Source: Vulcanisaeta moutnovskia 768-28
GTDB lineage: Archaea > Thermoproteota > Thermoprotei > Thermoproteales > Thermocladiaceae
Assembly (NCBI RefSeq): GCF_000190315.1
Contig: NC_015151.1
Span: 2,210,509-2,274,508, forward strand
Reading direction: 5' to 3'
Length of the DNA stretch: 64,000 nt
Position numbers and translations under genes: made by a program. Below the pieces are notes generated by a model, which ran no database searches, was not told the DNA's origin, and saw nothing but the letters and a program-made list of their open reading frames with translations. Shown in pieces: positions 1 through 64,000 of the stretch (position 1 is the stretch's first letter; every line of letters begins with the position of its first letter).

Positions 1-189
1 TGGTAATATTAATACCCAACCAATTCCTGGTTCATAATTAATAACGACACCCTTAGCCTCATAATACTCCTTAGGGCCAGCCTTGATTATGACTGTCGAG
101 AGCTTTAACGGATTATTGGGCTTTTTCGGGAGTAGGTAGTATCCGTGCACTCTGTTTGCACGTACTAATTTAAGTCTCATTGGGACCAT
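1..189 (-). CDS. Hypothetical protein, N-terminal part only (runs off left edge)
   Basis: An open frame of 63 codons starts at ATG 189..187, with a second in-frame ATG at 180, and leaves the window at base 1. The visible part is basic (RLKLVRANR near the start) and then alternates hydrophobic and polar residues, as in a small beta-rich domain. No family is recognised. It diverges from nurA across about 90 bp that could hold both promoters. The function is unknown. Confidence 0.5.
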   Translation of the reverse strand, partial: MVPMRLKLVRANRVHGYYLLPKKPNNPLKLSTVIIKAGPKEYYEAKGVVINYEPGIGWVLILP

Positions 190-279
190 GGGATTAAAAC
201 AATTGATAAGTGCTTTTCCTTTGTAATACACAGAAATTACTCAATATTTGTTAAGAAGTTGCATGAAATACCTAATTAA

Positions 280-1152
280 ATGATCAATATTAATAATGTA
301 ATTACTAAATTCCTGGACATTGCTGCAAATTCTAGAGGTGCATTACCTCCGTATAAGTATGGTACTACCTCAGAACCCGATAATGAACTCATAGTAACAT
401 CATTGAGAAATACACAGATCAATCGATCAAGAATAAGTAAGTTAAATGTAAGTATTAATCATGATTTCTTGGTTATTGATGGATCAAGCAGAAGCTTTAG
501 TACGCACAATTTTAAGCTCTTTATAACCGGTGTTGCGGCATACGGTGCTGGGAACCCAATAATTACGTATCCGGAGACCACGTTTGGTAAACCAATCAAT
601 GTTGACTGGGGATTTGCAGGATTAAAAGCACCACCGGATGTCTTAAAGGCTATTGAGGAAAACAATGCGATCAGTGGTTATATTAGGACTAGAAGCCTTG
701 AGGGTGATTACTTCATTGAGTATGATGACGGCGTTGTAGTTGATGAGGTCAGAATGGGTCTTGAGACAAGATTCATAGATTCCTTAATGAATAGTAAGCT
801 CCTTAATAATAACCTCCTCGTTATTGATGGACCCATATACCTGGCAATGAAAGAGAGGAGGAGATTGGCTGACATGAGGATCAACGTGATGAATAGGCTT
901 AGTAATTCCGGGATCCCAACTGTTGGTGTTGTTAAGAGAGTCGAAGGTTCTGGGAAGCTGTGTAGAAATTCCGTGCTCAATGCCGTAGAAAACAACGTCA
1001 AGGATTTTAATATTGACATTAATAATTGTAATGATGCTGCATTCATGTATCGACCGGGCCAGACCCTAGGTATTGGTGTTGGTGAAGCCTTGGTTTTAGG
1101 ACCATTGAAGATAGGTTCGGTGAAGCAGAGAGAGAGCATAATTAGGGGTTAA
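280..1152 (+). CDS. nurA: NurA-domain 5'-3' nuclease
   Basis: This 290-residue protein has the NurA layout: a first acidic motif VIDGSSR (D67), a central LETRFIDSL segment, VIDGPIYLAM (D183) with the DGP signature, and VGVVKR near residue 217. In archaea NurA forms a Mn2+-dependent nuclease that works with the HerA translocase to resect DNA ends during double-strand-break repair. HerA is not visible here. The C-terminus is short for the family and ends soon after a GEALVLGPLKI strand. A small basic frame begins 2 bp downstream and could be co-translated. The assignment rests on motif order and spacing, not on a search. Confidence 0.75.
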   Translation: MININNVITKFLDIAANSRGALPPYKYGTTSEPDNELIVTSLRNTQINRSRISKLNVSINHDFLVIDGSSRSFSTHNFKLFITGVAAYGAGNPIITYPETTFGKPINVDWGFAGLKAPPDVLKAIEENNAISGYIRTRSLEGDYFIEYDDGVVVDEVRMGLETRFIDSLMNSKLLNNNLLVIDGPIYLAMKERRRLADMRINVMNRLSNSGIPTVGVVKRVEGSGKLCRNSVLNAVENNVKDFNIDINNCNDAAFMYRPGQTLGIGVGEALVLGPLKIGSVKQRESIIRG

Positions 1153-1154
1153 AC

Positions 1155-1355
1155 ATGATAGGTGGAGTAGGTATAATGGATGTTAAGTGGAGAAGTGAAG
1201 AACAAATACTAGAGAAGGTAGGATTAAAGAAGCATGCCGGTGAAATAACCTATGCACAGGATGGGGTTGCCGTAATAAAGAGCTATGCATTAAGAACCCA
1301 TACAATCACAATAAAGGCACTACCACCACAAGTAAAACGTAGAAGCCATAAATAA
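1155..1355 (+). CDS. Small basic hypothetical protein downstream of nurA
   Basis: A frame of 66 residues starts 2 bp after the nurA stop; an alternative ATG at 1188 follows a GGTGG-like stretch. The C-terminal half is basic and beta-like (THTITIKALPPQVKRR). I do not recognise it. Position alone suggests co-expression with nurA. It could be a small nucleic-acid-binding partner, or the displaced tail of a longer NurA. Confidence 0.45.
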   Translation: MIGGVGIMDVKWRSEEQILEKVGLKKHAGEITYAQDGVAVIKSYALRTHTITIKALPPQVKRRSHK

Positions 1356-1462
1356 AATGTAGAATTAAGTATGATAAAACGCATCACAAAACATTAATTA
1401 TCATAATCCCACCTAAAATCCACGGGCAAAAACTTAAAAACCATGAACAAAAACACTCCAAT

Positions 1463-1540
1463 GGCCCCGTAGCTCAGCCAGGATAGAGCGGCGGCCTCCT
1501 AAGCCGTAGGTCGTGGGTTCGAATCCCACCGGGGCCGCCA
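1463..1540 (+). tRNA. tRNA-Arg (anticodon CCT)
   Basis: The acceptor stem GGCCCCG pairs with CGGGGCC, the T arm reads GTGGG-TTCGAAT-CCCAC, and the anticodon loop CTCCTAA gives anticodon CCT (arginine, AGG codons). CCA is encoded (1538-1540). There is no intron. A TATA-like CTTAAAAACC lies about 25 bp upstream (near 1431-1440), as expected for an archaeal tRNA promoter. Confidence 0.96.
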
Positions 1541-1623
1541 GTTGATTTATTATATTAATAGGTTATTGTTAATATTGATGTAATAATATACTTTATTTAA
1601 TGAGAATATAATTAAGCTAAAGT

Positions 1624-2414
1624 ATGCATGCTTTTAATGGTATGGGTAAGTTGGATGGTAGAGTGTCGATGGTAACGGGGGCAGGGAGTGGTATTGGTAG
1701 GGCTATTGCGTTATTATTTGCTAGTGAAGGTTCTAAAGTAGTTGTTACTGATGTTAATGATAAGGGCGGTGAGGAGACTGCAAATATGATTAGGGGTAAT
1801 GGTGGCGATGCCTTATTCGTACATGCTGATGTTTCTAGGGCATCTGATTGCGAGAATGCCATTAGGGAAGCCGTAAAGCGTTATGGTCAGTTGGATATTC
1901 TCGTTAATAATGCAGGTATTGACTTACCGAGGGCAAGCCTTCGGCTGATTTTTCTGAGGATGAGTTCGATAAGGTCATTAGCGTAAATTTAAAGGGCGCT
2001 TGGTTAATGAGTAAGTACGCAATACCCGAAATGTTAAGGCGTAGTAAGGGCATTATCGTAAATATTGCCTCAGTGGCTGGTATAAGGCCATTACCACTAG
2101 CAATGCCCTACTCAGTATCTAAGGCGGGATTAATAATGCTTACAAAGAGTATGGCCGTGGAGTATGGTAATCGTGGAATTAGAGTTAATGCGATAGCGCC
2201 AGGGTGGGTCAGTACACCAATGGCTGTTAGGGCAGCATCTGCTTATGGAACAACCTATGAAGAGTTCACAAAACAATTCCTTCAAAGGATACCACTAGGT
2301 AGATTTGCCGATCCAACTGAAATAGCTAAGGTCGTGCTTTTTCTGGCATCCGATGACTCATCATACATGAATGGAGCTGTGGTTGTGGTTGATGGCGCAA
2401 TATCTATAGCTTGA
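1624..2414 (+). pseudogene. SDR-family oxidoreductase (FabG-like), frameshifted
   Basis: The N-terminal frame (1624 onward; ATG 1642 also possible) has the Rossmann motif TGAGSGIG and the NNAG strand motif. The C-terminal frame has NIASVAG, the catalytic YSVSKAG (Tyr-x3-Lys) and the usual IRVNAIAPGWVSTPM tail. The two halves are in different frames: near 1930-1932 one base is missing, so the first frame runs out into LRLIFLRM and stops. Restoring one base joins them into a normal SDR of about 260 residues (NAD(P)-dependent alcohol or ketoacyl reductase). A TATA-like CTTTATTTAAT precedes 1624 by about 26 bp. This is either a recent mutation or a sequencing error. Confidence 0.85.
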
Positions 2415-2594
2415 TAAAGCTAACATAATATTGAATTTAAAATTAAAAATAAATATTTTTACATTTACAAATCGAAATAGTAGATTTATATTTTGGGATA
2501 GAAAGTAAGATAATAGTGGAACCAAGTCCTGATGGAGCACCGATCTTATTATTATAGTTAAGTTGATTAGTACTTATTTGTTGAGTTTTAGTGA

Positions 2595-3761
2595 ATGGTT
2601 AGGAGCGTTTATTTGATTTTGTTTGTTAAGGGGCTGCGGACCTTTGTTTTTGGTATTGTTAGTGTTTTGACGCCTATTTACCTTGCCATGCTGGGTTTTT
2701 CACCTATTTATGTCGGTGTTTCCCTGTTCTTTGTGGTTCTTGGTAATGTATTTTCTAACATATTGTTGACTTGGTTTGGTGATGTTATTGGTAGGGGGAG
2801 GTTGTTGATTATTTTCAGTTTTCTTATGTTTATGTCCGGAGTATTGTTGTTTTCATTCTCGTTATATCTGGTGATTGCATTGGCGCTATTTATTGGCAAT
2901 GTAAGTACTACGGGGACCGAGACAGGTCCTTTTCAGTCTGTTGAGGTTGGTGTCTTGCCGAGATTTACAGGTAATAGGTTGGGTAGAGTTTTGGGTGTGT
3001 ATAATTTAATTGGTTATTCTGCCTCGTCAATCGGTGCTCTCGCTTCCTCGTTACCGGCATATTTAGGTAATAGTCTGTATGTCATCAGGTCTATGTACCT
3101 GGTTTATGCCATCGCTGGTTTAGTTATGATTATCGTTTACAGCGCATTAGGTGGCATTGAGTCGTCAAGAAAGGGTATTGGCTTAAGGAGGTTAAATAGG
3201 TCTGCCGTTATTGATATTAGGAATTTATCAGTATTGTACTCGATGGATGCCTTTGGCGGTGGGTTAATAACGCAGTCCTTATTATCGTATTGGTTTTATG
3301 TTCGTTACAACGTGTCTTTAAGGGAATTGGGTGTTGTGTTCATGGTCGTTAATATAATTACTGCATTGTCATTAGTGATTGCTCCGCTCATAGCTGAGAG
3401 GATTGGTAATTTAAGGACTATGGTATATACGCACATTTTATCAAATGTATTTCTGATCCTAATACCATTCGCCGGAACATTTCCTGGAAGCCTCGCATTT
3501 CTTCTGTTAAGGCAGAGTGTTTCTCAGATGGATGTGCCAACTAGGCAGGCGTTTATGGCACAGATATTCAGTGATGAGGAAAGGGTTGCCGCTAACGCAA
3601 TAACGAATACGGCAAGGAGCATTAGTTCCCTGCCTGGATCACCGATAGTTGGTGATTTAATATCACTAGGACTTTATTCCTTACCTTTCGTGATTAGTGG
3701 ATCAGTAAAGATTATTTACGACCTAACAATATACTTTATGTATAGAGGAAGGGCTAAGTAG
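2595..3761 (+). CDS. MFS transporter
   Basis: A 388-residue protein with about 11-12 hydrophobic segments. The loop between helices 2 and 3 carries GDVIGRGRLL, a variant of MFS motif A (GxxxDRxGRR). This is an integral membrane permease of the major facilitator superfamily; the substrate cannot be read from the sequence. The second half keeps a conserved-looking RQSVSQMDVPTRQAF loop. It stands alone between two gene-free gaps and ends with a normal TAG. Confidence 0.85.
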   Translation: MVRSVYLILFVKGLRTFVFGIVSVLTPIYLAMLGFSPIYVGVSLFFVVLGNVFSNILLTWFGDVIGRGRLLIIFSFLMFMSGVLLFSFSLYLVIALALFIGNVSTTGTETGPFQSVEVGVLPRFTGNRLGRVLGVYNLIGYSASSIGALASSLPAYLGNSLYVIRSMYLVYAIAGLVMIIVYSALGGIESSRKGIGLRRLNRSAVIDIRNLSVLYSMDAFGGGLITQSLLSYWFYVRYNVSLRELGVVFMVVNIITALSLVIAPLIAERIGNLRTMVYTHILSNVFLILIPFAGTFPGSLAFLLLRQSVSQMDVPTRQAFMAQIFSDEERVAANAITNTARSISSLPGSPIVGDLISLGLYSLPFVISGSVKIIYDLTIYFMYRGRAK

Positions 3762-3903
3762 TGTCATGAACTTTTGCTCATACCTTCTAGGTGAAGTATG
3801 TGATGAACTTACGATAATTACTTGTCAAACAGATGAAATTGTGCATATTTTTGGTAGATATTATCAGTAAGCTTTTTATATCTGAAATAGAAAGTAATTA
3901 GGA

Positions 3904-4386
3904 ATGTCAGTACCATTCCCAATGATGTCAGGATCCACCATAGTCCTTTATTACCCATTTAACGGCAATTCACCAAGAAGGAAGATACCCGAGGGCATTA
4001 GGATCCTTGAGAGGAAATACTATGATTTAGGCTCCCTTCTTTGGTTTATTGAGGCTTGGTATTGGGAACCGAGGGATGGCAACTTTTACTTTGAGAAGGG
4101 CTCGGATATGCATCCGAAGGTGCCAGCCGTGTACCTAGTTCTACCGCCACCAAGTGCTTCACCGCAGAAGGTGGCTACTGATGGTGGGTCAGGGAAAGTT
4201 GACGATACTAATAAGCATTTCATCTTCTTATCATTTATGCTTATGCCAGTGCTATACATAATTAATGCCATGATTTTGAACATAAGCGCTCGGGTAAGTA
4301 CGTACACATTAGATGTTATTCATGAAGCTTCCTCATTTGTCATTACCAGGAACGTTAACATTGACCTGGGGTTTGGCGAAACATAG
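3904..4386 (+). CDS. Hypothetical protein with one C-terminal hydrophobic segment
   Basis: A frame of 160 residues. The N-terminal two thirds are soluble and rich in Trp/Tyr (SLLWFIEAWYWEPRDGNFYF). A hydrophobic stretch FIFLSFMLMPVLYIINAMI follows near residues 110-128. A strong TATA box (CTTTTTATATCTG, about 3870-3881) lies 26 bp before the ATG, which suggests a leaderless mRNA. No family is recognised. Confidence 0.5.
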   Translation: MSVPFPMMSGSTIVLYYPFNGNSPRRKIPEGIRILERKYYDLGSLLWFIEAWYWEPRDGNFYFEKGSDMHPKVPAVYLVLPPPSASPQKVATDGGSGKVDDTNKHFIFLSFMLMPVLYIINAMILNISARVSTYTLDVIHEASSFVITRNVNIDLGFGET

Positions 4387-4534
4387 CTTTAGTAGTACGT
4401 AGCTTAGGGATGGAGGATTGAGCTGAGGATACTTGTTGTACTCAGTGGTCGGTTTTCACATCACCTCGTCAGTCCTGGAAGGATTCAGCACACTAAGGTA
4501 ATTTAATAACAGTACTTAAGGAATTTTTGGCCCA

Positions 4535-4584
4535 ATGATGATTAGTGACGCACTTGAGCTAATGACGAGCGAGGGCGTGACTGA
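4535..4584 (+). ncRNA. C/D box sRNA (2'-O-methylation guide)
   Basis: The spacing is that of a canonical archaeal C/D sRNA: C box ATGATGA (4535-4541), 12-nt guide TTAGTGACGCAC, D' box TTGA (4554-4557), 4-nt spacer, C' box ATGACGA (4562-4568), 12-nt guide GCGAGGGCGTGA, D box CTGA (4581-4584). Such RNAs bind L7Ae, Nop5 and fibrillarin and direct methylation of the base paired to the fifth nucleotide before D or D'. It ends exactly where the convergent Nudix gene's stop codon begins. The target was not identified. D' and C' each differ by one base from consensus. Confidence 0.75.
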
Positions 4585-5070
4585 CTATTTGCTAGGGATT
4601 ACCTCATAAACCTCAGACTTAATGAGTCTCCACCTATCGAACTCGAACCTACCATACACCCTTTTATCACTAAGTACCTTAGGCAGCCACATAATGTCAT
4701 CCTCCCACATATTATTGTAAGGGATCTCATCAATACCAAACCATATAGGCTCAGCCTCACTAGACTCCCTGGGCGTTCCATCGAAGTCCCTGGCCAGGAA
4801 TACGTGTACGAAGTGCACAGACTCAACCCTATCATCCTCGTAATTCCAAAACTCGAGAAGCCCCATCCACTCTAGATTCCTTGGCGTGATGCCAACCTCC
4901 TCCCTACATTCCCTAATCGCGGCTGAAACCACGTTCTCACCATCCTCAACCTTACCCCCAATCCCATTATAATAACCAGCGCCGAGTCCACGCTTCTTCC
5001 TTATCAATAGGACCTTGCCCTCCTTAACCACGTAAACCAGGGTCTCTATGAATATCATTCCATAATTCAT
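4585..5070 (-). CDS. Nudix hydrolase, MTH1/MutT-like
   Basis: A 161-residue protein with a complete Nudix box around residues 37-59: GGKVEDGE ... REC REEVGI, matching GX5EX7REUXEEXGU. The preceding YYNGIGGK resembles MTH1-type enzymes that hydrolyse oxidised purine nucleoside triphosphates such as 8-oxo-dGTP. It is a soluble pyrophosphatase needing Mg2+. The likely role is nucleotide-pool cleaning, but other NDP-X substrates are possible. It stops with TAG directly against the C/D sRNA on the other strand. Confidence 0.85.
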   Translation of the reverse strand: MNYGMIFIETLVYVVKEGKVLLIRKKRGLGAGYYNGIGGKVEDGENVVSAAIRECREEVGITPRNLEWMGLLEFWNYEDDRVESVHFVHVFLARDFDGTPRESSEAEPIWFGIDEIPYNNMWEDDIMWLPKVLSDKRVYGRFEFDRWRLIKSEVYEVIPSK

Positions 5071-5124
5071 GAAGCATCTAAGGAATTAAGAATTACCTTG
5101 AGGCAATTCGACACATTTCATTTA

Positions 5125-6363
5125 TTATCTTTTGGCAATACTTTCTATTTCCTCAAGATCCTTCCTGGCAGTCTCTATTCCGGTCAGCAATGCAGTTGCG
5201 GCCATTAGTAGTACGAAGGCCCCAATCCAACCCAGGTACTGTATTATTGAACCGGTGTAGAGGAAGATTGGTGTTAATGCCCCAAACACGAAATTCGCAA
5301 TCCTATTTAGGGAGAAGGCAATCCCGTCAGCGAAGGACTTAACTTCCACTGGGAAGACCTCGGTCTGAACCGTGTATGCACCACTAACTACTAGGAATGT
5401 TAGGAACATAGCTAAAGACAGCGAGTACTCAAGCTCTGGAGCCCTATATGTAGCTGCGACGTACCAAAATGCGAATCCTAAACCAACTAGAGAAGCCATT
5501 AGTAGGACCCTCCTACCAACCCTATCAAGCATTAGTGAACCAAGCATAGCGCCCAACGTAGCGAAGACCCAAAGAACCAGTACCGTATTTAGCATATTGC
5601 CATAGCCGCCGCCCCTGAGCGCCACAAGCATTGGCGTGAATATCGTGAATATCGACGTCGTACCTGCACCAACCCAGGCAGCTGAGGAGTAAATGAGCAT
5701 CTTCCAGTAATCACCCCACACCTTCTTGAATGATATTCTTCTACGCCCTGGGGCACCCCTGAGTAACCACCTTGATGACTCCGGCAACCTGCTCCTGAGT
5801 AGTATTACTATGGCTGCGGGCACGGCACCAGCACCTAGGATAATCCTCCATAAGATGCTTGGGGATAAACCCATGGTGAAGAATACATGGGCCAATAGGG
5901 CGCTGATTAGGCCGCCGAGTGGCATCATTATTAATGAAACACCAAGTAGGAGACCCCTCCTCGGCGTTGGTGACTCTTCAGAGAGCAAGGCTGGTCCAGA
6001 CACTATGTCGGCACCAATACCGAAACCAACCAGGAACCTAAGTACCAGTAGTTGCTCGGGAGATGTTACGAATGCCGAGAGGAGGGAGCTAATTAGGAAG
6101 AAGGCTATGTCGCTCAATAGCGCTACCCTCCTACCCCTAAGGTCGCTGAATACACCGAAGACCAGGGCACCAAATACACCACCTATGTAAGTGGTTGTGC
6201 CGAGCAATCCCTGCATCTCTGGAGTCAAATGCATGAAGTGAATCAAGAAAGGTAGAACAACACTGATGTTGAGTAGGTCATAACCATCGAGGAAAGTACC
6301 CAAGCCAATGAGCACCGATAACAAGACATGGCTACCCCTATATCCAGTGCTTAACCCCATCAA
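5125..6363 (-). CDS. MFS transporter, sugar/organic-acid porter type
   Basis: A 412-residue, 12-helix protein. It has the N-terminal FLDGYDLLNIS helix typical of sugar and aromatic-acid:H+ symporters, motif A GVFSDLRGRRVALL near residue 74, and a second copy MLDRVGRRVLL in the C-terminal half. PESSRWLL after helix 6 and FPVEVKSFADGIAFSLNR late in the protein are also features of the sugar-porter/AAHS branches. The substrate is probably a sugar or carboxylate. The gene is flanked by unrelated genes on the same strand, so context does not narrow the substrate. Confidence 0.85.
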   Translation of the reverse strand: MMGLSTGYRGSHVLLSVLIGLGTFLDGYDLLNISVVLPFLIHFMHLTPEMQGLLGTTTYIGGVFGALVFGVFSDLRGRRVALLSDIAFFLISSLLSAFVTSPEQLLVLRFLVGFGIGADIVSGPALLSEESPTPRRGLLLGVSLIMMPLGGLISALLAHVFFTMGLSPSILWRIILGAGAVPAAIVILLRSRLPESSRWLLRGAPGRRRISFKKVWGDYWKMLIYSSAAWVGAGTTSIFTIFTPMLVALRGGGYGNMLNTVLVLWVFATLGAMLGSLMLDRVGRRVLLMASLVGLGFAFWYVAATYRAPELEYSLSLAMFLTFLVVSGAYTVQTEVFPVEVKSFADGIAFSLNRIANFVFGALTPIFLYTGSIIQYLGWIGAFVLLMAATALLTGIETARKDLEEIESIAKR

Positions 6364-6407
6364 TCAGCCACACTGTGATACGCCTAGTAAAAAATAACCC
6401 AGCACGA

Positions 6408-7460
6408 TTAGGTACTGACAATTCTAATGAGACCAGGCCCGCCCTCCTTACCACCAACCTCGAACTTAACGCCGAGTATTCTCTCAACAATGTATATGTT
6501 AGTTAAGGCATGAAGAGTTATCTTAGAGACGCCGACGACACTGTTGCCGACCAGGGACATGTACGGTATCACCATATCACCCATGTACTCATCAAGCGCC
6601 ATACCACTCCTTAAATTCTCGAGCAGCCCCTTGGCAGCCTCCTCACCAACCACCTCCGCCGGCTTACCCCTCTCACCAAGCGCATCCGCACCCTTAATCA
6701 AGCCCTTATTCGACATAGCCCAGAGAACAATACCGCTGCCAGGGCCTAAGTGCGGGTCCCTGCCTTGTTCGTAGGTCTCCACGTCAATGTCAATTGGGAC
6801 CTTAATCCCAGCCTTAACCAGGTACTCCCTGACCGAGCTAGCCTGCCTATGAGCCACGTGGGCCGGCAACCTAACCGCGTGTGAAATGCCCCTGATCTCC
6901 TTCAGCTCCCCAAACTCAACAACCTCAACAGGCCTTAGCTTACTCGGCTCTACCGTAAGCACAACCTCACCACCACCTCTCGGGTAATGGCCTCGCCTGA
7001 CCAACCTCACCTCAGCCTTAACGCCGAATAAGCCGAGCATTGGAAGCATGACGAACCTCACGTAGTCGATTGGTGGTGACCAGGGCACGTCAGTGCCGCC
7101 GGTTATCGTAACCATACTCCTACATGGGGCGAACACGAGTATTGGTAATATTGTCTGAATTACTAGTGTAACCGCGCCTGCGGTGCCAATGTCGAACCTA
7201 AACTCGCCGCAGCCAATTTTCCCCGGCTTAAACACGAGCTCCGTGGAGCCCTTTACGGCGCCCGTGACCTGTGCATTGGATATCCTGGCGGCAGCGATAA
7301 CGCCGGTCAGGTGCTGCTGTTGAAGCCCCGGATTACTCCTCTTGGCCCTAATGTTGTATATCCTAACTGGCTTACCCGTGATTGCCGACAGCGCCAGTGC
7401 TGTCCTAAGTATCTGCCCACCACCCTCAAGCACTGAACCGTCAATCTCCACAAGACTCAT
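6408..7460 (-). CDS. rtcA: RNA 3'-terminal phosphate cyclase
   Basis: RtcA converts RNA 3'-phosphate to 2',3'-cyclic phosphate through a covalent AMP-histidine intermediate. The start [17 protein letters not shown] and the segment GLQQQHLTG are hallmark motifs. [11 protein letters not shown] lies mid-protein, and [11 protein letters not shown] near the end carries the nucleophilic histidine. I take the ATG at 7460 (MSLVEIDGS), which gives the usual family length of about 350; an ATG 18 bp upstream adds only MLVVCV. It follows a helical hypothetical gene on the same strand by about 23 bp, probably as an operon. Confidence 0.95.
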
Positions 7461-7483
7461 CACGCAAACAACCAACAAGGACT

Positions 7484-8002
7484 TTAATACTTAACGCAAT
7501 CACCATTAAGTCTCCTAAGCGCATCAACAACATCAACACCAACCACCCTCGCATCAACATAATCAACGAAGACAGAGAAAACACAACAGAGGAGCCTAAT
7601 GACCGCCACAACACCGTCCTTACCCACGGCAGCCCTATCGCTAGACTCAGCCGCCTCCCTCGTAAGGTGAAGTACGTACTTATTAACATCCCTAATGATC
7701 CTCTGGACATCCTCATAACCAGGGCACTCCCTGACTCTACGCCTAAACTCCCTGGCACTCCCGCGTTTGAGGTATGGCAGGTAGTAAATTACGTCCTTAT
7801 ACCTCCTACCCCTAACAATCTTGAAGAACTGAATCAAACTACGGTAATGAGCGAGTACGGACTCAATAAGCGCCGCCTCGATAACATCCACGTACTCACT
7901 CAAATTACATGCAGCGCCCAGGTTCATCAATACCCTATACATGCTCAGTATCCTCTCGTACTCATGGATGACCTCCATCAAGTAGCTCCTAAGTGAGCTC
8001 AT
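7484..8002 (-). CDS. Hypothetical helical protein upstream of rtcA
   Basis: A 172-residue, mostly alpha-helical, charged protein with several Cys and no recognisable catalytic motif. A TATA-like TAATATAAC lies about 27 bp before the ATG at 8002, so it probably heads the transcript that continues into rtcA. The resemblance is to helical nucleotide- or RNA-binding proteins of unknown function. No family assignment is made. Confidence 0.6.
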
Positions 8003-8080
8003 GTGATTAAGTACCTGGAACCAGTTATATTAATTTAATTCAAACCAAACATAGAAAAGCCTAATCGCAGTGGTGACTTG

Positions 8081-8524
8081 ATGGTCAACGAGGGCGAGGA
8101 GGCTCCCGACTTCGAATTACAAAGCCACGATGGGGAGGTAATAAGGCTATCGAATTACAGGGGCAGGTGGGTAGTGCTCTACTTCTTCCCAAAGGCCTTC
8201 ACCAGCGGCTGTACGAGGGAGACCCAGGAATTCGCCAGGCTCTGGGATGAGCTCGAGAAGCTGGGCGTCGTGGTGTTTGGCATAAGCACGGACTCGGTAA
8301 GCACCCAGAGGAAGTTTGCGGAGAAGTACGGCGTGAAATTCAAACTACTGAGCGACAGCGAGAAACGCGTATCACAGGCGTACGGAGTGCTAAGGCCTAC
8401 GGGGACTGCGGAGAGGGTCACATTCATAATAAACCCGGAGGGCAAGGTGGCTAAGGTAATTAGGAGAGTTAAGCCGGAGGAACACCCTGCCAAGGCCTTG
8501 GATTTCCTGAGACAAAGTATGTAA
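8081..8524 (+). CDS. bcp: Peroxiredoxin, Bcp/PrxQ type with a single cysteine
   Basis: The protein reduces H2O2 and organic peroxides with thiol reductants. It has the AhpC/TSA fold: APDFELQSHDG start, FPKAFTSGCTRE with peroxidatic Cys44, and the late GTAERVTFIINPEG strand containing the conserved Arg. No second cysteine exists, so it must act as a 1-Cys enzyme or use a partner for resolution. ATG 8081 is chosen because GGTGA ends 4 nt before it; an in-frame TTG at 8078 is too close to that site. It diverges from the hypothetical gene at 8002. Confidence 0.93.
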   Translation: MVNEGEEAPDFELQSHDGEVIRLSNYRGRWVVLYFFPKAFTSGCTRETQEFARLWDELEKLGVVVFGISTDSVSTQRKFAEKYGVKFKLLSDSEKRVSQAYGVLRPTGTAERVTFIINPEGKVAKVIRRVKPEEHPAKALDFLRQSM

Positions 8525-8612
8525 AATGATGCGAAAATCAATAATATCTATTCAATATAATTAAAATGAGAATAGGTAATGTTTTAAAGGGGGATTAACC
8601 ATCCCATAATTA

Positions 8613-9413
8613 ATGAATGGGAATAAACTAATACCCATACTTACAGCACTCACGTTAATAGCTGTCGCATCAATAATCACAGCCCACGTACTTGCGGCAA
8701 CACCCACGATGCGCCCAATGATTAAGCACGGCGTTGGCTACGCATCAACAGTCTACAGCCTAAACTGGGCTGGCTACGCAGTGCCCGCACAGGAGGGCAC
8801 TGTGACTAGTGTCGCGGGCTCATTCATCGTACCATCCGTGACCTGCACCAAACAAACAACCTACGTAGCGCTCTGGGCAGGACTAGACGGATACAACGAC
8901 AGCACAGTGGAGCAGGCCGGAATAGCTGTAGAATGCAGCGGTGGTAAGCCCATGTATTGGGCTTGGTACGAATTTTACCCATCACCCTCCGTTGAGATAA
9001 GTGGATTCACAGTTAAGCCTGGCGACGCGATTTACGTAAACGTGACATACGTAGGGGGTAACTCATTCCAAATAACCATTAAGGACGTGACAAGGAACGA
9101 GGCGTACACGGTGACGGGCAGCGTAAGTGGAGCACTACTCTCATCGGCTGAGTGCATACTGGAGAGGCCGACTGTTAATGGGCAATTAACGGCGCTGGCA
9201 AACTTCGGAACTGCGTACTTCGGGCAGGACTACACGGATGTAATGGGCACGTGCTACGCAACCGTGGGCGGTAGCACCACTGCCTTCGGAAACTATCCAT
9301 CAACCGTAGAAATAGTGATGACTGCGTACAACGGGAAGATCCTGGCACAACCAAGCTCATTAACGCTTGACGGATCAAGCTTCACAGTAACGTACGTAAG
9401 CAGCGGGAAGTAA
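8613..9413 (+). CDS. Secreted glutamic peptidase, family G1 (eqolisin/peptidase A4)
   Basis: A 266-residue protein with an N-terminal signal or anchor helix (residues 5-29). The G1 core follows: NWAGYAV (51-57), VAGSFIVPSV, YVALWAGLDG then STVEQAGI with Gln101 at the catalytic glutamine position, YWAWYEFYP, and AECILERPTV (180-189), which supplies the catalytic glutamate. Family members are pepstatin-insensitive acid proteinases. Here it would act outside the cell in hot acid, degrading protein for food. Four cysteines could form disulfides. A TATA-like GTTTTAAAG lies about 28 bp upstream. The family is recognised from motif order, without a search. Confidence 0.8.
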   Translation: MNGNKLIPILTALTLIAVASIITAHVLAATPTMRPMIKHGVGYASTVYSLNWAGYAVPAQEGTVTSVAGSFIVPSVTCTKQTTYVALWAGLDGYNDSTVEQAGIAVECSGGKPMYWAWYEFYPSPSVEISGFTVKPGDAIYVNVTYVGGNSFQITIKDVTRNEAYTVTGSVSGALLSSAECILERPTVNGQLTALANFGTAYFGQDYTDVMGTCYATVGGSTTAFGNYPSTVEIVMTAYNGKILAQPSSLTLDGSSFTVTYVSSGK

Positions 9414-9701
9414 AAATGACTTATTTAAGGCCTTAGTATTAAAATAGAACGTAAACAGTTTCTATATTGATCCATGACCATGAATCACCCTAAATTATGA
9501 GAATTATCGTAGATTGTATAGTCTTATTATCTACTTTAATTGATATTTTATACTGTTTTACATTTAACTCCTTAAGTTTTAACAATGGTTAAAATAAATA
9601 TTTAAACATTATCTTTCAATTAAAATAGATTGAAATTAACAATGTCATTTATGTAATGAAACGTTGTTTTTAATGGTAAATGTCAAGGCACTGACTAAAT
9701 A
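9414..9701. other. Gene-free A/T-rich gap
   Basis: There is no open frame longer than short noise, no tRNA and no C/D motif. It lies between the G1 peptidase stop and the stop of the convergent coiled-coil gene, so it probably holds both terminators; T-rich runs occur near 9535-9560. Confidence 0.6.
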
Positions 9702-10387
9702 CTATGAGCTTGCTGTTACTGTGAATGGGTATGTCTGCCCACTGACCGTAATTATATAACCACTGTATTGGATACCAACCTGGGCGGCCTGAGCACCACT
9801 GCATGATGCCGTGATGCCACTTGGCATAACTATTCCACTAGAAATAAATGCGGAAACCTCACTAAAGGCCCCGTTACTTATTATTAATGCTATTTTTAAT
9901 TGACCTCCCTGAGTTCCAGCCGGCACCTGCACTGGGCTTGAAAACACACATGATAGACTACCCAACGTGAAACCATTAATGCCAATGCCACTGCTTGACG
10001 GATTACTAATCAAGAACGTCAACATGGCAATACTACCTGAACCAACACCAGTCAAACCAACAGCCTGCACCTGGAGGGTGAGGGTTGTTGGTGCGCATTG
10101 TTGTAATTGGGCTTGGTATGATTGATATTGCCCCTGTAGGTTATTGTACTGATTTTGTAAATTCATCAACTGGCTTTGGCACGTTGAGTATTGGCTTTGT
10201 AAATTACTGTACTGGCTCTGCAGACCCGAGTACTGACTCTTCAAGTCATCATACTGAGCCTTTAAGCATTGTACGCAGCCATTAACGTTGAGTAATTCTG
10301 GTTACTCACAAACCATAGAGTACCGAAGACTGCGGCTAAGGCAAGGAACACCATTGAAAGGGCTATCCATAGATTGCCTTGGATCAT
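9702..10387 (-). pseudogene. Membrane-anchored glutamine-rich coiled-coil protein, frameshifted
   Basis: From ATG 10387 a frame encodes a signal anchor (NLWIALSMVFLALAAVFGTLW) and stops at 10262. The main body lies in the -1 frame (from about 10280 to 9702): QCLKAQYDDLKSQYS, then heptad-like repeats of SQYSNLQ/LQNQYNNLQ forming a coiled coil, then a beta-rich domain of about 130 residues with small residues. The body frame has no ATG or GTG after its own upstream stop, only TTG 10244. Anchor plus stalk plus beta domain makes sense only as one protein of about 227 residues exposed outside the cell. Either an indel near 10265-10315 broke it or a -1 frameshift joins the frames. Confidence 0.6.
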
Positions 10388-10579
10388 CAATTACTTTCAA
10401 TCCTAAATAATTAATAAATCATTCTATAACAAACCGAAGACAATGCACAGAAAATTTACAATCACCGAGACGATGATGAAGAATAACCACACCAGTTACA
10501 AATGCTAATAGTACCAACATGAGAATCCCATAAGTAATAAACTACATTAATAACATCACTAACCATTAGACAAATCTTT

Positions 10580-10836
10580 ATGGGAATTGTGTCTGACAAG
10601 GGTAATGAAGACTTCATGCTTGACGTAATCAATGAAAATAGCGGAATATTATCAAGCAATTTAGAGACACGAAAACACATCTATTTAACAATAGGTAATT
10701 AATGCATGTTTACGAAGTTAAGCTTGACTGAAACAAAAGGCCGTTTGACGAGGATGAGACGCTAGAGCCAAGAACTGAGGATATCATAAAATAGAGAATT
10801 AACGAGAATACAACGAGCCCAGAGCTTAATATCTAA
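10580..10836 (+). pseudogene. Relic of small charged protein(s), function unknown
   Basis: A 40-codon frame (10580-10702) ends in TAA overlapping an ATG (10702). A second frame follows to 10836, interrupted by TGA and TAG, and reads with protein-like composition (FDEDETLEPRTEDIIK). The rest of 10388-10913 shows no gene. I read this as a decayed gene or gene pair. The origin is unknown and chance cannot be excluded. Confidence 0.3.
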
Positions 10837-10913
10837 AGCCCAACAATCAATGACCTACCCTGAACAAGGAATACAATAAAAACATGCTCGCTAGAGACTA
10901 CCGTCTAGAGTTA

Positions 10914-11402
10914 TTACGGGTTCAATATGGGCCTTAACTTCTCCTTTAAACACTCCTCAAGCCTAATCCTTAACTTATTCCTGACCCTCCTATTGCCTTG
11001 TTTACTATCACTTAATTCCTTGCACGTGACCACGTATATCCTTAAACTATTGATCTTCTCACCCAGAATTTTCTTAATGAACTCCTCCCTACCCACGGCG
11101 TCAAGCCCAACCCATTTACTGCTGTTGGCGCAGATCTCATTGAGGTAATGCATTAGGAACCTAACAACACCCTCAGAACCACCTATATGAACCGAGCAAT
11201 GCTCCTTCAATAACCTACAGGCTACGTCATCAGCCTCACCCACATAATAAACCCCAGAGCCATCAAAGAACACGTAAGCACCAGCCCCATGAACATCAAT
11301 GCTCCTACAATCATAAACACCAAATAAACAATCACCAACGGAAACACCAATAATATCCAAGCAACCCCTAATGGCTCCTTCAATATCACTAACCTGAAAC
11401 AT
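10914..11402 (-). CDS. GIY-YIG-like domain protein
   Basis: A 162-residue protein whose centre reads AYVFFDGSGVYYVGEADDV followed by ACRLLKEH. This matches the GIY-YIG layout: GxYY-x-G strand pair, then helix with Arg and a His. The C-terminus LEECLKEKLRPILNP matches the family's final helix and Pro-Asn ending. GIY-YIG domains cut DNA; stand-alone archaeal copies are of unknown role. The first YIG tyrosine and a glycine are kept (YYVG), so activity is possible. The neighbours are relics, which gives no functional context. Confidence 0.6.
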   Translation of the reverse strand: MFQVSDIEGAIRGCLDIIGVSVGDCLFGVYDCRSIDVHGAGAYVFFDGSGVYYVGEADDVACRLLKEHCSVHIGGSEGVVRFLMHYLNEICANSSKWVGLDAVGREEFIKKILGEKINSLRIYVVTCKELSDSKQGNRRVRNKLRIRLEECLKEKLRPILNP

Positions 11403-11546
11403 TAATAATTTTGCCCTTAATAATTATTTAAATTTTAGTCTTCAATCTGTTATGTCATAACTTGAAAAAGAAACTAGATATTAATAATGTATTAAATAGA
11501 AATTAATTTACGTAATTCATTTATAAACCTACAATTACCAGGTGGA

Positions 11547-11636
11547 TTGAGAATTACGGCCTTTGCCCTTTCAGTATTCTTAGTGATGTTTTTGATAATG
11601 CTCTTCGCTATAATTAGGATAGTCTATCATTATTAA
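11547..11636 (+). CDS. Putative single-helix membrane microprotein (29 residues)
   Basis: A short frame from TTG 11547 encodes one strongly hydrophobic helix (VFLVMFLIMLFAIIRIV) flanked by Arg and His/Tyr. A good TATA box ATTTATAAA (11518-11526) lies about 25 bp upstream, and GGTGG sits directly before the TTG. It is too short to classify. The promoter position is the main argument that it is expressed. Confidence 0.35.
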   Translation: MRITAFALSVFLVMFLIMLFAIIRIVYHY

Positions 11637-11707
11637 TATTAATTAATTCTTCAAGTAGCTCCGGGTTAAATGATATGATTATTAGGTCATAGCCTTCCCT
11701 ACTCATT

Positions 11708-11974
11708 ATGTCAATCAAGATAGCTAGAGATATCGGTGAATGGCTCGGCTTTAGGGTTAAGAAGGAGTATAATATTGATAACTTTAGGGTTGACCTAGCC
11801 TCCCTAAAATATGCCTATGATAGATACGGCTCTAGGCTAATCTACGTAATTGCCAAGGACGAGGAGACCGTGATGAAACTAATAAACGAGACAATACAAG
11901 TCGCATTCCACGAAATCAAGGACCAAGTAATCATAGTAAAAGCCCAGGAACTAAGGCAATTACATAAAGCTTAA
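11708..11974 (+). CDS. Small hypothetical protein
   Basis: An 88-residue alternating beta/alpha protein (RLIYVIAKDEETVMKLI, DQVIIVKAQEL). The lysine-rich FRVKKEYNIDNFRVDLASL segment has the flavour of a nuclease- or DNA-binding small domain. No family is recognised. It abuts the dipeptidase relic by zero bases, so it may itself be part of the decaying tract. Confidence 0.4.
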   Translation: MSIKIARDIGEWLGFRVKKEYNIDNFRVDLASLKYAYDRYGSRLIYVIAKDEETVMKLINETIQVAFHEIKDQVIIVKAQELRQLHKA

Positions 11975-12316
11975 ATGGGTCGTAAATCCTATAATGGTTA
12001 TCACTCCTGGTCCTTCCTAGAACCCAACAAGGACTACAGACCATTTAAACTGGCTAAGGAGGTTGGTAGGGTTCCGTCAAGTAAGGTCGAGCTTAGTAAG
12101 GTTAAGGAGGAGAGAGCTGGGGAATTCATTGAGAGGCATATATTAATTTCACTTCACGACCACCTACAGATCTACCCGGAGAACCCAAGTGAGAACTTTG
12201 AGTATACTTAGCGTAATAGACCCTTCATAGGTTATGATGGATTGGTCACCTCAGGACTTGACGCAGTCTTTGATGTTTCGCTTAATGGTGAGAGTATGAT
12301 GACTAAGGATCCCTAG
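11975..12316 (+). pseudogene. N-terminal remnant of a membrane-dipeptidase-like (M19) gene
   Basis: The frame begins GYHSWSFLEPNKDYRPF and reaches ILISLHDHLQIYPENPS, resembling the start of archaeal M19-type dipeptidases in which the His-x-Asp-His supplies zinc ligands. An in-frame TAG at 12209-12211 stops it. The same frame then continues with the expected IGYDGLVTSGLDAVFD before a second TAG at 12314-12316, after which nothing of the family is left. The usual protein is about three times longer. This is a truncated gene whose 3' end is overlapped by another relic on the opposite strand. Confidence 0.55.
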
Positions 12317-13493
12317 AGTTGGAATAATGTTGTTTATCAAATTGATATGGAGAGGACTGATGCAGCTTTTTAGCACCTGTCCCTTTATTTCCCTACCCTC
12401 CCTAAACCTGCCTAGGGTGAATATGTTCCTGGAGATTTTTGCCTCTCCATACTTTATGACCTCCATTACTATTAGGGCAAAGGCTGGCGCCAGCTTGAAT
12501 CCATGACCGCTTAAGCCTACAACAATTATTAAGTCCTTGATTTGTTCATCAATTATGGGCATCCAATCAGGGATAACATCGTAAAGCCCCTGCCAACCTC
12601 CAATGAAACCGGCATTAACGAACCAAGGAAGTCTCCTTACTGCGGACTCCATTAGGTTCATTGTATAATCAAGACTTGGCTGCTGAAGTGAATTAAAGGT
12701 GTCTGGGTCTTCCCATGTATTTTCTGGTGGGTAGAGCATCCTCATTAAGGCTTCGGAGGACCCCCTCGGGCCTCATGTAGTAATTATATAAGTAATAAAA
12801 GACATCAAGCACTGCATGATTAATTCTAACCCTAATAATTCTCTTAATAATGATCCTAATAGGTAGGTTGAGCATTGGTAGGTACTTACTGGCCCAGACA
12901 CCGGTTGTGAATACGTACTTACTAGCCCTAATTAAGTCATGCTTATCAGTCTTAATGCCCATGATCTTATCACCCTCGATTAAGGGCCCCGCTTCATCAA
13001 TTATGAATGTGGTCCTCCAATTCCTCAGCTCCCTTCATTATCGTATTAGTATAAAGACCTGTACCCGCATAACCAGCATCCTCCTCATAAAAGGCAAAGT
13101 TCATCATCAGCAAGGACCACATCACCCGTTAATCCCTTAACCTCATCCTTATTTAGTAACCTCACATTTAGCATCAATACCATGAAGCATATCAAAAACA
13201 TTCCTTATGGGTGTTGCCTTGCCAATGATTAGGAGACCCGTCTTTGTGAACACGTTAATGCCGGACTCTTTCTCGAAGTTCATGAAGAAATTATGAGTAT
13301 AGTGGGCCATCTTAGCTACATCTTCATTTGCGTAAAAACTCCTAACAATACCAGTGGAGTATGCAGTCATACCTCCAGCCACTCCACGCTTATCAATAAC
13401 CAAAGCCCTAAAACCCTCATTAGCCAAATAATAAGCGATAGTCGAACCAGTAGAACCAGCACCCACTATAATCATGTCATAATAAACTATCAT
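12251..13493 (-). pseudogene. FAD-dependent oxidoreductase (DAO/sarcosine-oxidase-like), multiply disrupted
   Basis: Three fragments in order add up to a normal length of about 400 codons. The N-terminal piece (13493-13149) has the FAD-binding motif IIVGAGSTGSTIAYYLA, then VIDKRG and a TAYSTGIVR loop. A middle piece (about 12962-12780) includes ASKYVFTTGVWAS. The C-terminal piece (from about 12745) has GGWQGLYDVIPDWMPIID and VVGLSGHGFKLAPA, the second FAD-contact motif. Several frameshifts and stops separate them. The intact family oxidises amino acids, sarcosine or glycerol-phosphate. It is clearly dead. It faces the dipeptidase relic and diverges from the amino-acid permease gene. Confidence 0.85.
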
Positions 13494-13586
13494 AAAAAGA
13501 AAAACGTATATTTTAAGTTTTTCTTATTAAAAATATAGAGTAATTAAAGGATAACGCTTAAAAAATTAATTTTTACATTATAAATA

Positions 13587-15161
13587 ATGTCCGAACAACC
13601 ACAGAGGGCTTTACGTAAAGAGTTAGGGTTGTTTCATATAACGATGACTGGGCTTATTGGTGCGATCGGTACTGGCATACTATTTAGTACCGCCAAGATG
13701 GCTGAAATGACTGGACCAGCGGTTATTTTAGCCTGGATCCTCGGTGGGATCTTTTACCTATTCATAGGGCTTACATATTCGGAAATAGGTACGGCATACC
13801 CAGAGGCTGGTGGTCCATCTAGGTACTCGTTATATACGCATGGTAGGATCACGAACATGATCAATGCCTTTGCGGATCTACTTTGGTATTTATTCATACC
13901 ACCAATTGAGGCTATTGCGGTGGTTTACGGTATAAATTACTTCACGCATAACCTATTGACCCCAACGGGAACCCCAACATTGCTTGGTGCTGTTGTTGCT
14001 GCCGTGATAGTACTATTGATGGTTCCATTCAATTACTTCGGCATTAAGACCTTCGGTATATCAAACATAACACTAGGTACGTTCAAGTTAATCCTATACT
14101 TACTAGTCGCCTTCGGCATTATGGCCACAGTATTCATACCAAGCAACTTCACAAGCCTTAAGGGTGGCTTCTTACCGTACGGCCTAGCAGCAATGTTCAT
14201 GGCTATTCCATATGGAATGTTCGCCTTTGGCGGCGTTAGGGTAATACCCGACTTCGCTGAGGAGATGAGGAATCCTCATAGGGACATGCCATTATCCATA
14301 ATCCTCGTTGTTGTCGGTCAACTTCTTGTCTACATACTATTTAGTATAACTTTCGTAGGCGCAATTAACTGGTCTAAATTAAATGTAACGCCAGGTGACT
14401 GGAAAAGCTTAGCGTTTATTAGGAAAACAAATCCATTCCTTTACTTAAGCGGCACCTATGGAGTTACCTGGGTCTTCATAATAACACTAATCATAGCAAT
14501 ACTAGGCCCATTCGTAGTTGGCTACATCTATCTCGGAGGTGGCACTAGGATACTCTTTGCCATGGGTAGGTCTAGGTACGTACCAGACCTAATGAAGTTC
14601 ATCCATGAGAAGTACGCAATACCATATTGGGCATTAATAACATTCGGCATCATAGGCATATTACTGGCGTTACTAACTGCCCCAATACCAAGCATCTATG
14701 GATTAATCGATGATGCCGTGGTGGCCGGCTACCTAGGCTTTCTAACGAACCCAGTAGCCATGATAGTATCAAGAAAACAAGGTAAAGAACCAGCGTTCAA
14801 ATTACCCGGCGGTCTCTGGATAGGATTAATAGCGTTTATAGGTGCCAGCTACATAGTGTACTGGTCTGGCTGGCCTGCCGTTCCATATGCCGCTATTTTC
14901 GTATTCGCAGCTTCGTTAATCTTCGGCGCTATTTATAGTGTCAAAGAACATCTTAAGAATGCACTATGGTACATAACTTATATAGTCGTTCTAACACTCA
15001 TGACGTATATTGGTCAGACGGCTGGTGGTCCTGCCCCAATACTGAAGTTCCCGTGGGACATGGTGGTGGTCACCATACTAGCCATAGCCTTCTACACATG
15101 GGGAGTATTCTCAGGACTACCAAAACCATACACGAAATACGCACCGACAGAGACTCAGTAA
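13587..15161 (+). CDS. APC-superfamily amino-acid permease
   Basis: A 524-residue membrane protein with about 12 helices. The start ELGLFHITMTGLIGAIGTGILF is the unwound TM1 substrate-binding motif of the APC fold; GPAVILAWILGG and PEAGGPSRYSL are further family motifs. It should import amino acids or related amines across the plasma membrane. A TATA-like CTTAAAAAATT lies about 26 bp before the ATG. The adjacent relics of an amino-acid-type oxidase and a dipeptidase suggest that an older peptide or amino-acid-use locus has shrunk to its transporter. Confidence 0.9.
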   Translation: MSEQPQRALRKELGLFHITMTGLIGAIGTGILFSTAKMAEMTGPAVILAWILGGIFYLFIGLTYSEIGTAYPEAGGPSRYSLYTHGRITNMINAFADLLWYLFIPPIEAIAVVYGINYFTHNLLTPTGTPTLLGAVVAAVIVLLMVPFNYFGIKTFGISNITLGTFKLILYLLVAFGIMATVFIPSNFTSLKGGFLPYGLAAMFMAIPYGMFAFGGVRVIPDFAEEMRNPHRDMPLSIILVVVGQLLVYILFSITFVGAINWSKLNVTPGDWKSLAFIRKTNPFLYLSGTYGVTWVFIITLIIAILGPFVVGYIYLGGGTRILFAMGRSRYVPDLMKFIHEKYAIPYWALITFGIIGILLALLTAPIPSIYGLIDDAVVAGYLGFLTNPVAMIVSRKQGKEPAFKLPGGLWIGLIAFIGASYIVYWSGWPAVPYAAIFVFAASLIFGAIYSVKEHLKNALWYITYIVVLTLMTYIGQTAGGPAPILKFPWDMVVVTILAIAFYTWGVFSGLPKPYTKYAPTETQ

Positions 15162-15245
15162 GTGACTCAGAATTAGTTAAAAATGAAAACTGCTTTCTTT
15201 TTCTTAATTCCATTACCCTTAATGAATTCAGGCTAGTCAATAATT

Positions 15246-15461
15246 ATGACCTTGGTTACACAATCAGCAAATAGAGAGACTGAGGAGACAGGCATTAAGC
15301 CAACCACGGCACATTTCATTGAGATCAGTAAAGATGCAATAATCAAAGTAAGGAGCAATAATGAACAAGTAATCAAACTAATAAAGATGAAAGTTCCAAC
15401 AAAGGCGCTTAAGGAGTTCTACAATAATGAATATGCCCTAACCTGCTTCTCTGTATATTAG
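15246..15461 (+). CDS. Small hypothetical protein
   Basis: A 71-residue frame, basic and mixed alpha/beta (HFIEISKDAIIKVRSNN). It resembles no family I know and has no clear promoter or ribosome site. It could be a relic. Confidence 0.3.
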   Translation: MTLVTQSANRETEETGIKPTTAHFIEISKDAIIKVRSNNEQVIKLIKMKVPTKALKEFYNNEYALTCFSVY

Positions 15462-15640
15462 GAGTAATGCATTAGTACTTGTTACTACTTGCACTAAATG
15501 AATCTTTCTTTAATTGCTCAACTCCTCCTGCCTTATCAAGGATTCAGTGTTTCATTGATCTTTATGATTTTTCTGTCTGATTTCATGATTAATTGATACA
15601 GTGAGAGTAATTTTTATACCTGATTGTGATTTTGCTTTTG

Positions 15641-16144
15641 ATGGGTAAGTCTAGGTATGTTGTTGCTCTTGGTGATTTCATTATTGAGGCTCCGATTAGT
15701 GAGAGGCAGGCTAGGGCTTTGTTGAGTTTGTTGAGGGTTTTGTATGTTGATTACTTGGGTGCTTACCGTAATTACCGTGGCGTCGTCATTAATGTTGGTA
15801 AGTTTGTCCGTAGGTTGGCCCTTAGGATTGCCGAGGAGTTTGGTATTAAGTATTTTGAGAGTTCTTCTTTTCATGTTCCCTGCCTTATTATTTACTATGT
15901 CGGCCTTGACATACCACCCATGATCTTTAGGGTTAGTAGTGATGCTTCCTTTGAGGATGTGTTGCGTGAGGTTCTTAGGAGGGGTTTCATTAACGTTGTT
16001 AGTGATCTTCACGTCGAGGTTACCTATGTCTATAGGGAGGGTGGTAGGCTGAGGGTTGATGATGATTACTTTAAGGTTGTCGTTAATGGACCCGACGACG
16101 TATACATTGAGTATAGGGATCCTGGCGAGGAGTATGAGGAGTAA
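15641..16144 (+). CDS. Hypothetical protein, soluble, 167 residues
   Basis: The start is placed at ATG 15641 (MGKSRYVVALGDF) because a TATA box (AATTTTTATACC, about 15608-15619) lies 26 bp before it; upstream in-frame TTGs would fall before the expected transcription start. The protein is mixed alpha/beta with an acidic tail (DPGEEYEE). The segment ISERQARALLSLLRVLYVDYL looks like a winged-helix or helix-turn-helix element, but this is only an impression. The function is unknown. Confidence 0.6.
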   Translation: MGKSRYVVALGDFIIEAPISERQARALLSLLRVLYVDYLGAYRNYRGVVINVGKFVRRLALRIAEEFGIKYFESSSFHVPCLIIYYVGLDIPPMIFRVSSDASFEDVLREVLRRGFINVVSDLHVEVTYVYREGGRLRVDDDYFKVVVNGPDDVYIEYRDPGEEYEE

Positions 16145-16179
16145 TGCTTTACTAGGTCCCTACATTGTATTGCTTGACT

Positions 16180-16311
16180 ATGGATCCTGAGGCTTCATTT
16201 GTGCTGGGCTTGGTTGGTGCTGTCTTTATGCTGATGTCTTCATTTGAGCTTATGTTTGTTTCAATAGGGTTAGCATGCTTATCATTAGCTTTCTCGTTAT
16301 TGTTCTCCTGA
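16180..16311 (+). CDS. Putative two-helix membrane microprotein (43 residues)
   Basis: ATG 16180 opens a 43-codon frame with two hydrophobic segments (FVLGLVGAVFMLM and LMFVSIGLACLSLAFSLLFS). It lies 36 bp after the preceding gene. Downstream to about 16500 further hydrophobic codons occur in broken frames, so this may be a surviving piece of a larger decayed membrane gene. Confidence 0.3.
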   Translation: MDPEASFVLGLVGAVFMLMSSFELMFVSIGLACLSLAFSLLFS

Positions 16312-16551
16312 TTCGTGTTGGTTCCCTAAGTGCGTTGATGGTTTCATTTATCAGCATAAACTTGAACTTTTGTGCTGTGGTGGTTATTATATACTTAATT
16401 ATTGATTAATTTCCTAGTCATTGGTTCCCTACTCGTGCTTGCGTCAGCAATGTATCATGTACTTGGTTTCTCGAATCCCTAAGTCGTTGTCTTAATTAGA
16501 GGTTGAACGTGAAAAGGCAACATTTATATAACCGGACTATAGCCAGTATCA

Positions 16552-16926
16552 ATGAGTATCAGTACTGGATTGAGGGCTAACAGTGAATTCCCTGGTAAGG
16601 AACCATTCTACTTCAAGTCCTTTGATAGGATCATTGGCGTGGCTCACAACGTCAATGAGTTGAGGAGTGAGTTTGGGAGACTTCTTAATGTTGATCCAAA
16701 GGCCCTTGAGTATCACCTTAGGGAGGGCCATATTGTTCAGTGGCTTGAGTACATCGGTGAGGTTGAATTGGCTAGGAGACTTATCGGTATTAGTGATCCA
16801 GGTACAGCCTACGAAATAATAAATAACTACCTCACAGGTAGTAGGGATACCACGACTGAGGAGAAGCCCTCCACAAGACAGGGCAGAAGACCCAGTAGAA
16901 GGTCTAGGAATTCGAGGAAGACCTAA
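16552..16926 (+). CDS. DUF5752-like protein with basic tail
   Basis: A 124-residue protein. Residues 15-95 match the pattern I associate with DUF5752: FYFKSFDRIIGVA, an ELRSEF helix, YHLREGHIVQWLEYIGE and LARRLIGI. The last 25 residues are Arg/Ser-rich (RQGRRPSRRSRNSRKT), suggesting nucleic-acid contact. A TATA box (CATTTATATAACC, about 16520-16532) is 26 bp before the ATG, consistent with a leaderless mRNA. The biochemical role of the family is unknown to me. Confidence 0.6.
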   Translation: MSISTGLRANSEFPGKEPFYFKSFDRIIGVAHNVNELRSEFGRLLNVDPKALEYHLREGHIVQWLEYIGEVELARRLIGISDPGTAYEIINNYLTGSRDTTTEEKPSTRQGRRPSRRSRNSRKT

Positions 16927-16932
16927 TCATAA

Positions 16933-17518
16933 TCAACCACTACCCTTAAAATAGCTAGAGCCTTGATAAGGTACTTGGCATTCCCACGCCTTGTTTAGGT
17001 GCTCCTGGAGCCCCATGGCTGTTAATGCCAATTCCACAGCCGTTATCACACTCCCCGCTGTACTCAACCAGGTGAGCATTAGGGACATGCCCAGGGATGC
17101 CGTGGTTATTCCCACATTTAGCATCGCCATTATACCTAACCCATAATCTATCACCATGCGTATTAATGCGTATATTAAGAGGATCGTGATGATTAATACT
17201 GCCAGGTCAATTATCATGAATATGTAATTAGTCATTAAGCCTATGATCAAACCAGGCGATGCACCAATGATAACTGCTATAATGGGCATGGTAATTCTGC
17301 ATAATTCCTATTTCCCATGGACCTAATCATTAGTAAACCCTGTATTAGGTATATTACATCAATAGTTATATAGCCTAGGCCAAGTTTAATATATGAAGAA
17401 AACAGCATTGCATATCTAATCACTGAGTATATGCCGACTAAGCCCAGAATATCACACTAACCATAATTAGTGCCTGGCCTAATCTTCTTATGATTATTCT
17501 CTGAGTGCCATGACTCAT
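16933..17518 (-). pseudogene. Multi-helix membrane protein, frameshifted relic
   Basis: Reading from ATG 17518, RIIIRRLGQALIMVSVIFWA ends at a stop. A shifted frame continues with GLVGIYSVIRYAMLF and IDVIYLIQGLLMIRSMG, and a third frame from 17289 encodes four more hydrophobic helices down to 16933. Together they make a protein of about 190 residues with six or more membrane segments and two frameshifts. The 17289-16933 frame alone would be a 118-residue membrane protein. The family is not recognised. It converges on the DUF5752-like gene. Confidence 0.5.
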
Positions 17519-17607
17519 GTATGGATTATTATCATAATTTACCTAAAGGCATTACCAATATCGTGGGCGTAAGGCTTATTAGAATTATCACGTTTACGAA
17601 AGTACAT

Positions 17608-18316
17608 ATGCATTACAGCAAGTGGGCTTGTTAAGCGATTTAACGGTATTACCGCATTGAATGGCATTAGTTTCAGGATTGAATGTGGTGAGGCCGCAGC
17701 CTTACTGGGTCCTAACGGTGCTGGCAAGACAACAACCCTCAGGATACTCGCTGGCCTATTAAGATCGGACTCAGGGAGCGCCCACGTCTGTAACTTTGAT
17801 GTTCAGAGGCAGCCGAGGAATGCTAAGGCATGCCTTGGTTACTTACCTGAGGATGCCGTACCATTCCTCAACCTCACTGTTAGGGAGAACCCGGAGTACG
17901 TCGCCGTGCTCAGGGAATTGAGTGATTCTGTGATCGACGAAACCATTAAGCTATTAGGCCTTGAGGACCTAGCCGACAGAACGGCTGACTCATTATCAAG
18001 GGGTAATAGGCAAAGGCTTGCGATTGCTCTGACAATCATGCATAGGCCCAGGGTATTGCTGCTTGATGAACCACTTAATTACCTGGACATACCGACCCAG
18101 GAGGCTGTGATTAAGTTATTCAGGGAATTAAATGCCTCTGGCTCCACATTGCTTGTGTCGACACATATAATGTCAATTGCCGAGAGGTTGGCCGGTAGGG
18201 TCATTGTGATTAATAGAGGTGTCATTGTTTGGCAGGGTGCTATGGATGAGCTTAAGGAAATAGCGGCAAGCGCTGGTGAGCGTATTGAGGAGGTTGTGGC
18301 GAGGTTGATGAGATGA
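17608..18316 (+). pseudogene. ABC transporter ATPase with a disrupted start
   Basis: The nucleotide-binding domain carries Walker A LLGPNGAGKTTT, Q-loop region GYLPEDAVPF, a weakened signature LSRGNRQR (normally LSGGQRQR), Walker B RVLLLDEP and the H-loop STH. The conserved N-terminal strand ITASGLVKRFNGITALNG is encoded but has no start codon in its frame. ATG 17608 is one base out of phase, as if one base had been inserted just after it. Initiation at TTG 17657 would remove the aromatic loop that stacks on ATP. It is the ATPase of an ABC-2-type exporter whose permease overlaps by 4 bp (ATGA). Confidence 0.65.
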
Positions 18317-19770
18317 GGATCTTGAAAATAGCGTATTTTGAGATTAAGCAGATGTACAGGAGGTGGTACGTTTTCTGGCTTGCATCTTTAGTCTTTATGT
18401 ACTATTCTTTCTACACGGGTAATCATGGTGAGGGTATTTTATTGGAGGTTATTCTGTTTTACTTGAACTTCTTCGCTATAATAAGTATCCTAATCTCATA
18501 CGCATCTGTATCACGTACATTCGCCATCACCAAGTCTGTGGTTGATGTGATCTTTATGACGGAAATAGATCCTTTAGAATATGTTATAGCTAGGTCAATA
18601 GCTACAGGTTTGGTTTATCCCATGCTCTTTCTCGTACTTACTGTTTTTGCGGTAAGGCCTGGTCTTGACATTATTTATTACGTGGCATCACTACTCCTTA
18701 TGTCGGGCTTTATCGTGATCTTTATAACTAATGTCCAGTTAAGTCCATGGCGCATTAAACTACCACTATCAATACCCATATTAATTATTCTTTCCATAAG
18801 TCTTTTCAAGCCCAGATTATCGCCATTCTATGGTCTTATTAGCCCAAGCCCAATCTACGTGGTTTATGCCCTGGCTTTATTCGTGCTCGCCCTATTCACG
18901 ATCCCGAAACAATACATAAGGGAGCTATACACAAATGCCTATGGCCTACTGAATTTCAGGTCTACGTTGGAACCACGTCAAACAGGTAAGGGTAAGCTCA
19001 TTAAGACTATTAGTTTCCCGAGAACTCAGTGGGGCGTTATTTGGTTTACTTCTGCGTATGCCGTAAATGTACGTAGTGGGGCGAGATCCAACGTTCTCAA
19101 AAGGGTTACGTTAGTATCAGTTTTGTTTGCAGTATCTTACTGCGTGGTTTCATTGATTATCCGAGGTATGACCTTCCAATTAATTACTTCAGCACTTTCT
19201 TTCTACTTAATCTACTTAATGCTTTACTCTGTTCTATCAACAACCATAAGTAACGAGAGGCTTTGGTTAAGCTTATCTACGGACCCATACTGCTACTTCA
19301 AGTATAGGATGGGCGCTAGGACGATAATGACTACTATAGCGTTAATACCCTGGGTAGCAGCGTATGCGGTACAAAGTGTTTTCTTTAAACCCGCGTTGTT
19401 CCTCGCCATGGCATTGGTCTCCGTAATAATGACCATGCCAGTACTCGGTTGGTTGATTGCGGCTTATATCGGTATTCCCCAGGTAAGAGAGTTGCAGTTG
19501 CCGCAAAGGGATGTTGTGTATTCGTTGAGAATGTACCTGGTATTTGCGATGCTTGTGGTGACGCTGGGTATATACATGGTACCGTATGCCTTAGCCGTGG
19601 TGGCGACGCTCTATCCCGTGCTCACCGTATTGTAGTTAATAAGCGCAGCGTTCGCTGCAATAATACTTACTTCATCAGCAACCTTTTTCTATTACGCGAT
19701 ATTTTCAAGGAGGAGCCAAGCAATGTGGGCTTGGCTTGTGAATAGGTTGTCAGAGAATGGTTATGTGTAG
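18313..19770 (+). pseudogene. ABC-2-type permease interrupted by an in-frame TAG
   Basis: The first 440 codons (18313-19635) encode a permease with about 11 hydrophobic segments. TAG at 19633-19635 cuts within a membrane region. The same frame continues without another stop through LISAAFAAIILTSSATFFYYA and ends at TAG 19768-19770 after WLVNRLSENGY, for a full length of 485 residues. The start overlaps the ATPase stop (ATGA), a normal ABC-operon arrangement. The partner ATPase is also damaged at its start, so the exporter is probably decaying. Stop-codon readthrough is a less likely alternative. Confidence 0.7.
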
Positions 19771-19883
19771 GTATTCCAGGCGTAACCTCATGAATCACTC
19801 ATTACTTATTCCTCAACTGCGCTAGATATAGTTCTCACTACGGTCATTAATCATTCACGTGGGCTTCATGAGGTATCGATAGG

Positions 19884-19890
19884 TTTATAA
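19884..19890 (+). promoter_or_regulatory. TATA box of the Rieske oxygenase gene
   Basis: TTTATAA lies about 26-30 bp before the candidate starts TTG 19912 and ATG 19918, leaving almost no leader. An in-frame TGA at 19909-19911 excludes any earlier start. Confidence 0.6.
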
Positions 19891-19917
19891 TGGAGAACCC
19901 TAATGTCGTGATTGCCT

Positions 19918-20919
19918 ATGTGGATTGCAACACTCTCATCAAGCGAAGTGGGAAGGGATAGGCCCCTTGGTGTTAAGAGGCTGAATATGAACCTGGTGTT
20001 CTGGCGGGATAAGTCGGGAAAGGTGAATGCACTGCTTGATGACTGCCCGCACAGGCATGCCAAACTTTCACTGGGTAAGGTGGTCGATGGCAATATTCAA
20101 TGCCCATACCACGGCTTTGAATTCGATGGATCGGGAAGAACTGTTAAGATCCCTGCCCTGGGCAAGGCGTCTGAAGTACCGAAGTATTTAAGGGCATTTT
20201 CAATTCCAACATACGAGACCTACGACATTATTTGGATCTGGTACGGTAATGGAGATCTAAGTAAGCCACCGAGGTTCTTCGACGATTTAGATGAGTTAAG
20301 TACGTACTCTGAGTATAGTGAGGTGTGGAGTGTGTCCCTGCCGAGGGCTGTTGAGAATCAACTAGACGTATTTCACTTACCCTTTGTTCATTATAATACG
20401 ATTGGTAGGGGCGGTAAGACCCTGGTTCATGGACCTCTGGTCAGACTCATTGATGAACACTCATTCATTATCTACCCATTTAATGAGGTCGATAGAGGGC
20501 AAAGACTATTAAGAAGCAATCAAATAGATGCGAGTAAGTTAAAGAATTACCTATGGTTCATATACCCAAATATTTGGGAGAATTACATATCAAGGAATAT
20601 GAGGATTATAGCGTTCTTCGCGCCCATTGATTCAGGAAGTACCAAGATCTACATAAGACTCTACATGAAAGCAGCGGGCATAAGAACAATCGACAAGGTA
20701 ATAACCAAGCTACTAATGCCCTTAAATGTATACGTACTCCATCAAGATCGCAGGGTAGTACTTACACAACCCAATGACATAAAGCACGACAAGTTAATCC
20801 ATGCAGACTATCCAATAGCACTATACAGGAGGATGTACCTCAGGGACAAGGAATTAAATAAACTACTAAACAATGCAACCACAGTAACCCAGAGCCTTAA
20901 TATGAAAAAGTGGTTCTGA
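19918..20919 (+). CDS. Rieske non-heme iron oxygenase
   Basis: An N-terminal Rieske [2Fe-2S] domain has CPHRH (Cys-x-His) and CPYHGFEF (Cys-x2-His) about 20 residues apart. A C-terminal catalytic domain has ENQLDVFHLPFVHYN, the D-x2-H-x4-H set that binds mononuclear iron. Such enzymes use O2 and electrons from a reductase to hydroxylate or demethylate substrates; the layout is nearest to the pheophorbide-a-oxygenase/vanillate-demethylase side of the family. No ferredoxin or reductase gene is adjacent. ATG 19918 gives MWIATLSSSEV, the usual family start; TTG 19912 adds two residues. The substrate is unknown, and an O2-dependent enzyme implies at least microaerobic life. Confidence 0.85.
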   Translation: MWIATLSSSEVGRDRPLGVKRLNMNLVFWRDKSGKVNALLDDCPHRHAKLSLGKVVDGNIQCPYHGFEFDGSGRTVKIPALGKASEVPKYLRAFSIPTYETYDIIWIWYGNGDLSKPPRFFDDLDELSTYSEYSEVWSVSLPRAVENQLDVFHLPFVHYNTIGRGGKTLVHGPLVRLIDEHSFIIYPFNEVDRGQRLLRSNQIDASKLKNYLWFIYPNIWENYISRNMRIIAFFAPIDSGSTKIYIRLYMKAAGIRTIDKVITKLLMPLNVYVLHQDRRVVLTQPNDIKHDKLIHADYPIALYRRMYLRDKELNKLLNNATTVTQSLNMKKWF

Positions 20920-21060
20920 AATATCCTTATAAACTTCCGGGATGGAGTGCTCTTTGATTTATGATTAAAGGATATTAAGCCCGACCTCCTTGATGGGGAA
21001 GCGAACTTCAGAGCTTGAAAAATATTTAAGGAGATAATGAATAAGATATTGGATTAACTA

Positions 21061-21437
21061 ATGGGCATATTCAGCGTTAAGGCGCGCATTTGGAACGTTA
21101 AGGAACCGGTGAGGTCAGCCACGGTTGACCTACTCGTGGATACAGACTCAACATACACCATGATACCTGGTAGGGTACTCGAGGATTTAGGCATCAAGCC
21201 CACTAGGTCAGTTAGGCTTAGGCTGGCTGACGGTAGGGTTATTGAGAGGCCGTTGGGTGAAGCGGGCATCGAGGTTGAGGGTTCACAACATCGGCAACGC
21301 CGGTTATCTTTGATGATGAGAGCAACTACCTACTTGGTTCAGTAACCATGGAACAACTCGGCCTGGCGCCAGACCCCATTGAGAAGAGGTTAAAGCCCAC
21401 CGAGGCATTACTAACGAAGGCAACAATCAAGGACTAG
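21061..21437 (+). pseudogene. Retropepsin-like (clan AA) aspartic protease, copy 1, frameshifted
   Basis: The first frame reads ATVDLLVDTDSTYTMIP then LGIKPTRSVRLRLADGRVIERP, the single-chain retropepsin pattern with flap region. Near 21285-21300 the frame shifts. The continuation TPVIFDDESNYLLGSVTMEQLGLAPDP ends at TAG 21437, giving the expected 125-residue protein after a one-base repair. The catalytic triplet is DTD rather than DTG, so it may have been inactive even before the frameshift. It is followed after about 40 bp by a related copy. Dimeric archaeal retropepsins are of unknown function. Confidence 0.7.
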
Positions 21438-21475
21438 TCCAGTCCAGCAGCCTTATTAACTTCCCTAGCAACATA

Positions 21476-21844
21476 ATGACTGATGGGAGGATTACTGCGG
21501 CTAAAGTCAGGCTCTGCAACCCAAGGGACTCGGGTAAGTGCCTAGAGCTTGATTTACTCGTTGACATGGGCAGCACCTACACGTGGATTAAGGCCTCGAG
21601 ACTCAGGGAGTTGGAAATAGAACCAATGAAAAGGTGGAGATTCAGGACGGTAGAGGACAGGATAATCGAGAGACATCGGCGAAGCAATAATCGAGCGCAT
21701 GGGCGAGAGGACAACAGCAATCGTAGTCTCTACCCAGGAATACAAGCAGAAGCACTAGGCATGTACCCACTAGAAGACCCAAGACTAGAGGTAAACCCAA
21801 CAACAAAACAACCAAAGAAAACCAAGGCATTACCAGCCATATAA
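21476..21844 (+). pseudogene. Retropepsin-like aspartic protease, copy 2, disrupted
   Basis: The opening LELDLLVDMGSTYTWIKASRL parallels copy 1, with DMG in place of the catalytic DTG. The middle part fits the family only in another frame (DIGEAIIERMGERTTAIVV, about 21670-21730). The final EALGMYPLEDPRLEVNP is again in the starting frame and matches the family's C-terminal LG-x-x-DP element. Two compensating frameshifts therefore scramble the centre. Side-by-side decay of both copies suggests that selection on this pair has been lost. Confidence 0.6.
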
Positions 21845-21858
21845 CTAAAAAACAAACA

Positions 21859-21982
21859 TGGTGGGGCCGCCGGGATTTGAACCCGGGATCACTCGGGCAT
21901 ACCCCGCCACCACCGGCTCCAAGCAATGTCCCGGTGGTGGACATCCAAGCCGAGCATCCTAGCCAGGCTAGACTACGGCCCC
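21859..21982 (-). tRNA. tRNA-Pro (anticodon TGG) with a 46-nt intron
   Basis: On the minus strand the acceptor GGGGCCG pairs with CGGCCCC, the T arm is CCGGG-TTCAAAT-CCCGG, and the anticodon stem is CTCGG/CCGAG. The loop C-T-TGG-A gives anticodon TGG, and CCA is encoded (21859-21861). A 46-nt intron (21898-21943) sits at the canonical 37/38 site. It folds on itself through CCACCACCGG and CCGGTGGTGG, leaving a bulge-helix-bulge for the splicing endonuclease. A TATA-like CTTAAAAATC lies about 25 bp upstream (near 22005-22014). Confidence 0.92.
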
Positions 21983-22161
21983 GATAATGATAATGACCTA
22001 AGTGATTTTTAAGTTTTTATTAATGACCTGGTTAACGATTATGCGTAGGTTTTGAGTATCGATAAAAGTAATCGTATCGGTCTGAAATTAATTGACAACT
22101 TTCAGCACAATCTATGAAAGTAATTTATTAATCAGGTTGAGAATAGGTTTATAGATGCTTA

Positions 22162-23690
22162 ATGGCTCTTCAGGTCTCTGATAAGATTAGGGTCTGCTGG
22201 GACGTAAAAGTTAGGGGTAATAATTGCCTGAAATGCGGTAATGAGACCAATGAAACTACAAGAAAGGAAGCTTTGAAACTTATTAATACATTTCTGAATC
22301 GAGTTGAGAAGCATAAAGACATTCTATTAAGTGATGAAAGATCACCATTCGATGTTTATATTAATGACTTGTCAAAATTCATTGAATATTTAAGGATTAA
22401 GATATCCGAAGGAGGTAATGAAAAGATTTCTGAAGCTAGGAGTGCTATGCTTAGAATAACAGAAATAATGCTTAAGCTCTCAAGGAAAGCAAGAAAAAGA
22501 TGGTTAAAATCATATAAGATAGAACTTGAAGAACTAATTGTTAAGCTAACTAGAGGTGAAATAACAGTACCGGTAACTGGAGATCTAAATAATAAAGGCA
22601 GGAGTTTTATAGTGCATATGTATACTAATCATAATAACAATAAATGTATGCAGGATTGCTAGGGATGGCAACATAACTGTGAAATTTACATTCACAGGTC
22701 TTTAAAGGTGAGCATATTGAAGTGCCAAAATTATTTAATGATAGTATATTGAAGGTCATGCAATATGGATTACTTTTGACGGATGTATCAATTTACCGAG
22801 GCTATCCAGGAATGGGCACACATCAAATGTGGCAGAGCATTGTGTGGTATTTAGCGTTTCCAGGTAAAAATTACATAGCTATAGATGGTATCAGTATCAA
22901 CGATAATATAAGCATTGCATGGCAATTGGAATCTCTTAATTATAAGTTTAAAGGTAGGAGTGTGGTTGATGTTAAGCGTGGATTTGTTGGGGAGGTTGTT
23001 GGGTTTGATGATTGGTTGTTTTTGTGGTTTGCCGTGTTTGGTGATGGTAATGTTGATATTCAGGACAAGTATGATGTGAGGGAGATTAGGTTGTTCATGG
23101 GTGGTGGTAAGTATGGGTTGTGGGTGCCGATTATTGAGAGGTTGAGGGGGTTGGGTTTTAGGGATGGTGGGTATGGGTGGGAGTGGGTTGTTAGGGTTAG
23201 GTCTTCGAGGGCTGTTAAGTTGGCTGGGAAGTAGTTGGGTGATCCCGTGTTTGGGGTTATTATTGGGGATTTGGCTCGATTGGGTGATGCGGTTAAGCTT
23301 AGGCTGTTGATTGATTTGACTGGCATGGGTTATAGGTCGAAGGGTAGATCTTCTGTGATTATTGGTGGTGTGAAAATGACGGTGAGGGTTTGCGATGGTT
23401 ATGTGGAGTTGGTCGCTGTTTACAAGGATGAGGCTGAAATCGCGAGGGTTTTGGAGAGTCTTAATGCCCTGGGGATTAATGCGAGTGTTACTCCGTGGGG
23501 TGGTGGCATGAGAGCCGTACGTGCACGGCAGGGTGAGGTGATGAGACATGATTGGGTTAGGGCCATAGTATGTGGAAAACTAACCGAAATGCTGAGGGAG
23601 GCTTTGAGTAATGGTGATGATGGGAGATCGCAAAGTATTGATGATGCCATGACTAGGCTCGGCTGTACCAATCCACTACCCAGGACCTAG
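22162..23690 (+). pseudogene. PaREP2-like family protein, disrupted
   Basis: Three consecutive pieces read as one gene of about 500 codons: 22162-22630, a bridge in another frame (VCRIARDGNITVKFTFTG, about 22630-22700), and 22722-23690. The last part has WLFLWFAVFGDGNVDI, RLFMGGGKYGLWVPIIERLRGLGF and a second lobe, interrupted by an in-frame TAG (23232-23234) between LAGK and LGDPVF. The GDG-centred, LAGLIDADG-like layout and length match my memory of the PaREP2b family of Thermoproteales genomes. The 5' half is A-rich while the 3' half is strongly G/T-rich, which may reflect recombination. The function of the family is unknown. Confidence 0.55.
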
Positions 23691-23853
23691 TAGGAACTCG
23701 ATAGGTGAATAGGTTTTACAGTCAATTATCACCGCCTCTATTCTCGGTCCTGCCCTCCCTTTTCCTTCGCTCCAGTATTTCCACCCCATATCAGGAAGCA
23801 ATCGGTTACCGTATTTCCAGTCCATTTCTGCTTCTCCTCGTCACCCATGTCCA

Positions 23854-24654
23854 TCATCCCAGGTACTTCCTGAAGAAGTTTACAGTCCTATCCCAGGCAT
23901 CCTTTGCGGCTGCCTCATTGTATACCGGCCCGCCTTCCGTGGCGAAGGCATGGTACGTGCTTGGGTAGAAAGCCATTTCAAACCTGGGTTTGTATGTGAG
24001 TACTGCCTTTATTAGGTCTGGTATTCCCTGGTTGATCGCCGGGTCCTCACTTGCGTATATTGTGAGTATTGCGCCCTTTATCTTGGCTATGTCGTTGATA
24101 TTCCTCGGATTCCTACCGTAGTAGACCACCGTTGCGTCGAAGGGGACCCTTGTTGATGCCTCAAATGCTAAGCCTCCTCCCATGCAGAATCCTATTATGC
24201 CCATCTTCTCGACTTTGTAGGTGCTCTTTATGTAGTTGTATGTGTCGACTATGTCCTTCACCATTCTTTCCTCGGTTAGGTCCCTGTTGATTACAAGCTC
24301 CTGCACAATCTCCCTCTCTGTCTGCTATAGCGAACTCATTAACTCATTCACTGCCTTAGGATCACTCCTCCTCTCCGGCGGTAGGGACCAAAATCTCCTC
24401 ATTACCCCAGCTATGTTTTGCTCAGTAAATACATCGGCTCTCCTCGAGTATAGGTTTGGCGATACCGCCAGATACCCAAGCCCAGCCAATCTCCTGGTCA
24501 CATTCCTTATGAATTCTGTTATTCCGAAGATTTCATGAATCACGATTACCGATGCCTTGTATTGCATGTCTGGCATTACCTGGAAAGCAGTTAATTCACC
24601 GCCATCGCTCGCCTTATACATTATGTACTCTTTCCTTGACATGTCTTTAGGCAT
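23854..24654 (-). pseudogene. Dienelactone-hydrolase-family enzyme split by an in-frame TAG
   Basis: A 266-codon alpha/beta-hydrolase gene read from ATG 24654 (or 24642). The N-terminal half has ASVIVIHEIFGITEFIR and YLAVSPNLYSR. TAG at 24325-24327 interrupts it, and the same frame resumes QTEREIVQEL. The C-terminal half has the nucleophile elbow GFCMGGG (Cys), ILTIYASEDP (Asp) and YPSTYHAF (His), so the triad is complete. Except for this codon the gene looks intact. The family opens dienelactones in chloroaromatic breakdown or hydrolyses related esters. GTG 24306 could in principle start a separate, inactive C-terminal piece. Confidence 0.8.
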
Positions 24655-24781
24655 TATTTGTGGCCTTATTAGGTTTTCGTTATCGGATTTTCAGAATAGG
24701 CCTTGTTATTTCCCATGCTTCTTTAGAGATAATTTTTTAAGTGTCTGCGGTAATCGATCCTTGGTTCTTGAGGTTTTGAGT

Positions 24782-26713
24782 ATGGCATCCTTAAAGGAGG
24801 AGATGGAGAAGAAGATTATGGAGATTTTACCGCCCGAAGCCAAGTTTTCTAGGGTTGATTTCGAGGGACCCAACGTTATTATCTACGTAATGAACCCGAG
24901 TTATGTAATGGAGCACAGCGAGTACATAAAGACCCTGGCTAAGGAGTTGAAGAAGTACATAATCATTAGGGGTGATCCTAAGGTTAGGATTAGGGAGGTT
25001 GATAAGTTGAAGAGGGTTATAACGGACATGGTAACTAAGAGCGTTGGCTCAAACATAATTGATGACATAGTGGTTGATGAACCGACTGGTGAGGTCTATG
25101 TTTACCTAAAGAAGCCCGTCAGGGAGAGGAGTAAGTTGGAGAAGGAGATTTTGGCTGAGACTGGTTGGAAGCCTTGGATAATAGCCACTGCACTAGAGAT
25201 GGGTGCTGGACTGCCTAGGTCTGATATCGACGCTGTTAAGCAGATACAATTGGCCACGGCTAAGGATAGACTTGAATTCCTCAGGAGACTTGGCATGAGG
25301 ATTCATAGGGAGCCTGTGTATAAGGATGCTAGGATAACCGTGACAGGACTCGGAGCCCAGATGGAGGTTGGTAGGAGCGCCATATTGATTAGGACAAAGG
25401 AAAGCTCAATACTCCTGGACTGCGGTGTTAAACCCTCAAGCTCCGGCGACGAGGCACCACTGCTTGATGAGCTTGACCTGGATACCCTGGACGCTATTGT
25501 TATTACCCACGCACACATGGACCACATTGGCTTTGTGCCATACTTATTCAAGTATGGTTATAAGGGCCCCGTCTACATGACCGAGCCAACGAAGTACCTA
25601 ATGGAGGTACTACTCACAGACTATATCGAACAGGCAGAGTCTGAGGGTAGGGTTCCACCGTACAGTAGGCAGGACCTCGCCCAGGCCCTCTACCACACAA
25701 TAACCCTTAACTATGCTGACCATCCAACGGATATATCACCAGACACGAAATTAATGCTCTTCGATGCAGGGCATGAGGTTGGTTCGGCTGTGGTTCACCT
25801 ACACATTGGTAATGGCCTTTACAACATTATTTATACGGGTGACATGAAGTATGGCCCAACCAGGCTTTTGAACCCGGCCCATAATAAGTTCAAGAGGGCT
25901 GAGTTACTCATCATGGAGAGTACGTATGGTGGTAAGGAGGATATTCAACCACCAAGGCAGGAGAGCGAACAGAAGCTTGTTGAGTTGGTTAAGCACACTG
26001 TTGAGCATGATGGTAAGGTGTTAATCCCCGTATTCAGTACGGGTAGGGCCCAGGAAATACTCCTGGTGCTTAATGAGGCCATTAATAATAAGCAATTGTC
26101 TAAGGTGCCCATTTACGTTGACGGCATGGTCCTCGAGACACTAAACGTACACTTAATGTTCCCTGACTACCTCAATAGGACCCTTAGGGAGTTGATTTAT
26201 GATGGCGTGAATCCATTCCTCAGTGAGTATGTTAAGCCAATCGAGAGGGCTAGGGATCCTGAGAAGCGTAAGGAGCAGGTCATGGAGATACTACAGGGAC
26301 CACCAGCCGTGATACTGGCTCCGCATGGCATGCTCAATGGAGGCCCAATAATGGATTACTTCGTGCATGCGGCCGAGGACGAGAGAAACATGTTACTATT
26401 TGTTTCTTACCAGGCCGAGAATACGATTGGTAGGAGAATTCAACAGGGTGAGAGGAAATTGACAGTTAGGTATTACTCAGATAGAGTTACGCTTGATATT
26501 AAGATGAAGGTTGATTCAATACCAGGGTTCTCGGGACATAGTGATAGGAGACAATTATTTAATTATGTTAGGAATATGGAACCTAAGCCACATAAGGTAA
26601 TGCTTGTTCATGGCGAACCAGCCAAAATAATGAACCTAGCACTGGCACTTGAACTTCAGTTGAAGATGCCAACGGTGTTCATGAATAATGGGGAGACCAT
26701 TAGGCTTGTCTAG
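24782..26713 (+). CDS. fttA: FttA (aCPSF1), KH-beta-CASP transcription-termination ribonuclease
   Basis: A 643-residue protein starting at ATG 24782, the usual size. Tandem KH-like domains fill the first 180 residues. The metallo-beta-lactamase core follows with HAHMDH (zinc ligands), then GHEVGSA, YTGDMKYG, the beta-CASP Lys/Arg-rich segment, APHGMLNGGP and the late motif GFSGHSDR. In archaea FttA cleaves nascent RNA and terminates RNA polymerase together with Spt4/5. The upstream in-frame stretch back to 24557 lies antisense to the dienelactone hydrolase and is not part of the protein. The gene overlaps the convergent GH15 gene by 14 bp at its 3' end. Confidence 0.96.
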   Translation: MASLKEEMEKKIMEILPPEAKFSRVDFEGPNVIIYVMNPSYVMEHSEYIKTLAKELKKYIIIRGDPKVRIREVDKLKRVITDMVTKSVGSNIIDDIVVDEPTGEVYVYLKKPVRERSKLEKEILAETGWKPWIIATALEMGAGLPRSDIDAVKQIQLATAKDRLEFLRRLGMRIHREPVYKDARITVTGLGAQMEVGRSAILIRTKESSILLDCGVKPSSSGDEAPLLDELDLDTLDAIVITHAHMDHIGFVPYLFKYGYKGPVYMTEPTKYLMEVLLTDYIEQAESEGRVPPYSRQDLAQALYHTITLNYADHPTDISPDTKLMLFDAGHEVGSAVVHLHIGNGLYNIIYTGDMKYGPTRLLNPAHNKFKRAELLIMESTYGGKEDIQPPRQESEQKLVELVKHTVEHDGKVLIPVFSTGRAQEILLVLNEAINNKQLSKVPIYVDGMVLETLNVHLMFPDYLNRTLRELIYDGVNPFLSEYVKPIERARDPEKRKEQVMEILQGPPAVILAPHGMLNGGPIMDYFVHAAEDERNMLLFVSYQAENTIGRRIQQGERKLTVRYYSDRVTLDIKMKVDSIPGFSGHSDRRQLFNYVRNMEPKPHKVMLVHGEPAKIMNLALALELQLKMPTVFMNNGETIRLV

Positions 26714-28592
26714 GGCTAGTCCTTCCATAAACAATAAACATTACTATCGCCAATATCACCACGACAATAGCAACCAGGACTAGAACCGCAACAGTGGGTT
26801 TTTGCGGTGGTTTATAATTAAGGGCTGTGATTACATACATTGCCGCGGACCACGTTAATGGCGATGTCGTCGGCAGCGGATAACCAAGCCTTGGGTCAAT
26901 AGCCTCAGGCAATAAACCATACTGTGAATGCCTAACACACCAAGTAAGTATGTTCAACGCACCCGTGTGATTACCAACCTCCTCGTAATACATTGCCAGG
27001 AATAATGTGGTTATCAACCATGGAGGATCCGGCGCAGTACTATCATACAGGCTTGAGCCATAGTGATAATCATCACCTGGAAACCTGGCCAATCCGCCAT
27101 TAACCATCAACACACGTATTACGGTATTAACAGTACTTACTGCCCTGGCACTGCGTGGATTTATCAATCCCATGGCTATCGGGAGTATTACTGATGAGTC
27201 GGGTATTCCATTAGGTGCGTAAGTAACCTGAGAACCACTACCTGTGTATATCACAGTCTTAGTAAGAGCTTGGGAATAGAAGTTCTTTGAGTAGAAGTAT
27301 TTTTGTATGGTAGCGTTTAATTCATTAGCAATCCTCAGTATTTCGGTATTGTTTAGACCCAATGCCCTATATACCTGCGCTGCGGCGTATAGGCCTAGGT
27401 CATCAATTGCCTGAGTCCAGAAGTTATAGGCGTAGTTACTCTCCCATATGCTTAGGTCCTGTGGTATTAAACCATTATTCTCATTAATACCCTCTAATTC
27501 CCAATTCAATGACTTATTTATGCAGGGCATTACCTCCATTAGGAACGTCTTATTATGGGTATACTCATAGTACTGCCAAACACCGATTTGGAACAAGCCA
27601 ATACTATCATACTCAGGTATTCCGAAGGTCTCATCTGGAGCCCCAGTCCAGAAATTATACCGTGTGTACCAAGTACCACTTACGTTCTGTGCACTGCACA
27701 TCCATAGCCAGTACTTCATTGCTGGTCCGTAATAACCAGCCGTTTGAAGCGCCATTGCTGCAAATGATGAGTCCCTAACCCAGGTATAGAAATAGACGGG
27801 TTCCGGCGATGCAATGAACTCCCCAGTAACTGGGTTTTGATCATCCATAATAAGGAGTAGACTGAGGTAGTACTCAGTAAGTAATGCACCGCTTAACCTC
27901 GGTCTCCTGGCCAGGCCTAACCAATTACTCACCTCATTATTGTTAATACTCATTAGCTCACTAATTGGCATAGTACTGGTGCTACCCAGGTTCAGCGCAA
28001 CGTATGTGTAATTACCATGAATACTAAGTATAGTCCACCCACTCACGCTCTCAATATCAATCCCCCTGTTTGAGTATATACTGAGTTGCAGTGGTGACTT
28101 AATTACTAAGTATGTACTATTAATTACCTGGTAGTTGTACGTCCTTGGCATGAATACATTAATGGTAAGTGACGCATTTGATTTACTTATCATGACTACG
28201 GTAGTGTAATTAGGCGGTATGAATATTGATACCTCACCATTACTTCCCTTAATAATCACAGTATTATTAAGTTCAAGGTAAGCCTTGCTTGTGTTTCCTA
28301 GACCCATGATTGTGACGTTCATACTGAGTAATCCGTATTGGCCATAGAATATCTGTAGGATTGATGGCGGTCTTGAGGACTCCCCATTCAGTACTGGGCT
28401 TGGTATTGGATATTCCGTGGATATGTATATGCTCAGGTTCCTCCAATTACTAAGTAGTAGGTATGCTGGTGATGATGTATTTATTGGCATTTGAACAGTA
28501 CTTTGTTCTTGAGTTAATGAAAGAATTATTATTGATATGCCGATTATCAATAATACTGCTCCAATGATCAGGAATATTGTTTTCCTAATCAT
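26700..28592 (-). CDS. Membrane-anchored GH15 glucoamylase-like enzyme
   Basis: A 630-residue protein: an N-terminal signal anchor (residues 5-26), a beta domain of about 200 residues, an (alpha/alpha)6-barrel catalytic domain and a C-terminal helix (LVLVAIVVVILAIVMFIVY). Family motifs are FYTWVRDSSFAAMAL, DLSIWESN with the general-acid Glu, FWTQAIDDLGLYAAAQVY, and GLLPEAIDPRLG with the general-base Glu, followed by PLTWSAAMYV. GH15 enzymes release glucose from starch, maltodextrin, dextran or trehalose; here the enzyme acts on the outer face. Both termini may be membrane-bound, which is unusual. It converges on fttA with a 14-bp overlap. Confidence 0.9.
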   Translation of the reverse strand: MIRKTIFLIIGAVLLIIGISIIILSLTQEQSTVQMPINTSSPAYLLLSNWRNLSIYISTEYPIPSPVLNGESSRPPSILQIFYGQYGLLSMNVTIMGLGNTSKAYLELNNTVIIKGSNGEVSIFIPPNYTTVVMISKSNASLTINVFMPRTYNYQVINSTYLVIKSPLQLSIYSNRGIDIESVSGWTILSIHGNYTYVALNLGSTSTMPISELMSINNNEVSNWLGLARRPRLSGALLTEYYLSLLLIMDDQNPVTGEFIASPEPVYFYTWVRDSSFAAMALQTAGYYGPAMKYWLWMCSAQNVSGTWYTRYNFWTGAPDETFGIPEYDSIGLFQIGVWQYYEYTHNKTFLMEVMPCINKSLNWELEGINENNGLIPQDLSIWESNYAYNFWTQAIDDLGLYAAAQVYRALGLNNTEILRIANELNATIQKYFYSKNFYSQALTKTVIYTGSGSQVTYAPNGIPDSSVILPIAMGLINPRSARAVSTVNTVIRVLMVNGGLARFPGDDYHYGSSLYDSTAPDPPWLITTLFLAMYYEEVGNHTGALNILTWCVRHSQYGLLPEAIDPRLGYPLPTTSPLTWSAAMYVITALNYKPPQKPTVAVLVLVAIVVVILAIVMFIVYGRTSPRQA

Positions 28593-28704
28593 TAATTAAC
28601 TAACCACACGAAGCACTTTAATGCTTTACTTACAACTCACGTTAATTACATCATTAGGCGTATTATTTTTAATGCTGAGACTCACGTTAAATGAAGAAAG
28701 AAAT

Positions 28705-29538
28705 ATGCTGGCGTACCTACTTGGTATTGTATTAGCTGTGATCGCGTCATTTACCTGGGCAGTATCGCCAATACTCTATAGGGTCGGCGCAACGGATAGC
28801 GCCCTCGACGACTTAATATCAAACTCCCTAGGCGCCTTCATACTGGCTATGCCCTTCATATTACTTAAACCACCATTAAATGGTGGTGCGTGGCTTTATG
28901 GAACGCTCTTCGCCGTGCTCGGGCCCGTGTTTGGCACATACGTATTCCTAATTTCACTTAGATATGCTGATGTTGGTATTGCCAATGTGATATCGTATGC
29001 CTACGTAGTTATGCTACCAATAATCCTACTCGTGATTAGTCCATCATACCTAGTCTACACGTGGCCTGCCATATTGATAATGATTGGTTTATACCTAATA
29101 ATGGGTTCTGGCAAGGGCACATTTTATGGATACTTCATGTCATTACTCTCAGCCATACTCTACGCCTTCTCCTTCCTAGCCCTTTATAGGGCCTATGACT
29201 ATACGAACCCCTGGGGCATAATATTGATTAGGGGCATTACCCTAATGATCGGTGCATTACTACTGAAAATAGCCATTGAGGGCTTCAGAATTAGGGTCAG
29301 TAGTAAGGTTTTCCTCGGCGGATTAATTAGTTATGGCGTTGGTGGCCCACTCTACGTCTTATCAGTGGATTATGCAGGGATTGCCGTACCAACACTAATA
29401 ACGGCATTATCACCCGTAATCACCGAGATCCTAGCAATAGTTAAGCTTAAGGAGAGACTGAATTTAAAATCATCACTAGGATTTGCAATAGTCATTATAG
29501 GCATAGTAATAGCCACATTAATCGGCGTGCAGGTTTAA
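28705..29538 (+). CDS. EamA/DMT-family transporter
   Basis: About 10 hydrophobic helices arranged as two EamA repeats (residues 3-130 and 145-275). Repeat-end motifs VISYAYVVMLPIILLVI and LITALSPVITEILAIVKLKERL are typical of drug/metabolite transporters. I start at ATG 28705 (MLAYLLGIVLAVIASFTWA), the normal first helix; an upstream ATG at 28621 would add a further 28 residues. It is a plasma-membrane exporter or importer of small metabolites, with the substrate unknown. Confidence 0.85.
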   Translation: MLAYLLGIVLAVIASFTWAVSPILYRVGATDSALDDLISNSLGAFILAMPFILLKPPLNGGAWLYGTLFAVLGPVFGTYVFLISLRYADVGIANVISYAYVVMLPIILLVISPSYLVYTWPAILIMIGLYLIMGSGKGTFYGYFMSLLSAILYAFSFLALYRAYDYTNPWGIILIRGITLMIGALLLKIAIEGFRIRVSSKVFLGGLISYGVGGPLYVLSVDYAGIAVPTLITALSPVITEILAIVKLKERLNLKSSLGFAIVIIGIVIATLIGVQV

Positions 29539-29565
29539 AATACCCAACTGCGGTATTTAGTTCTG

Positions 29566-29619
29566 GTGATGATGGGTCGATGATATGGATGAATGATGAT
29601 TTAGGAAGAGACGAGCTGA
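29566..29619 (+). ncRNA. Possible C/D box sRNA
   Basis: C box GTGATGA (29566-29572), C' box ATGATGA (29593-29599) and D box CTGA (29616-29619) occur in order in the gap after the EamA gene. The D' box would be TGGA (29586-29589). The C'-D interval is 16 nt rather than 12 and D' is poor, so this is weaker than the element at 4535. Confidence 0.3.
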
Positions 29620-29686
29620 TGAATAAATAATTCGATTGTAAATGAATAAAGAAATAAATTATGATTTTAACCCAAGGTATGTCGCA

Positions 29687-30203
29687 TTATGGTAGTACAA
29701 TACCAACCGCACCTGCAAAGGCTAGTATAAAGAATGCGAAGCCATCAATAATTGATATTACGCCAGCCACCTTGCCTATTACTGGTTTATTCATGTAATG
29801 GGCAGCCGCAAGTAATATTGTTATTATAGGTAATAGGCCGATAGCGAATGATAGCATCACAGCCCTTAACATAATAAGTTCCGCCGTTATTAACGCGAAG
29901 AATATGCCAGTGAACCAGAGGGCGTGGTTCATGGCCATTAAGTTCTTACCTACGATTAGACCGATACCCAGCATCCATAGCAGTAGTACGAATGCGGCGG
30001 CTACCGTTGCGCCGAATACATCGCCTTCCATTATCACAAAGGCCATGGCTATTGTCTCCATTAAAGCACCTGAGAGGAGCACGATACCGAAATCCCGCGG
30101 CTCATTCTTACCCACACCCATATTAACAAAGCCTATTACAAGGAGCATGACCGCGGCTTTCCCAGAACAGAGTATTCAGAGCTGTCTGCGCCACGGAAAC
30201 CAT
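29687..30203 (-). pseudogene. Six-helix membrane protein (AmiS/UreI-like) with a frameshifted N-terminus
   Basis: The main frame from ATG 30148 encodes about six helices (VMLLVIGFVN, GALMETIAMAFVIMEGD, AAAFVLLLWMLGIGLI and others). The layout resembles the amide/urea-channel AmiS/UreI group or the acetate-transporter YaaH group. A strong TATA box (ATATTTAAAAATA, about 30226-30239) points instead to a leaderless start at ATG 30203. That frame reads MVSVAQTALNTLF and then goes out of phase by one base just before GKAAVMLLV. Removing one base near 30155-30162 fuses them into about 171 residues. Both family and frameshift are inferences. Confidence 0.45.
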
Positions 30204-30332
30204 ATTGATATACTTCAGTAGGGCATATTTTTAAATATTACCTTATATTTACTTATATCTATAGTAAAACCTTAAAATATATCAGTAAGATAAAATTTAT
30301 AAAACTATTAATCAGTATAGTTACGTGAAGAT

Positions 30333-32084
30333 ATGAGCAGCTCTACATTTAATGAGTTCCTGAAACAAAGAAACCTACTATTAAACGCGGGTAGTTATGA
30401 AGAGGCTAGGTCGAACTTCAGGTGGCCACCACATGGTGAGTTTAACTGGGCTGTGGATTACTTCGATAAGTACCTAGCGGAGACCTCCATAAATCCAGCC
30501 CTTATTTACATAAATGATGAGTTATTCAAGTCAGGTGATTCAAGGATTCTCAGCTACCATGAACTTAGGGCTCGATCCAATAAATTAGCCAACGCACTTT
30601 CGGACCTTGGTATCGGCCGTGGGGATGTAATCATGGTTATGCTAAATAATAAGCCTGAGCTCTTCGAATCATTCCTAGCCCTCATGAAAACAGGTGCTGT
30701 AATTTCACCGGCAACCACCCTATTACTACCGTCGGATATTGAGGATAGGACATCAAGGGCTCACTTCAAGGCCATTATTGCAGATCCAGAGGTGGTTAGT
30801 AGGATTGATCAGATTAAGGGCAATCTCGAGAAGCTCGGCGTTAAGTACTTCATAACCCTTGGTAAGCCAGGGCCTGGATGGCTTGATTACTATGAATTAA
30901 TCAGTGGCAGGTCAGAGAACTTCCAGGGAGTTAAGACCAAGTCAGATGATTTACTCCTGGTTTACTTCACATCAGGTACCACCGCTAAACCCAAGATGGT
31001 CATGCATACACAGTCAAGCTACCCAATTGGCCATCTAACAACCATGTACTGGGTTGGTGCTAAGCCGGGTTATAAGCATATGAACATATCAAGCCCAGGT
31101 TGGGCTAAGTGGGCTTGGTCAACATTCTTCGCAGCCTTCAATGCTGGCGCCACTACCGTGGTTTATGACTATAGTGGTAGGTTTAGTGCGGCTAATCACC
31201 TAAAGATACTTGAGAGTTACGGTATTGACACACTATGCGCGCCACCAACTGTCTGGCGTATGATAATTCTCGAGGATCTGACAAAGTATAACCTTGAGAA
31301 GATTAAGAGCTTCGTGAGCGCCGGCGAACCCCTTAATCCAGAGGTTATTGAGCGTGTTTATAAGGCGACTGGTAAGTACATACGTGATGGTTATGGACAG
31401 ACAGAGACCACGCTAATGGTTGGTAACTTCCCAGGCATGAAGATTAAACTGGGCTCAATGGGTAAGCCGGCCCCTGGCTATGATATAGTCCTCGTTGATG
31501 AGGATGGAAACCCAGTCAGCGTTAATAAGGATGGGCACATAACAGTTAGGACAAGCCCAAGACCCATTGGCCTAATGATTGGTTATGATGATGAGAATAA
31601 GAATAAGGAGGTATTTAGGCTTGGCTTGTACTTCACGGGTGATGTGGCCTTCATGGATGAGGAGGGCTACCTATACTTCGTTGGCCGTGCAGATGATGTC
31701 TTCAAGTCAAGTGACTATAGGATTAGCCCATTCGAACTTGAGAGCGACTTATTGAAGCATCCAGCCGTTGCCGAGGCCGCCGTTGTACCAAGCCCTGACC
31801 CAATAAGGGGCTTCATACCGAAGGCATATATAGTCCTGAAGCCAGGCTATAAGCCAAGTAAGGACTTGGCTTACGATATCTTTAAGTTCATAAGGCTCAA
31901 CATAGCCCCATACAAGAGACCCAGGGCTATTGAGTTCGTGTCCGAGTTACCCAAGACAATTAGCGGTAAGATTAGGCGTGTTGAGCTTAGGGGTATTGAA
32001 CGTGAAAAGAGGAATAAGGGTGTTAGAAGTGAGAATGAGTACTTTGAGGATGACTTCCCCGATATAAAGCAATTGAAGGTGTAA
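30333..32084 (+). CDS. Acyl-CoA synthetase (AMP-forming)
   Basis: A 583-residue ANL-superfamily enzyme that activates a carboxylic acid to acyl-AMP and then acyl-CoA. Motifs in order: YFTSGTTAKPKMVMHT (P-loop), SPGWAKWAWSTFFA, DGYGQTETT, LYFTGDVAFMDEEGY and the hinge, FVGRADDVFKSSDYRISPFE, and the catalytic lysine in KTISGKIRR. The SPGWAKW and SDYRISPFE wording is that of medium-chain or branched acyl-CoA synthetases. A TATA box (AAATTTATAAA, about 30294-30304) lies about 30 bp before the ATG. It could feed short- or medium-chain acids into metabolism. Confidence 0.93.
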   Translation: MSSSTFNEFLKQRNLLLNAGSYEEARSNFRWPPHGEFNWAVDYFDKYLAETSINPALIYINDELFKSGDSRILSYHELRARSNKLANALSDLGIGRGDVIMVMLNNKPELFESFLALMKTGAVISPATTLLLPSDIEDRTSRAHFKAIIADPEVVSRIDQIKGNLEKLGVKYFITLGKPGPGWLDYYELISGRSENFQGVKTKSDDLLLVYFTSGTTAKPKMVMHTQSSYPIGHLTTMYWVGAKPGYKHMNISSPGWAKWAWSTFFAAFNAGATTVVYDYSGRFSAANHLKILESYGIDTLCAPPTVWRMIILEDLTKYNLEKIKSFVSAGEPLNPEVIERVYKATGKYIRDGYGQTETTLMVGNFPGMKIKLGSMGKPAPGYDIVLVDEDGNPVSVNKDGHITVRTSPRPIGLMIGYDDENKNKEVFRLGLYFTGDVAFMDEEGYLYFVGRADDVFKSSDYRISPFELESDLLKHPAVAEAAVVPSPDPIRGFIPKAYIVLKPGYKPSKDLAYDIFKFIRLNIAPYKRPRAIEFVSELPKTISGKIRRVELRGIEREKRNKGVRSENEYFEDDFPDIKQLKV

Positions 32085-32137
32085 TACACATTATTAGTTT
32101 AAAATGATTTTTAAAATTACATTATATTATTTTCCTA

Positions 32138-33007
32138 ATGTCCAGCACAATAAGGAGGATTAGCCTTGGGGTAGACTGGCTTGATTATGCAATGCTTGGT
32201 GGTGTTCCAAGAGGTAATTGGCTGTTAATAACTGGTGAGCCTGGTGTTGGTAAGTCAATACTCACAATACAAGCCGCTGGAGCCAATGTGGACGCTATGC
32301 CAGTGGTCTACGTAAGCACTGAGACCAAGTTCTTCGATGTTGTTAGACAAGCGAAGCAATTCAATATTGACCTGTCAGACGCTGTGAGTCTAGCTGATGT
32401 CCTCGCTGGTAAGGTCAAGGACATGAAGACGAACCTAGTTGTTATTGATCTATTCGGTCTAGCCAGGCAATACCGTGAGTTACTCAGGGCTAGTGAGGAG
32501 GAGGGTAAGTCGAGGGCTAAGTCGCCATTGAGTATGGAGGTGGTTATGGCCAGCATTGAGAAGGCTTACGAGACACTTGGGGTGAGTGAGGAGGGTAAGG
32601 TTACAAAGGATGTATTAGTAATCATTGACTCCCTGGCTCCCATGTGGGCCCACGCGCCTGCAATGGCTAGGTTAATAACATATAGGCTTAGGCAGAGACT
32701 ATATCGCTCTAATGTCACGGTGATAATGACCAATCAATTCGCTCCAACCACCGGAATGACCTTTGGGTTCGGTGCTGAGCATATTGCGGATGCCATAATC
32801 CACATGTGGATTGAGCAGCCCGAGAAGAAGAAGGAGATTGAACGTTGGCTCATCATTAAGAAGGCTAGGTTAACAAATCACTATAGGAAGGCCATGAAGT
32901 ATGAAATTGAGCCTGAAAATGGATTAACACTTATAGAGCCTAGTATTGAGGAATTGAGGAAGTGGTTTGATCAGTATGGAGGTAAACAAGAATCAAGCGA
33001 GGAATAG
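32138..33007 (+). CDS. RecA/KaiC-fold ATPase (RadA-paralogue type)
   Basis: A 289-residue single RecA domain: SLGVDWLDYAMLGGVPRG opens the fold, then Walker A GEPGVGKS (about residues 33-40), VVYVSTETKF, and Walker B VLVIIDSLAP (about 165). A late loop VIMTNQFAPTTG matches the L2-like segment of RadA/RadB/KaiC proteins. There is no helix-hairpin-helix N-terminal domain, so this is not RadA itself but one of the archaeal recombinase paralogues, likely regulating recombination or acting as a signalling ATPase. The downstream gene overlaps by 32 bp. Confidence 0.85.
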   Translation: MSSTIRRISLGVDWLDYAMLGGVPRGNWLLITGEPGVGKSILTIQAAGANVDAMPVVYVSTETKFFDVVRQAKQFNIDLSDAVSLADVLAGKVKDMKTNLVVIDLFGLARQYRELLRASEEEGKSRAKSPLSMEVVMASIEKAYETLGVSEEGKVTKDVLVIIDSLAPMWAHAPAMARLITYRLRQRLYRSNVTVIMTNQFAPTTGMTFGFGAEHIADAIIHMWIEQPEKKKEIERWLIIKKARLTNHYRKAMKYEIEPENGLTLIEPSIEELRKWFDQYGGKQESSEE

Positions 33008-33479
33008 TGAGGGCTGTAGCGACAGGTTAATTAGAGCTATGGAGAGGTTTTTATGGACCTTAATAGGTAATGATAGTAAGGATGATGTGGTGACTGACCT
33101 TAAAATATGCGGAGATGCTGCTAGGCCATATCTAGATGTTGTTAATGGTAATGACCCTGGAAATACCCTATCAGCTGCGCTATCGTATTATCAATATGTT
33201 AAGCTCGTTAGAGGTGAGTTAAAGGTGAGTAGGGATTACTTGATTGGCATTGGTGATGATCCAAATGATCCAGGCGTAACCTATTCATTGATTATTGAAA
33301 ATATGACCCGCGCATTAAGGGCCCAGGACTATGTAACAGCGGCCTTTCTGGCCGATCTAGCCTTCATAACTAGGTCGTATGCATTATGCCTAGGTAATAA
33401 TGATAAGGATGTATGTGATTGGATCAAGAGGGCATTTACTGCAAGGGTTTTAATAATGAGAAGGACTAGCAACTATTAA
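32976..33479 (+). CDS. Helical partner of the RecA-fold ATPase
   Basis: The ATG at 32976 lies inside the end of the ATPase gene in another frame, so the two are translationally coupled. The 167-residue product is all-helical and acidic (LSAALSYYQYVKLVRGELKVS, AAFLADLAFITRSYALCLG), like a tetratricopeptide-type or adaptor domain. No family is recognised. Tight coupling suggests that the two proteins form a complex. It overlaps the convergent DUF35 gene by 14 bp. Confidence 0.6.
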   Translation: MEVNKNQARNSEGCSDRLIRAMERFLWTLIGNDSKDDVVTDLKICGDAARPYLDVVNGNDPGNTLSAALSYYQYVKLVRGELKVSRDYLIGIGDDPNDPGVTYSLIIENMTRALRAQDYVTAAFLADLAFITRSYALCLGNNDKDVCDWIKRAFTARVLIMRRTSNY

Positions 33480-33876
33480 TGGGTCTGAACTTATAACCGT
33501 AATTAATTAATCCATAGGTACCATCCATCTTCACCATCCTAAACACAACCTCAACATCAATACCTGGGTTCAGCTTGTCAGGATCCATGCAATCCACTAT
33601 CTGCCCAATAACCTTGACACCACCTAGATCCACAATACCCACTATCAATGGTTTCATCTTCTCAAACTCAACAGGTACTGAATAAAGTACTGTGAAGTTG
33701 ATAAGTTTACCAGTGCTTGGTAATGGGTACGGCTTAAACTCCCTGGAACCGCACTCACATACTGCCCTTGGTGGGAAGTATACACGGCCGCACTTAACGC
33801 ATTGAACACCCTCAAGCCTATAGTACTGGGGCATCCTCCTCCAGTACCTTGGTATGGATAATCTCTGGTCGACCAT
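33466..33876 (-). CDS. DUF35 zinc-ribbon/OB-fold protein (thiolase partner)
   Basis: A 136-residue protein with an N-terminal rubredoxin-like zinc ribbon, CVKCGRVYFPPRAVCECGS (CxxC...CxC). An OB-fold follows (GKLINFTVLYSVPVEF, PLIVGIVDLGGVKVIGQIVD). In archaea such proteins bridge acetoacetyl-CoA thiolase and HMG-CoA synthase and bind the CoA pantetheine. It follows the thiolase-like gene by 1 bp, so the two are co-translated. All four cysteines are present. HMG-CoA synthase itself is not in the window. Confidence 0.9.
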   Translation of the reverse strand: MVDQRLSIPRYWRRMPQYYRLEGVQCVKCGRVYFPPRAVCECGSREFKPYPLPSTGKLINFTVLYSVPVEFEKMKPLIVGIVDLGGVKVIGQIVDCMDPDKLNPGIDVEVVFRMVKMDGTYGLINYGYKFRPINSC

Positions 33877-33877
33877 G

Positions 33878-35035
33878 TCAGCCCACCCTCCTGAGTACTA
33901 TTGATGTCGATACCAAATCGAAGCCAGCCATATCCTGAACAATACCCAGCTCAGCCCTGCCCAGCGACTCAAAGGGCTTTACGTTCATGAGCTCCATAAC
34001 CATTAAGGCCAACTCATACATTCCCGAGGCACCACCTGGGAATCCCATGGACTTAAGCCCACCACTGGCATTAATAACTAGTTTATTACCAACATCTAAT
34101 GTACCCGCAGATAATAGCCTCGGTGTTTCACCAGGCCTTACCAGTCCCATTGATTCCAACGCCAACATGCCAAGTATACTATACGTATCATGAACCTCGG
34201 CAAGACTTACATCGCTTATTGAGACATGCGCCATCCTAAGGGCCATATTTGCAGCATCCCTAACAGAGTACAACTCAGTGAGCGAGTCTCTCTGGCCTGT
34301 GTATGTTCCGTAGGCACCAACACCTATCCCATCAATCCTTATCACAGCATCACTCTTTAACGGCTTATTGCATAGAACAACCGCGGCTGAACCATCAACC
34401 GCAGGCGCCACGTCATAAAGCCTCAATGGATCAGCAACAACCTCTGATTCAAGAACGTCCTTAAGCGTTGCCTGTTTCTTCATATAGGCAAGTGGGTTCT
34501 TACTACCTCTCTCGTGCATTTTTATTGGCCATATTGCCAAGTCCTCATAATCATACCCATACTTAATCATGTACTCCTTCATAGCCATAGCCGCCTGGGC
34601 CGCGGGTGTTACCCCAAAGAAGCCCTCATACTCATAATCAGTGATTGTTGATAAAGCCTTATTCAGCTTCACGTTAATTACATCATGCATCTTCTCAACG
34701 CCGACAACCGCCACACAGTCATAAATACCCGCCTTAACCATGTTATAGGCCTCTAGAACTGCGATACCGCTCGATCCATCTCCACTCTCGATCCTAATTG
34801 CGGGTATCCTCCTTAAGCCAACGTAGTCCATTAAATATGCGCCCAAAACACTCTGGTCCTGAAGTACCTCAGAGAAGGCATTGGCTACGTATATTGCTCC
34901 AAGGTTTGCATTACCAACCTGGTCAAGGACCTTCAGGAAGGCTTCGGCAAATAATTCCTTAAGCCCCTTCTCATAGTGCCTACTTCCTGGTACTAGGGAG
35001 TGGGCTACGATGTATACTTCTGTCGTATTAAACAC
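33878..35035 (-). CDS. Thiolase-fold protein lacking catalytic Cys and His
   Basis: The archaeal thiolase fold is clear: YVANAFSEVLQDQ, AVVGVEKMHD, DVAPAVDGSAAVVLC, AEVHDTYSILGMLALE, VINASGGLKSMGF. Key residues are changed. The nucleophile position reads RIESGDGSSG, with Asp86 where VEAACASGG has Cys, and the final motif is GFPGGASG, with Phe332 where GHPxGATG has His. The protein may therefore bind acyl-CoA without condensing it. GTG 35035 (385 residues, normal length) is preferred over ATG 35086, because the only TATA box lies between them and 35086 is upstream of it. It is coupled to the DUF35 gene and divergent from HMG-CoA reductase. Confidence 0.85.
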   Translation of the reverse strand: MFNTTEVYIVAHSLVPGSRHYEKGLKELFAEAFLKVLDQVGNANLGAIYVANAFSEVLQDQSVLGAYLMDYVGLRRIPAIRIESGDGSSGIAVLEAYNMVKAGIYDCVAVVGVEKMHDVINVKLNKALSTITDYEYEGFFGVTPAAQAAMAMKEYMIKYGYDYEDLAIWPIKMHERGSKNPLAYMKKQATLKDVLESEVVADPLRLYDVAPAVDGSAAVVLCNKPLKSDAVIRIDGIGVGAYGTYTGQRDSLTELYSVRDAANMALRMAHVSISDVSLAEVHDTYSILGMLALESMGLVRPGETPRLLSAGTLDVGNKLVINASGGLKSMGFPGGASGMYELALMVMELMNVKPFESLGRAELGIVQDMAGFDLVSTSIVLRRVG

Positions 35036-35058
35036 CAACAGTTGCCATAAATGTGAAG

Positions 35059-35067
35059 TTTTTAAAT
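35059..35067. promoter_or_regulatory. Shared palindromic TATA box, thiolase-like gene / HMG-CoA reductase
   Basis: The only A/T box in the divergent gap contains the self-complementary core TTTAAA. It is about 26-28 bp from ATG 35090 on the plus strand and about 26-29 bp from GTG 35035 on the minus strand. That is correct spacing for leaderless transcription in both directions from one TBP site. Confidence 0.6.
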
Positions 35068-35089
35068 ATTCCCTGAATATAGTCATTTA

Positions 35090-36340
35090 ATGGTTGAGGA
35101 GGCAAGCCTTGAGGATTTATTTACAAGAATTGATAATGGCGAATTGAAGCTTCATGAATTAGATAAGTTCTTTAATGATTCGAACAAGGCAACCGAGGTT
35201 AGGAGGAGGTATATTGAGACAAGGATTGGTGTGAGCCTTGAGAGTCTTGGCAAAACAGTAATTGATTTCAACACAGTAGTTGGTAAGAATATTGAGAATA
35301 CAATAGGGGCTGCCCAAATTCCTGTAGGCATTGCTGGTCCTTTACGTGTGATTGGTGATTACGCCAATGGGCTTTACTACATACCTTTGGCAACAACCGA
35401 GGGCGCCCTAGTAGCCTCTGTAAATAGGGGCACTAAGATAGTTACTGAGGCTGGTGGCGCAAGGAGTAAGGTCATTAATGATGGCATGACGAGAGCACCT
35501 GTCATAGCAGTACCGAGCGTCATTGATGCTGTTGAACTGGTTAATTGGATTAATGAACACTTCAATGAAATAAAGGGCGTGGCTGAATCAACCAGCAGGC
35601 ATGCAAAGCTTGTTAGTATTCAACCATTCATTGTTGGTAATAATGTTTGGCTTAGGTTTAAGTTCACAACTAGCGATGCTATGGGTATGAATATGGTGAC
35701 CATAGCCACAGACAAAGCCATTAAACACATACTCAGTAACTTCCCAAGGGCTCGCTTAGTTGCACTCAGTGGTAATATGTGTGTTGATAAGAAGGCAAAT
35801 GCCGTGAATTTCCTGCTTGGTAGGGGTAAGACCGTGATTAGTGAGACGGTAATACCAAGGAGTACCCTTGAGAGGTGGGGCGTCACTGCTGAGGACGTTG
35901 CCGAGGTCAATAATAGGAAGAACTTACTCGGTTCAGCATTGGCTCATTCCTATGGATTTAATGCTCATTTCGCTAATATAATTGCGGCAATATTCATAGC
36001 CACTGGGCAGGATGTTGCTCAGGTTGTTGAATCTAGCATGGGTATCACTTGGATGGAGCCTCTCGACAATGGTGACCTATATGTATCAGTAACATTGCCA
36101 AGTCTTGAGGTTGGTACTGTTGGCGGTGGTACCGGACTGCCAACACAGAGAGAAACTCTTCAAATGCTTGGTGTATATGGTTCGGGTAACCCACCTGGAA
36201 TTAATGCATTGAGGTTTGCTGAGATAGTGGCTGCTGCCGTACTTTCTGGTGAGGTTAACTTGATTCTTGCCTTAGCGAGGGATGAGCTTGCAAGGGCTCA
36301 TGAAATGCTTGGTAGGGCTGGTAAGAGGAATAGTGTATGA
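35090..36340 (+). CDS. hmgA: HMG-CoA reductase, class I
   Basis: It reduces HMG-CoA to mevalonate with two NADPH, the committed step for archaeal isoprenoid ether lipids. The catalytic set is complete: Glu104 in TTEGALVASVNRG, Lys235 in DKKANAVN, Asp308 in TGQDVAQVVE and the late His404 in RAHEMLGR. The dimer motif ENTIGAAQIPVG is also present. The 416-residue length, with no membrane segment, is typical of archaea. The ATG lies about 27 bp from the shared TATA box, so the mRNA is leaderless. Confidence 0.97.
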   Translation: MVEEASLEDLFTRIDNGELKLHELDKFFNDSNKATEVRRRYIETRIGVSLESLGKTVIDFNTVVGKNIENTIGAAQIPVGIAGPLRVIGDYANGLYYIPLATTEGALVASVNRGTKIVTEAGGARSKVINDGMTRAPVIAVPSVIDAVELVNWINEHFNEIKGVAESTSRHAKLVSIQPFIVGNNVWLRFKFTTSDAMGMNMVTIATDKAIKHILSNFPRARLVALSGNMCVDKKANAVNFLLGRGKTVISETVIPRSTLERWGVTAEDVAEVNNRKNLLGSALAHSYGFNAHFANIIAAIFIATGQDVAQVVESSMGITWMEPLDNGDLYVSVTLPSLEVGTVGGGTGLPTQRETLQMLGVYGSGNPPGINALRFAEIVAAAVLSGEVNLILALARDELARAHEMLGRAGKRNSV

Positions 36341-36448
36341 GAATCTAAATGTTATAAATATATGTTTGTCTACATATTCCTACGTACTCTCTATAGTACA
36401 TAAATTGAAATGATAAGGCTTATAAAGAGTTGCATTTAATAAGTTACT

Positions 36449-36868
36449 TTGGGGATTAGTTTGGTAATTTATGTTTCTCCCGATAAAAAGGTCGTTGAGA
36501 AGACGCTTCAAACCGAGCTTAAGCGGATAATGCTTAGTGAGTTGATAGACGGTGAAGTAATTATTGGCGCCGCTATCATTGATTCAAATGGCATCCCACT
36601 TATTTATCACATCCCAAACACCCTCACCGTTAAATCCCTTAAAAACCTCCTCTCCCTCATAGAGTTCGTCGATCATACCTCTAAAATCAATGATGACCTC
36701 CTCGGTCCATATCAATACCTCATTATTCGCTTCTCAAACTTCAAAATTGCCTTCTTCGAAATGGGTTCTAAGGGTTGGTTGATGGTTTTTGTTAACCCTG
36801 TTTGGCACGTTGAGAATGTGATGTCAAAGATTAAGCAGTTCATGCTTAAGGTTCAAAGGATGATTTAA
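36449..36868 (+). CDS. Roadblock/LC7-like protein
   Basis: A 139-residue protein of the roadblock pattern: IIGAAIIDSNGIPLIYHIP, a helix with LSLIEFVDHTSK, the strand YLIIRFSNFKIAFFEMG and KGWLMVFVNPVW, then an amphipathic helix. Such proteins pair with small GTPases (MglA type) as regulators; no GTPase gene is adjacent. The start is TTG 36449, because a TATA box (CTTATAAAG, about 36417-36426) is 26 bp before it and no ATG is available. The family assignment is by fold pattern only. Confidence 0.55.
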   Translation: MGISLVIYVSPDKKVVEKTLQTELKRIMLSELIDGEVIIGAAIIDSNGIPLIYHIPNTLTVKSLKNLLSLIEFVDHTSKINDDLLGPYQYLIIRFSNFKIAFFEMGSKGWLMVFVNPVWHVENVMSKIKQFMLKVQRMI

Positions 36869-36939
36869 AATAATTAAATTATTTAGGTAAAAATTGCCGC
36901 CTCAAATATATTAAGGGTATTCATCCAATCCTATTTTGA

Positions 36940-37551
36940 ATGACGAGGATAGTGGGTAGTGTAAAAATACCTGAGATGGAGATTAAGGAGGAGGTTACAT
37001 TAACTGCGTCAAATACTGCCGTGATCGTTGTTGACATGCAGAATGACTTCGTAAAGCCGAACGGTAAGTTATACGTACCAACTGCGCAGGCTACAATACC
37101 AGCAATAAGGAAGCTACTTATGAAGGCTAGAGATTCTAACGTACCAATAATATACACACAGGATTGGCACTTTAAGAATGACCCAGAGTTTAGGATTTGG
37201 GGTGAGCACTGCGTCATGGGTACGTGGGGCGCGGAAATTGTGGATGAACTTAAACCCGTGCCTGATGATATCATAATAAGGAAGCGCAGGTATGATGCGT
37301 TCTTCGGTACTGACCTTGACTATGTGCTTAGGCATGTAGTTCATGCAATGAACCTAGTAATAGTCGGTACTGTGGCCAATATATGCGTACTACACACTGC
37401 AGGTAGTGCTGCACTTAATTGGTATAATGTCGTTGTACCAATTGATGGAATATCCGCATTAGATGAATTCGATTATTACGCTGCTCTTAGGCAGGTCTCA
37501 TTTCTATATAGGGGCATACTCACTAAGGTTGATGGAATTAGATTTGCATAG
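36940..37551 (+). CDS. Isochorismatase-fold cysteine hydrolase (nicotinamidase-like)
   Basis: A 203-residue enzyme. The catalytic triad is visible: Asp in AVIVVDMQNDFV, Lys in the RKRRYDAFFGTDL segment and Cys in GTVANICVLHTAGSA with the preceding cis-peptide region. TQDWHFKNDPEF and GEHCVMGTWGAEI match nicotinamidase metal-site and substrate loops, although the usual DxHxxH is shortened to DWHFKND. The likely reaction is nicotinamide to nicotinate in NAD salvage; other amidase substrates are possible. Confidence 0.85.
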   Translation: MTRIVGSVKIPEMEIKEEVTLTASNTAVIVVDMQNDFVKPNGKLYVPTAQATIPAIRKLLMKARDSNVPIIYTQDWHFKNDPEFRIWGEHCVMGTWGAEIVDELKPVPDDIIIRKRRYDAFFGTDLDYVLRHVVHAMNLVIVGTVANICVLHTAGSAALNWYNVVVPIDGISALDEFDYYAALRQVSFLYRGILTKVDGIRFA

Positions 37552-37695
37552 ATTATGCATCCCTCTAATCCTAACTTTCTCAAATAGCTTTAATATGATT
37601 GTTTTTGTGATGGTAATTCACTTTGATTTTATGATTACATATTATGTATTACACTTTGAGAAAAATTTAAATATTGGTTAAGAATAGAAAAATTA

Positions 37696-37962
37696 ATGGG
37701 TCAAGACTTTGATGTTAGGATTGAAGACCTGGTCAAAGTATTGCTTCATAGTGATTCTCACTGGATTGATTCTCTGAGAAGGATTGATTTTGGTGATAGG
37801 ATGAAGATTGTCCATGAGGCCATAAATGCTGTTTTACCTGACTTTGTTGACTGTGTTAATAAGTCCTTGGATAGTGATGTACCTAGGCTGATGTATATTG
37901 GTTGCTTTGATATGGTGTGGCAGAGCATTGAAAATACGGCTAAGAACTATATCAGGGATTAA
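37696..37962 (+). CDS. Small hypothetical protein
   Basis: An 88-residue acidic helical protein (DLVKVLLHSDSHWIDSLRRID). The TATA-like AAAATTTAAATATT lies about 28 bp before the ATG. No family is recognised; two cysteines (DCVNKS, IGCFDM) are the only notable residues. Confidence 0.5.
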   Translation: MGQDFDVRIEDLVKVLLHSDSHWIDSLRRIDFGDRMKIVHEAINAVLPDFVDCVNKSLDSDVPRLMYIGCFDMVWQSIENTAKNYIRD

Positions 37963-38008
37963 AATAGTGTGAAAGTTCTTTAAAACGGTAAGTAATTAGT
38001 TAATTAAG

Positions 38009-39019
38009 TTGAGTGAACGTAATCGTATTAGTGAGGATTGGCGTAGGGATGTCCTATTCATAGTTATTTCAATAGTTACGATAATAATTACAATAATAAT
38101 ACTGATAAAGTCAGGCCTAGCCACGTCTAGATATGAAATGCCTAGGTACCCATTCTACCTCATCGAATCTGAACTCATATACCTAACTCAATTAATACTC
38201 ATTGGGATTAGACTTAGTATTATTTTTAATAGGGGCATGGGCTATAAAATAGAAACCACGGAATTAATCAAAATAGCTGCAGCCCAAACATTCACATCAT
38301 TACTAATACCAGGTTTCTACATAGGTGGTGAGGCCGTGTCGATAGCCTACTTAACATATAAGGGGTTGCCAACGACCAGAGCCACTGAGGGTGTTGTGCT
38401 TCGTTATACTATCGATACAATAACACTGACGTCCATAATACTCGTGCTTTACCTATTTAATCTTGTGACGGTACCGATAATAGCACTCATAGTGGCATTA
38501 ATACTACTTATTGCCTATACTGTACTCTTCATAACAATAGTAAACGCAAGGCTGGGTGGATATATTGAACGTATATTTAGGTACATAAGTTTACGTATTA
38601 AGTTTGTAAGTAATTTCATATTAATAAATCAAAATGAAACTTATGGACTGAAATTCACGCCACTTGAGAACTTGGCACTTTTTATAATATCCATTACCCA
38701 ATGGTTTCTGTCAGGTCTCAATGTAATGCTAATATTCTACGCATTCGGTGTTCACATTGGACTCACCACTGGGATTTTAATCTCATCGTCATATGTAATC
38801 CTTACATACGTATCAGTATTACCTGGATCAGCCGGCATTGGGGAACTCGCGAACCTATATGTACTAAATAGCCTCGGCCTAGGTAATTATTACTTAATTT
38901 ATGATGTTTGGTTTAGGGCAATAACGTACATAGTGCCGCTGATTATACTAATGCCCGCATTCCTCAGTATATCCAGGAAGTTAACAATGATCAATACTAA
39001 TCATAGGAGCTCTCGGTAG
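38009..39019 (+). CDS. YbhN/LPG-synthase-TM family membrane protein
   Basis: A 336-residue protein with about eight helices. The late motif VLPGSAGIGELANLYVLNSLGL and the middle LLIPGFYIGGEAVSIAYL are typical of the UPF0104/YbhN family, the flippase-like membrane half of lysylphosphatidylglycerol synthases. In archaea these stand alone and may move or modify lipids or glycan precursors. The start is TTG 38009, with a TATA-like TCTTTAAAACG 26 bp upstream. The 3' end overlaps the convergent helicase gene by 23 bp. Confidence 0.8.
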   Translation: MSERNRISEDWRRDVLFIVISIVTIIITIIILIKSGLATSRYEMPRYPFYLIESELIYLTQLILIGIRLSIIFNRGMGYKIETTELIKIAAAQTFTSLLIPGFYIGGEAVSIAYLTYKGLPTTRATEGVVLRYTIDTITLTSIILVLYLFNLVTVPIIALIVALILLIAYTVLFITIVNARLGGYIERIFRYISLRIKFVSNFILINQNETYGLKFTPLENLALFIISITQWFLSGLNVMLIFYAFGVHIGLTTGILISSSYVILTYVSVLPGSAGIGELANLYVLNSLGLGNYYLIYDVWFRAITYIVPLIILMPAFLSISRKLTMINTNHRSSR

Positions 39020-41279
39020 GTAATTCCGTGATCCTCGACGACGCACCTTTAATTATTGAATCAATAACCTTTATTGCGTTTTTCCTGGATAAGTAATGAT
39101 TATCATTACCACAATACGGCGAATAAACACACTTAGGGCAACCATCAGTGCATGTACAATGAGTTAATACACCAAGTGATATCTTGAGTACTTCATTGAT
39201 CCTCCTAGTGAGCATCTTAGCAGTGCCAGATCCACCGGGGTATGAGTCATAGATTATTATATGCCCTGTTGGATATGAAATACCGCCTAAGTCCGTAGGT
39301 CCCGCACCAATTACGTTCTCACCAACCATAATGATTATGTGCTCAGCGGCGTGATATGCCTTGCCCCTCTCAACAATATCCACATTCTCAAATGGACTGA
39401 AGGTTATGAATGGGGCATAAATGACTACACCCTTTGTCCTGAACTCATACGTGAACGGTTCACTAAATTCCCTCTTCTCCACAACCTCACCACTGCCAAA
39501 CCTCTTAACCAAGTACCCATGAACGATTTCCCTAATCGTTAAATTAACGTATTGATAAGGCACAGAATTTATTAAACCATCCTCAATAATATCATCAATC
39601 TTGGGCTCTGAATTATAGAGAGCTGTGGTATAGAGATCATAATCACTTGGTAACTTCCTCACCTGGGCAACCCTATTTCTTAAATCAAGTCTATAAACCT
39701 CATAAACCCTACCGCCATGGAGATAGATGGCGCCGTCATGAAGCTCCCTCAATGCCATGGGCAACTCCCTATGACCCACGACTTTCTTGCCCTCAACAAT
39801 CCTAATCACATCACCAATACCTCTAATACCGTGTATTGCCTTAACGGCATCACGACCTCTACCACTCACGACGTAGTAATTACCCCTAACCTCGACTAGG
39901 CCATCATTAACTAATGACTTAAGGATTTCTTCACAGTAAATATCCACAGAGCCGCTTCTCACGGGTCTTTCATAAACCATTAATAGGCAGTGCCTTCTTG
40001 CAATCTCATCATTTCTCCACTCAACATATAAATCCTCAGGTCTCCTCGTGTAGAATTCACGTGGGTTTGAACTATAGTAAGTACTCATTGGATCATCACC
40101 AAGAACCTGAACCACATAAGCCCTCTGACCTCTTCTACCAACCCTACCGCTCCTCTGCAGGTACTTCGAGTAGCTGGGTGGTATTGTTGCCATAACCGCA
40201 ACATCAGCGTCACCAACATCAATACCCATTTCCAGGGTTGGCGTGGATAGTAATACTAGGTACCTGCCCTCCTTAAAGCCGTCCTCGACCTCATGCCTCT
40301 CCTCAATAGCGAGCCCAGCCCTATGAACCCTAACCCTATCACCAAACCCAGCCTTATCAACAAACCTCTTAATTAACTCAACGAACCTATGACTATCAGC
40401 AAAGACGAGGCACTTCATATCCCTCTTTATACATGTCCTAGCCAACTCTGCTGCCTCGGCAAGCCTACTCCTAGTTATTGGGCTTATTAGGACATGCCTA
40501 ACTAAACCTCTCCTACCCTCAGGTCCTCTTATCAATGTAGCATTACCAACATCAAGCAATTCCCTGGCGAAGTCCAGTGGATTACCCACGGTTGCTGTGG
40601 AAACTACGAACTGCCAATTCCTCATGAACCTCCTCATTCTTTTAAGTACGTAATGAACATGTGCTCCAAAAACGCCATTATAAACATGGAAGTCATCCAG
40701 CACTACTACCTTATACTCATGAAGGAGCTCCCTAAATTTACTAACGTGAGATAGCGCCTCGCTAACCATGTCTGGGTTCGTAATGAGAATGCTTGGCGGT
40801 GAGGAGTAAATCCTAGACCTAGCATTACTGGGTGTATCGCCATCGTACGGCATTACTGATATATCAATCGCAGAGAGATATCGCTGCATCCTTAGTAATT
40901 GATCCCTGGCAAGGGCCTTTGTCGGGTACATTATTATTACCTTGATATCTTCCCTACTCATCATTGATATTAACGGCAGTAAAAACGCCTCTGTCTTACC
41001 AACACCCGTTCCAGCCATTATCACCGTATTATCACCATTAATAATAGCCTGATAAGCCTGCCACTGAAAATCATAGAGCCTATCAATACCAATACCCTTT
41101 AATCTATTTGTTAATTCCCTCGGTAAGTCCAGGGAATCTATGGAGGGTCCATAACTAGGCTCTGAGGGCTTGTCCTCATGTACATATAGAATAATCCTAG
41201 CCCTGTCACTACCTAGTTCGCCTATGAATTCATCCTCAAGCATGTACTTGGCAACCACAAGTCTGTCGTTCCTGATCAT
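38997..41279 (-). CDS. Superfamily 2 helicase with C-terminal DUF1998/zinc domain (Hrq1/MrfA-like)
   Basis: A 760-residue helicase. Motifs: Q-like FQWQAYQAI, I AGTGVGKTE, Ia YPTKALARDQ, II VLDDFH, III STATVGNP, IV-V HRAGLAIEERHEVE and LSTPTLEMGIDVGDAD, VI QRSGRVGRRG. The C-terminal domain has HAAEHIIIM, DSYPGGSGTAKML and a four-Cys cluster CTCTDGCPKCVYSPYCGN, the MZB/DUF1998 signature of 3'-5' DNA helicases in crosslink repair. Motif II is DDFH, with Asp replacing the usual catalytic Glu. It is last in an apparent operon after a zinc-ribbon protein and phosphohexomutase (gaps 22 and 46 bp). Confidence 0.92.
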   Translation of the reverse strand: MIRNDRLVVAKYMLEDEFIGELGSDRARIILYVHEDKPSEPSYGPSIDSLDLPRELTNRLKGIGIDRLYDFQWQAYQAIINGDNTVIMAGTGVGKTEAFLLPLISMMSREDIKVIIMYPTKALARDQLLRMQRYLSAIDISVMPYDGDTPSNARSRIYSSPPSILITNPDMVSEALSHVSKFRELLHEYKVVVLDDFHVYNGVFGAHVHYVLKRMRRFMRNWQFVVSTATVGNPLDFARELLDVGNATLIRGPEGRRGLVRHVLISPITRSRLAEAAELARTCIKRDMKCLVFADSHRFVELIKRFVDKAGFGDRVRVHRAGLAIEERHEVEDGFKEGRYLVLLSTPTLEMGIDVGDADVAVMATIPPSYSKYLQRSGRVGRRGQRAYVVQVLGDDPMSTYYSSNPREFYTRRPEDLYVEWRNDEIARRHCLLMVYERPVRSGSVDIYCEEILKSLVNDGLVEVRGNYYVVSGRGRDAVKAIHGIRGIGDVIRIVEGKKVVGHRELPMALRELHDGAIYLHGGRVYEVYRLDLRNRVAQVRKLPSDYDLYTTALYNSEPKIDDIIEDGLINSVPYQYVNLTIREIVHGYLVKRFGSGEVVEKREFSEPFTYEFRTKGVVIYAPFITFSPFENVDIVERGKAYHAAEHIIIMVGENVIGAGPTDLGGISYPTGHIIIYDSYPGGSGTAKMLTRRINEVLKISLGVLTHCTCTDGCPKCVYSPYCGNDNHYLSRKNAIKVIDSIIKGASSRITELPTESSYD

Positions 41280-41301
41280 TGTACTAAGGCCATAGTTTAC
41301 A

Positions 41302-42177
41302 CTAGGAATTAATAACTTTGGGTGGATTTATGCGCATATGTTCGATTTCATCATTTGCCTTAAGCCTGAGCACCTTTGGCTCGATCATCATTAACTTATC
41401 CCAATGCCTAATTATCGGTCTCAACCTACTGCCACATCTAGGGCATTTCCTAATCTCGCCCTCAGTCTCAAAATCAACATAGCAATTAACGCACCTAAAA
41501 ACACTGAAAGCCCTATACTCATCGAAATCCAGGGAGACAATGCTTGGAATTTCCGTAATAACTATGCCATCGATTACATTCGACAGCTCCTCAATGATCT
41601 CCCTCTTTAACGAAGCACTATCAAGCATTACCAGGAATTCCTTATTACCGTAAACTGACCTAACCCTGTCCCTAAACCGTAATAACCAGTCTTTATCAAT
41701 AATGGCATCCTTAATGATTATCCCATACGGCTTAATCAACTGCGGATATGGCTTGTCGGGACTCAGTATTATGTAATTCACGGAATTATTACTAATCCTT
41801 TGATTAACGTGAACAACATCAATAAGGTCACTATTAATGCCAATGAAGTCATCCGTTAATACGCCATCCGCACCACCCGCCAACGCCGCCCTGATGAAGT
41901 CATTAATTGGCTCGGATATTGCTGAGCCATAGATGAGGACCCTAAGACCAACTTTCTTAGACCAAGCAACCGCACTGGCTAATGATATTAATTGCCTAAG
42001 CCTACTTAATAATTGCCTGAGTATATCGCCACTAATATTGTTCAATTCCACTATGGACTCAGGCGGCACTATTGGCGTGGCATCCCTAACATACTTAACA
42101 ACTTCCAAACCCTCAAATAACCAGGAACCCGCGAACATACACCAAGGCAGTCCGCACCACTTAATGAATATCCTCAC
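41302..42177 (-). CDS. Hypothetical protein with C-terminal zinc ribbon
   Basis: A 291-residue protein. The first 220 residues look like a beta/alpha domain (VGLRVLIYGSAIS, AALAGGADGVLTDDF, KEFLVMLDSAS). The end carries a zinc ribbon FRCVNCYVDFET ... RKCPRCGSRLRP (two CxxC pairs). I do not recognise the family. It lies between the phosphomutase and helicase genes in the same direction, so it is probably co-transcribed. Nucleic-acid binding is plausible from the ribbon. Confidence 0.65.
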   Translation of the reverse strand: MRIFIKWCGLPWCMFAGSWLFEGLEVVKYVRDATPIVPPESIVELNNISGDILRQLLSRLRQLISLASAVAWSKKVGLRVLIYGSAISEPINDFIRAALAGGADGVLTDDFIGINSDLIDVVHVNQRISNNSVNYIILSPDKPYPQLIKPYGIIIKDAIIDKDWLLRFRDRVRSVYGNKEFLVMLDSASLKREIIEELSNVIDGIVITEIPSIVSLDFDEYRAFSVFRCVNCYVDFETEGEIRKCPRCGSRLRPIIRHWDKLMMIEPKVLRLKANDEIEHMRINPPKVINS

Positions 42178-42223
42178 ATTACGAGTACTAATAATGCATC
42201 ATTATTAACCTTAGCTATTAATA

Positions 42224-43648
42224 CTACGGCTTCAAACCAAGGGACCTAATCAATGAGACTGCGTAATCAACCATCTGGTTCAACCTATCCTCTGAGAATG
42301 CCTCGGCATAAATCCTCAACTTGGGCTCGGTACCGCTACCCCTGATTAGGATCCAGGAATTATCGCTAAAGACAACCTTAACACCATCAATGGTTATTAC
42401 CTGCCTAATACTACCTATGTTATGAAGCCTCTCGACGATGACCTCCCTACTCCTAATGACAAAATCCTTACCATTATTAAGCGGTACATCAACCCTCCTA
42501 TAGAATGACTTGCCATATTCCTTAATTATCTCATCAAATACGTTAACTAAGCTACCTTGCTCAGAGGCTATCATCGTTAGTAACGCCGCGGTGTATATGC
42601 CGTCCTTATCAGGCACATGCCACGAGTATGCCAAACCACTACTCTCCTCACCGGCAACCTCAGCATCGCCACTAATTAAGTGCTTAACTGAGTGCTTGAA
42701 GCCAACGGGAACCTCATAAACTCTAATCCCATACTTACTAGCTATTGAATCAACAATGTGTGTCGTTGATATTGCCCTAACAACACCCCTCCTAATAACG
42801 CCTCTCCTGACTAAGTGCTCAAGTACAATTGTTATCACGTTATTCGGGCTTAAGTAGCCATGGGTAGGATCAACAGCTGCTATCCTATCCGCGTCACAAT
42901 CATGCGCAATACCAACATCATAACCCTTACCCACAACCTCCTGAATTGTATCATGTATATTCTCAGACTCTGGATTGGGGTTCCTACCTCCAAAGTTTGG
43001 GTCATAGTTATTATGAACCTCAACAACCTCCATACCCAACTCCCTAAGTATTCTAGCGGTGTAATTAATCGCCGTACCAAATAAGGGATCAACGACAACC
43101 CTCAACCTATTTCTCGGCTTAAACATTTTGAGAACATCGTTAATCACGTGATCCACGTATTGAGGACCCGGATCTACTAATTGAGGCTTCACAACCCTAA
43201 TACTCGATACTGACCTAACAATATCCTGCCACTCCTGGCTATACAGCCTCTCTATTTCACTCGTATCCTCATCCGAAGCCGGCGACCCCTTACTCGTTAT
43301 TACCTTAAAGCCATTATATATTGGTGGGTTGTGACTGGCGGTGATCTGAATAATGAGATCAAAACCAAAGCGAGAACCATACCAAGCAACTACAGGAGTT
43401 GGCGTAGGCCTCTCTGTAATCATGGTGTCAACACCATACTCAGCAGCAACACTTGCAACTACATTTGCGTAATCCCTGGATTTTTTCCTAACATCATAAC
43501 CAATGAGCAGTCTCCTTAACCCATACCTGCGTGACCAATAACGAAAGGTGGACTCAGCAAGTATTGCTACAAGCCCCTCATTAAAATCCCTATCAATCAC
43601 ACCACGCACACCATCAGTACCAAAGTGAAATGCCATTTTCATATTCAT
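42224..43648 (-). CDS. Phosphoglucomutase/phosphomannomutase
   Basis: A 474-residue alpha-D-phosphohexomutase that interconverts sugar 1- and 6-phosphates through phosphoserine. All four active-site loops are present: TASHNPP with Ser105, the metal loop DCDADR, the sugar loop GEESSG and the phosphate loop RGSGTEPKLRIYAEA. The start HFGTDGVRG is standard; ATGs at 43648, 43642 and 43636 are all possible. The first suits the TATA box at 43672-43677 best. It supplies activated sugars for glycans and polysaccharide. Confidence 0.94.
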   Translation of the reverse strand: MNMKMAFHFGTDGVRGVIDRDFNEGLVAILAESTFRYWSRRYGLRRLLIGYDVRKKSRDYANVVASVAAEYGVDTMITERPTPTPVVAWYGSRFGFDLIIQITASHNPPIYNGFKVITSKGSPASDEDTSEIERLYSQEWQDIVRSVSSIRVVKPQLVDPGPQYVDHVINDVLKMFKPRNRLRVVVDPLFGTAINYTARILRELGMEVVEVHNNYDPNFGGRNPNPESENIHDTIQEVVGKGYDVGIAHDCDADRIAAVDPTHGYLSPNNVITIVLEHLVRRGVIRRGVVRAISTTHIVDSIASKYGIRVYEVPVGFKHSVKHLISGDAEVAGEESSGLAYSWHVPDKDGIYTAALLTMIASEQGSLVNVFDEIIKEYGKSFYRRVDVPLNNGKDFVIRSREVIVERLHNIGSIRQVITIDGVKVVFSDNSWILIRGSGTEPKLRIYAEAFSEDRLNQMVDYAVSLIRSLGLKP

Positions 43649-43671
43649 TTTATTTATGTTAAAGATAATTC

Positions 43672-43677
43672 TTTAAA
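43672..43677. promoter_or_regulatory. Shared palindromic TATA box, phosphomutase / uridine phosphorylase
   Basis: TTTAAA is centred at 43674.5: 25.5 bp from the uridine phosphorylase ATG (43700) and 26.5 bp from the phosphomutase ATG (43648). It is the only such box in the 51-bp gap and can serve both directions. Confidence 0.6.
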
Positions 43678-43699
43678 AATTATCATTGTTTGCCAGCTA

Positions 43700-44533
43700 A
43701 TGGCAGCATTAAGACCAACAGTGGGTACAAAGGTATACCACTTAATGGCTGGACCTGGCGATATAGCACCATATGTTTTAACACCTGGTGACCCTGATAG
43801 AGTGCCTAGAATCGCCAAGTATTGGGATTCTGCCCGTGCTGTGGCTGCGCATAGAGAGTATGTGACATACACGGGTATCTACAAGGGCGCGCCAATATCG
43901 GCCGTATCCACTGGGATTGGTGGACCAGCAGCGGCAATAGCCATTGAGGAGTTACTCACGCTTGGTGCTAACACCTTCATCAGGGTCGGAACCACAGGAG
44001 CATTACATGATTGGATTAGGATTGGTGACGTTATAATAAATACAGGGGCCGTTAGATTTGACGGAGCTAGCAACGCCTATGCAATGCCTGAATACCCGGC
44101 TATAGCTAGTTACGATGTCATACTAGCCCTGGTAACAGCCGCAGAAACGCTGGGCGTTAGGTATCACGTTGGCTTAACAGCATCAACCGCAGACTTCTAT
44201 GTTGGGCAGGGCAGGCCAGGTTTTAAGGACTACCAGCCACCTTGGTCAAGAGATCTCGTTAATACCTTATCATCAATGAACATACTCAACTTCGAGATGG
44301 AAGCCGCGACTATATACACCATAGCCAATATCCATGGAGCAAGAGCTGGGGGTATTATGGCTGCCATAGCAAATAGGAAAACCAATGAATTTGTACCAGA
44401 CGCTGGAGTTGATGATGCTATTAGGGTGGCCAATGAAGCCATTAGGATACTATATGAGTGGGATGGCATTAAGGCAAACCTGGGGCTTAGGTACCTGACG
44501 ATTAATGTGATTAGGGAATGGATGAAGAGGTGA
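43700..44533 (+). CDS. udp: Uridine phosphorylase
   Basis: A nucleoside phosphorylase I fold of about 277 residues. PYVLTPGDPDRVPRIAKY binds phosphate, ISAVSTGIGGPAAAIAIEEL and FIRVGTTGALH follow, and NFEMEAATIYTIANIHG supplies the ribose-binding Glu-Met-Glu. This is the uridine branch: it splits uridine with phosphate to uracil and ribose-1-phosphate. ATG 43700 is used because the TATA box is 26 bp upstream; an earlier in-frame ATG at 43625 lies on the far side of the box. A permease gene follows after 5 bp, which suggests a pyrimidine salvage operon. Confidence 0.93.
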   Translation: MAALRPTVGTKVYHLMAGPGDIAPYVLTPGDPDRVPRIAKYWDSARAVAAHREYVTYTGIYKGAPISAVSTGIGGPAAAIAIEELLTLGANTFIRVGTTGALHDWIRIGDVIINTGAVRFDGASNAYAMPEYPAIASYDVILALVTAAETLGVRYHVGLTASTADFYVGQGRPGFKDYQPPWSRDLVNTLSSMNILNFEMEAATIYTIANIHGARAGGIMAAIANRKTNEFVPDAGVDDAIRVANEAIRILYEWDGIKANLGLRYLTINVIREWMKR

Positions 44534-44538
44534 TTTGC

Positions 44539-45982
44539 ATGGTACTAGAGGAGTTTGATGAGAAGAAGCTTGAGGAGTTGGCTAAGGGTTTACCTGAGTT
44601 TGGTAGGTTCGGTAAGGAGTTAGAGACTATAGGCGTGCTGCCAATACCATCTAGACTAAGGAGATACAGGTCCTATAACCTATTCAATATTTTGGGCGAT
44701 GGCATCCGCATCAGCCGCGACACCTCTTGCTGGTTACCTACTCTTTAACCTTGGTCTCAGAGGTATGCTAATAGCAATAACCCTCGCCTTCATACTTGGT
44801 GTAATACCAACACTACTATTCTCGGAAATGGGTAGGCAAATACCATTAACGGCACTTGTGATCGCCAGGAAGACCTTTGGTTATGGAACCGCGCAGGCCC
44901 TCTCATTGTTATACACAGTGATAAACATTGGTTGGTTTGCCCTGAACAATGCCGTAGGCTCAGAAATATTATCTGCGGTGACTCACACGCCGATTATGTA
45001 TTGGTACATAATAATGGGCACAATACAGATATTCCTGGTAATACTTGGGTTTAAATGGCTGGAGTACTTCTACAGATACACCTCGATAATACTACTAATA
45101 AGTTACGCTGTACTAACATACTACTTAATAATTCATTACCACGTCTCATGGTCAACTCTCTGGTCAACAACATCAAGCGCAAACGCCCAATGGGGCGCTG
45201 CCATAGACTTAATGCTCGCCTTTGGAGCACTATCATGGGCTTATAAGACCTCAACAACGTCTAGATTCGCCAAGCCCTCTGGTAAAGTCAATATACTCTA
45301 CGGTTTAGCTACGCCAATAGGCATCATAGTACCGATATACCTAATGGGTATATTGGGCTTCGCTGGGCAGTACTACGCCAATAATTGGAATATTGCAGCC
45401 ATATCATTTCCACCATCAACGCCAGCATGGGTCTTAATAGCTGCCCTGGGTGCTTCGTTAGCGATAATACACACTAACGCAATGAACCTCTACCCATCAG
45501 CCATAGATTTACTTGTTGCAATAGACCCAGTGATAAGGAGGTTCAGAAATGAATTTAGGGCTAGGTTAACGCAGCCAGTGGCTATTTTGATACTGGGTAT
45601 TGCGGCAATAATAGTCTCAATATGGATACTATCAATAATAGAGAGCTTCCTTAATTTCGTGGGTTTAACAATATTCCCGTTAACATTCATACTAATCTTT
45701 GATTGGTACTTAAGGTTGAAGAGGAATGTGCACACGCTGGATGATGTTAAGAGGTACTTCTACGATATACCGAGGGAGCCCCTGAGACATATTGGCATAG
45801 CTGCAATAGTATCCTTCATAATTGGTAGTGTATTAATGAATTACTTGCCAATTGCAATACCAACGACGTTCCCGAAGTACCTACCGCCTGAGTACACAGG
45901 AGCTCTAATAGGTGGCTTAGTGTACTTAATATTAATGTTACTAGCGATTAAGGTTAAGAAATTGTCATGGTTATTACCCTAG
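44539..45982 (+). pseudogene. NCS1-type nucleobase permease with a +1 frameshift
   Basis: ATG 44539 follows a near-perfect ribosome site GAGGTGAT (44526-44533). The first frame gives a hydrophilic N-terminus ending GVLPIPSRLRRYRSYNLFNI. The rest (WAMASASAATPLAGYLLFN then 12 helices, with LTALVIARKTFGYGTAQAL) lies one base later, starting near 44692. The join falls at a run of four T in AATATTTTGGGCG, and removing one T restores a 480-residue permease. The NCS1 family imports cytosine, uracil, allantoin and related bases. Its position after uridine phosphorylase fits uracil or uridine uptake. It may be a homopolymer sequencing error. Confidence 0.8.
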
Positions 45983-46087
45983 TATAACTTCATGTATCGT
46001 ATTTCTTAAAATGCATATTAGTAATCATTCCAATTGCACATATTTAGTGAATAACATACCATAACTAGCCTTACCCATGGGTTTCAT

Positions 46088-47542
46088 TTATTTTTCACGT
46101 AATAATGACGTGTAAACACCAATGAAACTGAATATTGCGGATATTATTAGCACTATCCTTAATCCTGTAATGAATGATTGATATACCGTGATATTACTCA
46201 TCATTATACCCGTGAATAGATATAGACTTGCGTATCTGCCCAGGTAACTAACGAGTATGGCGCTCGCCACGGTAATACTCAGTAGTTGGCCCATGAAACG
46301 CATTGTGCCTAGAACACCCGAGGCAATTCCATACTTATCGGCCGTGACTGAGCTCATCACGGAATTCGTATTCGGTGCTGAAAAGAGGCCAAAGCCTATC
46401 CCAAGGACCATTAGGGAGAGGGCTACGTAAATCGCATACTTAATGTTGAGTAGTAGGAGCATTATGAATGCCACGCCTATTAAGCCCATACCTAATGCTG
46501 CTATTTCCCTGGAGCCATACTTATCTGAGAGCTTACCGCTAACTGGTGATAATGCAGCCATGAACACAGGTTCAGAGACTAGAATTAAACCTGCAATGAA
46601 TGGGTTGTAACCAAGGACAACCTGTAGGTATAGCGAGAATAGGAATGGCACTGAGTATGTGCTTATGTAATTAAGTAGTGCTGTTATGTTACCTGCCATG
46701 AATGAAATATTCCTAGTGAATAAGCTTAAGTCAAGCATTGGATAATTAATTCTTCTCTCAGCGATTATGAATACCGTAAAGAACGCGAAACCAATAATTA
46801 ATAGGTATAGGTAATATAACCAATCACTCACGGCCGATAATATTAAGTACATGACCACTAGAAGAATTGCTGTAGTGAATGTGATGACGCCTACGTAATC
46901 AATCCTAACAACACGCCTGGGTAATTCAATACTCTCCATTGAGAACCAGGATATTGCAAATCCAAGTACGGTTAGTATTGCCGTTATTATGAGAACGAAC
47001 CTCCAACCAAGAAACTGCGTTATTAAGCCTCCGAAGAATGGGGCTGATGTTAAGCCTAGGTAAACAGCCATTGCATTTATGCCAAGGGCAAATCCTCGTT
47101 CGCCTTCAGGAAACACCTGGCTTACGATTGCTGCAGAACCTGGGGATAGTATTGATGAACCGAATCCCATAACTAACGACGCAATTATTAATGTGTATAT
47201 GTTTGGCGCCAATGAACCAAGTAATGAACCAATTAGAAATAGTACAAAACCTAACTTAAACATTTTAACCTTGCCGTAAATATCACTTAATCTGCCTAGG
47301 GTTATCATCAATGTTGGTAATGGTATTAGGTAGATTATTGGGACATATATTAAGACATCCAATGGTGCATGGAAATATTTACCTAGTACGGGTGTTATGA
47401 AGGATAGTACTGTGGAATTGTATGGTGTTTGAAAGGCAGCTAATGATGTTGTGAATAATATTAATCTTTTTCTATTCCTACTCAATTTTATCATATTAAT
47501 TAATTCATTTTTCAATATCGAATTATAAGCATTATTCCTCAC
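46088..47542 (-). CDS. MFS transporter, 14-helix DHA2 type
   Basis: About 14 hydrophobic helices in 484 residues. Motif A is TLGRLSDIYGKVKMFKLG. Motif C-like GINAMAVYLGLTSAPFFGGLI in helix 5 is typical of drug:H+ antiporters of the DHA2 branch. An internal ATG at 47494 (MIKLSRNRKR) may be the true start, since the first 16 residues overlap the pcm gene by 11 bp and are not family-like. It probably exports toxic small molecules. Confidence 0.88.
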   Translation of the reverse strand: MRNNAYNSILKNELINMIKLSRNRKRLILFTTSLAAFQTPYNSTVLSFITPVLGKYFHAPLDVLIYVPIIYLIPLPTLMITLGRLSDIYGKVKMFKLGFVLFLIGSLLGSLAPNIYTLIIASLVMGFGSSILSPGSAAIVSQVFPEGERGFALGINAMAVYLGLTSAPFFGGLITQFLGWRFVLIITAILTVLGFAISWFSMESIELPRRVVRIDYVGVITFTTAILLVVMYLILSAVSDWLYYLYLLIIGFAFFTVFIIAERRINYPMLDLSLFTRNISFMAGNITALLNYISTYSVPFLFSLYLQVVLGYNPFIAGLILVSEPVFMAALSPVSGKLSDKYGSREIAALGMGLIGVAFIMLLLLNIKYAIYVALSLMVLGIGFGLFSAPNTNSVMSSVTADKYGIASGVLGTMRFMGQLLSITVASAILVSYLGRYASLYLFTGIMMSNITVYQSFITGLRIVLIISAIFSFIGVYTSLLREK

Positions 47543-48179
47543 TATACTTCATTTTAACAAAGGATACGTATGTTACTGGCTTCATACGAGGCGTATTGCC
47601 CTCCTTAGTAACAACGTAGAGTACCTGCGTAAGTCTCTCTTCAATTGGTATTACCATTATACCATCACTTGATAACTGCTCGAATAACCTAGGTGGTACC
47701 TTAGGAGCGGCGGCTGTGATCAATACCCTATCAAACGGTGCATACTTTGGCAGTCCTCTGGACCCATCACCAATAAACACATGAACATTATCTAAATAAC
47801 CTAACCTAGCCAGACTTTGGACTGCATAAAGCGCAAGTCCTGGGTAATATTCAATCGTATATACTGTGCCCATCCTCTCCATTGCCTCAGCACACACAGC
47901 AGCATGATAACCAGTACCTGTACCAACCTCTAAGATCCTAAGCCCTGGCTTAAGCTCAAGTAATTCACACATCATTGCAACCATGTGAGGCGCAGATATT
48001 GTTTGACCATACATTATTTCCAATGGTGTATCCTCATAGGCATACAGCCTTAGGTAACTTGGCAGGAATTCCTCACGGGGTACATTAAGCATTGCCCTCT
48101 CGACCCTGTCACTCTTAATTATCCCCTCGTCCTTAAGTATGTTGATTAGTCTCCTCCTTGCTGACGCAAAATCAATCAT
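47532..48179 (-). CDS. pcm: Protein-L-isoaspartate O-methyltransferase
   Basis: A 215-residue repair enzyme that methylates L-isoaspartyl residues in heat-aged proteins using SAM. PREEFLPSYLRLYAYEDTPL and GQTISAPHMVAMMCELL form the substrate region. LEVGTGTGYHAAV is the SAM motif, and FDRVLITAAAPKVPP and GIMVIPI complete the family pattern. It overlaps the following transporter gene by 11 bp. Confidence 0.95.
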   Translation of the reverse strand: MIDFASARRRLINILKDEGIIKSDRVERAMLNVPREEFLPSYLRLYAYEDTPLEIMYGQTISAPHMVAMMCELLELKPGLRILEVGTGTGYHAAVCAEAMERMGTVYTIEYYPGLALYAVQSLARLGYLDNVHVFIGDGSRGLPKYAPFDRVLITAAAPKVPPRLFEQLSSDGIMVIPIEERLTQVLYVVTKEGNTPRMKPVTYVSFVKMKYSEE

Positions 48180-48238
48180 TACAATTACTTACTTGCACTA
48201 TCCTAAATAACTCTTCTCACTCAATAACCTAATCGCCA

Positions 48239-48619
48239 TTATTGGGGAAACTCCATGCTTAGGTTCTTCGATAATGAAACCTTCATAGCCTTAAAACCAA
48301 GCCTTAACCTCACGCCCTCAAGCACATCAAGCGAGAATGAGTCATCAATAACACCATTAAGCGGCTCGACCTTAAGCGTGAGAATCCAACCATTGTAGGA
48401 CTCCGCAAGGTTACGCTCTATGTAGAATGGCACACTATCAACCCTACCAACCTCAACATAATCACTACCAACAATGAAATCACTAGCTCTATATATCTGT
48501 GGCTCAGTGGGTGAACAACAGCCATGCCCGAGAATTATGATAATATCACCATACTTCTCCTTCATATTCCTAATCAATTCCTTAACATCATCCCCAAACT
48601 CAACACTAACATTCAACAC
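48239..48619 (-). CDS. DUF779 family protein
   Basis: A 126-residue protein with GHGCCSPTEPQIYRASDF, a GxCCxxxxP element near residue 31, and later VDSVPFYIERN. The pair matches DUF779. In bacteria this family is often next to aldehyde dehydrogenase genes. An aldehyde dehydrogenase lies about 2.2 kb upstream here, with one large surface-protein gene between. The vicinal cysteines suggest metal or redox chemistry; the function is unknown. Confidence 0.75.
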   Translation of the reverse strand: MLNVSVEFGDDVKELIRNMKEKYGDIIIILGHGCCSPTEPQIYRASDFIVGSDYVEVGRVDSVPFYIERNLAESYNGWILTLKVEPLNGVIDDSFSLDVLEGVRLRLGFKAMKVSLSKNLSMEFPQ

Positions 48620-48852
48620 ATTCCCGTATGTGGATGTCTAACTTAAAAATTTTACTGATCATTTAATGGTTAAATTAATAAAATATATTCAATATATAAC
48701 TGTGAATAATAATAAAATTTACGCTTTATTAATTTAAAACCATTCGTAATCGTGACTTGTTATTATTCCGTACCAAATTTACCCAAGTTATAGGAAGGAG
48801 TATTTAGGTAACATATTGTTTTGACGAAACGAAATTATTGATTACCACGCCA

Positions 48853-50523
48853 TTAAGCTCTACATATTATATACGTTGTATATGATGCAATACCGGTTAT
48901 GTAAGTGTTAGGTGGTGCATTCACATTATTTAATATAAGACCTGACTGTGAGAGACTCACTGTACCGCTTGACTGTGGAACTACAACAATATCCCACGTA
49001 GTATCGACCCAAATTATTTGAACAGTATCATAAAGACATGGATAATATGCAGTCATAGCATTATTTTCAAAGTCAATGTTAAACTGAGCATAAATATATG
49101 GAGACGACAGATTTGGTATATATACGGCAGCTGGCGTTTGATCTTCAAAGGAGTTTGGAAATGCCTCGTTATTAGCGCCATAGCCTATGCTAAACGTCCA
49201 CGTAATATTAGACACTTGTATGTATGTATCATATAATACTGTGGACCCTGCAGGATTTTGCGAAGCACTAATGGTCTCACTACCACCAAGAGGAAGGTCT
49301 ATTCCAACTGTGACAGATGGTACCTCCCCCAAATCTAAGCCAAGGAATACTTCGTAACTACTCGTACTACTTGTTGGCGGTGGATTCCACGAATTAGTGC
49401 TAAAAGCACCGGTTTGATCACCAACCAGGGCATCAGTTATACCCTCATTAAATAATTGATAACCGGAGTAATAGTCAATGGCACCAACCTGATAATCTAC
49501 ACGACCACCATTATCATACATAGTTGTACTCTCTGTGTAGGCTTCATATCCAAGGACATTAATAGGGAAATAATGAAGTCCAGTATTTGTTTCAGTAATA
49601 AGATTGTTCGCTACAAGGCAAGTATCCCAATAATATGTTCCATTACCATCCATGTAAGCCTCTATACCATAAGCACTATATGGACCTGAAGAGAACATAG
49701 GTACTGCCCATACTAACGTCCCATTACCACTCACGTATATTCCAGGCGCCGGATTTGTGTAACCGGCACCTTCGAATTTAGTATACTCAACATAACATGG
49801 GTCCTCCGTATCGATAACATTACTAGTTGTAACCATTGCTGCTGGTTTCATTATATTCGTTATGACCATTGGTAGTTGGTTTAAGTATACTGGGCCTATT
49901 ACTAGTCCTCCAATCCCAACACGTCTAACTATGATTACCACCGGCTGGTGAGTATTAACCGGTATTATTGGATACGCTATTAGGTAATCATTGCTTGGTT
50001 TTCCCAAGTTAAGTAATAGCCTATTATTTGTGGCTACTGCCCATGAATAAGCTAACACAAACTCAACAACACCCTCATCACTTCCATTAGCATAAATGCC
50101 CACAACATCCCCCTTAGCGATAACACCAGCTAACTCATGAATAATAGGACTGGTTAAATTAATGGTTACTTTATTCATTGGACCACCAATGACGAGACTT
50201 GACTTAATCAAAGGCCAATCAATAATAATAACACTATCATTGGGTAGTTCAGCGAGTTGATTAAGACCTACAGACCTAATAAGCGACTGATTAATGCCAA
50301 TATTGACTAACTTCTGAACCAGTGTTGATGTACCAACCACGTAGATTGGCATATTTAAACTTATTAGCGATGACCTGTTAACCATAGCATTGTCCACCTT
50401 ACTCATAGTTTCACGCGGAGTAAAGAACCTTGGTGAGTATGTAACAAATATGGCTGCAATGGATATGCTCACGATTACTAAGACGATTATAAATAACAAC
50501 CTGAATCTGGAACTCATAACCAT
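48853..50523 (-). CDS. Large secreted or membrane-anchored protein, unknown function
   Basis: About 556 residues. An N-terminal hydrophobic helix (LLFIIVLVIVSISIAAIFV) anchors or exports it. Residues 50-230 look alpha/beta (IYVVGTSTLVQKLVNIG, PNDSVIIIDWPL). The rest is beta-rich, Tyr/Asn/Thr-rich and carries many N-glycosylation sequons, as in crenarchaeal surface proteins. Four cysteines occur in the outer part. GTG 50526 and ATG 50523 are adjacent starts; a T/A-rich box (GTAAAAAAATCG) lies about 27 bp upstream. No family is recognised. Confidence 0.7.
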   Translation of the reverse strand: MVMSSRFRLLFIIVLVIVSISIAAIFVTYSPRFFTPRETMSKVDNAMVNRSSLISLNMPIYVVGTSTLVQKLVNIGINQSLIRSVGLNQLAELPNDSVIIIDWPLIKSSLVIGGPMNKVTINLTSPIIHELAGVIAKGDVVGIYANGSDEGVVEFVLAYSWAVATNNRLLLNLGKPSNDYLIAYPIIPVNTHQPVVIIVRRVGIGGLVIGPVYLNQLPMVITNIMKPAAMVTTSNVIDTEDPCYVEYTKFEGAGYTNPAPGIYVSGNGTLVWAVPMFSSGPYSAYGIEAYMDGNGTYYWDTCLVANNLITETNTGLHYFPINVLGYEAYTESTTMYDNGGRVDYQVGAIDYYSGYQLFNEGITDALVGDQTGAFSTNSWNPPPTSSTSSYEVFLGLDLGEVPSVTVGIDLPLGGSETISASQNPAGSTVLYDTYIQVSNITWTFSIGYGANNEAFPNSFEDQTPAAVYIPNLSSPYIYAQFNIDFENNAMTAYYPCLYDTVQIIWVDTTWDIVVVPQSSGTVSLSQSGLILNNVNAPPNTYITGIASYTTYIICRA

Positions 50524-50858
50524 CACTAAAGCATAGCTACACGATTTTTTTACTCCGGCTGTTCATAAAAAAGAATCGAGCAGAATTGAAAATCATTTTA
50601 TATAAATCATTAATCATTATTGGACTTTAATCATAAAGCAATTAAATGCACTCGATAATATATCACTCATAATTACGATGCCCTTAGGGAGCATCAGGAT
50701 TCGCAAGATTACTTAGTGCTCACTTAATCATTATATGCTGTTCACTATTAAATAATATTCAATAAGATACCATAGTAATATTAAAAATATCTTATTAGTT
50801 ATTAAGTAGAAAATTAAATAAAATCAGTTTTAATTCAAACTCGTTAATAGATACTTAC
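50524..50858. other. Gene-free gap
   Basis: A/T-rich, with no supportable frame on either strand, no tRNA and no C/D box set with correct spacing. It holds the promoter of the secreted-protein gene near 50550 and probably the terminator of the aldehyde dehydrogenase gene (both read leftward). Confidence 0.6.
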
Positions 50859-52400
50859 TCATAACTTATCGATCTTCATCACAGTCCTCCAGTGCGGCCT
50901 ATCAAGGCTACCCGTGGTATCGACATAGACCTGCTTAATCTCAAGGAACTCCTCAAGACCGTAGAGACCAAGCTCACGTCCAATACCGGACTGCTTATAC
51001 CCGCCCCAGATGCCTTCTGTTGGTTGTGTGTAGGCATCGTTAATCCATACAGTACCTGCCTGAAGCTTCCTGGCTACCCTGAGGGCTTTTGCTGGGTCCT
51101 TGGTGAATATGGACGCTGTGAGTCCGTAAATCACGTTATTTGCTATCTCGATGGCCTCCTGTTCCGTTCTAAATGGTATGACCGCAATGACTGGGCCAAA
51201 TATCTCCTCCTGAGCAAGCCTGCTCTTGGGATCAACGTTATCAAATATTACGGGACTTACGAAGTAGCCCTTGTCATAAATTCCACTGCTTAACTTGCCA
51301 CCATCAAGAGCCACCTTAAAGCCTGCCTTCTTGCCAAAGTCTATGTAACCAAGCACCTTCTCCTCCTGAGACTTAGAGACCAGCGGACCCATGTCAGTAT
51401 TATCATCAAGTGGATAACCAATAATCAATCCCCTAGCAACCTCAGCTAACCTATTAACCAGTTTTTCATGAACACCCTCGTGAACCAACACCCTACTTAT
51501 TGCACCACAGGCTTGTCCAGTATTCCTGAGACCGCCAAATACTATTGCCCTAACGGTCTCCTCAATGTTCGCATCATCAAATACAAGAGCTGGGTTCTTA
51601 CCGCCGAGCTCGAGTCCAATCCTCTTAACGCCAGCTGCTGCCTGCTGCATGATTAACTTACCCGTTGTTGTCTCACCAGTGAAACTTACATAATCAATCC
51701 TTTGATGCCTAACTAAGTCATTACCAACAGTTGCCCCAGGGCCATAAATGACGCTGACCACACCCTTAGGAAGCCCGGCCTTAGCTAATGCCCTATAGAT
51801 CTCCATGGCGCTCATTGGTGTATAGCTGGCTGGTTTCCAAACTACCGTACAACCCGTAGCCAATGCCGGCGCTATTTTCCTAGCTGCCTGGGTCATTGGG
51901 AAATTCCATGGGGATACTGCGGCGACTACTCCAACTGGTTCCTTAAATATTAGTGATACATTACCATTACTGAGAACTATTGAATCACCATAGACCTTAT
52001 CGGCAAGGCCAGCATAGAACTCGAAAATCTCAGCAGCGGCAAGCACGTGCGCCTTAGCCTGCCTAATTGGCATTCCATTCTCAAGAGCCACCGTAACAGC
52101 GATTCTCTCAGCCTCCTCTCTAATTATTTCGGAGGTCTTAAATAGTATCCTAACCCTCTGTCTATAGTTCGTGACCCAACCATACTTATCCTTGTCAAAT
52201 ACCTCCCTAGCTAGGTCAACTGCCCTGTTAAGGTCATCCGTGGATGCCTCCTCAATAATTGCTATTGTTTGATCAAACTGTGCGGGATTCTCCCTTGTGA
52301 ATGTCTTACCCTTGCTTGAGGACACCTCTTCACCATCTATGAACAACTTGACCCTAACGGGTATTTCCAGGGTAAACTTCCCATAAGATACCGTAGGCAT
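50859..52400 (-). CDS. NAD(P)-dependent aldehyde dehydrogenase
   Basis: A 513-residue ALDH-superfamily enzyme that oxidises an aldehyde to its acid. Motifs: SPWNFPMTQAARKIAPALA (catalytic Asn region), VWKPASYTP, FTGETTTGKLI (NAD loop), LELGGKNPALVF (general-base Glu), NTGQACGAISR (nucleophilic Cys), and EEIFGPVIAV followed by YGLTASIFT. The closest subfamilies are succinate-semialdehyde, betaine or glyceraldehyde dehydrogenases. Thermoproteales use such enzymes in the non-phosphorylative Entner-Doudoroff pathway, but the substrate cannot be fixed from sequence. Confidence 0.94.
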   Translation of the reverse strand: MPTVSYGKFTLEIPVRVKLFIDGEEVSSSKGKTFTRENPAQFDQTIAIIEEASTDDLNRAVDLAREVFDKDKYGWVTNYRQRVRILFKTSEIIREEAERIAVTVALENGMPIRQAKAHVLAAAEIFEFYAGLADKVYGDSIVLSNGNVSLIFKEPVGVVAAVSPWNFPMTQAARKIAPALATGCTVVWKPASYTPMSAMEIYRALAKAGLPKGVVSVIYGPGATVGNDLVRHQRIDYVSFTGETTTGKLIMQQAAAGVKRIGLELGGKNPALVFDDANIEETVRAIVFGGLRNTGQACGAISRVLVHEGVHEKLVNRLAEVARGLIIGYPLDDNTDMGPLVSKSQEEKVLGYIDFGKKAGFKVALDGGKLSSGIYDKGYFVSPVIFDNVDPKSRLAQEEIFGPVIAVIPFRTEQEAIEIANNVIYGLTASIFTKDPAKALRVARKLQAGTVWINDAYTQPTEGIWGGYKQSGIGRELGLYGLEEFLEIKQVYVDTTGSLDRPHWRTVMKIDKL

Positions 52401-52518
52401 TAGACACTAGTGTATCCGCTTATTAATAAGTATTACTGATCTACTCTATTATTTAACAATGTATTGATTATTTATATAATATTTATCAAAATAGATTAAT
52501 AAAATAATAATTAAGTCA

Positions 52519-52854
52519 TTATTTACCATAACTACATTCAATAATATTCTCTGGAGACGCTGACGTATAATAATTGAACAATGTATCGGCTGGATTTCTC
52601 GATACTAATATCATGACTTCCTCATTACCATTTACTAGATTAATGAAAAAGTGTATTAAATGCTCGTCATTACCCCTGTAGATTCTTGCCGTTACACCTC
52701 TATACTCGCTTACAGAGAGTACATTATTAATTACATAATTAACTAATTGCCTAATACCGTCACAACTATTATTTATCATAAGCATTACTTGGTTTGGATT
52801 TAAATCCGAGACTCTTTTATACTCATTTCCGTGATAAACCCAAACTAATGACAT
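52519..52854 (-). CDS. Small hypothetical protein
   Basis: A 111-residue mixed alpha/beta protein (SLVWVYHGNEYKRVSDL start, EVMILVSRNPADTLFNYY near the end). No family is recognised. It follows the 317-residue unknown protein by 32 bp on the same strand, so the two are probably co-transcribed. Confidence 0.5.
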   Translation of the reverse strand: MSLVWVYHGNEYKRVSDLNPNQVMLMINNSCDGIRQLVNYVINNVLSVSEYRGVTARIYRGNDEHLIHFFINLVNGNEEVMILVSRNPADTLFNYYTSASPENIIECSYGK

Positions 52855-52886
52855 TAAATCAAAACGTGATTAATAGTAATAAATGT

Positions 52887-53840
52887 TTAACGGGCATTAA
52901 GCATGAAATTAACTATGCCACTAATTAACGACCGCCTACTAACCACGCTTTGAGACTTGCTCATTATTGTGTTATACCTGGGCCACTTAAAGAATATTAT
53001 GTAGTCTAATTCGTTAGGAACCACGGCGAAGCCCGAATCCCTTATGTACGGCCTACTCATTATTTTATTGAAGGTCTCCACATGGGCCTCGTAATACGTG
53101 TACCTATGAATAAGTATTGCGTAGTCCATACCATCCATTAAATAACTCTCCAATGCTGATAAACCCCTATGCACTGTCTTACTTGGATCTAGCACCTTGT
53201 GCGCTATTAAGTACTTATTATTAGTTATTATGAGAACATCAATTGGATTCTTAAACACTATGGTATTCATTATACCAAGGGATTTAACATTGATCCCAAC
53301 ATGCATGATCTTACCATTTAAATAATAATCAAGCTTCTTCATGTTAGATGCCAATAAGCGTGTTAGATCATCATATGGTTCTTCAATCACCTCCTTCGAG
53401 TGCGGTAGTCTCATTATCATTGGACTTGGGTAGATAACCTCTTCATCAATAATTAGATGCCCATCATCAAAGTCACACGCCAGGTCTAGGTTAATTTGGT
53501 CAGCAAGTGCCATCATTTGCGGTATTTCCACAAAACCATCATTATTTAGGGTAGCCACTTTATTGTTTATTAGGTCATGAATCATAGGATCAATTTCTGA
53601 GGACCAGTCAGTAATTATTACGGTACCCATTGGCGATATCTCAGCTTGAACACCCTCCATGAAACCATACTTAACCCATTTACAAAATACTGCCTTGGTG
53701 TCTGGGCTTAATTTCGATATTTTATTGATAAGTTTTATTAAATAATCATGATTTCCATAATCCGAAGTAATTAATTGATTAATTTCCTTTGTTGATTTAC
53801 TCACTTTGTCAAATGGCATAATCAAGCCACGAGAGGCCAA
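52887..53840 (-). CDS. Hypothetical protein, 310-317 residues
   Basis: A soluble alpha/beta protein with a helical start (DKVSKSTKEINQLIT) and several hydrophobic strands (GKIMHVGINVKSLGIMN, IDVLIITNNKYLIAHKVL, MDYAILIHRYTYYEAHVE). An internal ATG at 53819 (MPFDKV) is an equally good start. The strands with Asp/Glu between them could be a nuclease or nucleotidyl-transferase-like fold, but no motif is firm. The function is unknown. Confidence 0.55.
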   Translation of the reverse strand: MASRGLIMPFDKVSKSTKEINQLITSDYGNHDYLIKLINKISKLSPDTKAVFCKWVKYGFMEGVQAEISPMGTVIITDWSSEIDPMIHDLINNKVATLNNDGFVEIPQMMALADQINLDLACDFDDGHLIIDEEVIYPSPMIMRLPHSKEVIEEPYDDLTRLLASNMKKLDYYLNGKIMHVGINVKSLGIMNTIVFKNPIDVLIITNNKYLIAHKVLDPSKTVHRGLSALESYLMDGMDYAILIHRYTYYEAHVETFNKIMSRPYIRDSGFAVVPNELDYIIFFKWPRYNTIMSKSQSVVSRRSLISGIVNFMLNAR

Positions 53841-53874
53841 AGTACTAATAAACCTTTCCCTTAAACATTAATTG

Positions 53875-53923
53875 ATGATGACGGCTAAATTAATGATCGG
53901 ATGATTAATTATGAGCCAACTGA
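53875..53923 (+). ncRNA. Candidate C/D box sRNA
   Basis: C box ATGATGA (53875-53881), 11-nt guide CGGCTAAATTA, D' ATGA (53893-53896), 4-nt spacer, C' ATGATTA (53901-53907), 12-nt guide ATTATGAGCCAA, D box CTGA (53920-53923). Spacing fits an archaeal guide RNA, but D' and C' are off consensus. It lies in a gap with no protein gene. Confidence 0.4.
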
Positions 53924-53926
53924 AAA

Positions 53927-53976
53927 TCAGTGGCGAGAAGACCTAATCATTGATCATATAAGTCCTGGTTCATCAT
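53927..53976 (-). ncRNA. Candidate C/D box sRNA, convergent with the previous one
   Basis: On the minus strand: C box ATGATGA (53976-53970), 12-nt guide ACCAGGACTTAT, D' ATGA, 3-nt spacer, C' ATGATTA, 13-nt guide GGTCTTCTCGCCA, D box CTGA (53930-53927). It ends 3 bp from the end of the plus-strand candidate. Only one of the two need be real. Confidence 0.4.
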
Positions 53977-54027
53977 CGGGAAAATAAACAAGCATTAAAC
54001 TAAAATTTTAATGCATTATTAAGACCC

Positions 54028-54849
54028 GTGTTACTAACAAAGGCATTAGACGACACACCGCGTAGGATCGTAAGCCTTAACCCATCAATAACGGAGTTCC
54101 TATTCATAATAGGCGCAGGTAATAGAGTAGTTGGCACTGATGTCTGGAGCTACAGGCCTAGAGAGGCCATGAGGACCATTAAAATAGGCTCATTTACCTC
54201 AGCGGATATTGAAGCAATTAAGAAACTGAACCCCGACTTAGTAATACTCTCATACCCAGTGCAACGGCAGCTGGTTGAACCAATGAGTAGTATTGCCTCC
54301 GTACTTGCGGTACCAATGCCCGTAAATTTAAATGCAGTAATGAGCTCCTTCGAGATGATAGGTAAGTTACTTGACCTAGATGAGGAGACGCATAGGATAA
54401 TGGGCATATACATGGACTTACTAAGGTACTCCATAGATTTAAGAGATACCTTAGTTGTTCTATCCCTAGGGGATTACGTGATACCTTGTGAATCATCATA
54501 CATAGTATCAGCACTTGATAAGGTCGGTATTAAGTACGTCAAGGGCCTTAAATGTATTGAGCTAATCACTAATAGGGATGACGTTCTAAACATAGTTAAT
54601 AGGACCAATCCCCAATTAGTGATTTATGAGGGGAAGACCAAGGTATATAGACCGCAGGAAACAAATTGGATAAGTAAACCAATGCTATACACACCAAATG
54701 ACACACTTGCACACTTTGGACCGAGTTTTCCACTTGATATTCAGTTGCTAATTAATGCAATAAAGAACGGAGAAAAGACCGTAAGAGGCACATCAAGCAT
54801 TGTTAGGCCAAGTTTATATGATCCCTGGTATAGAATATTTTTAACTTAG
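54028..54849 (+). CDS. BtuF/TroA-like ligand-binding protein without signal peptide
   Basis: A 273-residue class III periplasmic-binding fold: RRIVSLNPSITEFLFIIGAGNRVVGT, then IGSFTSADIEAIKKLNPDLVIL, which is the cobalamin/haem/siderophore-binding pattern. There is no export signal or lipobox: GTG 54028 is fixed by a TATA-like AAATTTTAAT 26 bp upstream and the fold starts within 12 residues. The protein should therefore be cytoplasmic. It is followed after 10 bp by an MFS gene rather than an ABC permease. It may sense or chaperone a corrinoid or metal complex. Confidence 0.75.
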   Translation: MLLTKALDDTPRRIVSLNPSITEFLFIIGAGNRVVGTDVWSYRPREAMRTIKIGSFTSADIEAIKKLNPDLVILSYPVQRQLVEPMSSIASVLAVPMPVNLNAVMSSFEMIGKLLDLDEETHRIMGIYMDLLRYSIDLRDTLVVLSLGDYVIPCESSYIVSALDKVGIKYVKGLKCIELITNRDDVLNIVNRTNPQLVIYEGKTKVYRPQETNWISKPMLYTPNDTLAHFGPSFPLDIQLLINAIKNGEKTVRGTSSIVRPSLYDPWYRIFLT

Positions 54850-54859
54850 CCAATAGTTA

Positions 54860-56107
54860 ATGGTTTCTATGAGAGACTCAGTTTTTTGGCGATGGGCAAT
54901 TCTATTAAGTTATTGTTTCATTACGGCATCATCTCAGATGATCTGGCTTGAGTTCTCTGGAATAGCTGTTCCTCAAATGATCCTTATTTTCCACGTTAAC
55001 CTACTGATGATTGGGCTCATGGTATCGATCTGGCCATTAATATCAATACCATTAGCACTCATTAGTGGAGTACTCGCTGATAGGCTTGGTTATAGATTCA
55101 CTATATCATTAGGAGGCTCAATAATCGCATTATTCTCATGGTTAAGGCTTATTGCCGGTAAGGATTTCACACTATTATTACTATTTCAGAGCTTAGCTGG
55201 TATAGGTCAAACATTCATTTACGATAGTGTCACTAAGCTCGTGGGTGAACTGTTCCCAATAAATGAACAGGCCTTGGCTAATGGCGTAGGCGCTATGAGT
55301 GAAATCTTAGGAATGGCACTCGCATTGGTAATATCACCGTTATTAGTTCCAACACCATCATATAATTACCTTATGATAAACATAATAGTATACTCACTAA
55401 TTTCTACGATATCACTCATAACCTTCATCATCATTGGCAAAACCACCTATGTGAATACGCATAGTGGTTATGAAATTAGCACTAATATATCTATGCGTGA
55501 TATAATGAGCATTATGAGGATGCGAACCATAGTAATACTCATGATATTGTTCTTCGTAGGCACAGGGATCTTCGCAGCATTAACGCAATGGATAGAACCA
55601 ATACTATACTCTAGAAACATTCCTCAGATATATAGTGATTTAGCGGGTATGGTTATGTTAATTAGTGGTTCCCTTGGAATGATATTAATACCATACATAT
55701 ATGGTAAACTTCACACAAGGAGTTTATTCACGATAAATACATCAATATTAACACTGCTACTAATCCTATTCTCAATAAGACTACAATACCCAATACTTTA
55801 CTTCATAATTGCTGCCTTAATAGGATTCTTACTACTATCATTAGCACCACTAGGTCTTCAATTATCCCTCGAGATTGTTGGAACAAAAATAACAGGTACA
55901 ACAACGGGGTTACTAGGCTTAATGTCCGAGGCGGGTGCGTTCCTCATGGTCATAATAATTGGCGAGATCTACAGCACCACGGAGTCACAGTTCAAAGGTA
56001 ATCCATGGTTCATACCAATAATAGTAATGAGTTTACTATCCCTAGTACTTTCAATATTAAGTCTATTAATTGTCATAGACAGAGACCAATCATCTTTTAG
56101 GACCTGA
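54860..56107 (+). CDS. MFS transporter paired with the BtuF-like protein
   Basis: A 415-residue protein with 12 helices. The helix 2-3 loop LISGVLADRLGYRFTISLGG is a clear motif A. MIWLEFSGIAVPQM in helix 1 and AGIGQTFIYDSVTKLVGELFP in helix 4-5 resemble nitrate/cyanate and oxalate-type permeases. It begins 10 bp after the binding-protein gene and is surely co-transcribed with it, so it may move the same ligand. The 3' end overlaps the convergent DUF2250 gene by 18 bp. Confidence 0.85.
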   Translation: MVSMRDSVFWRWAILLSYCFITASSQMIWLEFSGIAVPQMILIFHVNLLMIGLMVSIWPLISIPLALISGVLADRLGYRFTISLGGSIIALFSWLRLIAGKDFTLLLLFQSLAGIGQTFIYDSVTKLVGELFPINEQALANGVGAMSEILGMALALVISPLLVPTPSYNYLMINIIVYSLISTISLITFIIIGKTTYVNTHSGYEISTNISMRDIMSIMRMRTIVILMILFFVGTGIFAALTQWIEPILYSRNIPQIYSDLAGMVMLISGSLGMILIPYIYGKLHTRSLFTINTSILTLLLILFSIRLQYPILYFIIAALIGFLLLSLAPLGLQLSLEIVGTKITGTTTGLLGLMSEAGAFLMVIIIGEIYSTTESQFKGNPWFIPIIVMSLLSLVLSILSLLIVIDRDQSSFRT

Positions 56108-56467
56108 CCTAACATAATTCTTCCAGACCTCACCAGCAACCTTCCTACCTATCTTCGTCAAGTCATAGTAAATACCTCTACCACGTCTCTCGGGATTTCT
56201 TTGTTTAACCTTTAACCATGGTTTAACTGACGATGTCACCCTACCCTTAAGCGAACCCCTAAACTCCTGTAACAAGCCCAGCTGGACTAGGCGCTGAACA
56301 GCCTTCTCAACCTCATCCTCAGGCACTATTGGTCGCCAACCAGCCGCACCAAGTAATCTCCTGGCCAGCAGCCAGGGTGTGTCTGGCCCGTAGTGATATA
56401 TGTGGGCTAATATCTTCTTCTCTAGATCCGTGAGCTGATCTATTACTGCGTTTATGTCATCTGGCAT
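56090..56467 (-). CDS. DUF2250-like winged-helix protein
   Basis: A 125-residue protein: LTDLEKKILAHIYHYGPDTPWLLARRL is helix-turn-helix material, followed by VEKAVQRLVQLGLLQEF (recognition helix region) and a wing GRGIYYDLTKIGRKVAGEV. The pattern matches archaeal DUF2250, a presumed transcription regulator. It lies 45 bp downstream of the gluconate dehydratase gene in the same direction, so the promoter is upstream of either gene. It could regulate that sugar-acid locus; this is inferred from position only. Confidence 0.65.
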   Translation of the reverse strand: MPDDINAVIDQLTDLEKKILAHIYHYGPDTPWLLARRLLGAAGWRPIVPEDEVEKAVQRLVQLGLLQEFRGSLKGRVTSSVKPWLKVKQRNPERRGRGIYYDLTKIGRKVAGEVWKNYVRSGPKR

Positions 56468-56512
56468 TTAAAAAATGGAATTAATAACTTATTTAAATCA
56501 ATAACTCCAGGA

Positions 56513-57709
56513 CTACCTATATTTTCTCCATGTACCCTTTATGACCCATACAGGCTCCTCCTCATGGAACGGCTCCATACCCTCAAATCTCATTTCATTG
56601 AGCACCTTCTCATTAACATCGATGCCAAGACCAGGTCTATTAGGCACCCTGTAATACCCATCCTCAATCCTAAAGGCGTTATTAACAAGGTCCTTCTTCC
56701 ACTGGGGCCAAAATTCATAGAAGCTCTCTTGAATTAATAGGTTATACGTGCTTGCATCAAATTGGAGTGTTGCGGCATGCTGAACGGGGCCAAAGGCATT
56801 ATGTGGTGCTAATTCGATACCGTATGCCTCGGTTAACGCCCTAATCCTAGTCATACCAGTGAAGCCCAGGGCATTTGTTATGTCAGGCTGTAAGACATCG
56901 ACTAACCCCATCTCAAGAAGTTGTAATGCTTCCTCCACACTAATTATTCTCTCACCCACAGCAATCCTTACAGTGGGTGCGGCGGCTTTTATCTTAGCCA
57001 AACCCTCAAAATTTAGATCGGGATGAACAGGCTCCTCCACAAACAATGGATTGAACTCCTCCATGGCCTTAACCATTCTAACGGCAGTATTCACATCAAA
57101 CCTACCATGAGTCTCAATAAGTATGTCCACGTACTTACCCACAGCCTCCCTGACAGCCCTGACACGCTCAACGGCCTCCTCAAGACCCTCCTCATCCATT
57201 TGGTCAAAGTATGGACCAAAAGGATCAAACTTCATGGCCTTAAAGCCCATGGAAACAACCTCCTTAGCTCTCTTAGCAAAGTCATCCGGTGTTACGCAAT
57301 CACTATACCAACCGTTTGCGTAGGCCTTAATCTTATCATTAACCAAACCACCAATTAATTGATAAATTGGCGCACCAAGGTATTTACCCAGCAGGTCGTG
57401 TAGGGCAATATCAACGGCGCTATATGCCGTAGCCGCCTCAAATGAACGGCTAATGTAGAACTCGTGCTTATACCACTCCCTGAATAGGTACTCAATCCTG
57501 AATGGATCCTTACCAATCATGAACCTCCTAACCTCCTCAATGGCCTTAACAACCTGGTTGACCCTAAGTGTTGGTACTGCCTCCCCATGACCAACTTGTC
57601 CATCATTCGTGACGACTCTTATTATTATTGAGACGGAGGCCCATGGAGAGGCTTTTGCAGTTGCCAGGTCACTAACTGGGTATATTTCTATATCCTTAAT
57701 TGTGACCAT
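56513..57709 (-). CDS. gad: Gluconate dehydratase (enolase superfamily)
   Basis: A 398-residue enolase-superfamily enzyme of the mandelate-racemase subgroup. FEAATAYSAVDIALHDLLGK, MKFDPFGPYFDQ (Lys), IETHGRFD, VEEPVH and GERIISVEEA hold the Mg2+-binding acids, and ELAPHNAFGP holds the general-acid His. Length and wording match the archaeal gluconate (and galactonate) dehydratase of the Entner-Doudoroff pathway, which makes 2-keto-3-deoxygluconate. A TATA-like AACTTAAATATA is about 25 bp before the ATG. It diverges from a DHA2-type MFS gene with its own box. Confidence 0.88.
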   Translation of the reverse strand: MVTIKDIEIYPVSDLATAKASPWASVSIIIRVVTNDGQVGHGEAVPTLRVNQVVKAIEEVRRFMIGKDPFRIEYLFREWYKHEFYISRSFEAATAYSAVDIALHDLLGKYLGAPIYQLIGGLVNDKIKAYANGWYSDCVTPDDFAKRAKEVVSMGFKAMKFDPFGPYFDQMDEEGLEEAVERVRAVREAVGKYVDILIETHGRFDVNTAVRMVKAMEEFNPLFVEEPVHPDLNFEGLAKIKAAAPTVRIAVGERIISVEEALQLLEMGLVDVLQPDITNALGFTGMTRIRALTEAYGIELAPHNAFGPVQHAATLQFDASTYNLLIQESFYEFWPQWKKDLVNNAFRIEDGYYRVPNRPGLGIDVNEKVLNEMRFEGMEPFHEEEPVWVIKGTWRKYR

Positions 57710-57787
57710 ATAGTCCTGATAATGCCCCTATATTTAAGTTTGGTTTTGTAATAAAGATTTAAAGCGACTAATTGTAATGACACCTTA

Positions 57788-59224
57788 ATGGATAGGGTGC
57801 AATTCATTGTATTAACGCTACTCACCCTGGCATCATTTATGACTGCATTGGATAGCACAATAGTTGTCCTTGCAATACCCGTAATGCTAACGGCATTACA
57901 CACCGACTTATCAATACTTGTCTGGGTAATACTAATTTACATACTCGCTGTCACAATATTCTCAACACAGTTAGGAAAGCTCGGCGATCTAAGGGGTAGA
58001 GCCAAGATGTTCAATATAGGCGTAATACTGTTTGGTGTAGGTAGTGCATTATGTGGTTTATCAACCAATGCCATAGAGCTTATTGGATTCCGAACAGTAC
58101 AGGCATTTGGAGGCTCGCTCATGTCTAGTAATACCATGGCCATAGCCAGTGATTACTTTAAGCCCGAGGAGAGAGGGTTCGTGTTTGGAACCACGTCAAT
58201 GGGTTGGAACCTGGGTGCCGTGGCTGGTATACTGGCTGGCGGTATCATAACAACATTTATTGGTTGGAGGTGGATATTCTACATTAACGTGCCAATAGCC
58301 ATAATCAGCTTCATAACGGGCTTAGCATACCTAAGGGACAGGGGTATTAGGGTTAGGCAGGAGTTTGATATATATGGCGCAATAACCCTTGGGCTATCCC
58401 TTGGTCTCCTATCGATGGCTGGTATAACCTACGCGGGCGTTGGCTATAACACTACCGTAGGTGTGATGATGTTGGTAGGCGTAGTCTTATTCCTGCTATT
58501 TATTTATATAGAGACCAAGACGAAGTCTCCATTAATAAGTCTGAGACTCTTCAGGATCAGGATGTTCACGCTATCAAGCTTCTCCTACTTCTTCCAGTAC
58601 ATGGCTAATAATGCAATACTATTCCTACTGATAATGTATTTACAGGGGGTTAGGGGGTTAAACCCATTCTACGCATCTATATGGCTAGTTCCTGGTTACC
58701 TACTTGGCTCAATAGCGGCGACATTCGGCGGTAAATTGGCGGATAGATCCGACGCCAGGGTAATAGCCTCAATCGGCCTCACACTTCAGGCCGTGGCATA
58801 CGTATTATACGACATATTACTGACGCTAACAACACCGTTTTATTACATAACAATAATAGCATCAATAAGCGGCATTGGGGCTGGGATGTTCTTCGCAGCC
58901 AATGGTAAGATGGTGATGTTCGATGTACCGAGGGACATGTATGGAATAGCCTCGGGAACGAATAGAACCATCGGCAACATAGGCATATTACTCAGTTTCA
59001 TAATTGCCATTGTAGTATCCTCAATGGCAATACCAAGAAGCATTGCCTTCCAAATATTCGTGGGATCATCAACACTAACACCAAGCCTAATGGCACCCTT
59101 CATAAACAGCCTACACATGGCATTTAGAGCATCCCTAGCCCTAATAGTAATTGCTATAACAACCTCCTGGAGTAGGACCAGGGTACCAATGACACAACAA
59201 AGAAAGATAGTAAATAAGCCATAA
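57788..59224 (+). CDS. MFS transporter, 14-helix DHA2 type
   Basis: A 478-residue protein with 14 predicted helices. TALDSTIVVLAIPVML in helix 1, motif A QLGKLGDLRGRAKMFNIG, and motif C-like TSMGWNLGAVAGILAGGII are DHA2 drug-antiporter hallmarks. A TATA-like AGATTTAAAGC lies about 28 bp before the ATG. Divergence from the gluconate dehydratase gene allows a role in sugar-acid traffic, but the family usually exports drugs. Confidence 0.88.
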   Translation: MDRVQFIVLTLLTLASFMTALDSTIVVLAIPVMLTALHTDLSILVWVILIYILAVTIFSTQLGKLGDLRGRAKMFNIGVILFGVGSALCGLSTNAIELIGFRTVQAFGGSLMSSNTMAIASDYFKPEERGFVFGTTSMGWNLGAVAGILAGGIITTFIGWRWIFYINVPIAIISFITGLAYLRDRGIRVRQEFDIYGAITLGLSLGLLSMAGITYAGVGYNTTVGVMMLVGVVLFLLFIYIETKTKSPLISLRLFRIRMFTLSSFSYFFQYMANNAILFLLIMYLQGVRGLNPFYASIWLVPGYLLGSIAATFGGKLADRSDARVIASIGLTLQAVAYVLYDILLTLTTPFYYITIIASISGIGAGMFFAANGKMVMFDVPRDMYGIASGTNRTIGNIGILLSFIIAIVVSSMAIPRSIAFQIFVGSSTLTPSLMAPFINSLHMAFRASLALIVIAITTSWSRTRVPMTQQRKIVNKP

Positions 59225-59256
59225 GTATTTTTAAGTGAGATCATCCATTATCCCCC

Positions 59257-59744
59257 ATGATAGAGCAATTACCTAAGCCCTGGTTCGATCTTAATAAGTA
59301 CAGGGAGGCCAGGTTGAGGGAGGCAATGTATGAAGCTGAGCTCGCCGAGTCATTCCTAAATCAGGGACTTATGATGAACGTAGCAGGTAGGGCATTCCAG
59401 GCATGGAAGACGCTAGAGCGGCGGCATATACTGTAGATAAGATATAATGAATTAAGGAAGTTATTCCCAGGTACAAAGAAATTAAGGGGTTTCAGAACGA
59501 GGATTGGAAAGGCTTACTGGATTGTAGCTGTTATGTCAACAACTGTGCTGAAAACAGTGGCCAGGTAATAGGCGATGACATTGACATATACACAAACATG
59601 GCGCTATGATTGCATGAGTCCCAATACAATGGGCCAGATAAACAGGGCATACTAAGTCCATACCCAGATGATGAGTCTGCAGCCAAGGATACAAGGACAT
59701 TAATAAGTAAGACTAGAGAACTTACGAAGAAGGCCGTTCAATAA
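59257..59744 (+). pseudogene. PaREP1-family relic
   Basis: The first frame reads PKPWFDLNKYREARLREAMY then EAELAESFLNQGLMMNVAGR, the PaREP1 pattern of Thermoproteales repeat-family proteins. Later parts follow in other frames: AAAYTVDKI, then FRTRIGKAYWIVAVMSTTV, then DDIDIYTNMAL, a TGA and a tail ending KTRELTKKAVQ at 59744. At least two frameshifts and one stop are present in about 160 codons. The gene is dead. It ends 43 bp before tRNA-Thr. PaREP1 function is unknown; copies are often scattered as family repeats. Confidence 0.75.
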
Positions 59745-59787
59745 CCATCACGAAAAGCTTAAAATTCCTCAGGGAAACAAGTGTTTC

Positions 59788-59886
<99 letters not shown>

Positions 59887-60110
59887 CGTTCGTTGTCTCT
59901 CCATTATAGTACTCTATTATATTTAATTTAACTTCTTCTAAATGATGATAGCTGGAAGGGTACTTGCCCTTTTATTTTATAGCCTATGTGATATCCCTAG
60001 GAATAAACGCAGTAATAGAACGTGAAAAGGCCATAAAATATGAGGATAACTAACAAGTAGTGCGTTTAATTCGAAAAATATTTAAGTCACATTCTCTTTA
60101 TTATCTTTTA
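59887..60110. other. Gap with a possible small-gene relic
   Basis: A TATA-like CTATTATATTTAAT (about 59912-59925) is 25 bp before ATG 59942/59945. That frame reads IAGRVLALLFYSLCDI and stops. Another frame then reads ISLGINAVIEREKAIKYEDN to about 60052. This may be a frameshifted microgene; the evidence is weak. A hairpin AAGGG-TACTTG-CCCTT with T-rich tail lies near 59957-59976. Confidence 0.25.
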
Positions 60111-60362
60111 ATGGGATTAATTGATGAGGTAGGTAATGCCATGCTCTGGTCAGCTATAGCTAGCTTAGTATTAATTGCATTATCCTTTGCGTTCTCCATG
60201 GTTCCAGTCATTAAAGCCCTGCATGAGTATTCCACATTCACAGTCCTAATGGGCCTTGTCTCATTTATAATTGCTACATATGCAGCACTAATCTATATAG
60301 TTGGCTATGTGATTGAGATTATACTTAATAAATGTATAAGAGCATGTAGAAGATGCAAATAG
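60111..60362 (+). CDS. Small two- to three-helix membrane protein
   Basis: An 83-residue protein from ATG 60111 (MGLIDEVGNAML). Hydrophobic segments are AIASLVLIALSFAFSMVPVI, FTVLMGLVSFIIATYAALIYI and VGYVIEIIL, with a basic Cys-containing tail CIRACRRCK. A GTG at 60060 opens a longer frame, but the TATA-like AAATATTTAA (60075-60084) lies between, about 28-30 bp from the ATG, so the shorter form is preferred. The function is unknown. Confidence 0.5.
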   Translation: MGLIDEVGNAMLWSAIASLVLIALSFAFSMVPVIKALHEYSTFTVLMGLVSFIIATYAALIYIVGYVIEIILNKCIRACRRCK

Positions 60363-60405
60363 TTCGAGTGCTTACTATGGTTTTTATTTACATTGACTCT
60401 TTAGT

Positions 60406-61233
60406 TTATTCTATTGATATTTCCCCCGCTGTGTCTATTCCGCACTTTATTATGTCCATCTTTGTGTTCATTAGACATATGAGTTGTCTCATGGTTAGTG
60501 GCCCGAGTGCCTCTATTTTGCTTAGTTCGGTTTTGCCTAGTCCGTACTCCTGGGCTACCTCCTTTAGGTCTTCTGGAGTTACGTAGTCAGGTAGTGTTAT
60601 TGCCCCTAGCCTCAGTATGTCGAATAGTGGTGTGTCTATCTTCGATATTAGGTTAACCACGTCTGGGAGCAACGTAATTATTATCTTGGTCGACGGTATT
60701 GCCTGCATGTTATTCCTAAATGCGTGTATGGCGTTTATGAAGTCCATGGACCTAGGATCATCCTGACTGAGTAATCCCTCATCAATACCAATTACTAATG
60801 GCGCCATGCCCAGTAATTCCACTGCATCATTGAGTAGTTTTAGTGTTTCCATTGGTTTCAATTTTGCACTTTCAACAACCTCATCAGGACCCGCCTTTGC
60901 AAATGCCCTAAGTAATCCCTTTATGCTCATTCTCTTCAATTTCTCCTGAATCTCCCTAACCTCACGAATATTATCTGCAAATACCGTAGAGACTATCGCT
61001 GATAAATCCCTATCCCTAACCTCAGTCATGTCGGCATACATGAATATTCCATCACCAATGCCCTCAAGACTAAGGAGCAATGTCGTTTTTCCAGTACCTG
61101 CCCTACCAATTATCGCCATTAATTGGTAATCCTCATGAACCATACCCAACAACTTCTCCCTGGCAGCCCTCCATGACGGGCCAAGCAATCTTATACTCGA
61201 ACCCCTATTAGGAACTAAGAACCTCTGCATCAC
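60406..61233 (-). CDS. AAA-type P-loop ATPase
   Basis: A 275-residue ATPase of the STAND/ORC-like group: Walker A IIGRAGTGKTTLLL (about residues 41-54), Walker B PLVIGIDEGLL (about 144-154), sensor-1-like KIIITLLPD and a C-terminal helical lid. Many such archaeal ATPases load or remodel nucleoprotein complexes. It overlaps the upstream gene by 26 bp on the same strand, so the two proteins are translationally coupled and probably act together. The specific function is unknown. Confidence 0.7.
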   Translation of the reverse strand: MMQRFLVPNRGSSIRLLGPSWRAAREKLLGMVHEDYQLMAIIGRAGTGKTTLLLSLEGIGDGIFMYADMTEVRDRDLSAIVSTVFADNIREVREIQEKLKRMSIKGLLRAFAKAGPDEVVESAKLKPMETLKLLNDAVELLGMAPLVIGIDEGLLSQDDPRSMDFINAIHAFRNNMQAIPSTKIIITLLPDVVNLISKIDTPLFDILRLGAITLPDYVTPEDLKEVAQEYGLGKTELSKIEALGPLTMRQLICLMNTKMDIIKCGIDTAGEISIE

Positions 61234-61726
61234 CCACCACCTTTACCAGACCATAGTATGATGAACCAATTTTTAACCTGCGGGAACCACCATGCGCAAA
61301 CACAAATCTACCTCTGTGAAACTTAATCACCTTAACCAGGAATTCCTCAGCCTCCTTAGTTGGTACATTGAGCCTACCCTCTATGTACTTAATAACATCA
61401 CCAATATCCGCATAGCCAGACAGTGGATTTGCCAACTTCCTAATGCCTTCAATGACCAGCGTTAGTGGGTCGACATCCTCCCTGGGCGTTAATATGCTAT
61501 TTACCCTATTCATCATTTCTCTATCCGTAAATATCACACTCCTACCCTGACCACTCTTAACAACCTTAGCCTTGCCAATATCCACTAGGTATTGAACAAC
61601 ATTATCAGGATCCTTAACCCACTTACCCAGGGTACTCATGTATGTTGTATACGCAACTCTAATGCCATCAATATCCTCCCTACCAAGCACAACTCCAATT
61701 ACATACGCCAGATCCAACCTATCCAC
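61208..61726 (-). CDS. Hypothetical partner of the AAA-type ATPase (winged-helix-like)
   Basis: A 172-residue protein. AYTTYMSTLGKWVKDPDNVVQYLVDIGKAKVVKSGQG and ADIGDVIKYIEGRLNVPTKEAEEFLVKVIKFHRGRFVF both look like winged-helix units, so two tandem DNA-binding domains are plausible. Its end overlaps the ATPase start by 26 bp. A DNA-binding adaptor plus ATPase is my reading; no named family is recognised. Confidence 0.55.
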   Translation of the reverse strand: MDRLDLAYVIGVVLGREDIDGIRVAYTTYMSTLGKWVKDPDNVVQYLVDIGKAKVVKSGQGRSVIFTDREMMNRVNSILTPREDVDPLTLVIEGIRKLANPLSGYADIGDVIKYIEGRLNVPTKEAEEFLVKVIKFHRGRFVFAHGGSRRLKIGSSYYGLVKVVGDAEVLSS

Positions 61727-61817
61727 GGTATAGGTTATAATTCAGTATTAAATTATGCTATGTCTTATAATAAGTAATTATTATGTAGATAATACATGGG
61801 TATTGATATTAATAATC

Positions 61818-62399
61818 CTAAATGGCATTAATGGATTTGAGGAAATCAAGTACTAATTTCACAAATTCCCTGGGCCTATCGAGATAGGCAGGATGACCAG
61901 CACCATCAATTACCTCAACCCTAAAGCCAGCCCCCCTCATAGCCTCCATATTCTCCCTACCAGAGACCCTGTCCTTGCTTCCCCAGATGCCCATCACTGG
62001 GACCTTTATCCTGGATAGGTTGATGCTTGGCACCCTAACAGGCCCAACAACAATACCAGCAACCGCCGGATAATTCAATACTAAGTACCTAAGGACAGTC
62101 TCACCTCCCAAACTTGCACCAATAAGTATAGGTGCCTCGATATTCAATGCCTTAATTATTGAGTATAGGTGATTTGCATAATCATTTGGGTCGTTTATAG
62201 CGAAATGCGTGCTTCTTGATTTGGGTCCATATGGCATGTCTATGGCATATATCCTAAATCCAGGGAAATCATTTCCGCAGCAGTTAATCCAGTCATTAGC
62301 ATTGAAGCTAAAGCCGTGTACCATGACCATTGGTTTACCATCACCATGCACTAAGTACCTCACCGACCTACCATTCACTCTCATCCAATTCTCGCTCAC
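61818..62399 (-). CDS. Alpha/beta hydrolase
   Basis: A 193-residue serine hydrolase: PMVMVHGFSFNANDW (oxyanion HG), ILIGASLGGETVLRYL (nucleophile Ser in GxSxG), VPVMGIWGSKDRVSG (acid Asp) and DGAGHPAYLDRP (His). The cap domain is very short, so the active site is open. It is probably an esterase, and the substrate is unknown. It is transcribed toward the ATPase pair with a 91-bp gap. Confidence 0.88.
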   Translation of the reverse strand: MSENWMRVNGRSVRYLVHGDGKPMVMVHGFSFNANDWINCCGNDFPGFRIYAIDMPYGPKSRSTHFAINDPNDYANHLYSIIKALNIEAPILIGASLGGETVLRYLVLNYPAVAGIVVGPVRVPSINLSRIKVPVMGIWGSKDRVSGRENMEAMRGAGFRVEVIDGAGHPAYLDRPREFVKLVLDFLKSINAI

Positions 62400-62535
62400 G
62401 GCAAAAACCTAGATCAACCTTTTATTTTACTTTCCCAGATCTCGCTAATCATTACCTTAATTTGTACCATTGTGTAATTCCTGATTAAGGTGGTCATAAG
62501 GTTTTTAAGTAAGTTCTTTGCTTACGTTAATTCGC

Positions 62536-62814
62536 ATGAGATTTTGTCCTAGATGTGGAGGGTTGATGGTCCCCGTGAAGAAGGAGGGAAAGGTTTACCT
62601 GAGGTGTCAGAGGTGTGGTTATGAGGAGGAATTGAAGAGCAGTGATGCTAAGTCCTATGTTGATAAGAAGAGTGTTGAGAAGAAGGGTGCCGTAATAGTA
62701 GAGAGTTATGAGGAGAAGGAGCCTGGCGAGGAGGAGAAGGAGCTTAAGGAGGACTACGTTAAGCAGCTCCTTGATAATCTCTACGAGACGGAGAGTGAAC
62801 AGGAGGAGGATTAG
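62536..62814 (+). CDS. TFS/RPB9-like N-terminal zinc ribbon with acidic tail
   Basis: A 92-residue protein. MRFCPRCGGLMVPVKK ... LRCQRCGYEEE is the N-terminal zinc ribbon (two CxxC pairs) of archaeal RNA polymerase cleavage factor TFS and of RPB9. The second ribbon with the catalytic DE pair is missing. In its place is a highly charged tail (EKEPGEEEKELKEDYVKQLL). It therefore cannot stimulate RNA cleavage and may be a polymerase-binding regulator. ATG 62536 is 28-35 bp after a TATA-like GTTTTTAAG; an upstream TTG-led extension is unlikely. Confidence 0.75.
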   Translation: MRFCPRCGGLMVPVKKEGKVYLRCQRCGYEEELKSSDAKSYVDKKSVEKKGAVIVESYEEKEPGEEEKELKEDYVKQLLDNLYETESEQEED

Positions 62815-62851
62815 GATTAAAATGAAGTTACTTATTGTTTGTTAGGTAATA

Positions 62852-63841
62852 ATGCGATACTCCGTAATTGACCTATTCGCAGGTGCGGGAGGATTCAGTA
62901 GAGGATTTCTTGATGCCGGCTTCGATGTAGTACTTGGTATTGAAATTGACATTAATGCCGCACGGACATATAGTTATAACTTCCCGGATGCCGTTATGCT
63001 CGTTGATGATATTAAGAATATTCGGGGTGAGGATGTAATTAAGTATATTGGTGATAAACCCGATGTTGTGATTGGTGGTAGTCCCTGCGAGGCATTTACT
63101 GAAACGAATCCCAGAAGGGCTAAGAACCCGCTCGATAGGCTTTATGTTGATGAACTGGGCAGGCTAACCCTTGAGTTCATTAGGCTTGTTGGTGAATTAA
63201 AGCCACAGGTTTTTGTTCTTGAGAATGTTGTCCATATAATGGATGGACCATTAAGGGATGCCTTAATCAATGAGTTCGCCAGGGTTGGTTATGAGAGGAT
63301 ATACTTCAATGTACTTCATGCGGAGGATTATGGAACGCCAAGTGTTAGGCGTAGGGTCTTCATTAGTAATATACCCATAAGACCTGAGAGGCTGGGTAGG
63401 GTGTTAACGGTGTGGGATGCCATTGGTGATTTACCAAGTCCTGGTGACCCAAGTATTCCTAACCATGAATATGTAACTATTAGTGATAGAAAGATTAGAG
63501 GAATAACAAGGCTTAATTGGGATGATGCTCTTTATAGATTCAGGGGTGCCACTGGCTCGTTTAGGAATTTCGTGAGACTTAATCCATGGAAGCCAGCCCC
63601 TACTGTCATGGGTAGCGTGCGTTTTGTACATCCCTTTGAGGATAGAGTACTGACTGTTAGGGAACAGGCAAGGCTAATGGGCTTTCCTGATGATCACATA
63701 TTCTTTGGACCTAAGGACTCCCAATTTAACCAAATAGGTGAGGCTGTTCCACCACCGCTTGCCCTTGCAATTGCCGGGACTGTCCTTAAATACCTGGAGA
63801 GAAGTAACATTAGTGCTAATTTGCCTTTACCAACAATATAG
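62852..63841 (+). CDS. DNA (cytosine-5) methyltransferase
   Basis: A 329-residue m5C methyltransferase with motifs in order: I DLFAGAGGFSRGF (SAM), IV GGSPCEAFTETNP with catalytic Cys, VI VFVLENVVHI, VIII PSVRRRVFISNI, IX RLTVREQARLMGFPD-like region and X QIGEAVPPPLA. The target-recognition region between VIII and IX is short (about 90 residues), as in single-specificity enzymes. No restriction endonuclease is adjacent up to the edge, so it may be an orphan methylase for epigenetic marking, or its partner lies elsewhere. It starts 37 bp after the zinc-ribbon gene. Confidence 0.93.
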   Translation: MRYSVIDLFAGAGGFSRGFLDAGFDVVLGIEIDINAARTYSYNFPDAVMLVDDIKNIRGEDVIKYIGDKPDVVIGGSPCEAFTETNPRRAKNPLDRLYVDELGRLTLEFIRLVGELKPQVFVLENVVHIMDGPLRDALINEFARVGYERIYFNVLHAEDYGTPSVRRRVFISNIPIRPERLGRVLTVWDAIGDLPSPGDPSIPNHEYVTISDRKIRGITRLNWDDALYRFRGATGSFRNFVRLNPWKPAPTVMGSVRFVHPFEDRVLTVREQARLMGFPDDHIFFGPKDSQFNQIGEAVPPPLALAIAGTVLKYLERSNISANLPLPTI

Positions 63842-63938
63842 TGATCCTTATAATTACTTTTGCCTTGTTAAACCACTATAAGCATTATAAATATTGTAAG
63901 GGTAAAGTATTAATACATCGATTTAATAATTATTATCA

Positions 63939-64000
63939 ATGAAGACCACGGTCTCAATAATAAAGGCCGACATAGGTGGCTTACCTGGACACGCTTGGGT
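63939..64000 (+). CDS. fbp: Fructose-1,6-bisphosphate aldolase/phosphatase, first 20 codons (runs off right edge)
   Basis: The start MKTTVSIIKADIGGLPGH matches the highly conserved N-terminus of the archaeal bifunctional FBP aldolase/phosphatase, whose first Asp (KADIG) and His bind Mg2+. The enzyme condenses triose phosphates and dephosphorylates FBP in gluconeogenesis. A TATA-like AGTATTAATA lies about 28 bp before the ATG. Only the N-terminus is in the window. Confidence 0.85.
   Translation, partial: MKTTVSIIKADIGGLPGHAW

Follow-up and report, generated by a model that had tools for sequence, protein, structure and literature searches.

A putative pseudoenzyme at the thiolase position of the mevalonate operon in Vulcanisaeta and other Thermoproteota

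Results

The window, the whole 64,000-nucleotide stretch of Vulcanisaeta DNA analyzed here, carries on its minus strand (33878..35035) a degenerate ortholog of the thiolase found in the archaeal thiolase/DUF35/HMG-CoA synthase (HMGS) complex. We propose that its product, hereafter the pseudo-thiolase, is probably a pseudoenzyme subunit of that complex which supports DUF35 and HMGS while acetoacetyl-CoA is made in trans. On balance, we also favor a wider reading, in which the thiolase of the mevalonate complex became an HMGS-supporting pseudoenzyme more than once, each time with a substitute thiolase available, in much of the Thermoproteota, including Sulfolobaceae-like and Thermoproteales lineages.

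The mevalonate-operon thiolase lacks its catalytic residues

The pseudo-thiolase gene lies in a complete genome of 2,298,983 bp and encodes 385 amino acids from a GTG start codon; an alternative upstream ATG is also present at 35086. The protein contains the Pfam domains Thiolase_N and Thiolase_C_1, and its scores against the NCBIfam thiolase families fall far under the equivalog cut-offs (231 bits against NF053570, for which the cut-off is at least 600 bits). Using the acetoacetyl-CoA thiolase of M. thermolithotrophicus (6esq_A) as the residue reference, we found that residues 83 to 90 read ESGDGSSG and place Asp86 (codon 34778..34780, minus strand) at the nucleophilic Cys of the E-x-x-C-x-S-G motif, an assignment also obtained by alignment to 7yvy_A. 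Residues 331 to 333 read GFP and place Phe332 (34040..34042, minus strand) at the histidine of the GHP motif. The original prediction, a thiolase-fold protein with Asp for Cys and Phe for His at these coordinates, was therefore correct. In addition, the codons at 34184..34192 (minus strand) specify His282-Asp283-Thr284 where active relatives have HDC or HDA; the HD pair is retained, and Thr284 stands at the second Cys of 6esq_A, so that a third catalytic residue is lost as well, although this criterion is a weak one because many relatives with a Cys nucleophile also have Ala here. A protein with these substitutions should be unable to form an acyl-cysteine or to use a GHP histidine, and it is presumably inactive as a thiolase.

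The fold appears to be preserved. An AlphaFold2 model of the pseudo-thiolase (pLDDT 94, pTM 0.93) had as its top PDB match 6et9_C, the thiolase chain of the archaeal complex (TM 0.94, 1.6 Å). We considered Asp86 as a helix N-cap; the helix in the model begins at residue 88, so that such a role is no more than conceivable.

The pseudo-thiolase is the operon copy

The predicted pairing with DUF35 and HMG-CoA reductase was borne out. A DUF35 gene (33466..33876, minus strand; Pfam zf-ChsH2 and OB_ChsH2_C, that is, a zinc ribbon and an OB fold) lies directly downstream and begins one base past the thiolase stop codon. Its best PDB match is 6esq_E, the DUF35 subunit of the thiolase/HMGS complex (E=6e-30), in an alignment that spans nearly the full length and includes the zinc cysteines. 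A divergent gene for NADPH-dependent HMG-CoA reductase (HMGR; 35090..36340, plus strand; TIGR00533 above cut-off) is separated from the thiolase by a 54-bp intergenic region (35036..35089) between the GTG of the one and the ATG of the other. Genes for an MbcS-like acyl-CoA synthetase (30333-32084) and a RecA-like ATPase (32138-33007) adjoin the cluster, and both keep this position in other Vulcanisaeta genomes (L119, L214 and L215).

In Thermoproteales outside Vulcanisaeta, the gene is found within a thiolase-DUF35-HMGS operon, usually with HMGR divergent to it, and in Thermofilales-like and Sulfolobaceae-like genomes the gene order is HMGS-thiolase-DUF35. In Vulcanisaeta, HMGS has been relocated to another locus (408 kb in the genome studied here), and thiolase, DUF35 and HMGR remain together. 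The best match of this HMGS is chain I of 6esq, with the Glu, Cys and His regions conserved; from their sequences, both DUF35 and HMGS of Vulcanisaeta are intact. Because most relatives have the thiolase-DUF35-HMGS operon beside HMGR, the pseudo-thiolase is the ortholog of the operon thiolase, which excludes a side paralogue of some other, working operon copy. The initial description of the gene as a dead paralogue thus stands with respect to the lost catalytic residues, but the word paralogue is misleading.

The substituted gene is conserved and under purifying selection

All full-length Vulcanisaeta orthologs that we read have identical GDG and GFP motifs, and Asp86 is invariant in 22 of 22 Thermoproteales orthologs with a mean identity of 49%. 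Together, these observations rule out a sequencing error. Conservation of Asp86 should be read against the 45 other positions that are also invariant in the 22 sequences (about 12% of columns). The GHP position is occupied by Phe, Asn or Tyr in these orthologs and by His in none, so that of the two residues suggested for a conservation check, Asp86 proved constant and Phe332 did not. Restoration of both Cys and His in close relatives, the result that would have spoken against the original prediction, was not seen: both residues are absent in all orthologs examined from two Thermoproteaceae-like families. Among the positions conserved in Cys-bearing relatives, K115, H174, D214-G215, D283, N322, GGxK and others are retained, and loss is most evident at the nucleophile (A85 and C86) and the GHP histidine.

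Pairwise dN/dS within Vulcanisaeta was 0.024-0.039; a comparison with G011, which is more distant, gave 0.11, with dS there near saturation. DUF35 and HMGR showed similar values when the same genomes were paired. Conservation within the genus and low dN/dS rule out a decaying gene, and such strong purifying selection implies that the protein does something that requires its sequence. A protein that has lost its catalytic residues and is still under purifying selection answers to the description of a pseudoenzyme, and on these sequence grounds we class the pseudo-thiolase as a putative one. In three draft Vulcanisaeta genomes (L042, L043 and L044) the thiolase frame is broken at differing places, probably through sequencing or assembly errors.

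Loss of the nucleophile extends across the Thermoproteota

We collected HMGS/thiolase neighborhoods from about 100 Thermoproteota genomes and aligned 95 operon thiolases. The nucleophilic Cys is kept in 30, replaced by another residue in 54, and removed together with its loop in 11; the replacements are D, E, G, S, T, A, L and Q. Cys loss is thus phylum-wide and no lineage-private oddity. Acidic residues at this position recur in several lineages: all seven genomes of a family that we take to be Sulfolobaceae (f25) combine Asp with Tyr at the GHP position, and a sequence read after the alignment was made (G042) has Asp and retains GHP. In other lineages with Gly, Ala, Leu or a deleted loop, the His of HD is often lost. 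The sole return of Cys among the Thermoproteales orthologs examined is in G026, from another family of that order.

A tree built without the catalytic columns requires at least 4 to 5 changes between Cys and non-Cys states, and 17 residue changes. A reduced tree contains a branch that separates Thermoproteales, f25 and several further Cys-lost groups from the remaining sequences; their grouping could reflect either a single shared loss or long-branch attraction. Given this clustering and the minimum of 4 to 5 changes, we do not claim many independent losses.

Several neighboring arrangements were also seen. At loci L125, L131, L135, L138 and L172-L179, which span families f11, f16, f18, f26, f28, f30, f33, f36 and f39, an unusually long HMGS frame of about 500-560 amino acids, perhaps an HMGS-DUF35 fusion, lies beside a thiolase-like gene and has no separate DUF35 neighbor; except at L172, where Cys is kept, the thiolase-like proteins have a deleted nucleophile loop, GNP for GHP, and mostly YD for HD. 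Family f12 has HMGS loci (L145-L147, L150 and L157), mostly with a DUF35 neighbor, that have no adjoining thiolase gene, and its genomes carry a canonical Cys thiolase at another locus (L199-L203). The genome studied here contains, at separate sites, two tandem Cys-less thiolase-like genes (1202.2-1204.6 kb; L047:10162-12545) and two tandem DUF35 genes (1253.0-1254.0 kb; L046:7055-8041), and G042 has two of each in a single cluster (L098:2444-5780). These genes possibly encode a separate heteromeric DUF35 complex.

Genomes with a Cys-less operon thiolase usually encode another thiolase

A search for a second, catalytic thiolase and for HMGS, proposed with the original prediction, was positive on both counts: besides the intact HMGS, the Vulcanisaeta genome carries two bacterial-type thiolases and two archaeal Cys thiolases. 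The bacterial-type thiolase at 207.9 kb, spanning about 207.8-209.0 kb, has VCSSG, NEAFA, GHP and the C-terminal Cys. In the wider set, another thiolase is present in 63 of 66 genomes that have lost the operon Cys and in 3 of 29 that keep it. This additional enzyme is either of the bacterial type or an archaeal Cys thiolase that usually has its own DUF35. At all 41 bacterial-type loci that we read, Cys, Asn, His and Cys are retained; in the remaining genomes, a bacterial-type thiolase was scored as present when PF00108 matched below 1e-40. For the first 94 genomes, Fisher's test gave 1e-16, a value calculated on related rows. After phylogenetic correction, about 4 Cys changes and approximately three independent pairs remained (2.6 agreeing on average and none disagreeing), which is not significant, and we regard the association of Cys loss with another thiolase as suggestive.

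In four of four Vulcanisaeta genomes, the bacterial-type thiolase gene is divergent to a gene for an IdsA/GGPP-like polyprenyl-diphosphate synthase (the pair occupying L059:316-1344 and 1489-2679 in one genome, and L257, L258 and L259 in the others); the pairing was absent from the other genera checked and holds within Vulcanisaeta only. Acetoacetyl-CoA is also a normal intermediate of the 4-hydroxybutyrate carbon-fixation cycle. The cycle marker PF11794 (the 4-hydroxybutyryl-CoA dehydratase family) was detected in 25 of 54 Cys-lost genomes and 1 of 24 Cys-keeping genomes; it is associated with Cys loss but does not cover all losses, which rules out the cycle as the sole cause.

No other Cys thiolase was found in three Cys-lost genomes, G094, G154 and G083. 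G094 and G154 are near-complete 1.3-Mb genomes of family f27 whose operon thiolases have Gln or Gly at the nucleophile position; the one further thiolase-like protein in each (G094 L183:1441-2646; G154 L182:1006-2193) is of a Ser type (VENTSGSGG) that resembles ST0096 of Sulfolobus (PDB 4YZO) and is perhaps a natural Ser thiolase. The draft genome G083 has a loop-deleted copy only. A bacterial-type thiolase cannot explain every loss, because many genomes carry a Cys thiolase of archaeal type in its stead, and only the Ser-type copy is present in f27.

Discussion

We propose that the pseudo-thiolase, which has retained both the thiolase fold and its position next to DUF35, is likely to have a structural job. 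Were acetoacetyl-CoA produced elsewhere, thiolase catalysis would become dispensable, but the surface on which DUF35 and HMGS are held would not. The pseudo-thiolase dimer would then hold DUF35 and, through it, HMGS, and would line the shared CoA-binding region, to which each of the three proteins contributes in the complex of M. thermolithotrophicus. A separate Cys thiolase would supply acetoacetyl-CoA in trans; in Vulcanisaeta the supplier is probably the bacterial-type thiolase beside the polyprenyl-diphosphate synthase, and lineages with the 4-hydroxybutyrate cycle may draw on the metabolic pool. Because the same operon slot holds D, E, G, S, T, A, L, Q or a deleted loop, the retained function cannot need that particular residue. 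Of the three roles originally offered (a scaffold, a regulator, or a new CoA-dependent enzyme), the scaffold seems to us the best. Several observations sit less easily with it. HMGS lies outside the operon in Vulcanisaeta, so that complex formation there is assumed; co-occurrence with another thiolase loses significance after phylogenetic correction; and G094, G154 and G083 yielded no other Cys thiolase. In addition, Asp86 does not vary in Thermoproteales, and acidic residues reappear at this site in other lineages even though two base substitutions separate Cys from Asp. This pattern hints that the residue as such is under selection, and a ligand-sensing role is accordingly conceivable.

Such a role would make the pseudo-thiolase a regulatory subunit that binds acetoacetyl-CoA or CoA and, via DUF35, gates HMGS; the carboxylate of residue 86 would adjust how tightly the ligand is held. 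In the archaeal complex, all three subunits share the CoA site (PMC6392133), and D283, GGxK, K115 and H174 are invariant despite the lost Cys and His, all of which would suit a binding function. We nevertheless consider it unlikely, since Gly, Ala, Leu or a deleted loop in the same operon, often with loss of the HD histidine, makes a common sensing mechanism improbable, and since an invariant Asp86 is only mildly surprising when some 12% of columns do not vary. The constancy of Asp86 in Thermoproteales, together with the retained fold and several pocket motifs, could also mark an enzyme with new CoA-dependent chemistry (for example, deacylation, decarboxylation or a Cys-free Claisen step), and thiolase-fold proteins paired with DUF35 have acquired new reactions before (PMC12329534). 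This reading is disfavored, and we think it quite unlikely, because syntenic orthologs carry any of eight residues, or a deletion, at this site, a variety that argues against a common new chemistry; moreover, neither the GHP base nor the second Cys is present, and the mevalonate genes alongside suggest no obvious new substrate.

Two readings that assign a known reaction to the protein fare worse. Strong purifying selection, a mevalonate-operon location, and the three Cys-lost genomes in which no other Cys thiolase was found would all fit an acetoacetyl-CoA thiolase that is still active through a cryptic nucleophile, but loss of all three classical catalytic residues and the presence of Cys thiolases in the same genome make this highly improbable. 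A DUF35-paired retro-aldolase like Ltp2 or Sal would likewise have a thiolase fold and no thiolase Cys. In retro-aldolases, the Tyr that opens the YDHF or YDC(F/Y) motif is catalytic (PMC12329534), whereas the pseudo-thiolase has His282 (HDTY) in its place, and mevalonate thiolases are its closest matches in both fold and sequence, with aldolases scoring far lower; we give this reading almost no credence.

The thiolase/DUF35/HMGS complex itself and thiolase-fold proteins with lost residues are already known. What appears to be new is the retention, over much of a phylum, of a seemingly dead thiolase in the mevalonate complex: we found no description of Cys loss in the operon thiolase in the literature searched, which did not cover the PNAS structure paper of Vogeli et al. 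(2018).

The complex is regarded as the archaeal means of pulling an unfavorable condensation by channeling acetoacetyl-CoA. If our interpretation is true, this channeling is not universal in archaea, and the complex is kept for a reason other than channeling. If the thiolase is dead in Sulfolobaceae and Thermoproteales, these archaea must have another source of acetoacetyl-CoA, the complex must be of value in itself, for structure or regulation, and the label acetyl-CoA acetyltransferase is misapplied to this gene in many genomes. Because Sulfolobus can be manipulated genetically, the claim is directly testable, and the repeated loss would offer a natural series for the transition from enzyme subunit to scaffold.

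The closest reference is the M. thermolithotrophicus complex, in which, as described in PMC6392133 and PMC12329534, DUF35 bridges thiolase and HMGS, and residues from all three proteins form the CoA site. Its thiolase subunit (6ESQ/6ET9) shares with the pseudo-thiolase the fold (TM 0.94), the operon partners, the type of DUF35 and HMGS, and the HD and GGxK motifs; the pseudo-thiolase differs in having Asp for Cys, Phe for the GHP histidine and Thr for the Cys of HDC, in falling under the equivalog cut-off, and in the separate genomic locus of HMGS in Vulcanisaeta. The closest solved sequence, PFC_04095 of P. furiosus (7YVY; 34% identity in a full-length alignment), retains AACASG, HDAF and GHP. 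ST0096 of Sulfolobus tokodaii (4YZO) is, like the pseudo-thiolase, a crenarchaeal thiolase-like protein without the Cys (Ser instead), but it belongs to another clade, retains GHP and HD, and is not an HMGS-operon protein. The retro-aldolases Ltp2 and Sal (6OK1 and 9MYR) also show a thiolase fold bound to DUF35 without thiolase chemistry; they differ in their steroid context and in the catalytic Tyr of the YD motif, which the pseudo-thiolase lacks. In PhlABC and MucABC, thiolase-like, HMGS-like and DUF35 subunits form one complex. PhlABC provides, by analogy, the precedent for a pseudoenzyme among them: the HMGS-like PhlA, without its Cys and Glu, is kept for assembly (PMC6392133). As here, one thiolase-superfamily subunit lacks its catalytic residues, with the roles reversed: PhlA is dead and the thiolase-like PhlC is active, whereas in Vulcanisaeta the thiolase would be the degenerate partner, making PhlA a possible mirror case.
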